From contig JACQZF010000065.1 of the NCBI GenBank assembly GCA_016213945.1, positions 1-33,991 of the forward strand: a stretch of DNA of 33,991 nt, in the 5' to 3' direction. Position 1 is the stretch's first letter; the number at the start of each line of letters is the position of its first letter. The stretch comes from Nitrospirota bacterium (lineage in GTDB: Bacteria; Nitrospirota; Thermodesulfovibrionia; UBA6902). The notes below the pieces were generated by a model, which saw only the letters and a program-made list of their open reading frames with translations, was not told the origin of the DNA and searched no databases. Both the position numbers and the translations under genes were made by a program. Shown piece by piece: positions 1 through 33,991 of this stretch.

Positions 1-1
1 A

Positions 2-3000
2 GTAGCATCTGACGGAACTTACACTTTATATCCCTGGGCGAAAGATGCGGCAGGCAATGTGTCCGCGGCATTTGCGACACCGAGAACCGTAGTAGTTGAC
101 ACAACTGCTCCTTCAGTAACGAGCACGGTACCGGCAAACGGAGCAACAGGCGTAGCATTAAACAGCACAGTAACCGTCAACTGGAATGAACCGGTTGACT
201 GCGCAACAGTCACTACTACAAGTGTAACGGTAAACCCGGTGGTAGGATGGACAAAGACCTCATGCAGCGGCGGTCAGGCAGTATTCACGCCAAGCGGGCA
301 GACAAGCATCACAAGCTACACAATAACAGTGGGTACTGGAATAAGAGACGCAAACGGCAACGCTATGACAGCGAATTACTCGTTCTCATACATAACGGCT
401 GACGTAATAGCCCCGTCATCAACAATAACCGCACCGGCAAACGGTGCAATTGTAAACAGCGCATCAGCGAACCCGTACACAATCAGCGGCGCTGCGACGG
501 ATAACGTTTCTGTAACCGGCATAGAGGTATCGACAAACGGGGGGACCACCTGGGTTGCCGCGACATGCACCGGATGTCCCGGAGTAAATGTAACCTGGAG
601 CTATTCATGGACGCTCCCCGCTGACGGAAGCTACAACATCAGGAGCCGCGCGAAAGACGCCTCAAACAATACAGAGACCCCGGGCCCGGGCAACACTGTT
701 ACAGTCGACAGGACAGCGCCTTCTGTCAGCAGCACAAATCCCGCTAACGGCGCAACCGGAACAGCGCTAAACAGCAATGTGACTATAATTTGGTCGGAAA
801 ATGTAAACTGTTCAACTGTCAACATCACAAATATCACGATCAATGCGGGCGGATGGACACTTTCAACATGTTCAAACAACCAGGCAATATTTACAACAAG
901 CGGGCAGGCCGGAATGACTGCTTACACCGTAACCGTAACAACAGGAGTCAGGGATGCAAACGGCAACCCGATGGCTGCCATTAACTCATTCTCATATACG
1001 ACCGCTGATGTTACGCCGCCTGCGTCAACTATAACATCACCCGCAAACGGCGCGACTATAAACAGCGCCTCACCGAATCCTTACACGATCAGCGGTTCCG
1101 CAAGCGACAACGTTGCGGTGCAGGGCATTGAGGTATCAACAAACGGCGGCGCAACGTGGAGTCCCGCGACTTGCACCGGATGCCCCGGAGTAAACGTAAC
1201 CTGGACGTATTCATGGACACTCCCTGCTGACGGAAGCTACAACATCAGGAGCCGCGCAAGGGATGCTTCAAACAATACCGAGACACCCGGCGCAGGCAGC
1301 ACTGTAACAATCGACAGGACCGCACCCTCTGTCAACAGCACAGTGCCTGTTAACGGCGCTCTCGATGTACTGATAAACAGCAACGTAACGATAGCCTGGA
1401 GCGAGAATGTAAACTGCGCTACCGTCAACACTATAAACATCACCTCGACAAATCCGGGTTGGGCATTATTGACCTGTGGAGCAAATCAGGCGATATTTAC
1501 AGCAAGCACCCAGGCATATTCAACAACATATTCGGTAACAGTGACTACGGGAGTAACGGATACAGCGGGAAATTCAATTACAGCTAATTACCTGTTCTCA
1601 TATACGACTGAGGCCATGCCGAACAACCCTCCCTCTAACCCCACGGGACTTACACAGTACAAAACCGATGAAGTTACAACTGTCGGCCAGGGTAAATGGA
1701 GCAATGAGACCACGGTAATAATGAAAGCGGCTGTTTCCGATCCCAATGGGGACACTGTTCAGTTACAGGTTGAAATACAGCCCAATACATCTGCTTTCAC
1801 CGGCACGCCTAATTGCACAAGCGGCCCCGCCATAGCCAGCGGAGGCACAGCAAAAGCAACCTGCGGCGGTCTTATAAACGGCTCGCAGTATAAGTGGCAG
1901 GCACGCACGATAGATGCTTATGGTCTCACAAGCGGCTGGGCACAGTTCGGGACAAGCGACCAGGATTTCGGAGTTGATACAGTGGCCCCGACCTACATAT
2001 GGAATACTCCGGCAGCAGGTACATATTACAAGAACGGCAGTCCTATCAACGTTGATGTAACCGTCACCGAGGCTGGAGGCTCAGGCATACTTAACGGAAC
2101 AGACTGCACTGCTGCGATAGACAGCGCTGCTGCAAGTTTTACTGGCATCGTGATTTATTCGCCGTCAACCGGAAAATGTACCGGCACTCTTACACTTAAC
2201 AATCCGTCAGGCCTTATTAACGGCGCGCATAATCTCACGGTACAAGTCCCCGATACCGCGGGCAACAGTGTACAGAGCGCTGCGCGTTTAATTAATATTG
2301 ACAATACCCTGCCGTCATCAGCGGTTATAACACCCTCAAACGGGACAATGATAAACACAGGTTCCCCGAACCCATATACAGTAAGCGGCACTGCATCTGA
2401 CAATGCAATCGTTTCAAGTATTGAAGTATCAACTAACGGAGGAACTACCTGGGTAGCAGCGGCATGTACAGGATGCCCGGGAGCAAACGTGACATGGACG
2501 TATAGCTGGACGCTTCCTGCTGACGGAAGTTACAACATCAAGGGCCGTGCAAAAGACAGTGCGAATAATACAGAGACCCCGGGCGCAGGCGTCACGGTAA
2601 CCGTAGACAGGACAGTGCCTTCTGTCAGCACAACTTCACCTTCAAACGGTGCATCGGGAACGGCATTAAACGGCAGTGTGACTATCTTCTGGACGGAAAA
2701 CGTTAATTGCACAACGGTCAGCGCCTCCAGCATAACAATAAGCTCCGGAGGCTGGATGCTTTCATCGTGTTCGGGCAGCCAGGCGGTATTCACGACAAGC
2801 GGACAAACGAACCTGACTTCATACACAGTGACTGTTTCCACCGCGGTAAAAGACCAGGCAGGCAATTCGATGGCTGCAAATTATGTATTCTCATTTACTA
2901 CTGCTGCAATGAGCCTTCCGACCCTGACTTATCCGGCAGCGCCTTATGATAATGGGGTAGACCCCGACACGGGAGATACGAGGATCACATTTACCTTTGC

Positions 3001-3844
3001 AATTGTTTATACGGATCTTGAAAATGACGCGCCTGCCGCAGGTTATCCAAAAATTTATATCGGAGACAATGACGGATACTTCAGCTATGCAATGATCGAG
3101 GAAAATCCGGCAGACACCAATTATACCGACGGCAAAATTTATTCCTTTACAACCGGCATCGGGGCCGCCCAGGATTTGAGATTCTACTTCAAAGTACAGG
3201 CGGCAACCGGCGATACCACGGCAGTACAGCTTCCGTCAGGCGTCTCAGCATATAATGTGGGGCCTGCCGTATATCTGCTGAGTGGCTACAATTTAGCAGG
3301 CGCGCCTAAAAATATAGCGAGCGGCTCATGGACATACACCTCCGTACTCGGAGACGATTCAGGGTACCAGTTGTGTTACAAATGGGATTCTACCGGACTT
3401 GATACGGTAAGCGGCACTCAAGGCTCATGGATCAACAACACCTCCGGAGTGGTGCAAACCGGAGCAAGCTATTACATCTGGGCCACCGACACGCTGAGAA
3501 GAGTTGACGAACCGGCAGGGGTTGCTAATGATCCGAGGGCTTTTATTGACATTACCCTTGATGCTAATGGCGGATGGACTGCGATCACGAATCCTTACAA
3601 TGCTATAATTAAGCTTCAGGATGTGAAGGTTGTAAGAGGCGCGATGGAATATACTTATACGCAGGCAGTGATGAACGGCTGGATATCCAACTCCATATAT
3701 GAGTGGGAAGGCGACGGCCCCGGATGGTCCTTCAAGGCATTTAATGACAATCCTGCGGCTACCCTGGAGCCATGGATGGGTTACTTTATTTACGTTTATG
3801 ATACGACTTCGACAAAACTGAGGATATACGCCCCGGCCCCATAA
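2..3844 (+). CDS. Large secreted Ig-repeat surface protein (5' end missing)
   Basis: The reading frame is open from base 2, so the gene enters from the left edge; 1280 residues are visible. A GTG at 59 is in frame but lies inside a continuing domain and is not a credible start. The protein alternates two kinds of beta-sandwich module. One is SbsA/Big_5-like, beginning TAPSV..T.PANGATG..LN, with four copies (about residues 30, 235, 440 and 870). The other resembles bacterial Ig modules with a CTGCPG Cys pair and SWTLPADGSYNI, with three copies. A fibronectin-like stretch follows copy three. The C-terminal 300 residues form a separate Trp/Tyr-rich module ending shortly after WMGYFIYVYD; no sortase, autotransporter or membrane anchor is visible. 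Probable role: extracellular adhesin or structural surface protein, by family analogy only. The next gene starts 20 bp downstream on the same strand. Confidence 0.85.
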   Translation, partial: VASDGTYTLYPWAKDAAGNVSAAFATPRTVVVDTTAPSVTSTVPANGATGVALNSTVTVNWNEPVDCATVTTTSVTVNPVVGWTKTSCSGGQAVFTPSGQTSITSYTITVGTGIRDANGNAMTANYSFSYITADVIAPSSTITAPANGAIVNSASANPYTISGAATDNVSVTGIEVSTNGGTTWVAATCTGCPGVNVTWSYSWTLPADGSYNIRSRAKDASNNTETPGPGNTVTVDRTAPSVSSTNPANGATGTALNSNVTIIWSENVNCSTVNITNITINAGGWTLSTCSNNQAIFTTSGQAGMTAYTVTVTTGVRDANGNPMAAINSFSYTTADVTPPASTITSPANGATINSASPNPYTISGSASDNVAVQGIEVSTNGGATWSPATCTGCPGVNVTWTYSWTLPADGSYNIRSRARDASNNTETPGAGSTVTIDRTAPSVNSTVPVNGALDVLINSNVTIAWSENVNCATVNTINITSTNPGWALLTCGANQAIFTASTQAYSTTYSVTVTTGVTDTAGNSITANYLFSYTTEAMPNNPPSNPTGLTQYKTDEVTTVGQGKWSNETTVIMKAAVSDPNGDTVQLQVEIQPNTSAFTGTPNCTSGPAIASGGTAKATCGGLINGSQYKWQARTIDAYGLTSGWAQFGTSDQDFGVDTVAPTYIWNTPAAGTYYKNGSPINVDVTVTEAGGSGILNGTDCTAAIDSAAASFTGIVIYSPSTGKCTGTLTLNNPSGLINGAHNLTVQVPDTAGNSVQSAARLINIDNTLPSSAVITPSNGTMINTGSPNPYTVSGTASDNAIVSSIEVSTNGGTTWVAAACTGCPGANVTWTYSWTLPADGSYNIKGRAKDSANNTETPGAGVTVTVDRTVPSVSTTSPSNGASGTALNGSVTIFWTENVNCTTVSASSITISSGGWMLSSCSGSQAVFTTSGQTNLTSYTVTVSTAVKDQAGNSMAANYVFSFTTAAMSLPTLTYPAAPYDNGVDPDTGDTRITFTFAIVYTDLENDAPAAGYPKIYIGDNDGYFSYAMIEENPADTNYTDGKIYSFTTGIGAAQDLRFYFKVQAATGDTTAVQLPSGVSAYNVGPAVYLLSGYNLAGAPKNIASGSWTYTSVLGDDSGYQLCYKWDSTGLDTVSGTQGSWINNTSGVVQTGASYYIWATDTLRRVDEPAGVANDPRAFIDITLDANGGWTAITNPYNAIIKLQDVKVVRGAMEYTYTQAVMNGWISNSIYEWEGDGPGWSFKAFNDNPAATLEPWMGYFIYVYDTTSTKLRIYAPAP
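103..1610 (+). repeat. Tandem ~607-bp Ig-module repeat inside the surface protein gene
   Basis: Two full tandem units of roughly 607 bp and a third partial one are visible, judged from the recurring segment around 106, 715 and 1321. A related single unit recurs at about 2320-2900. The stretches at 605-651 and 1211-1257 are nearly base-identical, pointing to recent duplication or gene conversion within the gene. Such repeats also make the region prone to assembly collapse. Confidence 0.7.
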
Positions 3845-3864
3845 AATTAAAGAGGTTTATTGAT

Positions 3865-4665
3865 ATGACGATAAGTATATTTACACAAAACAAAATGCGA
3901 AACGTAGAAACAATATTTTCAGTTTGCCTTTTAGCCGTGGTCTTTTTCTGCGCTTTATTGATCTTACCTTCAGAGACAAAGGCTGCTAACTGGCAGGTAA
4001 CATTGTGGGTAAAAGCCGGGACAGCAGATAACCGCCTTGTCCTTGGGGCAGATGATACAGCAACAGACGGATATGACAGTATCTGGGACACATATGCCCT
4101 TTTAGGAGGAGGACTGGAAGCGTATTTTTCACATCCCGAATGGAATATGATTCATGATGTGTTCCAAAGAGACATACGTTCTCATACTCCGGGAGCAACC
4201 AAGACATGGTCTTTTGCCGTTAATTCAACACTTGCCGATACTAATTTCACAATTACCTGGGATGCTTCAACTGTCCCGGTTGATTATCCTTTGTCCCTCT
4301 TTGATAGCGCCGCAGGACAAAGCACGGATATGCATTCAACCGGCTTTTATAATTTCGCATATTCAGGGACCAGGACATTTCAAGTATCTGTTACAGAATG
4401 TAATCTTCCTGTAAGAATTGCAGGTGCAATCCCGAACTATTTCACCACGCTCCAGGCTGCTTATAACGCCGCTGCAGATGGAGATACAATACAGATCATG
4501 TCCACGATAGTTACTGAGGATATAAACATGAACCTCAACAAATCAGTGATCTTAGAAGGTGGCTATGATTGCGCGTTTACATCAAATACCGGTACGACGA
4601 TATTTACCGGAATAATGACTTTAAGTAACGGGATAGTTACTATCGGAAACCTTATGTTACAATAA
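3865..4665 (+). CDS. Exported protein with C-terminal beta-helix-like segment
   Basis: A 266-aa protein. An AGAGG ribosome-binding site lies about 9 nt before the ATG at 3865; an in-frame ATG at 3895 has none. Residues 1-40 form a signal peptide: a hydrophobic run, FSVCLLAVVFFCALLIL, then SETKA just before the likely cleavage site. The body (about 41-180) contains WSFAVNST and TNFTITWD patterns typical of beta-sandwich secreted proteins. The end (about 185-266), with YFTTLQAAYNAAADGDTI, GGYDCAF and SNGIVTIGNLMLQ, looks like the first rungs of a right-handed beta-helix that stops abruptly. It lies 20 bp after the Ig-repeat gene, so probably the same operon and destination. Function unknown; a role as a secreted or surface component is inferred only from the signal peptide and neighbours. 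Confidence 0.75.
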   Translation: MTISIFTQNKMRNVETIFSVCLLAVVFFCALLILPSETKAANWQVTLWVKAGTADNRLVLGADDTATDGYDSIWDTYALLGGGLEAYFSHPEWNMIHDVFQRDIRSHTPGATKTWSFAVNSTLADTNFTITWDASTVPVDYPLSLFDSAAGQSTDMHSTGFYNFAYSGTRTFQVSVTECNLPVRIAGAIPNYFTTLQAAYNAAADGDTIQIMSTIVTEDINMNLNKSVILEGGYDCAFTSNTGTTIFTGIMTLSNGIVTIGNLMLQ

Positions 4666-4730
4666 TACTAAAAGCCAGCATGATTGTTTAAACTAAAGTG
4701 TAGCACAATAAATTCTCAGGGAGGACGACG

Positions 4731-5597
4731 ATGAAAAAAACAATATTGATCTTAATGGCGGGATTACTGCTTACTGGCGTAAATGTGTATGCAGCAGGCG
4801 ACTTAACAGTAATGGGCAAACTGGGAGTTGGAGGGGGCAATACAACCCAGGCGCAGCTTCTTGTGCAGGACAGTGTTTCAGGTCCCAGGATATCACTTGC
4901 AAACGAAATAGACAGAGTAAATATATTTTATTATAAAGCAGGTCAAAACAATCACCTTTCCACCATATCCGGCGGTTATTTTGATTATTATCTTTTTGAG
5001 GATTCAACTGCCGGGCTTAACAAAGAGTTCAGGGTATACGGCAATCCGGCAGGGGCGAGCGGGACCTCGTATGGTTCATTGCAGGTAGTGGGGACAACTT
5101 CTAGTTTTGAGATCAAGACTGGCAGCAGTGCAAGCAATCTTCTTTTGATACCGGGGTCAGGCAAAGTCGGAATCGGGGTATCGAGTCCTAATTATGCTTT
5201 AGATGTTGCGGGAGCGGTAAACGCCTCAGGGGGATACTCGCAGGTATCGGATATGAAATTCAAAAAGGACGTGGCATCAATTGAATCGCCACTGAACAAG
5301 ATATTAAAGATAAACGGAGTTTATTATGCCTACAAGACAGAGGAATATAAGGAAAAGAGATTTGACGATGGAAGGCATTACGGGGTGATAGCGCAGGAAG
5401 TAGAGAAAGTGGTTCCTGAGATAGTCAAAGAAGACGCATCGGGAGAAAAGAGTGTCGTCTATACCGAGATGATCCCGCTTTTGATAGAGGCGGTAAAGGA
5501 ACAGCAGAAGACAATCTCTGAACTTACAAAAAAAGTGAATGAACTTGAGAGAGAAGTGAAATTAAAAGGAAGTATGGCAATGATTGATACCAAATAG
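4731..5597 (+). CDS. Secreted protein with Peptidase_S74 intramolecular chaperone tail
   Basis: A 288-aa protein with a GGGAGG site before the ATG and a signal peptide in residues 1-22 (MKKTILILMAGLLLTG..AAG). The middle carries a tail-fibre-like motif, KVGIGVSSPNYALDVAG (145-161). Residues 171-280 match the S74 domain, an auto-cleaving trimerization chaperone best known from phage endosialidase tailspikes. Visible marks are SDMKFKKDV, YGVIAQEVEKVVPEIV, YTEMIPLLIEAV and a terminal coiled coil. Ser173 and Lys178 have the S-x4-K spacing of the known self-cleavage dyad, so cleavage before Ser173 is plausible. No phage genes are nearby. With the two preceding genes it forms a block of exported proteins, and its own N-terminal part is probably a small trimeric fibre or stalk. 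Confidence 0.85.
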   Translation: MKKTILILMAGLLLTGVNVYAAGDLTVMGKLGVGGGNTTQAQLLVQDSVSGPRISLANEIDRVNIFYYKAGQNNHLSTISGGYFDYYLFEDSTAGLNKEFRVYGNPAGASGTSYGSLQVVGTTSSFEIKTGSSASNLLLIPGSGKVGIGVSSPNYALDVAGAVNASGGYSQVSDMKFKKDVASIESPLNKILKINGVYYAYKTEEYKEKRFDDGRHYGVIAQEVEKVVPEIVKEDASGEKSVVYTEMIPLLIEAVKEQQKTISELTKKVNELEREVKLKGSMAMIDTK

Positions 5598-5627
5598 CAT
5601 AAATCAAACAGCCTCGGAATTTATTCC

Positions 5628-5646
5628 CCCTCTAATGCCGGGAGGG
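5628..5646. terminator. Weak GC hairpin between convergent genes
   Basis: A short CCCTC/GAGGG stem lies in the 95-bp gap between the convergent S74 gene and the CRP/FNR-like gene. It is followed on the plus strand by GATTTGATCTT, not a clean T-run. It may help terminate one or both genes; support is thin. Confidence 0.25.
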
Positions 5647-5692
5647 ATTTGATCTTCAGGCTGATATTATCCAGGCCTTTCCTGAAATGCGC

Positions 5693-6370
5693 TTATTCCT
5701 CAACAAATCTCTGCAACGAAGCAACTTTTATAGCTATTCTTCCATTTGCGGATTTGATCATGCCCTGTTTCTGGAACTTGCTCATCGTTCTTATGCAGGA
5801 CTCAACCGTGGTGCCAACCATTTCAGCGATCTCCTGACGCGTTAGGGGAAAATTTATTTTCCTGTAGCCGTCGTCTTCAACGCCCACTTTCTCTGAAAGT
5901 TTCAGAAGCAGCGCTGCTATCCTTTTTTCAACCCTCTCTGTAGCTATGTTCTTCAGCATCTCGTGGGCGTCTCTGAGTTTGTCGCTGAAGTATCTCACTA
6001 TCTCAAGTTTCAGTATGGGATACTCTTCCATTATTTTAATAAGATTTTGACGGCTGATCCTTATTGCGGTCGTGGATTCCATGGCCTGGGCAGACGCGGG
6101 ATATGGTTTCTTATCAAGGACTGCAACCCCGCCGAAGACATCCCCTGGCGACATGATCTCCAGAATAATGTCCTTGCCCATCATCGTGTGTTTCAGCACC
6201 TTCACATTCCCTTCAGCCAGAATATAAAACTTTTCCGAAGGATCACCCTCTATAAAGATCGTCTCATCATTCTTGAACTTCACTTCTTCAAATAGAGAAC
6301 TTATCTTCTTTATCTCGGATTCGTTGAGAGAGGAGAATATCTCGCTTTTTTTCAATGTATCAATAATCAT
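5693..6370 (-). CDS. CRP/FNR-family transcriptional regulator with altered cNMP site
   Basis: A 225-aa protein with an N-terminal cNMP-binding fold (about 1-120), a dimer helix, and a C-terminal winged HTH (177-200, TRQEIAEMVGTTVESCIRTM). I place the start at ATG 6370, after GGGACGAG. The frame is open for 20 more codons to a GTG at 6430, but that extension is read through an intergenic palindrome. The phosphate-binding cassette reads FGGVAVLDKKPYPASA. The Glu that contacts ribose (normally FGE) is Gly81, and the phosphate Arg (normally PRSA) is Tyr90. It may therefore sense something other than cAMP, as FNR/DNR-type members do; there is no N-terminal Fe-S Cys cluster. It lies downstream of the adenylate cyclase on the same strand, with its own candidate promoter. 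Confidence 0.9.
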   Translation of the reverse strand: MIIDTLKKSEIFSSLNESEIKKISSLFEEVKFKNDETIFIEGDPSEKFYILAEGNVKVLKHTMMGKDIILEIMSPGDVFGGVAVLDKKPYPASAQAMESTTAIRISRQNLIKIMEEYPILKLEIVRYFSDKLRDAHEMLKNIATERVEKRIAALLLKLSEKVGVEDDGYRKINFPLTRQEIAEMVGTTVESCIRTMSKFQKQGMIKSANGRIAIKVASLQRFVEE

Positions 6371-6389
6371 CTCGTCCCGCCCATACAAT

Positions 6390-6464
6390 CTGTCATGCTG
6401 AACCTTGTTTCGGCATCTAAAGGTCCGCACATTAGGAGATCCTGAATCAAGTTCAGGGTGACAG
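6390..6464. repeat. Intergenic palindromic (REP-like) element
   Basis: Two imperfect complementary arms of about 28 nt, 6390-6418 (CTGTCATGCTGAACCTTGTT...) and 6437-6464 (ending CAAGTTCAGGGTGACAG), flank an 18-nt centre. Similar palindromes carrying CCTGAACTTG/CAAGTTCAGG are common between genes in many bacterial genomes. It sits between the cyclase and the CRP/FNR-like gene, 20 bp before the latter's start, so it would form a strong hairpin in the 5' leader of that transcript. Confidence 0.7.
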
Positions 6465-6491
6465 CGAAAAAAATCTTTTTAATTTATAAAG

Positions 6492-6500
6492 ATTATATCA
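6492..6500 (-). promoter_or_regulatory. Candidate extended -10 promoter for the CRP/FNR-like gene
   Basis: On the minus strand the sequence reads TATGATATAAT, a perfect TATAAT with the upstream TGN of an extended -10. There is no good -35 at 17 bp. It lies just downstream of the cyclase stop codon, so the regulator could be transcribed separately from the cyclase. Confidence 0.4.
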
Positions 6501-6513
6501 TACCTGTGCCATG

Positions 6514-8493
6514 TCATTTCTCTTTCAGGTGTAAAACCGTCTCTTCCCCGCACTCGGTAATGACTGACCGGGCCGACGGGTCCAGAGATTTTATTTCATA
6601 CACTCTTATTGGTTTTTCCTTGCCTTTGACAATTACATTTCCAACACCTTTGATAGAGACATGGCCGATCCTGCTGGCCTTAACAAGCTCTATGATTTTT
6701 CTGAAGGGCAATTCGGTGATTAAAATATTCGTGTTGAATTTCCGCGTCAGCGATTCGACCCTCGCCCCGATATTCACATGGTCGCCGATAACGGTGTAAT
6801 CCATCTTCTTTCCCTCCGCGCCGATATTCCCCACGATTACCTCTCCTGTATTCAGGCCTATCCCGATTGTAAGCGGGGTCTTGCCTTCCGCGATCCACTT
6901 CTGCCTGAGCTCTTCGAGCCGCTTGATCATGTGAAGCGAGCACCGCACGGCAAGCTCAGCGTGATTTTCCTGTTTCATCGGCGCTCCCCAGAAGGCCACG
7001 ATCGCGTCGCCGATAAATTTATCCAAGGTCCCCTCCCATCTGAATATCACGTCGGTCATCGCCCCAAGATATTCATTGAGTATTGCCACGACTTCTTCCG
7101 GCTCGTGCTTCTCGGAAAAAGACGTGAACCCGCTGATGTCCGAGAACAGCACTGTTATCTCCCTGCGTTCACCTCCAAGTTTCGCCATATCGGGGTTTCT
7201 GATCAGCTCATTGACAACCCTCTCCGTGACATAACTTGAAAACATCTTCCTGATCTCTTTTGCTTTTTTTTCCTCTATAAAATACTGGTAACTTATGATG
7301 AAGGTCCCTGTGCTCAATACTGTCAGGAGGGGATATATCATATTGACGCGCATATTGTAGAAAATAAAGATCTCCACATTCGCAATTACGATTAGCCCAG
7401 TCAGAAAAATATAGTAAAGAAACGCAAAAAGCGCCCTCTTTCTGCGGGCAATGAAAAAGGCTGCTGTGCCTGCAAACAATACCGCCAGAAGATCAATGTG
7501 CAGCGGGGCTTTCTTTATGGGATTCCCGTTAATTATATTTGCGATGACCGTTGCGTTTTTCTCAACGCCGGGCATATTTGCTGAGAAAGGAGTGACTTTT
7601 AAATCATAAGTTGCCATGGCTGACGTCCCGATCAGCACAATCTTGTTCCTGAATATATCTTTTGACACCCGGTCCCGGATGACGTCTGCTGCTGATTTGT
7701 GAATGATACTACCTTCCCTGCCGATATAATTTATGTGAAGCCTGCCGAATTCATCAGACGGTATTAACGCCCCGCCAAAATCAACGCCGGCCCCGCCGGT
7801 AATGCTAACCTTGTCCGGGTTAATTCCCTGTGCCCTGGCCGCGGTCTTGAGGGCCAGAGAGAAAATATATTCATCGCCGTATTTGATATAAAGGGTTTCC
7901 CACCTGAGTTTTCCGTCCCGGTCCGCAAGTGAGTAGACATGGCCAAATGTCGCTGCGCTCGCAATCGGTTCGGGAGGCAGAAGCACCCTGCTTGCCACAA
8001 CCGGCCTGACCTGTTTGAGTTCCTTAATACTGCTGACCGCGTTTTCAAAGACGACATTATCCACTTCACCTTTGAAAACTTTGCCTTCCTCTACATCAAA
8101 CCCCAAGGCGACAATAAGCCTGTCTTTATGCATGCTCAGCGCGTCTGCAAGGGCGCTGTCGGATTCCGGAGATTCAGGTTCAGGGTAGAAAATATCAACC
8201 CCTACAACCTTAGGTCGTCCTTCAAATATCTTATTGATCAGTTCTGCCTGAAGCTTTCTGTTCCACGGCCATCTGCCGAATTCCTGAAGGCTCTTTTCAT
8301 CGATCATGACGGTGAGAATGTCTGCAGGTATGGAGGGGCGCATAAAAACATTTCTTATCTTAAACCGGTAATCAACCAGAAGGGCTTCAATGTAGTCGTC
8401 TATAATCGGGGGGCTTTTAGTGGCAAGGACGATGAAGACAAGCGTGATTACTAACGGTACTATTAAGGTGGCTTTACCTATCAGCTTGTTCAT
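6514..8493 (-). CDS. CHASE2-domain class III adenylate cyclase
   Basis: A 659-aa membrane sensor cyclase making cAMP from ATP. Residues 9-25 are a membrane anchor. A large extracytoplasmic CHASE2 domain (about 30-325, with RWPW, VGVDIFYPEP, INYIG and VLIGTSA) follows, then three membrane helices (about 333-348, 355-378 and 385-405). The catalytic domain spans about 440-635. Metal-binding Asp452 (FSDISGF) and Asp496 (KFIGDAIVAFWGAP) are present. Lys492 and Thr567 are the adenine-selecting pair of class IIIb enzymes, and Asn574 and Arg578 (VNIGARVE) are the transition-state residues, so the enzyme looks active and ATP-specific. No clear ribosome-binding site precedes ATG 8493. CHASE2 ligands are generally unknown. 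It lies 60 bp after the MBL-fold gene and upstream of a CRP/FNR-like regulator, and several cNMP-domain proteins are encoded further upstream on the same strand. Confidence 0.95.
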   Translation of the reverse strand: MNKLIGKATLIVPLVITLVFIVLATKSPPIIDDYIEALLVDYRFKIRNVFMRPSIPADILTVMIDEKSLQEFGRWPWNRKLQAELINKIFEGRPKVVGVDIFYPEPESPESDSALADALSMHKDRLIVALGFDVEEGKVFKGEVDNVVFENAVSSIKELKQVRPVVASRVLLPPEPIASAATFGHVYSLADRDGKLRWETLYIKYGDEYIFSLALKTAARAQGINPDKVSITGGAGVDFGGALIPSDEFGRLHINYIGREGSIIHKSAADVIRDRVSKDIFRNKIVLIGTSAMATYDLKVTPFSANMPGVEKNATVIANIINGNPIKKAPLHIDLLAVLFAGTAAFFIARRKRALFAFLYYIFLTGLIVIANVEIFIFYNMRVNMIYPLLTVLSTGTFIISYQYFIEEKKAKEIRKMFSSYVTERVVNELIRNPDMAKLGGERREITVLFSDISGFTSFSEKHEPEEVVAILNEYLGAMTDVIFRWEGTLDKFIGDAIVAFWGAPMKQENHAELAVRCSLHMIKRLEELRQKWIAEGKTPLTIGIGLNTGEVIVGNIGAEGKKMDYTVIGDHVNIGARVESLTRKFNTNILITELPFRKIIELVKASRIGHVSIKGVGNVIVKGKEKPIRVYEIKSLDPSARSVITECGEETVLHLKEK

Positions 8494-8553
8494 TAGAAAT
8501 TTTGAGACAGACTTCCTTGCCTGTCCGAAAAATATTTCTTAGGATCTTTCCGT

Positions 8554-10032
8554 TCACAGTTTATAGTTAGTTTGTTCTGCTTCTTTTTCCACAAGACTGT
8601 CTCTGCAATCAGAAACTATTTCCCCTCTGCTGCCTTTTGCAGTAGTCCTGACAAGCTCAACTTGTCCGTCCTCTCTTTTTATATACACCGAACCCTTATC
8701 CTCTAATTTCGGGAAATACCTGCCTGATATATCTTCATACAGATCAATGTTAAAAAGTATCTCCCCGGAATTTCCGGTGCCCGCAGGAGCGATATGCAGC
8801 ATCCCGCCGGTTTTATAAACCGTGTAATTGCCATTTTCATTCCTGTAGCCGGCATAATATCTTCCTTCTTCTTTATGATAGATATCGGCATTCATGGGAT
8901 AGAGGTTTTCTCCGGCAATCTCAAAGAACCTGTCTCTTACGACTTTGAATCTCTTATCAGGGTAGCATAAGGCCCATTCCGACGTGAGGGTGTCAGGGCT
9001 GTGGGTCAGGATCGTCTTGCCCTTATCAAGAACTGTATTGCCGAGCTTGTTATAACTTGTGTGGACCACGCTGTCACGCACTGAAACATCGTGAATAACG
9101 ATTGCGTCTTTGAATGCTTCGACCGCGTCTCTATAGCGCTCTTTGCTCCACGTGCGCTCGATATAATCATTAATGTCGCCCTGGATGAAATAGGCGGCTT
9201 CAAAATCCTTCCTTGACATCTTCAGACTTTGAGTCCTTTTATCTGAATAAAGCTCTTTCCAGAGCGCCGTGTCATGTACGGTGTCGGAACTGAAAAACAA
9301 TGTCTCCGAAGCAGTCCTGAACTTTATTCCGATATTCGGCAGGCCGTGCCATACTGGGGACTTGACAGCCTCAATGTAAAAACCTTCGGGATCAGAGTAA
9401 ACGTTCTTGTCCTCTTCATAGAATAATGATGATGAAAAAGGGTAGAAGCTCTCGGGTTCGACCCATTCCTTGTATTCCGGGTCCCTGAAGAGCAGCCTGG
9501 GCCTGTTGGTCTTTGAGCTGATGACTATCTTCGCCCTTTCCGGCCCGATCACATTCCCGCCACTGTCGACAACGCAAAGCTGAAATCTTCCTTTCCCCTG
9601 TGTCTTGGCTACAATTTTATATTTGGCCAAAGGGCCCAAGGTCTGATAATTAACATACGCGTTGCATGGGATATCAATTATAGTCTTGCAATCATTTGAC
9701 AGCGTCCTGTCAAGCGCGGGCTCCGACATCCTGCAAAGTTCGCCTGTGACTTCTTCAGATGCAAAGAGATGGACTTTTTCGGTTATGTCAGGAGCGTACC
9801 TGTGAAAAATAACAAGATCGGTAAACCATCTCTTGTGGTCATCGTGGCAATGGGTGATAATAAGCTTGTTTAAGTACTTAAGCCCCTGCCCGCCTATCTG
9901 CTGGAAAAGCGCTGCTCCGCAGTCTAACATAAAGTTTGACCGCCCGATAGTGACAAGGTAGCCGATGCTTTTTCCGACTTTGGAGAAAGGGCCTGAATCA
10001 CCTAATATGCGTACTGTTATTCCGTCGGTCAT
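8554..10032 (-). CDS. Metallo-beta-lactamase-fold hydrolase, 492 aa
   Basis: The N-terminal part carries the binuclear zinc motif HxHxDH as His61-Cys-His63-Asp-Asp65-His66 (LIITHCHDDH). Asp39 (LDCGA) is typical of the fold, and later FFSSDTVHD, VIHDVSV and ILTHSPD supply candidate metal ligands. There is no signal peptide, so it is probably cytoplasmic. Residues from about 390 on form an extra C-terminal beta-rich region (YYAGYRNENGNYTVY, GSVYIKREDGQVELV) not needed for the core fold. At 492 aa it is longer than RNase Z-type members (about 300 aa). The substrate is unknown. Its position directly upstream of an adenylate cyclase makes a role in cyclic-nucleotide turnover possible, since class II phosphodiesterases also use this fold, but no motif proves it. 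No ribosome-binding site is obvious before ATG 10032. Confidence 0.8.
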   Translation of the reverse strand: MTDGITVRILGDSGPFSKVGKSIGYLVTIGRSNFMLDCGAALFQQIGGQGLKYLNKLIITHCHDDHKRWFTDLVIFHRYAPDITEKVHLFASEEVTGELCRMSEPALDRTLSNDCKTIIDIPCNAYVNYQTLGPLAKYKIVAKTQGKGRFQLCVVDSGGNVIGPERAKIVISSKTNRPRLLFRDPEYKEWVEPESFYPFSSSLFYEEDKNVYSDPEGFYIEAVKSPVWHGLPNIGIKFRTASETLFFSSDTVHDTALWKELYSDKRTQSLKMSRKDFEAAYFIQGDINDYIERTWSKERYRDAVEAFKDAIVIHDVSVRDSVVHTSYNKLGNTVLDKGKTILTHSPDTLTSEWALCYPDKRFKVVRDRFFEIAGENLYPMNADIYHKEEGRYYAGYRNENGNYTVYKTGGMLHIAPAGTGNSGEILFNIDLYEDISGRYFPKLEDKGSVYIKREDGQVELVRTTAKGSRGEIVSDCRDSLVEKEAEQTNYKL

Positions 10033-10176
10033 ATGGCAGTTATTTTAGCACATAGCATAGAGACAATCGTGATCTGTGATGCTATTAAATAGCGAAGAAA
10101 AAAATTTAAGCTTTTTTATTATCCTATACACACTATTCCTGAAGCAAGGTAATTTTCACATATTGAAGACTTACCA

Positions 10177-10215
10177 CTCTGCCCTCCCATCCCTTGACGG
10201 GAGGGGATGGCAGAG
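10177..10215. repeat. GC-rich palindrome in the 276-bp gap before the MBL-fold gene
   Basis: Arms of 17 nt, 10177-10193 (CTCTGCCCTCCCATCCC) and 10199-10215 (GGGAGGGGATGGCAGAG), pair with two mismatches around a 5-nt loop. It has no adjoining T-run, so it is more likely a REP-type repeat than a terminator. The rest of the gap (10033-10308) shows only AT-rich sequence and the terminator described next. Confidence 0.6.
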
Positions 10216-10240
10216 CTTCGAGGAATTCTTTTGATTAAAC

Positions 10241-10269
10241 AGAAAAACAGGGCAGGCCACTGCCTGCCC
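10241..10269 (-). terminator. Rho-independent terminator after the second lipoprotein gene
   Basis: A perfect 8-bp stem GGGCAGGC/GCCTGCCC (10250-10257 and 10262-10269) has a 4-nt loop and is followed on the minus strand by TGTTTTTCT. It lies 40 nt after the lipoprotein stop codon, and closes the duplicated cassette region. Confidence 0.75.
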
Positions 10270-10308
10270 CATATCTATTTAACCAATCGTAAAAACTTTA
10301 TTCCGCCA

Positions 10309-12459
10309 TCACAGCCCACGCTGGTAAGACTGGAGAATCTCAGCAGCGCTGCGGGCTACCTTACTGATGCGGGTGTCATCGAGGCGGCCGTTGAGTACAT
10401 TACCGCCTGTCCCAAAACCTGCAATGCCGGTGTAATTACCGAGACCGATGTAATGCGAAGCCCCGGACACCGCGTAGTTTAGTCCGGCAACGTCGGTTGT
10501 CGTTGTGTCGATGACCCCGTTCACATACAGGCGGTAGGTGTAAAAATTGTCTCCCTGCGCAGTTCTTGAGACAGCAATATGATAAAACTGTCCGGTTTGA
10601 AGGACGGCATTGGAAGCAACCTCGGTGTAAGTGCTGGTGGAATGCCATTGATGCCAGTAGATCTTCCTGTCAGCTTTAACCCCGACTTCGGCAAGAATAG
10701 TGTCGGACGGATTAAATGAAAACTGCAGACCGTTGTAGATAAAGAGATTGGCTGCCACACTAAAAGATGGGTCAAGGTAAACCCATCCTTCATATGTCCA
10801 AGCGCCATTGAAAACTGTTCCGAGATTGGCGTCTCCAGGTCTCTGGAAAAACTTGGTGGAGCCATTCAGCAGACGTCCGTTATCGATCTGTCCAGGGATG
10901 ATGCCCGGGCTGCCAAATTGAGTGAGAAAGTAACTGCCGGTATCGTCGGCAGCATTGGAAGAAGCCAAAGCTTCATTCAGACGCCACAGCGCCACCGTAT
11001 TGGCGTCGAGTATGTGTCCATTCCTGACTAATCCTGGAGTCGCAACAATTGCCCTTGGCGTACTGCCTACTGAAATCTCCAGGGGAGAGCCTCCGCCGTC
11101 AGTAATCACTGTACCAGTTGCCGGATCAAAGACGTATACCACATTCCTGTCTTCATCTGTTGCGAAACCACGGCTGCCGTCACTCAGGACAGCCACTCCG
11201 TAAATGGAATAAGCAGTTGGGAAAGTGATGGAAGAAACTGTGTCATCAGAAACCTTGATAACATTAATTGTACTGCCTTGAGATCCAAAATATACCTTTG
11301 ACCCATCCGGGGAGACTGCCAGATTACGTCCGCCTACTCCTATGGCGGTATACGTGTCAGTAGATGTGTTAATCTTATTGCCTGTAGAAATATACACAAG
11401 CGCCTCGTCAGGAGTTGCCACTGCAAATCGTGGTTCCCCACCTACTGTAATAGTAGTATTTACGGTTCGTGAAGCAACATCTACAATGCATACATTGCCG
11501 CTTCCTCTGTTAGCCACGTATGCCTTGCCGTTGGCAATTGCAATGCCTTCGGGTGATGAAAAGCATTCGTCATTGATTGTAGTAACAACAGATTTAGTTA
11601 CAGTATTGATAATGGTAACGCTTCCGGTGTAACTTCCTCCACCCTGCTTGTTTACGACCCATGCCTCGGCGTCATCATCCGTAAATGCAACAGCGTAAGG
11701 CTCATCAAAATCCACTGATGATATTTCGTCCATGACCTCAAGCGTGACCGGATCGATAACGATCACATTGTCTGAATGCCTGAATGGAACATATACCTTC
11801 GTCCCATCGTGGCTTGCCGCAAGATTACGCGGTTCGTTGCAGTAAACCTCGCCAAGGGATGAGCAGTCAAGAGTTGCCACAACTGCAAGTGTTGCCGGAT
11901 TGATGACCGAGACATCGTCAGAATCAGCGTTTGACACGAAGACATATTTAGCTGATGGAGCTTCTGTTACAACATCTGGTGGAACTTCTGTTACAACAGC
12001 GGTCATATTTACAGTGACAGTCTTATTGCTGCCATCGAGGTCTTCATATTTCTCCCCTGTGTAACGCAGGGTGTTGTTGCTGTCATACGCTGAAACCTGA
12101 AAACGCCTCTGGCTGCCGTTAGGCACATCAAATGACTCTACTACATCACTTTGCCATGACGTAACATCCCGCGTCATTGTTGTCATGTCAGAAGCGCTTA
12201 CGGTGAATGAAATCTTCGCTACGCCTGAAGGCACTGCGGCAAACGCTTCACCAGACTTTATCAGTCCCTCAAAGAACCTCTTTACCTGCGCAAAAACAGT
12301 ATTCTTCTCTATTGCCATGCTTGCGGTCTTTCCGCCATCGCTGACCTTTACCGTCACAAGCGACGTGTCACTGCCAGACTTGCCGCCTCCGCCGCTGCTG
12401 CAGGCAAAGAAGCTTATTGCTATTATGCTGAAAATAATTGCTGTCAATATTTTTTTCAT
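10309..12459 (-). CDS. Lipoprotein with beta-propeller and LamG domains (cassette 2)
   Basis: I start at ATG 12459, which has AAGGAG upstream; the earlier in-frame ATG 12480 overlaps the preceding stop (ATGA). The 716-aa product has a lipoprotein signal, MKKILTAIIF...SFFAC, with Cys20 and Ser at +2, so outer-membrane sorting is expected. After a Gly/Ser linker comes a beta-rich module (about 30-150) shared with the lipoprotein of cassette 1. Then follow about seven YVTN/NHL-like propeller blades (about 170-480: YVFVSNADSDDVSVI, KVYVPFRHSDNVIVID, KAYVANRGSGNVCIVD, KVYFGSQGS). A LamG/concanavalin-like domain (about 490-716: VALWRLNE, WTYEGWVYLD, YHIAVSRT, YIGLGN, GRLDDTRI) completes it. Both payload domains are typical ligand-, glycan- or protein-binding modules. 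Function unknown; it is probably the cargo or sensor component of the cassette. Confidence 0.9.
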   Translation of the reverse strand: MKKILTAIIFSIIAISFFACSSGGGGKSGSDTSLVTVKVSDGGKTASMAIEKNTVFAQVKRFFEGLIKSGEAFAAVPSGVAKISFTVSASDMTTMTRDVTSWQSDVVESFDVPNGSQRRFQVSAYDSNNTLRYTGEKYEDLDGSNKTVTVNMTAVVTEVPPDVVTEAPSAKYVFVSNADSDDVSVINPATLAVVATLDCSSLGEVYCNEPRNLAASHDGTKVYVPFRHSDNVIVIDPVTLEVMDEISSVDFDEPYAVAFTDDDAEAWVVNKQGGGSYTGSVTIINTVTKSVVTTINDECFSSPEGIAIANGKAYVANRGSGNVCIVDVASRTVNTTITVGGEPRFAVATPDEALVYISTGNKINTSTDTYTAIGVGGRNLAVSPDGSKVYFGSQGSTINVIKVSDDTVSSITFPTAYSIYGVAVLSDGSRGFATDEDRNVVYVFDPATGTVITDGGGSPLEISVGSTPRAIVATPGLVRNGHILDANTVALWRLNEALASSNAADDTGSYFLTQFGSPGIIPGQIDNGRLLNGSTKFFQRPGDANLGTVFNGAWTYEGWVYLDPSFSVAANLFIYNGLQFSFNPSDTILAEVGVKADRKIYWHQWHSTSTYTEVASNAVLQTGQFYHIAVSRTAQGDNFYTYRLYVNGVIDTTTTDVAGLNYAVSGASHYIGLGNYTGIAGFGTGGNVLNGRLDDTRISKVARSAAEILQSYQRGL

Positions 12460-12476
12460 ATGCTTATCTCTCCTTT

Positions 12477-13334
12477 TCATGGGAATACAACTTGTACGCT
12501 TACAGGTGATGTTGTCGGCGGCTGCTGATCTATCGGCGGCTCAACAGGCAGATGCTGAGCTATCGGGGGCAGAGTTTCAGGCGCGCCAGTCCCGGTGTCC
12601 GGAGACGAAACCAGGGCTGTCTCAACCGGCTCAGGAACAGTTATCTCATGAAATCCTACGTCGGTATCGCTGGAAAGCCGGTCCATAAGAGACGCCGGGG
12701 CCGGTTCAGGCTGCGAAGGCGGCTCTCCCTCACAAACGTCCGTCTTCCAGCCGCGCTGCAACTGTACATCTCCCTTAACATTCTCATCTATATTCCTGAC
12801 CTCGACATCGCCTTCCTTGCTTACGATAGTTGCGCACAGCTTACACCCGCTGTCAGGAGAAAATTTCTCCCCGGCATCCGTTTTAAGCTTACATTGTTCC
12901 CCGCCTTTTACCCACGTTTCGGAAAGTATCACAGTTCCCCTTGCCGCAGTCACTGATGTAGGTGTATGTATTTCAAGGTCCGTATTGCCTACAACTGTTC
13001 TCAACTTTCCGTCTATCAGATTAAATACTGATTTCCCCCTCCTTCCATCGCTGTACATGTATTCTTTTACGACCAGCTTTGATTTTTCGCCGAGTGTAAG
13101 TACGCTGTCGTCTCTAAAAAGCATCTTCGCCCTTGAGGCTTCAAGTGTTGTGACCGTGTCAATAGAAAGTATGCCGTCTTTCGCCTTTGCCTCAAGCTCC
13201 CGCTTTTCCCTTTCGATGACCGCCTTGTTCTTGACGGCGACTATGGCGCCCACCTCATTTTCCGCAGATGCCAAGCCTGAAAAACACATGCCAAGGACCA
13301 TTAAAACCCATGCTGCTTTCCATCCCGTTCTCAT
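12477..13334 (-). CDS. Periplasmic FecR-domain protein with Cys insertion (cassette 2)
   Basis: A 285-aa protein starting at ATG 13334 with GGAGG seven bases upstream. A signal peptide (about 1-24, ending LASA) is followed by a FecR domain (about 28-182): AVKNKAVIEREK, MLFRDDSVLTLGEKSKL, SVFNLIDGKLRTVVGNT, HTPTSVTAARGT. Classical FecR proteins couple TonB receptors to sigma factors. This one lacks the inner-membrane helix and N-terminal sigma-contact region, so it belongs to the exported FecR-domain group. Unlike its paralogue at 16417, it has a loop with Cys148, Cys164 and Cys167, and Cys201, possibly disulfides or a metal site. The Pro-rich tail ends in a short beta-strand-like SVQVVFP, which the paralogue also has (VKINIKFPE). 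Its stop overlaps an ATG in the next frame, implying tight coupling to the lipoprotein. Confidence 0.9.
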   Translation of the reverse strand: MRTGWKAAWVLMVLGMCFSGLASAENEVGAIVAVKNKAVIEREKRELEAKAKDGILSIDTVTTLEASRAKMLFRDDSVLTLGEKSKLVVKEYMYSDGRRGKSVFNLIDGKLRTVVGNTDLEIHTPTSVTAARGTVILSETWVKGGEQCKLKTDAGEKFSPDSGCKLCATIVSKEGDVEVRNIDENVKGDVQLQRGWKTDVCEGEPPSQPEPAPASLMDRLSSDTDVGFHEITVPEPVETALVSSPDTGTGAPETLPPIAQHLPVEPPIDQQPPTTSPVSVQVVFP

Positions 13335-13359
13335 TTCTTAACCTCCATTTATCTTTTAT

Positions 13360-14655
13360 TTAAAACTTAACATTCAGAAATAAACTCGTTACCCAGCGCT
13401 CGTAATCATATGCCGCTGTATTTGAATCGTCCCTTATGTAATTCTGCCCTGCCGTCACGCTGAATCTCTCCATGAATATTTTTGAAACAGAGACAGCGGC
13501 TGTGTATATCCTGTCTTCCCTGTTGTCATCCGCGGCCCTGGCAGAGTCTTTATACCTCTTGTAGTAGTATTCCCCGTTAAGGCCCGCGTATATCCCGGCT
13601 GGGAAACGGAATCTGAATTCTGTAAATATTCTATTGCCTCTGTAATCCCAGAAAGTCATTGCTGTCTGATCTTCGTTATAGTAATAACCCGCCTTCGCAG
13701 AGATAAAATCATTGACGGGGATGTTCTGTGTTACGCCCACAATGTTATCTTCGCCTGTCCTGTCAGAGTTATCTTCAAAAAAGCCGGAATCCATGAAGCG
13801 GGTGCGTTTATATTTGTATTCAAACTCTGTTGACAGACCCGCGCCTTCCGAAATTACAAGAGAAGGCGATATCGAAAACGCATAATCATAATCATCCCAG
13901 CCCACGTATGCATATTCCGTAGAATATAATCCCTTGAGGGTCAACACTGGTGAGATTCTGTAAGAGCCTTTCAGCTCAAACAGATGCTGGGTCACGTTAA
14001 ATTCATTCAGCCTGTTATGAAGGCTCTGGTAAATACTGTATGCAACAGAGCCTTCAATGTTCCGGTCTTTATAAAAATTGTATTTGCCCTTCCCGTATAA
14101 TACGGTCCTCCAGTCTGACTCCCTTGAAATATTGCTTGACAAGGTCCCGTCTTCCGGGCCCAGAACAACATTGCTGTCATACTGCTCCCCGACTGAAAGA
14201 TTTACCGACCAGGGCCTGGGTTTCCCTGTGCCGGCAAGAAGCATGAGGTATCCTCTGGCATCTTCGGCAAACTCTGTGTCGCGCCCGTATTTCAGGGTAT
14301 TCTCAAAATATTCCCTCGCCTCATCATCTCTGCCCCTGTTGTAATAGTAGATTCCAAGTTCAAGATTTGTCCTCGGTTCCCTGACATTATAGGAAAGCGC
14401 CTTTGCAAGCTGCGCCTCTGCCTCAATGTTATTTGTACGGCTGAGCGCGATTCCAAGATAAAGCGCCGCAACCGGATCATCGGGTTTCTCCCCGAGGGCC
14501 GCCCTGAATTCCCCGACAGCTTTATCGAAGTTTTTCTTTTCGAGACTTACAACACCTTTCGCAATATGCTTCTCATAGTCAGCTTCACTCGCATACAATA
14601 AGTTAGCAAATAAAAAAAGCATGGTTGCCGCAATAAGTAAAATGTTTTTTTTCAT
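13360..14655 (-). CDS. TPR plus outer-membrane beta-barrel protein (cassette 2)
   Basis: A 431-aa protein with AAAGGAGATGAG just before ATG 14655. A signal peptide (1-22, ending LYA) precedes three to four TPR-type helical repeats (about 26-140: HIAKGVVSLEKKNFDKAVGEF, PVAALYLGIALSR, RTNLELGIYYYNRGR). A beta-barrel of alternating polar/aromatic strands covers about 148-431 and ends in the BAM-type signal SLFLNVKF. The barrel starts with VGEQYDSNVVLGPEDG, and the paralogue has nearly the same words. An N-terminal TPR domain followed by a ~280-residue barrel is the layout of Slam (DUF560) surface-lipoprotein exporters and of some exopolysaccharide porins; here it precedes a lipoprotein gene. The export role is inference. 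An operator-like element and promoter-like sequence lie upstream. Confidence 0.9.
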   Translation of the reverse strand: MKKNILLIAATMLFLFANLLYASEADYEKHIAKGVVSLEKKNFDKAVGEFRAALGEKPDDPVAALYLGIALSRTNNIEAEAQLAKALSYNVREPRTNLELGIYYYNRGRDDEAREYFENTLKYGRDTEFAEDARGYLMLLAGTGKPRPWSVNLSVGEQYDSNVVLGPEDGTLSSNISRESDWRTVLYGKGKYNFYKDRNIEGSVAYSIYQSLHNRLNEFNVTQHLFELKGSYRISPVLTLKGLYSTEYAYVGWDDYDYAFSISPSLVISEGAGLSTEFEYKYKRTRFMDSGFFEDNSDRTGEDNIVGVTQNIPVNDFISAKAGYYYNEDQTAMTFWDYRGNRIFTEFRFRFPAGIYAGLNGEYYYKRYKDSARAADDNREDRIYTAAVSVSKIFMERFSVTAGQNYIRDDSNTAAYDYERWVTSLFLNVKF

Positions 14656-14716
14656 CTCATCTCCTTTCTGCCTTTTTAAGATTGTCCTTAGAATACATAT
14701 TGTAGAGTTTCATTTG

Positions 14717-14731
14717 AAGGTAAAAATCACC
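14717..14731. promoter_or_regulatory. Operator-like element upstream of cassette 2
   Basis: AAGGTAAAAATCACC here differs in one base from the element at 18631-18645 upstream of cassette 1. It lies 62 bp before the start codon of the TPR-barrel gene. It is also half of a larger inverted arrangement, GTAAAAATCAC-CTCACC-GTGAATTTAC (14720-14746). A shared regulator binding site or shared promoter element is the simplest reading. Confidence 0.5.
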
Positions 14732-14772
14732 TCACCGTGAATTTACGCATTTCAACAATAAGAAAAAATGAC

Positions 14773-14801
14773 ATACTCCCCGAGGCAAGCCTGCGGGGTA
14801 T
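14773..14801 (-). terminator. Hairpin between the two cassettes, likely terminator
   Basis: The minus strand folds as CCCCG-c-AGGC-TT-GCCT-CGGGG, flanked by ATA/TAT pairs, and ATTTTTTCTT follows about 8 nt later. It lies about 105 nt after the cassette 1 lipoprotein stop. Together with the operator-like element it suggests that the cassettes are separate transcription units. The remaining part of the 250-bp gap (14802-14905) shows no gene. Confidence 0.5.
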
Positions 14802-14905
14802 CTTAAAGAAAAAGAGACAACTGGTCTTTATGTAACTGTTGGTACTCATTTGTACGCCCTTGTTCTTTAACATATTTGCTGATCGTATTTTCATTGCCTT
14901 GCTAC

Positions 14906-16390
14906 CTATTGAATATTTTCCGAGTTCGCTTCATACGACATGGTGTTGACGGGCGTAATCGTATCTCCACTCATCTCAAACACTGTCCAGAGGGTCCCTC
15001 CCTGATTAGCAGGGACATTGTAAGTTGCAACAACATAATTGTTGCGATAGACCTTTACCTGCGCCCCTGAATTTGAAAGTGCATTGCTGTTTGAACTATC
15101 GGAATTTGTAAAATCATGTACAGAGAACCTGTATTCGCCGTCTGTCTGCTGATGAATGGTGATGGTCTCAGGCCCGTAACCGCTTGTATTGTCCCTGTCC
15201 ATAATCACGTAATCAGGCCATGGGTTTGGTTGATTCAAACCGCCTGTGTAATAAAAATACATATGGAATCTCGTCCCGCCAGGAAGCGGGCCAGTCAAAT
15301 GAGCATCTAAATCGGCGGGCGTTGCTCCCCAGGTGAGGATAATCCTTGTCTCTCCTGGAACAATTATGGGAGTTATCGAAGCGTTCTGATCGGTGATTAC
15401 AACCCCGCCGGCAATAATTAAGGTAAAGTAAGTTGTATTGTACCCTGCTCCGCTGACCTCTGCCGTATAATTGCCGGCATTAAAATTATTAACTTCGTAA
15501 TTGTACCCGCCAAAATCCATTGTTGTCTGCGTTGCAACTATCGTTCCTGTTGCTGCATTAATACCTGCCCGCAGATTCACCGTTAAGCCGTTAACTATCA
15601 TGCCGTCCAAGGCATTGACTATTTTACCGGATGCGTTACCTAAGCCGGCATGTCCGGCATCTATCAGAGAAACCGTTTCAAGATATGTTATAGCGCATTC
15701 CTGGACTGTAACATTTTCATAGGTTGCTGCAATGTAACCGCTTTTTGAAAACTGAATGGAATACCCGCTGCCAGCCGGAGACGACAGGGAATAGGCGCCG
15801 TTCGCGTCAGTTGCCGCAGAGGCTTTCAAGTTCCCTTGCTTGTAGATTTCAACCATAATGCCCTCAAGAGGCAATCCCGTCAGGGCATCCTTCACACCGC
15901 CTGACAGCGCATTTGATTGGACCGAAAAATCCATGTTCATGTCGAGATCCAGAGAATCTTCGTTGACATCTATAGTTGTGTCGCCTCTGTATAAAGCGCA
16001 GCCTGATTGACTCTTTGCCTCCACAATAAAATGTCTTCCGCTGCCTTTTGGCACATCGATATCAGTTGTTATTTCACTTTGTCCCTCAACAACGTCAATT
16101 GATGTTTCTATTTTATCCATATCAACCGCTTCCACTGTAATCACGACCTTTCTAACGTTTGAAGGTATTCCGCCTGCCGCAACTGCCTCTGAAGGAGTCA
16201 GAATTTTAAAAAAACCGGCGGCTTTCGCAAAGAAACTGTTTTTCTCTGCCTTGAAACTTGCAGTGGGCGCGCCGCTTCCGATTGTTATTGTCACGCGTGA
16301 AGTCCTTCCCGATGCGCTTTCCCCGCCGCTGCAGCCGATAAGGCCCGCCAGCATCAGGCTGAATAAAATTGCTGTTAATATTTTTTTCAT
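14906..16390 (-). CDS. Lipoprotein with carboxypeptidase-regulatory-like and YfaP/DUF2135-like domains (cassette 1)
   Basis: The start at ATG 16390 is chosen because GGGGGAGG lies 8 nt upstream; an in-frame ATG at 16408 precedes that site. The 494-aa product has a perfect lipobox, LIGC, at Cys20 (MKKILTAILFSLMLAGLIGC), with Ser at +2. The module at about 30-150 (SRVTITIGSG, IPSNVRKVVITVEAVDM, DVPKGSGRHFIVEA) matches the same region of the cassette 2 lipoprotein. Two carboxypeptidase-regulatory-like beta-sandwiches follow (about 160-245: GGVKDALTGLPLEGIMVEIY; about 250-335). The C-terminal domain (about 345-480) carries LTWGATPADLDAHLTGP and DGEYRFSVHDF, typical of the YfaP/DUF2135 family. It is likely an outer-membrane or surface-displayed binding protein. 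The last gene of its cassette, it lies 27 bp after the FecR-domain gene. Confidence 0.88.
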   Translation of the reverse strand: MKKILTAILFSLMLAGLIGCSGGESASGRTSRVTITIGSGAPTASFKAEKNSFFAKAAGFFKILTPSEAVAAGGIPSNVRKVVITVEAVDMDKIETSIDVVEGQSEITTDIDVPKGSGRHFIVEAKSQSGCALYRGDTTIDVNEDSLDLDMNMDFSVQSNALSGGVKDALTGLPLEGIMVEIYKQGNLKASAATDANGAYSLSSPAGSGYSIQFSKSGYIAATYENVTVQECAITYLETVSLIDAGHAGLGNASGKIVNALDGMIVNGLTVNLRAGINAATGTIVATQTTMDFGGYNYEVNNFNAGNYTAEVSGAGYNTTYFTLIIAGGVVITDQNASITPIIVPGETRIILTWGATPADLDAHLTGPLPGGTRFHMYFYYTGGLNQPNPWPDYVIMDRDNTSGYGPETITIHQQTDGEYRFSVHDFTNSDSSNSNALSNSGAQVKVYRNNYVVATYNVPANQGGTLWTVFEMSGDTITPVNTMSYEANSENIQ

Positions 16391-16416
16391 TTTTTTATCC
16401 TCCCCCATCTCATCCC

Positions 16417-17238
16417 TTACTCAGGAAACTTTATATTAATTTTCACTGCAGAACTATTTAACGGCTGCTGATCTACCGGAGGCGCGACAGGCGGCTGCTC
16501 AACCAGAGGCGACTGCTGATTTACGGGAGGTTCTGAAATCTGGGGCTGATCTACAACTATAACTGCTGGGCCGATCTCAATCTCCGCAGGGTCCGGTAAA
16601 GAAACTTCGTGATATCCGGTATCCGTGCTGCTCCTCAGTCTCTCAACCTCCGAGGCAGGCGCTGGTATTGCGGCAGGCACGGGTTCATTCTCAAATACGG
16701 TAACCATCATCCCCGCTGTCAGCGCTGTGCTGCCTGTTATTTCATCATCTTTATTCTTTACATCCACCTCTCCGTCAACGCATAGTATAGTTGTAAACTT
16801 CCTTCCGCCCACCTCGCCGGTTTCAAAAATTATTACCGTGCCTCTCGCCGCTGCTACAGTGGTTGGGGTATGAACTTCAAACTCCGTATTCCCCACAACC
16901 GACCTCATCTTTCCGTCAATAAGATTAAAAACCGATTTACCTCTTTTTCCTTCACTGTATATATATTCTTTTATTACAACCTTTGAATTCTCCCCGAGCG
17001 TTAATACACTGTCGTCCCTGAAAAGCATCTTTATCCTTGAAGCCTCGCGGGTTGATATCGCATCAATGGAAAGCACAGGCTCCTTAACCTTCGCGTCTAT
17101 TTCTTTACTTTCTCTTTCAATGACCGCCTTGTTCTTCACGGCGATTACAGCGCCGACATCTGTTACCGCTAAAACAATACACGGCAGACCGAGGATAAAC
17201 AGACCGGTTAAAAATCCTAACGCCCGTTCAGTTTTCAT
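16417..17238 (-). CDS. Periplasmic FecR-domain protein (cassette 1)
   Basis: A 273-aa protein. ATG 17238 has AAGGAGA upstream; the in-frame ATG 17256 lies before that site, directly after the preceding TAG. A signal peptide (about 1-25) is followed by a FecR domain (about 28-165) almost superposable on the cassette 2 copy: AVKNKAVIERESKE, MLFRDDSVLTLGENSKVVIK, SVFNLIDGKMRSVVGNT, HTPTTVAAARGT. It lacks the three-Cys insertion of that copy. After the domain come RSSTDTGYHEVSLPDP (conserved in both copies), a Gln/Pro-rich linker, and a terminal strand VKINIKFPE. The linker and strand look designed to reach and dock on a partner, possibly the barrel or lipoprotein encoded either side. That is inference. 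Confidence 0.9.
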   Translation of the reverse strand: MKTERALGFLTGLFILGLPCIVLAVTDVGAVIAVKNKAVIERESKEIDAKVKEPVLSIDAISTREASRIKMLFRDDSVLTLGENSKVVIKEYIYSEGKRGKSVFNLIDGKMRSVVGNTEFEVHTPTTVAAARGTVIIFETGEVGGRKFTTILCVDGEVDVKNKDDEITGSTALTAGMMVTVFENEPVPAAIPAPASEVERLRSSTDTGYHEVSLPDPAEIEIGPAVIVVDQPQISEPPVNQQSPLVEQPPVAPPVDQQPLNSSAVKINIKFPE

Positions 17239-17256
17239 ATTAAAAATCTCCTTCAT

Positions 17257-18549
17257 CTAAAATTTGGCATTTATAAAAACACTCGTTATCCCGCGCTTAT
17301 AATCGTACGAGTCGGTATTTGAATCGTTCCTGATATAAAGCCCTCCTGCTGTTACGGTGTATGTCCCCGAAAGTGCCTTTATAACTGATATGCCGGCTGT
17401 ATAAATATTGTCTTCCCTTTTACCGGATGACGCAGTAGAGGAGTCTTTGTATCTCGCATTGTAGTATTCTCCGCTAAGGTCTATAAAAATATTTCGGGGA
17501 AGATAGAATCTCGTTCCTGCGCTGAGTTTGTTGCCCCTGTATCCCCAGAACCTTTCCCTTGTTGTTTCTTCATCATGAGAATAGCCAGCGTTTAGGGAAA
17601 CAAAACTATTTAGCGGGATGTTCTGTGTTATGCCTATCAGATTGTTCCTGCCGGTCCTGTCGGAATTCCCGGGAAAAGATTCCGATTCTTGAAAGTGAAT
17701 CCGGCTGTATTCATACTTAATCTCGGTGTATAATCCGCTGCCCTCTGAAATAATTAAAGACGGCGATATTGAATGGGCGTAATCATAATCATCCCACCCT
17801 ACATACACATATTCATACGTATATAATCCTTTGAGGGTCAATCGCGGGGACAAGACGCGGGCGGCCTTCATTTCAAACATGTGCTGGGTCACGTTAAAAT
17901 CATGCAGCCTGTTATGCAGGCTTTGATAGAGACCGTAGCCGACAGAACCCTCGGCGTCCTGTTTTTTGAGGAAATTATATCTGCCCTTCAGGTAGAATAT
18001 TGTCCTCCAGTCCGATTTCCTTGATACTACCGCGCCGTCCTCGGGACCGAGGATAACATTACTGTCATATTGCTCGCCGATGGATGCATTTAGCGCCCAC
18101 TGCCGCTTCGGCCCTCCGGTTTTGTCTATCTTCCGGAGATATTCTTCAGCCTTTGCCGAGAAGTCCGTATCCGGCGCGAACTTTATCGTATTCTCAAAAT
18201 AGTCTTTCGCCTCGTCATATATGGCATGGTTGAAATAATAAATGCCTAATTCAAGGTTTGCCCTCGGCTCCTGAAAGTTATATGTAAGGGCTTTTACGAG
18301 CACAGCCTCGGCATCTTTATTGTTTGCGCGGCTGAAAGCTATGCCTAAATAAAGAGTAGACATGGGGTCATCAGGCTTCTCGTTGAGGGCGGCCCTGAAT
18401 TCGTCAGCAGCGTGACCGTAGTCTTTTTCTTCCATGCCTGCGATGCCGTTAGCTACGTGCTTTTGATAGTTCGTTTCGCCTGCATATGATATGGTTATTG
18501 ATAAAGATAAAAAGACGATTAAAACTGCAAGGAGCGGTATTGTTTTCAT
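17257..18549 (-). CDS. TPR plus outer-membrane beta-barrel protein (cassette 1)
   Basis: A 430-aa paralogue of the protein at 13360, alike along its whole length. The signal peptide (1-22, ending SYA) precedes TPR repeats (about 26-140: MEEKDYGHAADEFRAALNEK, PMSTLYLGIAFSRANN, RANLELGIYYFNHA). The barrel (about 150-430) opens with IGEQYDSNVILGPEDG and includes LHNRLHDFNVTQHMFEMKA and WDDYDYAHSISPSLIISEGSG. It ends SVFINAKF, with the terminal Phe expected for BAM substrates. The FecR-domain gene follows immediately. The ribosome-binding site is weak (AAAGGG). The CRP-type regulator gene ends 102 bp upstream, and the operator-like element lies in that gap. The shared layout with Slam-type exporters suggests moving or anchoring the partner lipoprotein; a porin role is the alternative. 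Confidence 0.9.
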   Translation of the reverse strand: MKTIPLLAVLIVFLSLSITISYAGETNYQKHVANGIAGMEEKDYGHAADEFRAALNEKPDDPMSTLYLGIAFSRANNKDAEAVLVKALTYNFQEPRANLELGIYYFNHAIYDEAKDYFENTIKFAPDTDFSAKAEEYLRKIDKTGGPKRQWALNASIGEQYDSNVILGPEDGAVVSRKSDWRTIFYLKGRYNFLKKQDAEGSVGYGLYQSLHNRLHDFNVTQHMFEMKAARVLSPRLTLKGLYTYEYVYVGWDDYDYAHSISPSLIISEGSGLYTEIKYEYSRIHFQESESFPGNSDRTGRNNLIGITQNIPLNSFVSLNAGYSHDEETTRERFWGYRGNKLSAGTRFYLPRNIFIDLSGEYYNARYKDSSTASSGKREDNIYTAGISVIKALSGTYTVTAGGLYIRNDSNTDSYDYKRGITSVFINAKF

Positions 18550-18630
18550 CCTGTACCCTTTCTGGACTTTATTTAAAATTCAAAAAATGAAAGAATCAGC
18601 CTAAACTATACGAACAGCCAGCTTTGCGTA

Positions 18631-18645
18631 AAGGTAAAATTCACC
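18631..18645. promoter_or_regulatory. Operator-like element upstream of cassette 1
   Basis: AAGGTAAAATTCACC contains the partial palindrome GGTnAAnTTnACC and lies 82 bp before the cassette 1 start codon. On the minus strand it overlaps a promoter-like TTTACG-16-TATAGT. A copy with one mismatch precedes cassette 2. The adjacent CRP-type gene product is a candidate binder, although the site does not match the classical CRP consensus TGTGA-N6-TCACA. Confidence 0.5.
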
Positions 18646-18651
18646 ACTTGG

Positions 18652-19341
18652 TCAACTATCAGGATGAATTAACAAATGACCGTCTTTTTCCGTCACTGTC
18701 CCTTTGGTTGACAGGACCTTCAGCGCCTTTGACACTGCTTCTCTTGATGCACCTATGCTTGAAGCCAGTTCTTTATGTGTGTATTTTTTAATTTTATAAA
18801 CGCCGTTTTTGTCCCTCTCGCCTTCCTTTATTGCGTTATGCATCAGGAACCTCATAAGTCTTTCGCTGACGTCAAGGAACACAAGGGATTCTATCACCTC
18901 GTCGGATTTCCTCAGCCTTGCCACCAGAATGGACAGCAGGTTAATGGCAATCGAAGGGTCCTGCCTCATCGTGCCGAGGAACCTGTCCCGTTTTAACACG
19001 GCAAAGGACGTTGCCACTTCAGCCATGATGTTAGCGGAGCGGGACTTGCCGTCTATGAGGCTCATCTCACCGAAGAAATCTCCTTCGTTGAAGGTAGTCA
19101 GGATAAATTCCTCTCCGTCAGGACCGAGGAGGCTTGCCTTCACCTTCCCTTTGAGGACAATAAAAAGGTCCGTACCTTCATCAGACTGGAAAACGACGTC
19201 ATCGCCCTTTTTAACGGAGATGATCTTAAAATCGTCAATTATATTTTTGAGATGCTTATCGGAAAAACTGCTGAACAAGGGGACCCTTCTGAGAAATTTT
19301 TCAATTAACTGTTTTTCTTTTTCGCCTATAAACATTTTCAT
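18652..19341 (-). CDS. CRP-type transcriptional regulator with intact cNMP site
   Basis: A 229-aa protein. ATG 19341 overlaps the preceding stop (ATGA); ATG 19335 in the same frame has better spacing to GGAGA, so the true start may be two codons later. Further in-frame sequence to 19401 lies inside the preceding gene and is discounted. The cNMP domain (about 20-130) has the cassette FGEMSLIDGKSRSAN, with ribose-contacting Glu92 and phosphate-contacting Arg101, so cAMP or cGMP binding is expected. The C-terminal HTH (187-210) reads YTHKELASSIGASREAVSKALK. It is translationally coupled to the cNMP/rhodanese gene upstream and sits directly before the duplicated envelope cassettes, making it the best candidate for their regulator. 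Confidence 0.92.
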   Translation of the reverse strand: MKMFIGEKEKQLIEKFLRRVPLFSSFSDKHLKNIIDDFKIISVKKGDDVVFQSDEGTDLFIVLKGKVKASLLGPDGEEFILTTFNEGDFFGEMSLIDGKSRSANIMAEVATSFAVLKRDRFLGTMRQDPSIAINLLSILVARLRKSDEVIESLVFLDVSERLMRFLMHNAIKEGERDKNGVYKIKKYTHKELASSIGASREAVSKALKVLSTKGTVTEKDGHLLIHPDS

Positions 19342-20426
19342 TCTCCGGGCGACTTGGGAAGATGGATACCATCTTTCGTTCCTCCCACAGGACCTTCCCA
19401 TGCGCTCAAACCACCGCGTATGCCTTTCGCTTTAAACCCAAGGCTTTTCAAAATGAAGGCCGCGGGAAATCCCCAGGCCTCCATGCCGCAGTATGTATAA
19501 TATTCCTTTGACGGATCCAGCTCCGTATACCTCTTGCGCAGAAATTCAAGCGGGATATTGATCGCTCCCTGTATGTGCTCCTCCTCATACTGAGGCTGAA
19601 ACCTGGTATCGATAAAGATTATATTTTTTAGATCCTCCGGAGTGATGTCTTCGGGGAAAACATGCTCAAGAAACGACGCCTTCACTGTCTTGTCGAAATC
19701 GGCCCTGGAAAGCGCCAGTACAATTGTGTCCTCTATCGCGCGGCACGTTGCGCTGCGCCGCTTGCCGGAGATCAATGCTTCTTCGCCGAATCCCTCTCCT
19801 TCACTCAGTACGGCCACCTGTTCCGGGTCCTCTCTGTTTTCCTTCTTTATGACCGCCACCTTCCCGGACTTAATAACATAATACGCATCTCCGACCTCTC
19901 CTTCTCTGATGATATCTTCGCTGAAGGCATAATTCTTCTCCACGAATTTATCGGACAGGGCGAACATCTTTTCCGGCTCAAGAAGAGCGAAGGGCTGGAG
20001 GGTTTTTATTTTGTTGTATTCGGAATAGTCATTGGCCTTTGTACCCATAATGCATGAAATGGCGGAGTCTATCTGGACAATCTCATCAAAGTCTTTTTTG
20101 TAAAGCTTGTAGAGTTTCACATCCGTTCTGGCTGTGACGGAAGTAAAACGGGGAGAGCAGGTGAGTAAGGCCATCTCGCCGAAACCTTCTCCGCATTTCA
20201 GGGATGTTATCCTGGCCTCCTGTCCCCATTTGGTGCTTTTAAAGACCTCGATTTCACCTTTTTCTACCAGGTAAAAAGAATCCGCAGGCGAGCCTTCTTT
20301 AATAATCAATGTCCCTGCAGGCAATTCAACAATTTCAAGTTTTTTGGAAAGCGCCTCCAGTGCGCCGTCTGAAAGATGAGAAAAATACGAATACAGCCTT
20401 AGAATGTTAAATGATAATGTTCCCAT
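19338..20426 (-). CDS. Double cNMP-binding domain protein fused to rhodanese (copy 2)
   Basis: A 362-aa cytoplasmic protein. I start at ATG 20426 after GGAAGGGA; a GTG at 20447 is in frame but precedes that site. Two tandem cNMP-binding domains (about 10-130 and 145-255) have intact cassettes: FGEMALLTCSPRFTS (Glu84, Arg93) and FGEEALISGKRRSAT (Glu215, Arg224). A rhodanese domain (about 265-350: IFIDTRFQPQYEEEHIQGAI, GIRGGLSAWEG) follows. Its putative active-site Cys313 is present, but the loop reads CGMEAW instead of the usual CxxGxRS/A, so sulfurtransferase activity is doubtful. No DNA-binding domain is seen; the protein would convert cNMP binding into protein-protein or persulfide signalling. 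It overlaps the CRP-type gene by 4 bp. Confidence 0.9.
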   Translation of the reverse strand: MGTLSFNILRLYSYFSHLSDGALEALSKKLEIVELPAGTLIIKEGSPADSFYLVEKGEIEVFKSTKWGQEARITSLKCGEGFGEMALLTCSPRFTSVTARTDVKLYKLYKKDFDEIVQIDSAISCIMGTKANDYSEYNKIKTLQPFALLEPEKMFALSDKFVEKNYAFSEDIIREGEVGDAYYVIKSGKVAVIKKENREDPEQVAVLSEGEGFGEEALISGKRRSATCRAIEDTIVLALSRADFDKTVKASFLEHVFPEDITPEDLKNIIFIDTRFQPQYEEEHIQGAINIPLEFLRKRYTELDPSKEYYTYCGMEAWGFPAAFILKSLGFKAKGIRGGLSAWEGPVGGTKDGIHLPKSPGE

Positions 20427-20522
20427 TGTTATTCCCTTCCCGGTCACTTAACAACCAGCCACAGGGTCTCTTTCCTTACTTATTGCATTCTGAAAGGGTC
20501 ACGCCCCTTTTGAGCCGCATGA

Positions 20523-21596
20523 TCAAGTCGGCGTGAAGGATGCGTGAACACCTTCTGCATTACCTTCCACAGGTCCGGTCCAGTTCATCAAACCGCCCTG
20601 AATACTTTTGGCTTTATAGCCCTGGCTGTTTAAAAGAAATGCCCCTACCGCGCTTCTTGCGCCTAAAAGGCAATAGACAAAATACTCTTTTGAGGGGTCC
20701 AGCTCCGAATATCTTTTTCTCAGTTCATCAAGCGGGATGTGCATGGTGTTGGGGATACGTTCTTCGTCAAATTCCATCTGCATACGCACGTCAAGAAAAG
20801 CCGGGTGTTCTATTTTCAGCACATCTTCCGCTGCAATTTCATCAAGGAAAGAAGACTTCATGATCCGCTCGAAGTCGTCATGAGAAAGCGTCCAAACCAC
20901 CGTATCTTCGGCAGCCCTGCATGTGGCGCTGCGCGGGGCCCCGGTAATGAGAGCCTCTTCTCCAAAGCCCTGTCCTTCCTGCAGGGTTGCTACATGTTCC
21001 GGCTCGTCTTCAAACATCTTTTTTAAAACGGCGACACTGCCCGATTTGATAATGTAGTACACGTCGCCTTTTTCACCCTGGACAATGATATCTTCACCGG
21101 CTGAGTATTTGCGCTCTGCAAGCTTATCCAAAATCGCAGCCATCTTTTCAGGCTCAAGCAGGGCAAACGGCTGGAGGGTTTTTATGTGGTTGTACTGGGC
21201 ATAGCTCTGAGCCTGCTTTTCAGCCATAAGAGAGAATGCGGAATCCATGCGGACTATTTCTTCAAAGTCCGTCTTGTACAATTTCAGCAATTTGACGTCT
21301 GTTTTTGCTTTGACAGAACAGCAGCGCGGCGAACATGTCAACAAAGCCATCTCGCCGAAGCCCTTAGCATGACCGACAACTGAAAGCTTTGCCTTTTGTC
21401 CCCATTGAGTTTTTTTAAAAACCTCCACCTCCCCTTCTTTCACAAGATAGAAGGCGTCAGCAGGCACATCCTCTTTAATAATTTCAGCGCCTGCGGGAAG
21501 TTCAACTGCGTGGAGTTTTTTTGAAATCGCCTCCAGGGCCCCGTCTGACAGATAGGAAAAGTAACAATATTTTTTTAGATCTTTGTAATCAGACAT
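20523..21596 (-). CDS. Double cNMP-binding domain protein fused to rhodanese (copy 1)
   Basis: A 357-aa paralogue of the protein at 19338, with GGAGG seven bases before ATG 21596. cNMP domain 1 (about 8-125) has FGEMALLTCSPRCCS (Glu82, Arg91) and domain 2 (about 140-250) has FGEEALITGAPRSAT (Glu213, Arg222), so both should bind a cyclic nucleotide. The rhodanese domain (about 258-340) keeps a canonical active loop, CLLGARSA (Cys309), unlike the degenerate copy 2. It is first in the minus-strand series, 96 bp upstream of copy 2, a gap holding only a short AAAGGG/CCCTTT hairpin. The 169-bp region before it, up to the glutaredoxin stop, is AT-rich with no gene and presumably holds its promoter. 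Confidence 0.9.
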   Translation of the reverse strand: MSDYKDLKKYCYFSYLSDGALEAISKKLHAVELPAGAEIIKEDVPADAFYLVKEGEVEVFKKTQWGQKAKLSVVGHAKGFGEMALLTCSPRCCSVKAKTDVKLLKLYKTDFEEIVRMDSAFSLMAEKQAQSYAQYNHIKTLQPFALLEPEKMAAILDKLAERKYSAGEDIIVQGEKGDVYYIIKSGSVAVLKKMFEDEPEHVATLQEGQGFGEEALITGAPRSATCRAAEDTVVWTLSHDDFERIMKSSFLDEIAAEDVLKIEHPAFLDVRMQMEFDEERIPNTMHIPLDELRKRYSELDPSKEYFVYCLLGARSAVGAFLLNSQGYKAKSIQGGLMNWTGPVEGNAEGVHASFTPT

Positions 21597-21765
21597 GAAA
21601 CTGCCTCCGTAAAAAAATCAATTTTTATGCAAAATGTTTTGTAGCTATCTTTTTGACGGGGAATAGACATGCTCATTTCCTGACATTAAAAAGCCCTTTT
21701 TCACCCTTACAAAATTTGTATACTGCTACTATAAAAAATCAATCAATAATTAGAACATGAATAAA

Positions 21766-22002
21766 TTACTTGCTCAGCAATTCGTCGATCTTTTCCTGAT
21801 TAAATCCGGTTACAGCCTCACCGTTGATTAAGATTAAAGGGAGGGTCATAATGCCCATTTTCCTCAGGTCATAAATAGCGGCCGGCTCTGTTGCAATATT
21901 GCGCTCGGTGTAGTTAACGCCTTTTTGTGAAAGATACTCTTTCACTTTAGTACAGTACATTCAATTGGTCTGGCTGTAAACGACGACAGTCTTCTCCGGC
22001 AT
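21766..22002 (-). CDS. Glutaredoxin-like selenoprotein (UxxC), TGA read as selenocysteine
   Basis: ATG 22002 has an ideal GGAGG-ATTTTTTT spacer. The frame reads MPEKTVVVYSQTN, then TGA (21963-21961), then MYCTKVKEYLSQKGVNYTERN to a TAA at 21766. The TGA falls exactly at the first Cys of the glutaredoxin CxxC, giving Sec14-Met-Tyr-Cys17. The conserved TLPLILINGEAVTGF (cis-Pro and glutathione-site region) follows, and the total of 78 aa is normal for the family. A bSECIS-like hairpin lies 15 nt after the TGA. A start at the ATG after the TGA would remove beta-strand 1 and half of the active site and has no ribosome-binding site. Role: thiol-disulfide or deglutathionylation redox chemistry, perhaps with the divergent reductase. 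A sequencing error (TGA for TGC/TGT) is the alternative. selA, selB and selC are not in the window. Confidence 0.82.
21927..21945 (-). promoter_or_regulatory. Bacterial SECIS-like hairpin for the glutaredoxin selenoprotein
   Basis: In the mRNA sense the sequence is a perfect 7-bp stem GTGAAAG/CTTTCAC around the loop AGTAT. The stem begins 15 nt after the in-frame TGA, so the apical loop is 22 nt from it, and the second loop base is G. These features agree with the general bacterial SECIS rules: a hairpin immediately downstream, a loop 16-37 nt from UGA, and a G among the first two loop bases. It lies inside the coding region, as expected for bacteria. Confidence 0.75.
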
Positions 22003-22060
22003 AAAAAAATCCTCCACTGTAGTGATAATTTATAATTGGAAATTCAAAAAGGTCTTCAAT

Positions 22061-22090
22061 ATTATATAGATAACATTTAGAAAATATCAA
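22061..22090 (-). promoter_or_regulatory. Sigma70-type promoter for the glutaredoxin gene
   Basis: On the minus strand TTGATA (22090-22085) and TATAAT (22066-22061) are separated by 18 bp, in a very AT-rich divergent intergenic region (22003-22213). Transcription would begin near 22054, about 50 nt before the ATG at 22002. This supports 22002 rather than 21960 as the real start. I saw no equally good promoter for the divergent reductase. Confidence 0.55.
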
Positions 22091-22213
22091 TAAAATTATA
22101 AAATTAAGCTATAAAATTAACCTATTAAGCTTCATAATGAAAAATTTGCTGTAAAAGATTTTTCCCTGTGGTTTTTGTAGAATAGAACACTATTTTTTTC
22201 AGGAGGATTTTTA

Positions 22214-23161
22214 ATGGCAGAAGAATTATATGATGTGATTATTATCGGCGGTGGGCCTGCCGGACTAAGCGCCGCGCAATATGCTTCCCGCGCCAAGCTT
22301 AAGACTATCGTCCTTGACAAATCGCAGGCAGCAGGCGCACTGGCGTTTTCAAGCAGGATTGAAAATTATCCGGGACTCCCTGAACCTGTCACAGGAAAGG
22401 ATTTGCTCGATACCTTCCGCAATCAGGCAATAAAATTCGGCGCTGAATATGTTGAAACCAGGGTCATAGGAGTAAAACTTGAAGGAGAAATAAAAGAGGT
22501 CAGCGCGCTGGACAAGACATACAAGGGGAAAACTTTAATCATCGCAACCGGCGCAATGGGCAGGGCAGCAAGCATCAAAGGAGAGAAAGAATTTCTTGGC
22601 AAGGGTGTGTGTTACTGTGCAATATGTGATGCCGCGATCTTCTTTGATCAAACCGTCTGTGTAATCGGCGACAGCGAAGAAGCCCTTAAGGAAACCGGGG
22701 TCGTCGCCAAATTTGCCTCTAAAGTTTACTTGATTTCTCCTTCAAAAACTCTCAAGCTGTCAGAGCATCCTCCTTTTGATACGTCAAAAGTAACTATTAT
22801 GTCAGGCTATCGTGTGATGTCAATTGAAGGCAACAGCATCGTAGAAAACGTGAAGGTCAGGAGTGTCGAATCAAACGAAGAGCAGGACATTCAAACAAAC
22901 GGCGTTTTTGTATATTTGCACGGCAACAAACCCATAGTGGACTTTCTTGGTGGATCTGTTGAGCTTAGCGAGGAGTCCTGCGTAAGCACTAATAAAATGA
23001 TGGAGACTTCCATCCCCGGCATTTTTGCGGCAGGAGATGTCATTTGTACCGAAATACGGCAGGTCGTCACCGCTGCGTCAAATGGATGTATCGCGGCCCT
23101 TTCCGCGGAAAAATTTATACATCACAGAAAACGGATGAAATACGACTGGGCGAAAAGTTAA
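22214..23161 (+). CDS. Thioredoxin reductase-like flavoprotein with degenerate NADPH motifs
   Basis: A 315-aa protein with AGGAGG seven bases before its ATG. The FAD motif GGGPAGLSAA (12-21), ATGA (111-114), and a second FAD motif FAAGDVICTEIRQVVTAASNG (271-291) are intact. The redox-active pair is Cys135-Ala-Ile-Cys138, where thioredoxin reductase has CATC, with an additional Cys133. The nucleotide-binding segment is unusual: where TrxB has GGGxxA and HRRxxxR, this protein has VIGDSEEA (150-157) and ISPSKTLK (174-181). NADPH use is therefore doubtful. Ferredoxin- or NADH-linked relatives of TrxB lose the same motifs. It is divergent from the selenocysteine glutaredoxin gene, and the two genes have matching GGAGGATTTTT leaders, so its substrate may be that protein. 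Confidence 0.88.
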   Translation: MAEELYDVIIIGGGPAGLSAAQYASRAKLKTIVLDKSQAAGALAFSSRIENYPGLPEPVTGKDLLDTFRNQAIKFGAEYVETRVIGVKLEGEIKEVSALDKTYKGKTLIIATGAMGRAASIKGEKEFLGKGVCYCAICDAAIFFDQTVCVIGDSEEALKETGVVAKFASKVYLISPSKTLKLSEHPPFDTSKVTIMSGYRVMSIEGNSIVENVKVRSVESNEEQDIQTNGVFVYLHGNKPIVDFLGGSVELSEESCVSTNKMMETSIPGIFAAGDVICTEIRQVVTAASNGCIAALSAEKFIHHRKRMKYDWAKS

Positions 23162-23176
23162 CTGCTGAATCAGGAC

Positions 23177-23341
23177 TTAACCGGCTGCCCTTACATCTAC
23201 AACTTTGTCCACAGGCACGACGATCCACCCTTCTTCCGCCTGGAGGTATATCTCCGTTTCCCCAATCTCAACCAGAGTTCCCCGGTATGTAACATCTCCG
23301 GTAATGACCTCTACCTTTTTGCCGATCAATTCCTGTATCAT
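23177..23341 (-). CDS. Small conserved-looking 54-aa protein coupled to yihY
   Basis: ATG 23341 overlaps the yihY stop codon (ATGA) and is preceded by GGGGGGT. The frame encodes MIQELIGKKVEVITGDVTYR, then GTLVEIGETEIYLQ, EEGWIVVPVDKVVDVRAAG, and ends at 23177. The alternating hydrophobic pattern predicts five short beta-strands resembling an SH3 or Sm-like barrel. The layout 'GKKVEV.....YRGTL.......IYL' is reminiscent of Sm-like folds, but I cannot assign a family. It is convergent with the reductase gene (15-bp gap). The tight coupling and the well-formed fold support it being real. Confidence 0.75.
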   Translation of the reverse strand: MIQELIGKKVEVITGDVTYRGTLVEIGETEIYLQAEEGWIVVPVDKVVDVRAAG

Positions 23342-24123
23342 GATCTACCCCCCATATTTTTTACAAATTCTCCGCCGAGAAGAAATATACACGAGATATA
23401 ATACATCCATAAAAGGAAAAGTATAAACGTCGTCAATGACCCGTATATCGCGCCTATATAAGAGACATTTTTAACGACCCATGTGAAAAAGTGTTTTGCA
23501 AGCTCCCATAAGACAGTCACAAGAAGCGCGCCTGCAAAAGCATCTTTCATCGGGATCTTTCCCTTCGGGACGATCTTATAAACGGCGGCAAAACTTAACA
23601 GTACAAGCAGAAACGGGGCAATGTATTTTAAAAAAATACCCGGCTGATATCCGAAAAAATTTATGGGAGTGCCGGCGAAGGAACTCAACGTAAAAGCTAA
23701 AAACAGAAAAACTATCACAAGAGTCACTATGATAAAAGTCGAGCATATGAATAAAAGGAAGTGTCTCCTTTTGGGTACTTTAAATATTACATCCATTGCG
23801 CGCTCTATTGAATGAAAAAGCTGAATGGAAAGAAAGGCATAAATGATAAGCGTTATCCAGCTTATGCCCCTGAAAGTAATAACGTTTCTCAGTTCATTTG
23901 TGATCCCTGAAGTAACAGACGGAAAAAAACTGATCAGCCTTGTAAGGGAAAACCGGTAAACATCTTCATTCACCCCCATAATGTGCCCGTAGAGCGCAAT
24001 AATGAGAAGACTTAAAGGCACCAGCGACATAATGAGAAAATATGCTATTGACGCAGCCAGATAAAAACATTCATCCCTGAAAAATGCCGTCACGCTTTTG
24101 CCGAAAGCCTTAATCAGATACAT
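23338..24123 (-). CDS. yihY: YihY/BrkB family inner-membrane protein
   Basis: A 261-aa polytopic protein with about six membrane helices: IAYFLIMSLVPLSLLIIALYG (28-48), ISWITLIIYAFLSIQLF, LLFICSTFIIVTLVIVFLFLA, YIAPFLLVLLSFAAVYKIV, AFAGALLVTVLWELAKHFF and TFILFLLWMYYISCIFLLGGEFV. The family marks are FSLTRLISFFP near the first loop, KGKIPMKDAFAGALLVTVLWEL, and the terminal YISCIFLLGGEF. Members were once named RNase BN and are now regarded as membrane proteins of unknown or transport-related function. GGAGACTT precedes ATG 24123, nine bases after the der stop, so der, yihY and the small gene form one operon. Confidence 0.9.
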   Translation of the reverse strand: MYLIKAFGKSVTAFFRDECFYLAASIAYFLIMSLVPLSLLIIALYGHIMGVNEDVYRFSLTRLISFFPSVTSGITNELRNVITFRGISWITLIIYAFLSIQLFHSIERAMDVIFKVPKRRHFLLFICSTFIIVTLVIVFLFLAFTLSSFAGTPINFFGYQPGIFLKYIAPFLLVLLSFAAVYKIVPKGKIPMKDAFAGALLVTVLWELAKHFFTWVVKNVSYIGAIYGSLTTFILFLLWMYYISCIFLLGGEFVKNMGGRS

Positions 24124-24132
24124 AAGTCTCCG

Positions 24133-25440
24133 TTACTTCTTTTTCTCTCTGACATAAATCTCTACAGGGACACCCTTGAAGGAAAACCGCTCTCTCAACC
24201 TGCTTTCAAGAAATCTGATATACTGTGCCTTTATCCCTTCCTTGAAGTTTGTGAATACCACAAAACCGGGAGGGCTTGTCTTTATCTGTGTAATATAAGA
24301 TATCTTGACCTGCCTGCCCTTGTACATTGGCGGCTCCTTTGACGAAAGCGCCTTGCCGAGGAATTCATTCAGCTCATGCGTATCGATTCTCTTCGCCCCT
24401 TCCGCGATAATACTGTCTACAAGAGGGAAAAGATTCGTGACCCTTTGTTTGTTCATTGCGGATATAGTTAAGGCGGGGGCATACCTCATGAACCACAACT
24501 TTTGATAAACCTGCTCTTCAAAATTCTTCAACAACAAATCGGTCTTATCTACAAGGTCCCATTTGTTCAGAAGAATGACCGCTCCTTTTTTCGCTTCAAA
24601 TACGAGTCCGGCAATTTTCTGGTCCAGTTCAACAACCCCTTCAGAAGCGTCAAGAACGATCAGGGCAACGTCGCAGTCCTCGATATTTTTTAAAGTCCGA
24701 AGGAATGAGTATCTTTCAACTGTCTCCGCCATCCTGCCCTTCCTGCGTATCCCCGCCGTGTCAACGATGACATATTTTTTTTTGTAATAGGAACAAACTG
24801 AATCCACCGCGTCCCTTGTTGTCCCGGGCACGGGGCTGACAATCATCCTCTCCTTGCCAAGCAGGGAATTGACAAGGGTTGATTTCCCAACATTCGGCCT
24901 GCCCACAATCGCGATCTTCGGATAATCGGTATCTTCCTCGGAAACGGAAGGAAGCTGCGATACAATACTGTCCATGAATTCTTCAAAGCCGTAGCCGTTT
25001 AGCGCGGAGACCGGCAGCGGCTCCACGCCGAGTGAATAAAAATCATAAAGGGCCTTTTCCTTTTTGGGGCCGTCTATCTTATTAACAACATAAAAAACCC
25101 TTTTGCCGTATTGCCTCAGTTTATCAATCAACTCGGCATCCAGCGGAAGAACCCCGCTTTCAGCGTCCAGCAGCAGAAGAATAATGTCCGCTTCCTCAGC
25201 GGCAAGAAGAAGCTGTTTGTTGACCTGCCTGCCGATGTCCTCATCAGGCTCATGCTGAAAGCCCCCTGTATCGACAAGCAGGAAAGACTTATCTTCCCAT
25301 GAAGCCTGCCCGTAGAGCCTGTCCCTTGTTATCCCGGGAACGTCTTCTATGACGGCAAGCCGCTTGCGCACCATCCGGTTAAAAAGCGTGGACTTCCCTA
25401 CATTCGGTCTTCCGACAATCGCGACAATTGGTCTCGCCAT
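24133..25440 (-). CDS. der: Ribosome assembly GTPase Der (EngA)
   Basis: A 435-aa protein with two tandem GTPase domains, diagnostic of Der, which acts in 50S subunit maturation. G domain 1 begins IVGRPNVGKST (8-18) with DTGGF and NKID; G domain 2 begins AIVGRPNVGKSTLVN (about 177) with DTAGIRRKGR and NKWD. The C-terminal KH-like domain (about 355-435: YKGRQVKISYITQIKTSPPG, RFLESRLRERFSFKGVPVEI) is complete, and the length is normal for the family. It is divergent from the ompA-like gene across the region 25441-25783. Confidence 0.97.
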   Translation of the reverse strand: MARPIVAIVGRPNVGKSTLFNRMVRKRLAVIEDVPGITRDRLYGQASWEDKSFLLVDTGGFQHEPDEDIGRQVNKQLLLAAEEADIILLLLDAESGVLPLDAELIDKLRQYGKRVFYVVNKIDGPKKEKALYDFYSLGVEPLPVSALNGYGFEEFMDSIVSQLPSVSEEDTDYPKIAIVGRPNVGKSTLVNSLLGKERMIVSPVPGTTRDAVDSVCSYYKKKYVIVDTAGIRRKGRMAETVERYSFLRTLKNIEDCDVALIVLDASEGVVELDQKIAGLVFEAKKGAVILLNKWDLVDKTDLLLKNFEEQVYQKLWFMRYAPALTISAMNKQRVTNLFPLVDSIIAEGAKRIDTHELNEFLGKALSSKEPPMYKGRQVKISYITQIKTSPPGFVVFTNFKEGIKAQYIRFLESRLRERFSFKGVPVEIYVREKKK

Positions 25441-25640
25441 TTTGCTCCACCTGGGTGAGGATTCTGCTGCCGCAACCTTGCAGGTTACGATTTTATTAAC
25501 TGAAAAATTATTCCAAAGGCAGGCTGAAGCCTGCTGTTACTTAATAAGTCATCATCAAATTTACAGAGAGACTAATTATAGCATAAGGCAACAAGCAGAG
25601 AATTCAACCTCCAATCACAGGGTTTGTTTCATATCTTTTT
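25441..25640. other. Non-coding gap with two small repeat hairpins
   Basis: I see no gene here. It holds a perfect hairpin GCAGGC-TGAA-GCCTGC (25519-25534) and, 40 bp before it, a second short dyad around AACCTTGCAGGTT (about 25476). Both look like degenerate REP-type intergenic repeats. The der upstream region begins here and the promoter of the following ompA-like gene comes just after. Confidence 0.5.
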
Positions 25641-25669
25641 TTGACAAACTGTTTTTATTGTGATATAAA
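25641..25669 (+). promoter_or_regulatory. Near-consensus sigma70 promoter for the OmpA-family gene
   Basis: TTGACA (25641-25646) and TATAAA (25664-25669) are separated by exactly 17 bp, with a TGN extension (TGA at 25661) before the -10. Transcription would begin near 25676, giving a leader of about 108 nt to the preferred ATG. It is the strongest promoter-like sequence in the window and fits an abundant outer-membrane protein. Confidence 0.7.
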
Positions 25670-25783
25670 ATTTGCAATCAATCTGATTTAACGACTTCAA
25701 AAAAATAAACAATTAATTTTAACAGGCAGGAGGGAAACATGCTTAAAGTTCCTAAAAACATTTCATCAGAAAAGGAGTGCATA

Positions 25784-27097
25784 ATGAGAATTATTTTCAA
25801 GTTCATCGCTGTTGCAATTATAATGTTGCTGACAGCCCTTCCAAACTCCTCCGCGGCTGAAAATAAAGCCGGCGCGGTCACATTTAATCCTAATATAGGC
25901 GGATATGTTTTTGGGGGGGACCAGGATATCAAGAACAGCTTAGTTTATGGCTTAGGGTTAGGATACAATTTAACTGAAAACTGGGGAGTTGAGGGTAATT
26001 TCAACTACGTTAATACAAAATCAAAATTGGCGGGGAAGGAAGATGTTGAGGCTTATCTTTACCGCATAGACGGACTTTACCACTTTATGCCGGACAAAAA
26101 ATTCGTTCCATATCTCGCTTTGGGTATGGGCGCTATCACAATTAATGGCGCGGTTAAAGATGACGGAACAGATCCTTTATTAAATTACGGTGGAGGTATT
26201 AAGTATTTTCTTAACCAAAATTTTGCAATACGCGGCGATGTTCGTCACATTATTGTTAAATACGATAATGAATTTAAGAATCTGATTTATACAATGGGGC
26301 TTACATACATGTTCGGCGGCGAAGAGAAAAAAGAAGCTGTGCCGCCCGCACCTGCGCCATCACAGCCTAAAGACAGCGACGGCGACGGTGTATATGATGA
26401 AATGGATAAATGCCCTGATACACCCAAGGGAGTTGTGGTGGATATGAACGGCTGCCCCAGGGACAGCGACGGCGACGGAGTGCCTGACTATCTCGACAAA
26501 TGCCCTGATACGCCAAAGGGAGTTACAGTAGATATGAACGGTTGCCCCAGGGACAGCGACGGCGACGGAGTGCCTGACTATCTCGACAAATGCCCTGATA
26601 CGCCAATAGGCGCGCCTGTTGACAGTGTCGGCTGTCCGAATGACTCCGACGGTGATGGTGTCTACGATTACTTGGATAAATGCCCCGGTACACCCAAAGG
26701 CATAAAAGTTGACATTAGTGGTTGTCCAATACCCATTACAGAGAAGGTATCCGTTGAACTGCATGTAGAATTTGATACAGGCAGTGCCGCAATAAAATCT
26801 GTTTATGAGGACAATATGCAGAAAGTAGCTAACTTCTTAAAAGCTTATCCCGGCACAGAGGCTGTTATTGAAGGGCATACTGACAACGTTGGCGGAGAGC
26901 AGTACAATCTAAAGCTGTCCCAGAGAAGATCGGAAAGCGTAATGCAGCAACTAATTAAGGAATACGGCATCGATCCTTCCCGTCTAAAGGCAAAGGGTTT
27001 TGGGAAATCACAACCAATTGCAGACAACAATACAAAGGAAGGCAAACAGAAAAACCGCCGTGTGGTTGCAGTTATTTCAACTACGGTAACAAAATAA
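25784..27097 (+). CDS. OmpA-family protein with thrombospondin type 3 repeats
   Basis: I prefer ATG 25784 (AAGGAG seven bases upstream, then a signal peptide MRIIFKFIAVAIIMLLTA...SSAA). An in-frame ATG at 25739 with GGAGGG would add 15 residues. The 437-aa product has an OmpA-type N-terminal beta-barrel (about 28-180: GLGYNLTENWGVEGNFNYV, YLALGMGAI, GGGIKYFLNQNFAIRGDVRH), a Pro-rich hinge, four 30-residue calcium-binding repeats DSDGDGVPDYLDKCPDTP (about 197-316), and a C-terminal OmpA peptidoglycan-binding domain (about 325-437: FDTGSAAIK, IEGHTDNVGGEQYNLKLSQR). It tethers the outer membrane to the cell wall. A strong promoter and terminator make it a single-gene unit. Confidence 0.95.
   Translation: MRIIFKFIAVAIIMLLTALPNSSAAENKAGAVTFNPNIGGYVFGGDQDIKNSLVYGLGLGYNLTENWGVEGNFNYVNTKSKLAGKEDVEAYLYRIDGLYHFMPDKKFVPYLALGMGAITINGAVKDDGTDPLLNYGGGIKYFLNQNFAIRGDVRHIIVKYDNEFKNLIYTMGLTYMFGGEEKKEAVPPAPAPSQPKDSDGDGVYDEMDKCPDTPKGVVVDMNGCPRDSDGDGVPDYLDKCPDTPKGVTVDMNGCPRDSDGDGVPDYLDKCPDTPIGAPVDSVGCPNDSDGDGVYDYLDKCPGTPKGIKVDISGCPIPITEKVSVELHVEFDTGSAAIKSVYEDNMQKVANFLKAYPGTEAVIEGHTDNVGGEQYNLKLSQRRSESVMQQLIKEYGIDPSRLKAKGFGKSQPIADNNTKEGKQKNRRVVAVISTTVTK
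26372..26731 (+). repeat. Four tandem 90-bp repeats encoding TSP3 units
   Basis: Units begin at 26372, 26462, 26552 and 26642, exactly 90 bp apart, each encoding DSDGDG...DKCP.TP and a closing GCP. Stretches of units 1-2 and 2-3 (about 26444-26520 versus 26534-26610) differ in roughly one base, indicating recent unit duplication. The region is vulnerable to copy-number change. Confidence 0.85.
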
Positions 27098-27104
27098 ATC
27101 ACAC

Positions 27105-27152
27105 ATAAACGGGAAGCAAGCCATGGTCGCCTCTGCTTCCCGTTTATTTTAT
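27105..27152 (+). terminator. Rho-independent terminator after the OmpA-family gene
   Basis: A 14-bp near-perfect stem, ATAAACGGGAAGCA paired with TGCTTCCCGTTTAT (27105-27118 and 27134-27147), encloses a 15-nt loop and runs into TTTTATTAT. It lies just after the stop codon and 50 bp before mscL. Confidence 0.85.
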
Positions 27153-27199
27153 TATGAATACCAATAACAACACGATACTCTTCAAAAAAGGAGGAGGAC

Positions 27200-27655
27200 A
27201 TGTTAAAAGAATTTAAAGAATTTGCAATGCGCGGCAGTGTTGTTGATATGGCGGTCGGTATTATTATCGGCGCCGCATTTGGCACCATCGTCAATTCCGC
27301 TGTTGCAGACATGATCATGCCGCCTATAGGTTTATTGCTGGGCAATGTCGATTTCTCAAATCTGTTTTTCGTCTTAAAGCAGGGGGTTCAACCCGGCCCC
27401 TATGCCTCTGTGGCTAATGCCAAAGCAGCGGGTGCAGTCACTATTAACTATGGTGTTTTTTTGAATACTGTCATAAGTTTTATCATTGTCGCTTTTTCCG
27501 TTTTCATTTTGATTAAGGGTCTCAATCATCTTAAAAAGAAAGAAGAGACCCCGCCTCCTGCCCCGTCGACAAAAGAGTGTCCCTACTGTCTTTCAACAAT
27601 TTCAATTAAGGCCGTTCGCTGCGGGCATTGCACCTCTGAGCTGAAAGCAGGATAG
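27200..27655 (+). CDS. mscL: Large-conductance mechanosensitive channel MscL with zinc-ribbon tail
   Basis: A 151-aa protein with a strong AAGGAGGAGG site. The N-terminal helix and TM1 are canonical: [41 protein letters not shown]. The periplasmic loop and TM2 ([27 protein letters not shown]) follow. It acts as an osmotic emergency valve in the inner membrane. The tail differs from E. coli MscL: after a Pro-rich linker it ends in a four-Cys module [23 protein letters not shown] (about 126-148), a rubredoxin/zinc-ribbon-like pair of CxxC motifs facing the cytoplasm. Such tails are known in some MscL proteins. Confidence 0.96.
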
Positions 27656-27745
27656 ATTTAAAAGATAAATAACATATCCGCCGGATATCCAGCAGTGATT
27701 ATCGTCACTAATAAATTGCTGTGAAATATCCGAATATATAGATAT

Positions 27746-28483
27746 ATGACAATTGTGCGGATAAATTTTAAATTGACCGTATGGCCTTATACATGGTATA
27801 TTTTTTTAATGATGCAGATGATTTTCATATGCGTATTTTTTTTGTTCTCCATCGCCTCAGCCTCTTCCTACGCGGATATTTACAAATACGTTGATGAAAA
27901 CGGCGTCACCTATTATACAAACGTTCCCCAGGACAAAGATTACAAAAAAATCATAACGGAAAGAAAAGATACTTCGACCCGCGAATACCGCGAATATTAC
28001 GATGAGGTGATACACACCAAGGCGTCTGAATACGGGATAGAGCCTTCGCTTGTAAACGCCATAATCACAGTGGAATCAAACTGGAACTATAATGCGCTGT
28101 CAAACAAGGGGGCCATGGGTCTCATGCAGTTAATGCCTTCGACCGCAAAAGATATGGCAGTGAGTAATCCCTATAATCCAGAGGAAAATATCGAGGGCGG
28201 CATCAGGTATCTCCGTTTCCTGCTCGACAAATTCAATGACGTCCCTCTTGCCCTTGCCGCATATAACGCAGGCCCGAGGACAGTGCAGGAACACGGCGGG
28301 ATCCCGGCAATAACAGAGACGCGGCAATATGTGAAAAAAGTGCTTTCCATTTATCAGGGCAATGCGAACAACAACTTATACAGCAGGCGCGCCCAGATAT
28401 ATAAGGTCACCCTCGAAGACGGGACTGTCCTTTTCACAAACACGCCTTTCGCTTACCAGAACAACAGGGTTTCAAAGTTCTAA
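27746..28483 (+). CDS. SLT-type lytic transglycosylase with DUF4124-like ends
   Basis: A 245-aa exported peptidoglycan hydrolase. A signal/anchor (about 20-42) is followed by a DUF4124-like segment (DIYKYVDENGVTYYTNVP, 44-61) and a goose-type lysozyme/SLT domain (about 86-205). It has the catalytic Glu110 in VESNWNYNALSNKGAMG, then GLMQLMPST and YNAGP. Unusually, a second DUF4124-like strand pair (AQIYKVTLEDGTVLFTNTP) closes the C-terminus. It cleaves MurNAc-GlcNAc bonds, releasing 1,6-anhydro ends. Neither ATG 27746 nor the internal ATGs at 27809 and 27812 has a good ribosome-binding site, so the start is uncertain. Confidence 0.9.
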   Translation: MTIVRINFKLTVWPYTWYIFLMMQMIFICVFFLFSIASASSYADIYKYVDENGVTYYTNVPQDKDYKKIITERKDTSTREYREYYDEVIHTKASEYGIEPSLVNAIITVESNWNYNALSNKGAMGLMQLMPSTAKDMAVSNPYNPEENIEGGIRYLRFLLDKFNDVPLALAAYNAGPRTVQEHGGIPAITETRQYVKKVLSIYQGNANNNLYSRRAQIYKVTLEDGTVLFTNTPFAYQNNRVSKF

Positions 28484-28541
28484 TTCCGTACCTTTAAAAA
28501 AAATCCCCCATGCCGCTACAAAAAATCAGTTAACCACGAGC

Positions 28542-28580
28542 GCGCTGAAATTTTTCATGTATAATATTAAAATTCAGCGC
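28542..28580. repeat. Inverted repeat upstream of nadA
   Basis: GCGCTGAAATTTTT (28542-28555) pairs with AAAATTCAGCGC (28569-28580) with one bulge. The loop contains TGTATAAT, which resembles a -10 box without a good -35. It may be a promoter-associated operator or an intergenic repeat; I cannot tell which. Confidence 0.35.
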
Positions 28581-28619
28581 ACGGAATTTTATTTCTCCGT
28601 GTACTCTGTGCTTTAATAG

Positions 28620-29609
28620 ATGACTATGACAGACAAAGAAATACTGTGTGAACAAATATTAAAACTGAAAGAAAAGCGCAACGCCATCATCCTTGCCCAC
28701 AATTATCAGCGGGAAGAGGTGCAGGACATTGCCGATTACACGGGCGATTCCCTTGAACTATCCCGGAACGCGGCTTCCATAAAATGTGACGTCATCGTAT
28801 TTTGCGGTGTCAATTTCATGGCTGAAAGCGCGTCGATCCTCTCGCCTGACAAAATAGTCCTTCTACCTGAGATAAACGCGGGCTGCCCGATGGCAGACAT
28901 GATCACAGTGGGCAGCGCGAGAAACCTGCGCGCACAGTTTCCCGGCTACGAATATAAAGGCGGATATAAGTATCCTGCGGATTTTACTTTAAGGGACATC
29001 AAGAAACTCCATCCCGGGGTCCCTGTCGTCACTTACGTAAATACCACCGCTGATGTAAAGGCGGAAAGCGACATCTGCTGCACCTCGGCAAACGGCGTGA
29101 AGATAGTTGAGTCGCTTGGGTCCGATAAGGTCATTTGCGTGCCGGACAGGAACCTCTCAGCGTGGATTGCGAAAAATACCAAAAAACAGGTCATCGCATG
29201 GGACGGCTTTTGCCACGTTCATGACAGGGTCATACCAGACGATATAGTTAATGCAAGAAAAGACCATCCTGACGCGCTGGTGCTTGCGCATCCTGAGTGC
29301 AGAATTGAAATCCTTGAAATGGCCGATCATGTCACAAGCACCTCCGGGATGCTCAGGTTTGCGAAATCATCTGAAGCCAGGGAGTTCATCATAGGGACTG
29401 AAACAGGACTTCTTTACAAGCTGAGAGCTGATAATCCTGATAAGACGTTTTACCCTCTGCGAAAGGACATGGTTTGCCCGAACATGAAGAAGACAACCCT
29501 CAAGAGCGTCTTTCATGCGCTCGATACCATGACTTATAAAATAAAGGTCCCTGAAGAGATACGCGTGCCTGCCAAAAGGGCGCTTGACCGGATGCTGGAA
29601 GTAAAGTAG
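28620..29609 (+). CDS. nadA: Quinolinate synthase NadA
   Basis: A 329-aa Fe-S enzyme condensing iminoaspartate with dihydroxyacetone phosphate to quinolinate, for NAD synthesis. Family motifs are clear: AIILAHNYQREEVQDIADY (23-41), CDVIVFCGVNFMAESA, and HPEC. The three cluster-binding Cys are Cys89 (AGCPMADM), Cys153 (SDICCTSAN) and Cys286 (MVCPNMKKTTL). ATG 28620 or ATG 28626 could be used; neither has a clear ribosome-binding site. nadB and nadC are not in the window, and the downstream neighbour is convergent. A weak TTAGTT/AACTAA dyad (29618-29635) follows the stop. Confidence 0.96.
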   Translation: MTMTDKEILCEQILKLKEKRNAIILAHNYQREEVQDIADYTGDSLELSRNAASIKCDVIVFCGVNFMAESASILSPDKIVLLPEINAGCPMADMITVGSARNLRAQFPGYEYKGGYKYPADFTLRDIKKLHPGVPVVTYVNTTADVKAESDICCTSANGVKIVESLGSDKVICVPDRNLSAWIAKNTKKQVIAWDGFCHVHDRVIPDDIVNARKDHPDALVLAHPECRIEILEMADHVTSTSGMLRFAKSSEAREFIIGTETGLLYKLRADNPDKTFYPLRKDMVCPNMKKTTLKSVFHALDTMTYKIKVPEEIRVPAKRALDRMLEVK

Positions 29610-29671
29610 ACGGTTGATTAGTTAGCACAAACTAAAAACGTTTATCTATCAACCAGCCAGATATCATTCCG

Positions 29672-30733
29672 TCACTGATTGATAATCTTCTGAGACATCC
29701 CAACTTTCCTTGTCTTTGCTTCGTTTTCAATCACAAGTCTTAAGACATCTTTTATATCTATATTTTCAGTGCACGCAGTAATGCATCTGCCGCATCCAAC
29801 GCAAAAAGGCTGCCCGATACTTTTCATGGTACGGCAGAATTTATCCATCAGCCTTCGCTGTAATCTCTGATATCCCTGAGGAGAGGAACCATGAAGTCCT
29901 CCTGACATTGTAATATTAAGCATACATGGATCAAAGTCTTTTGCCCCATCACCTATCTCATGACAAACCAGTTCGATCACATCTTCAACTACAAAACAAC
30001 AGTGGCATGTCGGACAGATAGAAGTGCAAGAGGCACAATTGCTGCATTTTACACCCAACATTTCCCACGTCCCGTTTAATTCGAAAATCTTGTCCGCTCT
30101 CTCAAGTATGTCGGAAATGCTGTTAATATTAAGGTCATTGTCGATCATGTTAATGGATCTTGCTGCAACTTCTTCCTTCCTGACCAAGGCTTCATGTCCG
30201 GCATGATCAAGATGTGAAAGATATTCCGTACCCCTGCCGCTGATATCTTCAACTACAAAGTCATTGCCAATGTCTGTAATATATATGTCCGCTCCGGAAT
30301 AAGAAAAAGGACTGCCGTTTACCGAAGTGCAAAAACAGGTTTTCAAGGGGGAATTACAGCCCTGGACAATTATAAGTATGTTGTTTCTTCTCTCAGTGTA
30401 GAATTCATTGTCCTTGACAACCTTGTCCAGCAGAACCAGGCTTTGGGCATCACAGGGCCGCACACCGAACAAAGCTTTTTTCCCGGGTTTCAACCATGTA
30501 TCTTCCCACGGGAAATCGATATAATTTTTCATATTAGGCGGGAAAAGAAATCCTTTGGCCGGCGGTATATAAAAATTGGAATACGGAATTGTTGAAAATT
30601 TATCTTTTTTGAATTCTTTGAATGATACAAATCCGTCCTTGTTTACCGGAACAAATACAGAATACTCCCTGGACATATTCTGCAATAATTTTGCAATATC
30701 ATCTTTATTTAATAGTTTCAAATGCCCTGACAT
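29672..30733 (-). CDS. AsrA/HydB-like 4Fe-4S electron-transfer protein
   Basis: A 353-aa cytoplasmic Fe-S protein. The N-terminal domain has the hallmark FGVRPCDAQSLVLLD (89-103) of the beta-subunit family of sulfhydrogenases and anaerobic sulfite reductase A. Two [4Fe-4S] sites follow. One is Cys230-xx-Cys233-xx-Cys236-xxx-Cys240-Pro, immediately followed by an additional Cys243/245/246. The other is Cys311-xx-Cys314-xx-Cys317-xxx-Cys321, where Thr replaces the usual Pro. Such subunits pass electrons between a catalytic subunit and an NAD(P)H-binding flavoprotein. No partner genes (AsrB-like, hydrogenase large or small subunits) are next to it: nadA is convergent and the diguanylate cyclase divergent. 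The partner is therefore unknown. GGACGGAAGAA precedes ATG 30733. Confidence 0.85.
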   Translation of the reverse strand: MSGHLKLLNKDDIAKLLQNMSREYSVFVPVNKDGFVSFKEFKKDKFSTIPYSNFYIPPAKGFLFPPNMKNYIDFPWEDTWLKPGKKALFGVRPCDAQSLVLLDKVVKDNEFYTERRNNILIIVQGCNSPLKTCFCTSVNGSPFSYSGADIYITDIGNDFVVEDISGRGTEYLSHLDHAGHEALVRKEEVAARSINMIDNDLNINSISDILERADKIFELNGTWEMLGVKCSNCASCTSICPTCHCCFVVEDVIELVCHEIGDGAKDFDPCMLNITMSGGLHGSSPQGYQRLQRRLMDKFCRTMKSIGQPFCVGCGRCITACTENIDIKDVLRLVIENEAKTRKVGMSQKIINQ

Positions 30734-30900
30734 TTCTTCCGTCCCCTAAAACATGCTCGCTCCGTAAATTACAAAAAAGGTAAAAACAATGGAGTAACTG
30801 TCTTACTGAAAGTTATTTTACCAGTTAAATGAAAAAACGCAAGCTTATTATTCTTTTATTGTATGCAGGAGATGAATTTTTACTGTATATATTATATTAT

Positions 30901-30950
30901 TGTTTATCGAACCGGCATGAAAGACATACAGGCCAAAGTTCGATAAAACA
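30901..30950. promoter_or_regulatory. Inverted repeat in the divergent gap before the diguanylate cyclase
   Basis: TGTTTATCGAAC (30901-30912) faces GTTCGATAAAACA (30938-30950), complementary apart from one extra base, separated by 25 bp. It sits about 50 bp before ATG 31001 within a 267-bp AT-rich divergent region and could be an operator. No protein can be assigned to it. Confidence 0.35.
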
Positions 30951-31000
30951 TTATTCCTTCAAAAGTAGCTTATTAACAGCAAAGGATTATTACTAAGGAC

Positions 31001-32401
31001 ATGCTAAATAAATTCACCAGATTGATCACCTTTGTTGATCTTCCAATCAAAAAGAAATTCACGCTCTTTTCACTCAGCGTCCTCTTCTGGTTCGTTGTGA
31101 TGTTTGTAATAAGCATTGCGGCAAATATTAATATCAACAACAAAACCGGCGGCAGCGTCAGAGAGGTCACCACCCTCACCTTCTACATCTTTACCGGCGT
31201 TCTTTTAATAGCAACCGCGTTGCTTGTAATTTTTACAATTTCAATCTCAAAGGCCATTGCCAGACCGGTCAACCTGATCACCGGACAGATCCGCGCGCTG
31301 GGAGAAGGCAAAGTGGATTTTACAAAAAAGATCGATATCAGCTCGGAGGATGAGATAGGCGCACTTTCAAAAAGTTTCAATACTCTGATGGATGAAATTC
31401 ATGACCTGAACACCTTCAAAAAGGTCATTGAAGAAGACGACAACATCGAGGATGTTTACTCGCGTCTCGGCAGGGCATTCAGCGATAAGATCGGCCTGAA
31501 TGAGTTCATCATCTACGAAGTTTCCAACGGCCAGAAGATGAGGCCGGTTTATCCGATCATACTGAACGACAAAGATATCTTCTGCAGCGAAGAGATCCTG
31601 CATAACTGCGAACTGTGCAAGGTTAAGAAAACCGGGCATATTATCTCCTCTGTCGAATACCCGGACATCTGCAGGCAGTTTATCCCAGGACTCGATAAGC
31701 TGCACGTGTGCATCCCGATGATAATCGGCGGCAAGACCGGCGGTGTCGTGCAATTCCTTTTCGACAAAAAAAATTACAGCGTTGACGGAAAAGATAGAAG
31801 GCTGTTCAAGGCAGAGCGGTACATCAAGGAGTCTCTTTCCGTGATTGAGGCAAAAAGACTCACTAACACCCTGCGGGAATCGGCGTTAAAAGATTCCCTT
31901 ACAGGTCTTTACAACAGGAGGTTCCTGCAGGAATACACGGAGACGCTTGTGGCCGGGGTGCTCAGGAGACAGAAAAGCGTCGGCCTGATGATGTGCGACC
32001 TGGACTTCTTCAAACAGGTCAATGATTTTTACGGGCATAATGTTGGAGACAGCGTCCTTAAGGAGACCTCGGAGATTATCAAAAAATGCGTCAGGTCGTC
32101 CGATCTTGTAATACGTTTTGGCGGAGAGGAGTTTCTCGTGCTGATGCTTGACATCAACGCGGGTGAGACAGTGAAGGTAGCTGATAAGATCAGGGACGCC
32201 GTCGAAAAAACAAAGATAAAGGTGTCTGACGGAGTGATTAAAAAGACCATCAGCCTCGGGGTAAGCGAATTCCCGGTGGATACCGAGAGCTTCTGGCAGG
32301 CGATAAAATTCGCCGACGTGGCCCTTTACAAGGCCAAGGAAACGGGCCGAAACAGGGTCGTGAGATTTCATGAAACCATGTGGACCGCGAAGGAGTTTTA
32401 A
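31001..32401 (+). CDS. Membrane diguanylate cyclase with HAMP and Cys-rich GAF-like domain
   Basis: A 466-aa protein making c-di-GMP. Two membrane helices (about 20-42 and 60-82) bracket only about 17 residues outside, so periplasmic sensing is unlikely. A HAMP domain (about 82-135: ISKAIARPVNLITGQIRALG, DEIGALSKSFNTL) leads to a GAF-like domain (about 140-285) with five Cys (195, 203, 206, 224, 237), including HNCELC, possibly a redox, heme or metal sensor. The GGDEF domain (about 295-455) has DSLTGLYNRRF, DLDFFKQVND and the active signature GGEEF (374-378), with an RSSD inhibitory site (365-368). It is therefore probably active and product-inhibited. The ribosome-binding site is weak (AAGGAC next to the ATG). 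Confidence 0.93.
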   Translation: MLNKFTRLITFVDLPIKKKFTLFSLSVLFWFVVMFVISIAANININNKTGGSVREVTTLTFYIFTGVLLIATALLVIFTISISKAIARPVNLITGQIRALGEGKVDFTKKIDISSEDEIGALSKSFNTLMDEIHDLNTFKKVIEEDDNIEDVYSRLGRAFSDKIGLNEFIIYEVSNGQKMRPVYPIILNDKDIFCSEEILHNCELCKVKKTGHIISSVEYPDICRQFIPGLDKLHVCIPMIIGGKTGGVVQFLFDKKNYSVDGKDRRLFKAERYIKESLSVIEAKRLTNTLRESALKDSLTGLYNRRFLQEYTETLVAGVLRRQKSVGLMMCDLDFFKQVNDFYGHNVGDSVLKETSEIIKKCVRSSDLVIRFGGEEFLVLMLDINAGETVKVADKIRDAVEKTKIKVSDGVIKKTISLGVSEFPVDTESFWQAIKFADVALYKAKETGRNRVVRFHETMWTAKEF

Positions 32402-32482
32402 GGAATAAAATTTATATCTATGAAATCGTTAAGAAGATATGGTAAACTGTGTTTCTAATTTTTATCCAAGGAGGTGAATTGT

Positions 32483-32575
32483 TTGGGAAGCGTTGTAAAG
32501 TGGCGTAAGAAGAAGATGAGCAAGCACAAGCACAGGAAGCTGCTTAAAAGAACAAAACATCAGAGGAGAAAATAG
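32483..32575 (+). CDS. Tiny basic ribosomal protein, bS22 / AURKAIP1-COX24-like (30 aa)
   Basis: A 30-residue frame with TTG start at 32483, eight bases after a perfect AAGGAGG: MGSVVKWRKKKMSKHKHRKL then LKRTKHQRRK, ending TAG. About half of the residues are Lys, Arg or His. The pattern GSVVKxRxKxMSKxKHRKLLxRTxxQRRK matches the small bacterial ribosomal protein first found in mycobacteria as bS22, and the AURKAIP1/COX24 domain of mitochondrial ribosomal proteins (recalled family knowledge). An in-frame GTG at 32474 lies inside the ribosome-binding site and is not likely. It is commonly missed by gene callers because of its size and start codon. Confidence 0.85.
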   Translation: MGSVVKWRKKKMSKHKHRKLLKRTKHQRRK

Positions 32576-32793
32576 GATTTGTTCTCATTCATTTCTTTTA
32601 AAGTTATTGCGTTAATAAAAAAGGGCCGGTAATACAGTTCTTTTCTATTTCACATCTCTGTTTTTTCTTTAATAAAATTCTCAAATCCTGGTCAAACCAA
32701 AAAATAAACATCTGTTTATTTCCCTTATGTTTATTTTTCTCCTGCCTGTTTTAACCCACGTTATTCAAGGTGAACTCTGTTCCAATTGGTTTA

Positions 32794-32952
32794 AAATGGA
32801 AGGCTGCGGAAGAATTTCTATACGACACCTTTAAAAAGCAGAGGGCAAAGAGCAGAGAGCGTAGAGTTAAAGGCAAGAATACATTTTGCCCTGAAGCAAA
32901 AATGAAATATGCCTTTTGTCGATTATAGAAATTCTGGAGCAGGCTTCCATTT
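32794..32952. repeat. Long inverted repeat, possible MITE or structured element
   Basis: Left arm 32794-32826 (AAATGGAAGGCTGC...AGAATTTCTATA, CGAC) pairs with 32918-32952 in reverse complement: about 29 of 33 bases match with a 2-nt gap. Inside, AGGGCAAA (32842-32849) pairs with TTTGCCCT (32885-32892), so the whole 159 bp can fold as one hairpin. No transposase or target duplication was recognised. It could be a miniature transposon remnant or a structured leader. Confidence 0.55.
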
Positions 32953-32991
32953 CAGCCCAGCCAAAAGTCATCAAGGGTTCAAATAATTTGC

Positions 32992-33020
32992 TTGATAGAA
33001 ATCTCCTGATGGTATATATT
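32992..33020 (+). promoter_or_regulatory. Candidate sigma70 promoter for smc
   Basis: TTGATA (32992-32997) and TATATT (33015-33020) are separated by 17 bp, giving a start near 33027 and a leader of roughly 87 nt to ATG 33114. Confidence 0.45.
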
Positions 33021-33113
33021 ATTCACAGCAAAAAACACATCATATTGTGAGGCAAGTAGTATAAATTTACTACATTTAGTGGATATCATCTTAATTAATA
33101 AAAGGAATAATTC

Positions 33114-33991
33114 ATGAAAGTTGAAAGACTGGAGTTAATAGGTTTCAAATCATTCGCGGACAAGACAGCATTTAATTTTCATCCAGGGGTAACTGCAATT
33201 GTCGGGCCGAACGGCTGCGGCAAGAGCAATGTCGTTGACGCATTTAAATGGGTGCTCGGCGAGCAAAGCGCCAAGAGCCTGCGCGGCGACAGCATGGAAG
33301 ATGTAATCTTTTTGGGCTCTGCAACAAAGAAGACAAAGGGTCTGGCTGAGGTCACACTCGTACTTTCCGATATCGTTAAAAATGCCTCAAACGGCTCAGA
33401 AGATGAAAGCAAAACCACTATAGAGCAAATCTCGGTCACGCGCCGTCTCTTCAGGTCCGGCGAAAGTGAATACCTTATGAACAAAGTCCCCTGCAGGCTC
33501 AAGGACATCAAGAACATGTTCCTTGATACGGGTCTTGAACTGAAGGCGTATTCCATTCTTGAACAGGGACGGATGGACCAGATACTGAATTCAAAACCGC
33601 AGGACCGGAGATTCCTGATTGAAGAAGTCGCGGGCGTCATGAAATACAAGGTCAGGCGCACCGAGGCCCTGAACAAGCTTGAGGCTTCCAAATCAAACCT
33701 CCAGAGGCTTCAGGACATTATCACCGAGGTCAAGAGACAGATAAACACCATAGACAGGCACGCAAAGAAGGCTGAGAGATACAAGAGAATTTTTGAAGAT
33801 CTTAAGGACATCGAACTGCGCATCGCAAAGAGAGATTCAAAGGCAATGCAGGATGAAATATCCGGCCTGACCCTGTCTGAAGATTCTCACAAGGGGAATG
33901 AAGCGGAGCTGTACGCAAATCTCCACGCGACTGAGGCGTTGATCGAGGAGAAAAAGCGCATATGCGTTGACACTGAAAAGCATCTGAATGA
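33114..33991 (+). CDS. smc: Chromosome segregation protein SMC, N-terminal part (runs off right edge)
   Basis: ATG 33114 has AAGGA eight bases upstream, and the frame stays open to the window end (292 full codons). The N-terminal ATPase head is typical: [20 protein letters not shown] (1-20), Walker [10 protein letters not shown] (31-39), [13 protein letters not shown] with the Q-loop (46-58), and [13 protein letters not shown] with [15 protein letters not shown]. It is followed by the beginning of the first coiled coil, from about residue 185. SMC organises and segregates the chromosome, with ScpA and ScpB as usual partners. Only about a quarter of the expected protein of around 1150-1200 aa is visible. 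Confidence 0.95.

Follow-up and report, generated by a model that had tools for sequence, protein, structure and literature searches.

Positions 22002 to 21766 on the reverse strand of the window, the 33,991-nucleotide stretch of a Nitrospirota contig analysed here, very probably hold a functional selenoprotein gene, in which a UGA codon is read as selenocysteine (Sec) by means of an RNA hairpin to give a 78-amino-acid NrdH/YruB-like redoxin. The reading frame, the conservation of the TGA, a constrained and covarying hairpin and a complete set of Sec decoding genes are all seen in the genomes, and we infer Sec insertion in vivo as well as the redox chemistry, the electron donor and the substrate.

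The gene and the conservation of its TGA codon

The strand and the coordinates given for a hidden glutaredoxin in the original prediction were correct. Translated with TGA as U, the gene (21766-22002, -) reads MPEKTVVVYSQTN-U-MYCTKVKEYLSQKG...LLSK and ends with TAA. It contains a single internal TGA at 21963-21961, which is codon 14 and the first position of the active-site motif U14-M-Y-C17, predicted from the conservation of this column to be read as Sec. A ribosome-binding site region with the sequence GTGGAGG (approximately 22010-22016, -) stands before a run of T and the ATG (GTGGAGGATTTTTTT-ATG), so that the predicted ribosome-binding site is indeed present, with GGAGG 8 nt 5' of the start codon. 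The sigma-70-like promoter, TTGATA-18-TATAAT at 22090-22061 (-), was found as well and matches at 11 of 12 positions, although this is a consensus match only and the consensus scan of the region gave six promoter-like sites where 2.8 were expected. The full protein was matched by the Pfam model PF00462 (Glutaredoxin) with 55.9 bits (E 4.9e-15; cut-off 22.9) and carries the U-x-x-C motif, as expected of a Sec-glutaredoxin. If the TGA is not read through, the longest ORF under table 11 is the 64-amino-acid one foreseen in the original prediction, which starts at the ATG behind the TGA (21766-21960, -) and matches PF00462 with 41.4 bits.

Homologues were searched in 61 genomes, i.e., the window genome and 60 relatives. 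Protein matches with an internal TGA were obtained at 10 places in eight of these genomes, which belong to several genera, one of the places being a paralogue in the window genome itself (G000:C55:7250-7483). All ten members from the bacterial family have TGA, and only TGA, in the same column. The Cys three residues further on (Cys17) is invariant in this family, the protein is conserved on both sides of the TGA, including the residues V8, Y9, S10 and Q11 ahead of it, and the frame past the TGA is intact and conserved rather than disrupted in close homologues. The active-site motif of the clade varies between UMYC, UMFC and UIFC. A class-wide search of 230 genomes revealed a second, distant group with the motif UxDC, in most members of which the TGA is present (TGA in 18 and Cys, encoded by TGC or TGT, in 2 of the 20 members inspected). 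Cys was found at the TGA column in L039, L050, L017, L018, L056 and L060. The homologues inspected thus have either Sec (TGA) or Cys at this column, as had been anticipated, and this occurrence of UGA where homologues have Cys is the pattern of a bacterial selenoprotein. A plasmid search gave only redoxins with less than 60% identity.

The selA gene is present in 33 of the 37 genomes of the bacterial family, most of which do not have the Sec-glutaredoxin gene, and the protein is therefore dispensable. One genome (G024, 88% complete) has a TGA-bearing glutaredoxin and no selA match, probably due to its incompleteness. The second copy in the window genome (L063 7250-7483) is 58% identical to the Sec-glutaredoxin of the window and by eye is flanked by a secreted DsrE-like ORF on one side and by a small CxxCH-containing, cytochrome-like ORF on the other.

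The hairpin and the decoding of UGA

The original prediction proposed a search for a bSECIS element. Behind the UGA a bSECIS-like hairpin of 8 bp, GUGAAAGA-GUA-UCUUUCAC, was found at 21945-21927 (-). With a 3-nt loop whose first base is G, a spacing of 23 nt from the UGA and a stem length within 4-16 bp it satisfies the published bSECIS criteria (PMC13188914); the G of the apical loop lies 24 nt past the UGA. In all ten family members the UGA is followed by the hairpin GUGAAAGA-GU(A/U)-UCUUUC, with 8 bp and in one case (L020) 7 bp. Rfam gave nothing above its gathering scores over the window. As the folding energy (z = -1.53) is weak to modest when taken alone, the case for the hairpin rests on conservation, and its constraint was therefore tested. 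Among codon pairs for the same amino acid, synonymous differences occur in 9/282 (3%) within the hairpin and in 794/1503 (53%) outside, and the hairpin has the lowest synonymous divergence of all 7-codon windows.

Covariation was analyzed for 25 Sec genes from both groups, the family and the UxDC group. Here, 97.5% of the cells are paired and compensatory changes are present at both ends of the stem, where the outermost pair alternates between G-C and C-G and the innermost changes from A-U to G-C. The covariation score of 0.257 is above all 500 shuffles (0.156) and all slid controls (at most 0.083), with the reservation that the shuffle test is inflated by relatedness, which the slid control retains, and that one of the tested sequences supplied the structure, which somewhat favours the score of the hairpin. 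In the Cys-containing relatives L039 and L050 the protein is kept and the stem shows mismatches in its middle (pairing by eye, n=2). One UxDC member (L044 1501-1728) has kept the TGA with a hairpin of different sequence that is closer to the UGA, and L039, its relative from the same genus, has Cys instead of the TGA.

The genes for Sec decoding, whose presence elsewhere in the genome the original prediction made a check, were all found in the window genome, a draft of 101 contigs that is 98% complete. The genes selA (626 bits) and selB (361 bits) are adjacent, the tRNA-Sec gene selC with the anticodon TCA lies just downstream of them on the same contig, and selD was detected with 329 bits. In this selD (L073 4107-5243, G000:C91) the active site (GGUAAK) includes an in-frame TGA; the gene itself probably encodes a selenoprotein and can thus be taken as an internal positive control for the use of Sec. 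UxxK-type Sec-SelD proteins are known (PMC9312934), and the UAAK of the selD found here matches them.

In the proposed mechanism the ribosome would start at 22002 and arrive at the UGA in codon 14, where the hairpin at 21945-21927 would recruit SelB with Sec-tRNA(Sec), leading to the insertion of Sec and to a 78-amino-acid redoxin of the NrdH/YruB-like type whose active site is U-x-x-C.

The inserted amino acid is not readable from DNA alone, and the UGA might be read through by a near-cognate Trp or Cys tRNA or be reassigned. However, nothing in favour of such a reading was found, the genome holds the full Sec system, relatives without the TGA have Cys at this position, the hairpin fits a bSECIS and, against a genome-wide reassignment, table 11 gives normal ends for the neighbouring ORFs. 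We regard this reading as very unlikely. Even less probable is that the TGA stems from an error of sequencing or assembly, or that a Cys-type glutaredoxin has become a pseudogene through a genuine stop. In a single genome, and this one is a draft of 101 contigs, a single-base change of a Cys codon would look alike, but independent genomes and the paralogue on G000:C55 carry the same TGA, the frame past it is intact and conserved and purifying selection acts on the RNA hairpin, and this explanation was rejected. Just as improbable, and equally rejected, is that the real product is a single-Cys redoxin of 64 amino acids, for although an ATG follows the TGA and a PF00462 match remains with a lower score (41 vs 56 bits), this codon is ATT, ATC or ATA in 4 of 10 orthologues (L011, L012, L014, L015), the GGAGG stands before the upstream ATG, the residues V8 to Q11 are conserved as protein and such a product would have neither the catalytic residue nor the first beta strand.

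Probable reductant, gene neighbourhood and possible substrate

For the Sec-redoxin, the chemistry of the family predicts that the selenolate of Sec14 would act as the nucleophile on a substrate disulfide or an oxidised group and that Cys17 would be the resolving residue, giving a selenenylsulfide for which a flavin thioredoxin reductase, and not glutathione, would then be the reductant. Sec is known to raise the catalytic efficiency of glutaredoxins (PMC13188914).

No match to the glutathione synthetase model PF02955 was found in the 98%-complete window genome, a result which refers to PF02955 only and not to uptake or GshF-type enzymes, and glutathione is probably absent from the host. Three thioredoxin-reductase-like enzymes score high in the same genome (G000:C65, C17 and C46). 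Taken together, this points to a selenothiol redoxin driven by thioredoxin reductase, and a flavin thioredoxin reductase is the likely reductant rather than glutathione. A real Sec redoxin could still work as a classical glutathione-dependent glutaredoxin, an alternative that concerns the mechanism only. It is suggested by the name of the family and by the description of the reviewed Sec-glutaredoxins as glutathione enzymes (PMC13188914). Beside the missing PF02955 match, the best curated models for the protein speak against it, as YruB and NrdH rank ahead of glutaredoxin 3. Furthermore, the region after the cis-Pro (TGFNQ) does not have the GG-D/S motif, which we take to be the usual glutathione-binding motif. 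We consider glutathione dependence improbable. Of the name glutaredoxin in the original prediction the fold (PF00462) is therefore retained, whereas the YruB and NrdH models come nearest to the sequence, which does not reach their curated cut-offs, and the classical activity is unlikely.

Divergently to the redoxin gene, a flavin thioredoxin reductase of the FFTR/DTR type with a CAIC active site is encoded at 22214-23161 (+). Its best relative in the PDB is 5J60 (E 1e-82) from Gloeobacter, and ferredoxin-dependent flavin thioredoxin reductases of the 5J60 type cannot use NADPH (PMC12796991). The motifs GGGxxA and HRRDxxR, both present in the canonical thioredoxin reductase of the window genome (L075), are replaced in this protein by IGDSEEA and SPSKTLK, and the C-terminal Trp is kept like W315 of FFTR. 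Downstream of the redoxin gene two proteins with two cNMP-binding domains and a C-terminal rhodanese domain (Pfam) are encoded at 20523-21596 (-) and 19338-20447 (-). The two tandem proteins are alike, and two further such proteins are encoded nearby in G001.

From this arrangement a glutathione-free, ferredoxin-driven Sec relay could be imagined, in which the redoxin and the divergent FFTR act on the cNMP-binding/rhodanese proteins, but we hold this to be doubtful, a little more so than glutathione dependence. G004 is the only genome besides that of the window in which FFTR and Sec-glutaredoxin are adjacent. G001 has the orthologous glutaredoxin and cNMP-rhodanese locus and no close relative of the FFTR, and the same absence is seen in G010, G013, G024 and G025, which all have the Sec-glutaredoxin. 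FFTR-like copies with 61-70% identity are widespread in the bacterial family, and most of the genomes that bear them are without a Sec-glutaredoxin. The FFTR was therefore down-weighted as a dedicated partner, and a dedicated ferredoxin-FFTR-SecGrx relay, although possible, finds no support in the co-occurrence of the genes. If it were true, the FFTR-SecGrx-rhodanese relay would constitute a previously undescribed module of sulfur or redox signalling.

Our best guess is that the Sec-redoxin acts on a disulfide or persulfide of the downstream rhodanese proteins as its partners, because the order of the glutaredoxin and the two cNMP/rhodanese genes is kept in G001 and G004. The protein may also have a role in general thiol or metal stress, since paralogues in other genera are located near genes for heavy-metal P-type ATPases. 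By eye, Sec-glutaredoxins of both groups have such neighbours (L069 5478-6408, L068 8784-12126 and L070 1-2178), in L069 together with CsoR-like and DUF302-like ORFs.

Further away in the window, a large, repetitive protein in which the Ig-like unit 'PANGATGVALNSTVTV' recurs many times is encoded at its start (59-3844, +). At 12477-18549 (-) a TPR/outer-membrane-like protein, a FecR-like protein and a lipoprotein were recognised by eye as a set that occurs twice in tandem, apparently a segmental duplication.

Relation to known redoxins

Sec at the N-terminal position of CxxC, which the original prediction described as known in redox selenoproteins, is well documented, as the Sec-containing UxxC glutaredoxin is among the established prokaryotic selenoproteins (PMC9312934, PMC13188914). 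It was catalogued in 2006 in Geobacter, Alkaliphilus and Moorella (PMC1794560; also PMC13188914, Table 1). These proteins share the PF00462 fold family and the UxxC motif with N-terminal Sec with the protein of the window, which differs in being of a Nitrospirota type, NrdH/YruB-like, with UMYC, UMFC or UIFC and probably without glutathione in the host. It matches TIGR02196 (GlrX_YruB) and TIGR02194 (GlrX_NrdH) over the full length with 72.5 and 58.1 bits, which is below the curated cut-offs of 88.55 and 85.75, respectively, and in contrast to these redoxins its first active-site Cys is replaced by Sec. The UXX-star selenoprotein families share the location of Sec within a glutaredoxin-like fold. 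However, the protein stays below their cut-offs as well (NF041212, 43.6/66 bits; NF041211, 36.2/100; NF041114, 21.5/72) and, being a UxxC protein, has kept the resolving Cys17. The closest solved sequence is that of the 'Glutaredoxin' entries PDB 7c10, 7c12 and 7c13 (profile E 2e-25) with CPHC at the aligned active site; the crystallised chains have Cys and not Sec at the first position, and in 7c12 the second position is Ser.

The gene is thus well supported as a lineage-specific, NrdH/YruB-like member of the recognised Sec-glutaredoxins and not as a new kind of protein. The analysis corrects the annotation of a conserved selenoprotein which is cut short by the standard table-11 gene call and extends the Sec-glutaredoxins by a NrdH/YruB-like clade of Nitrospirota type. 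In addition, the near-invariant hairpin provides a clean example of a bSECIS, with the same stem and compensated ends in two diverged groups of redoxins.
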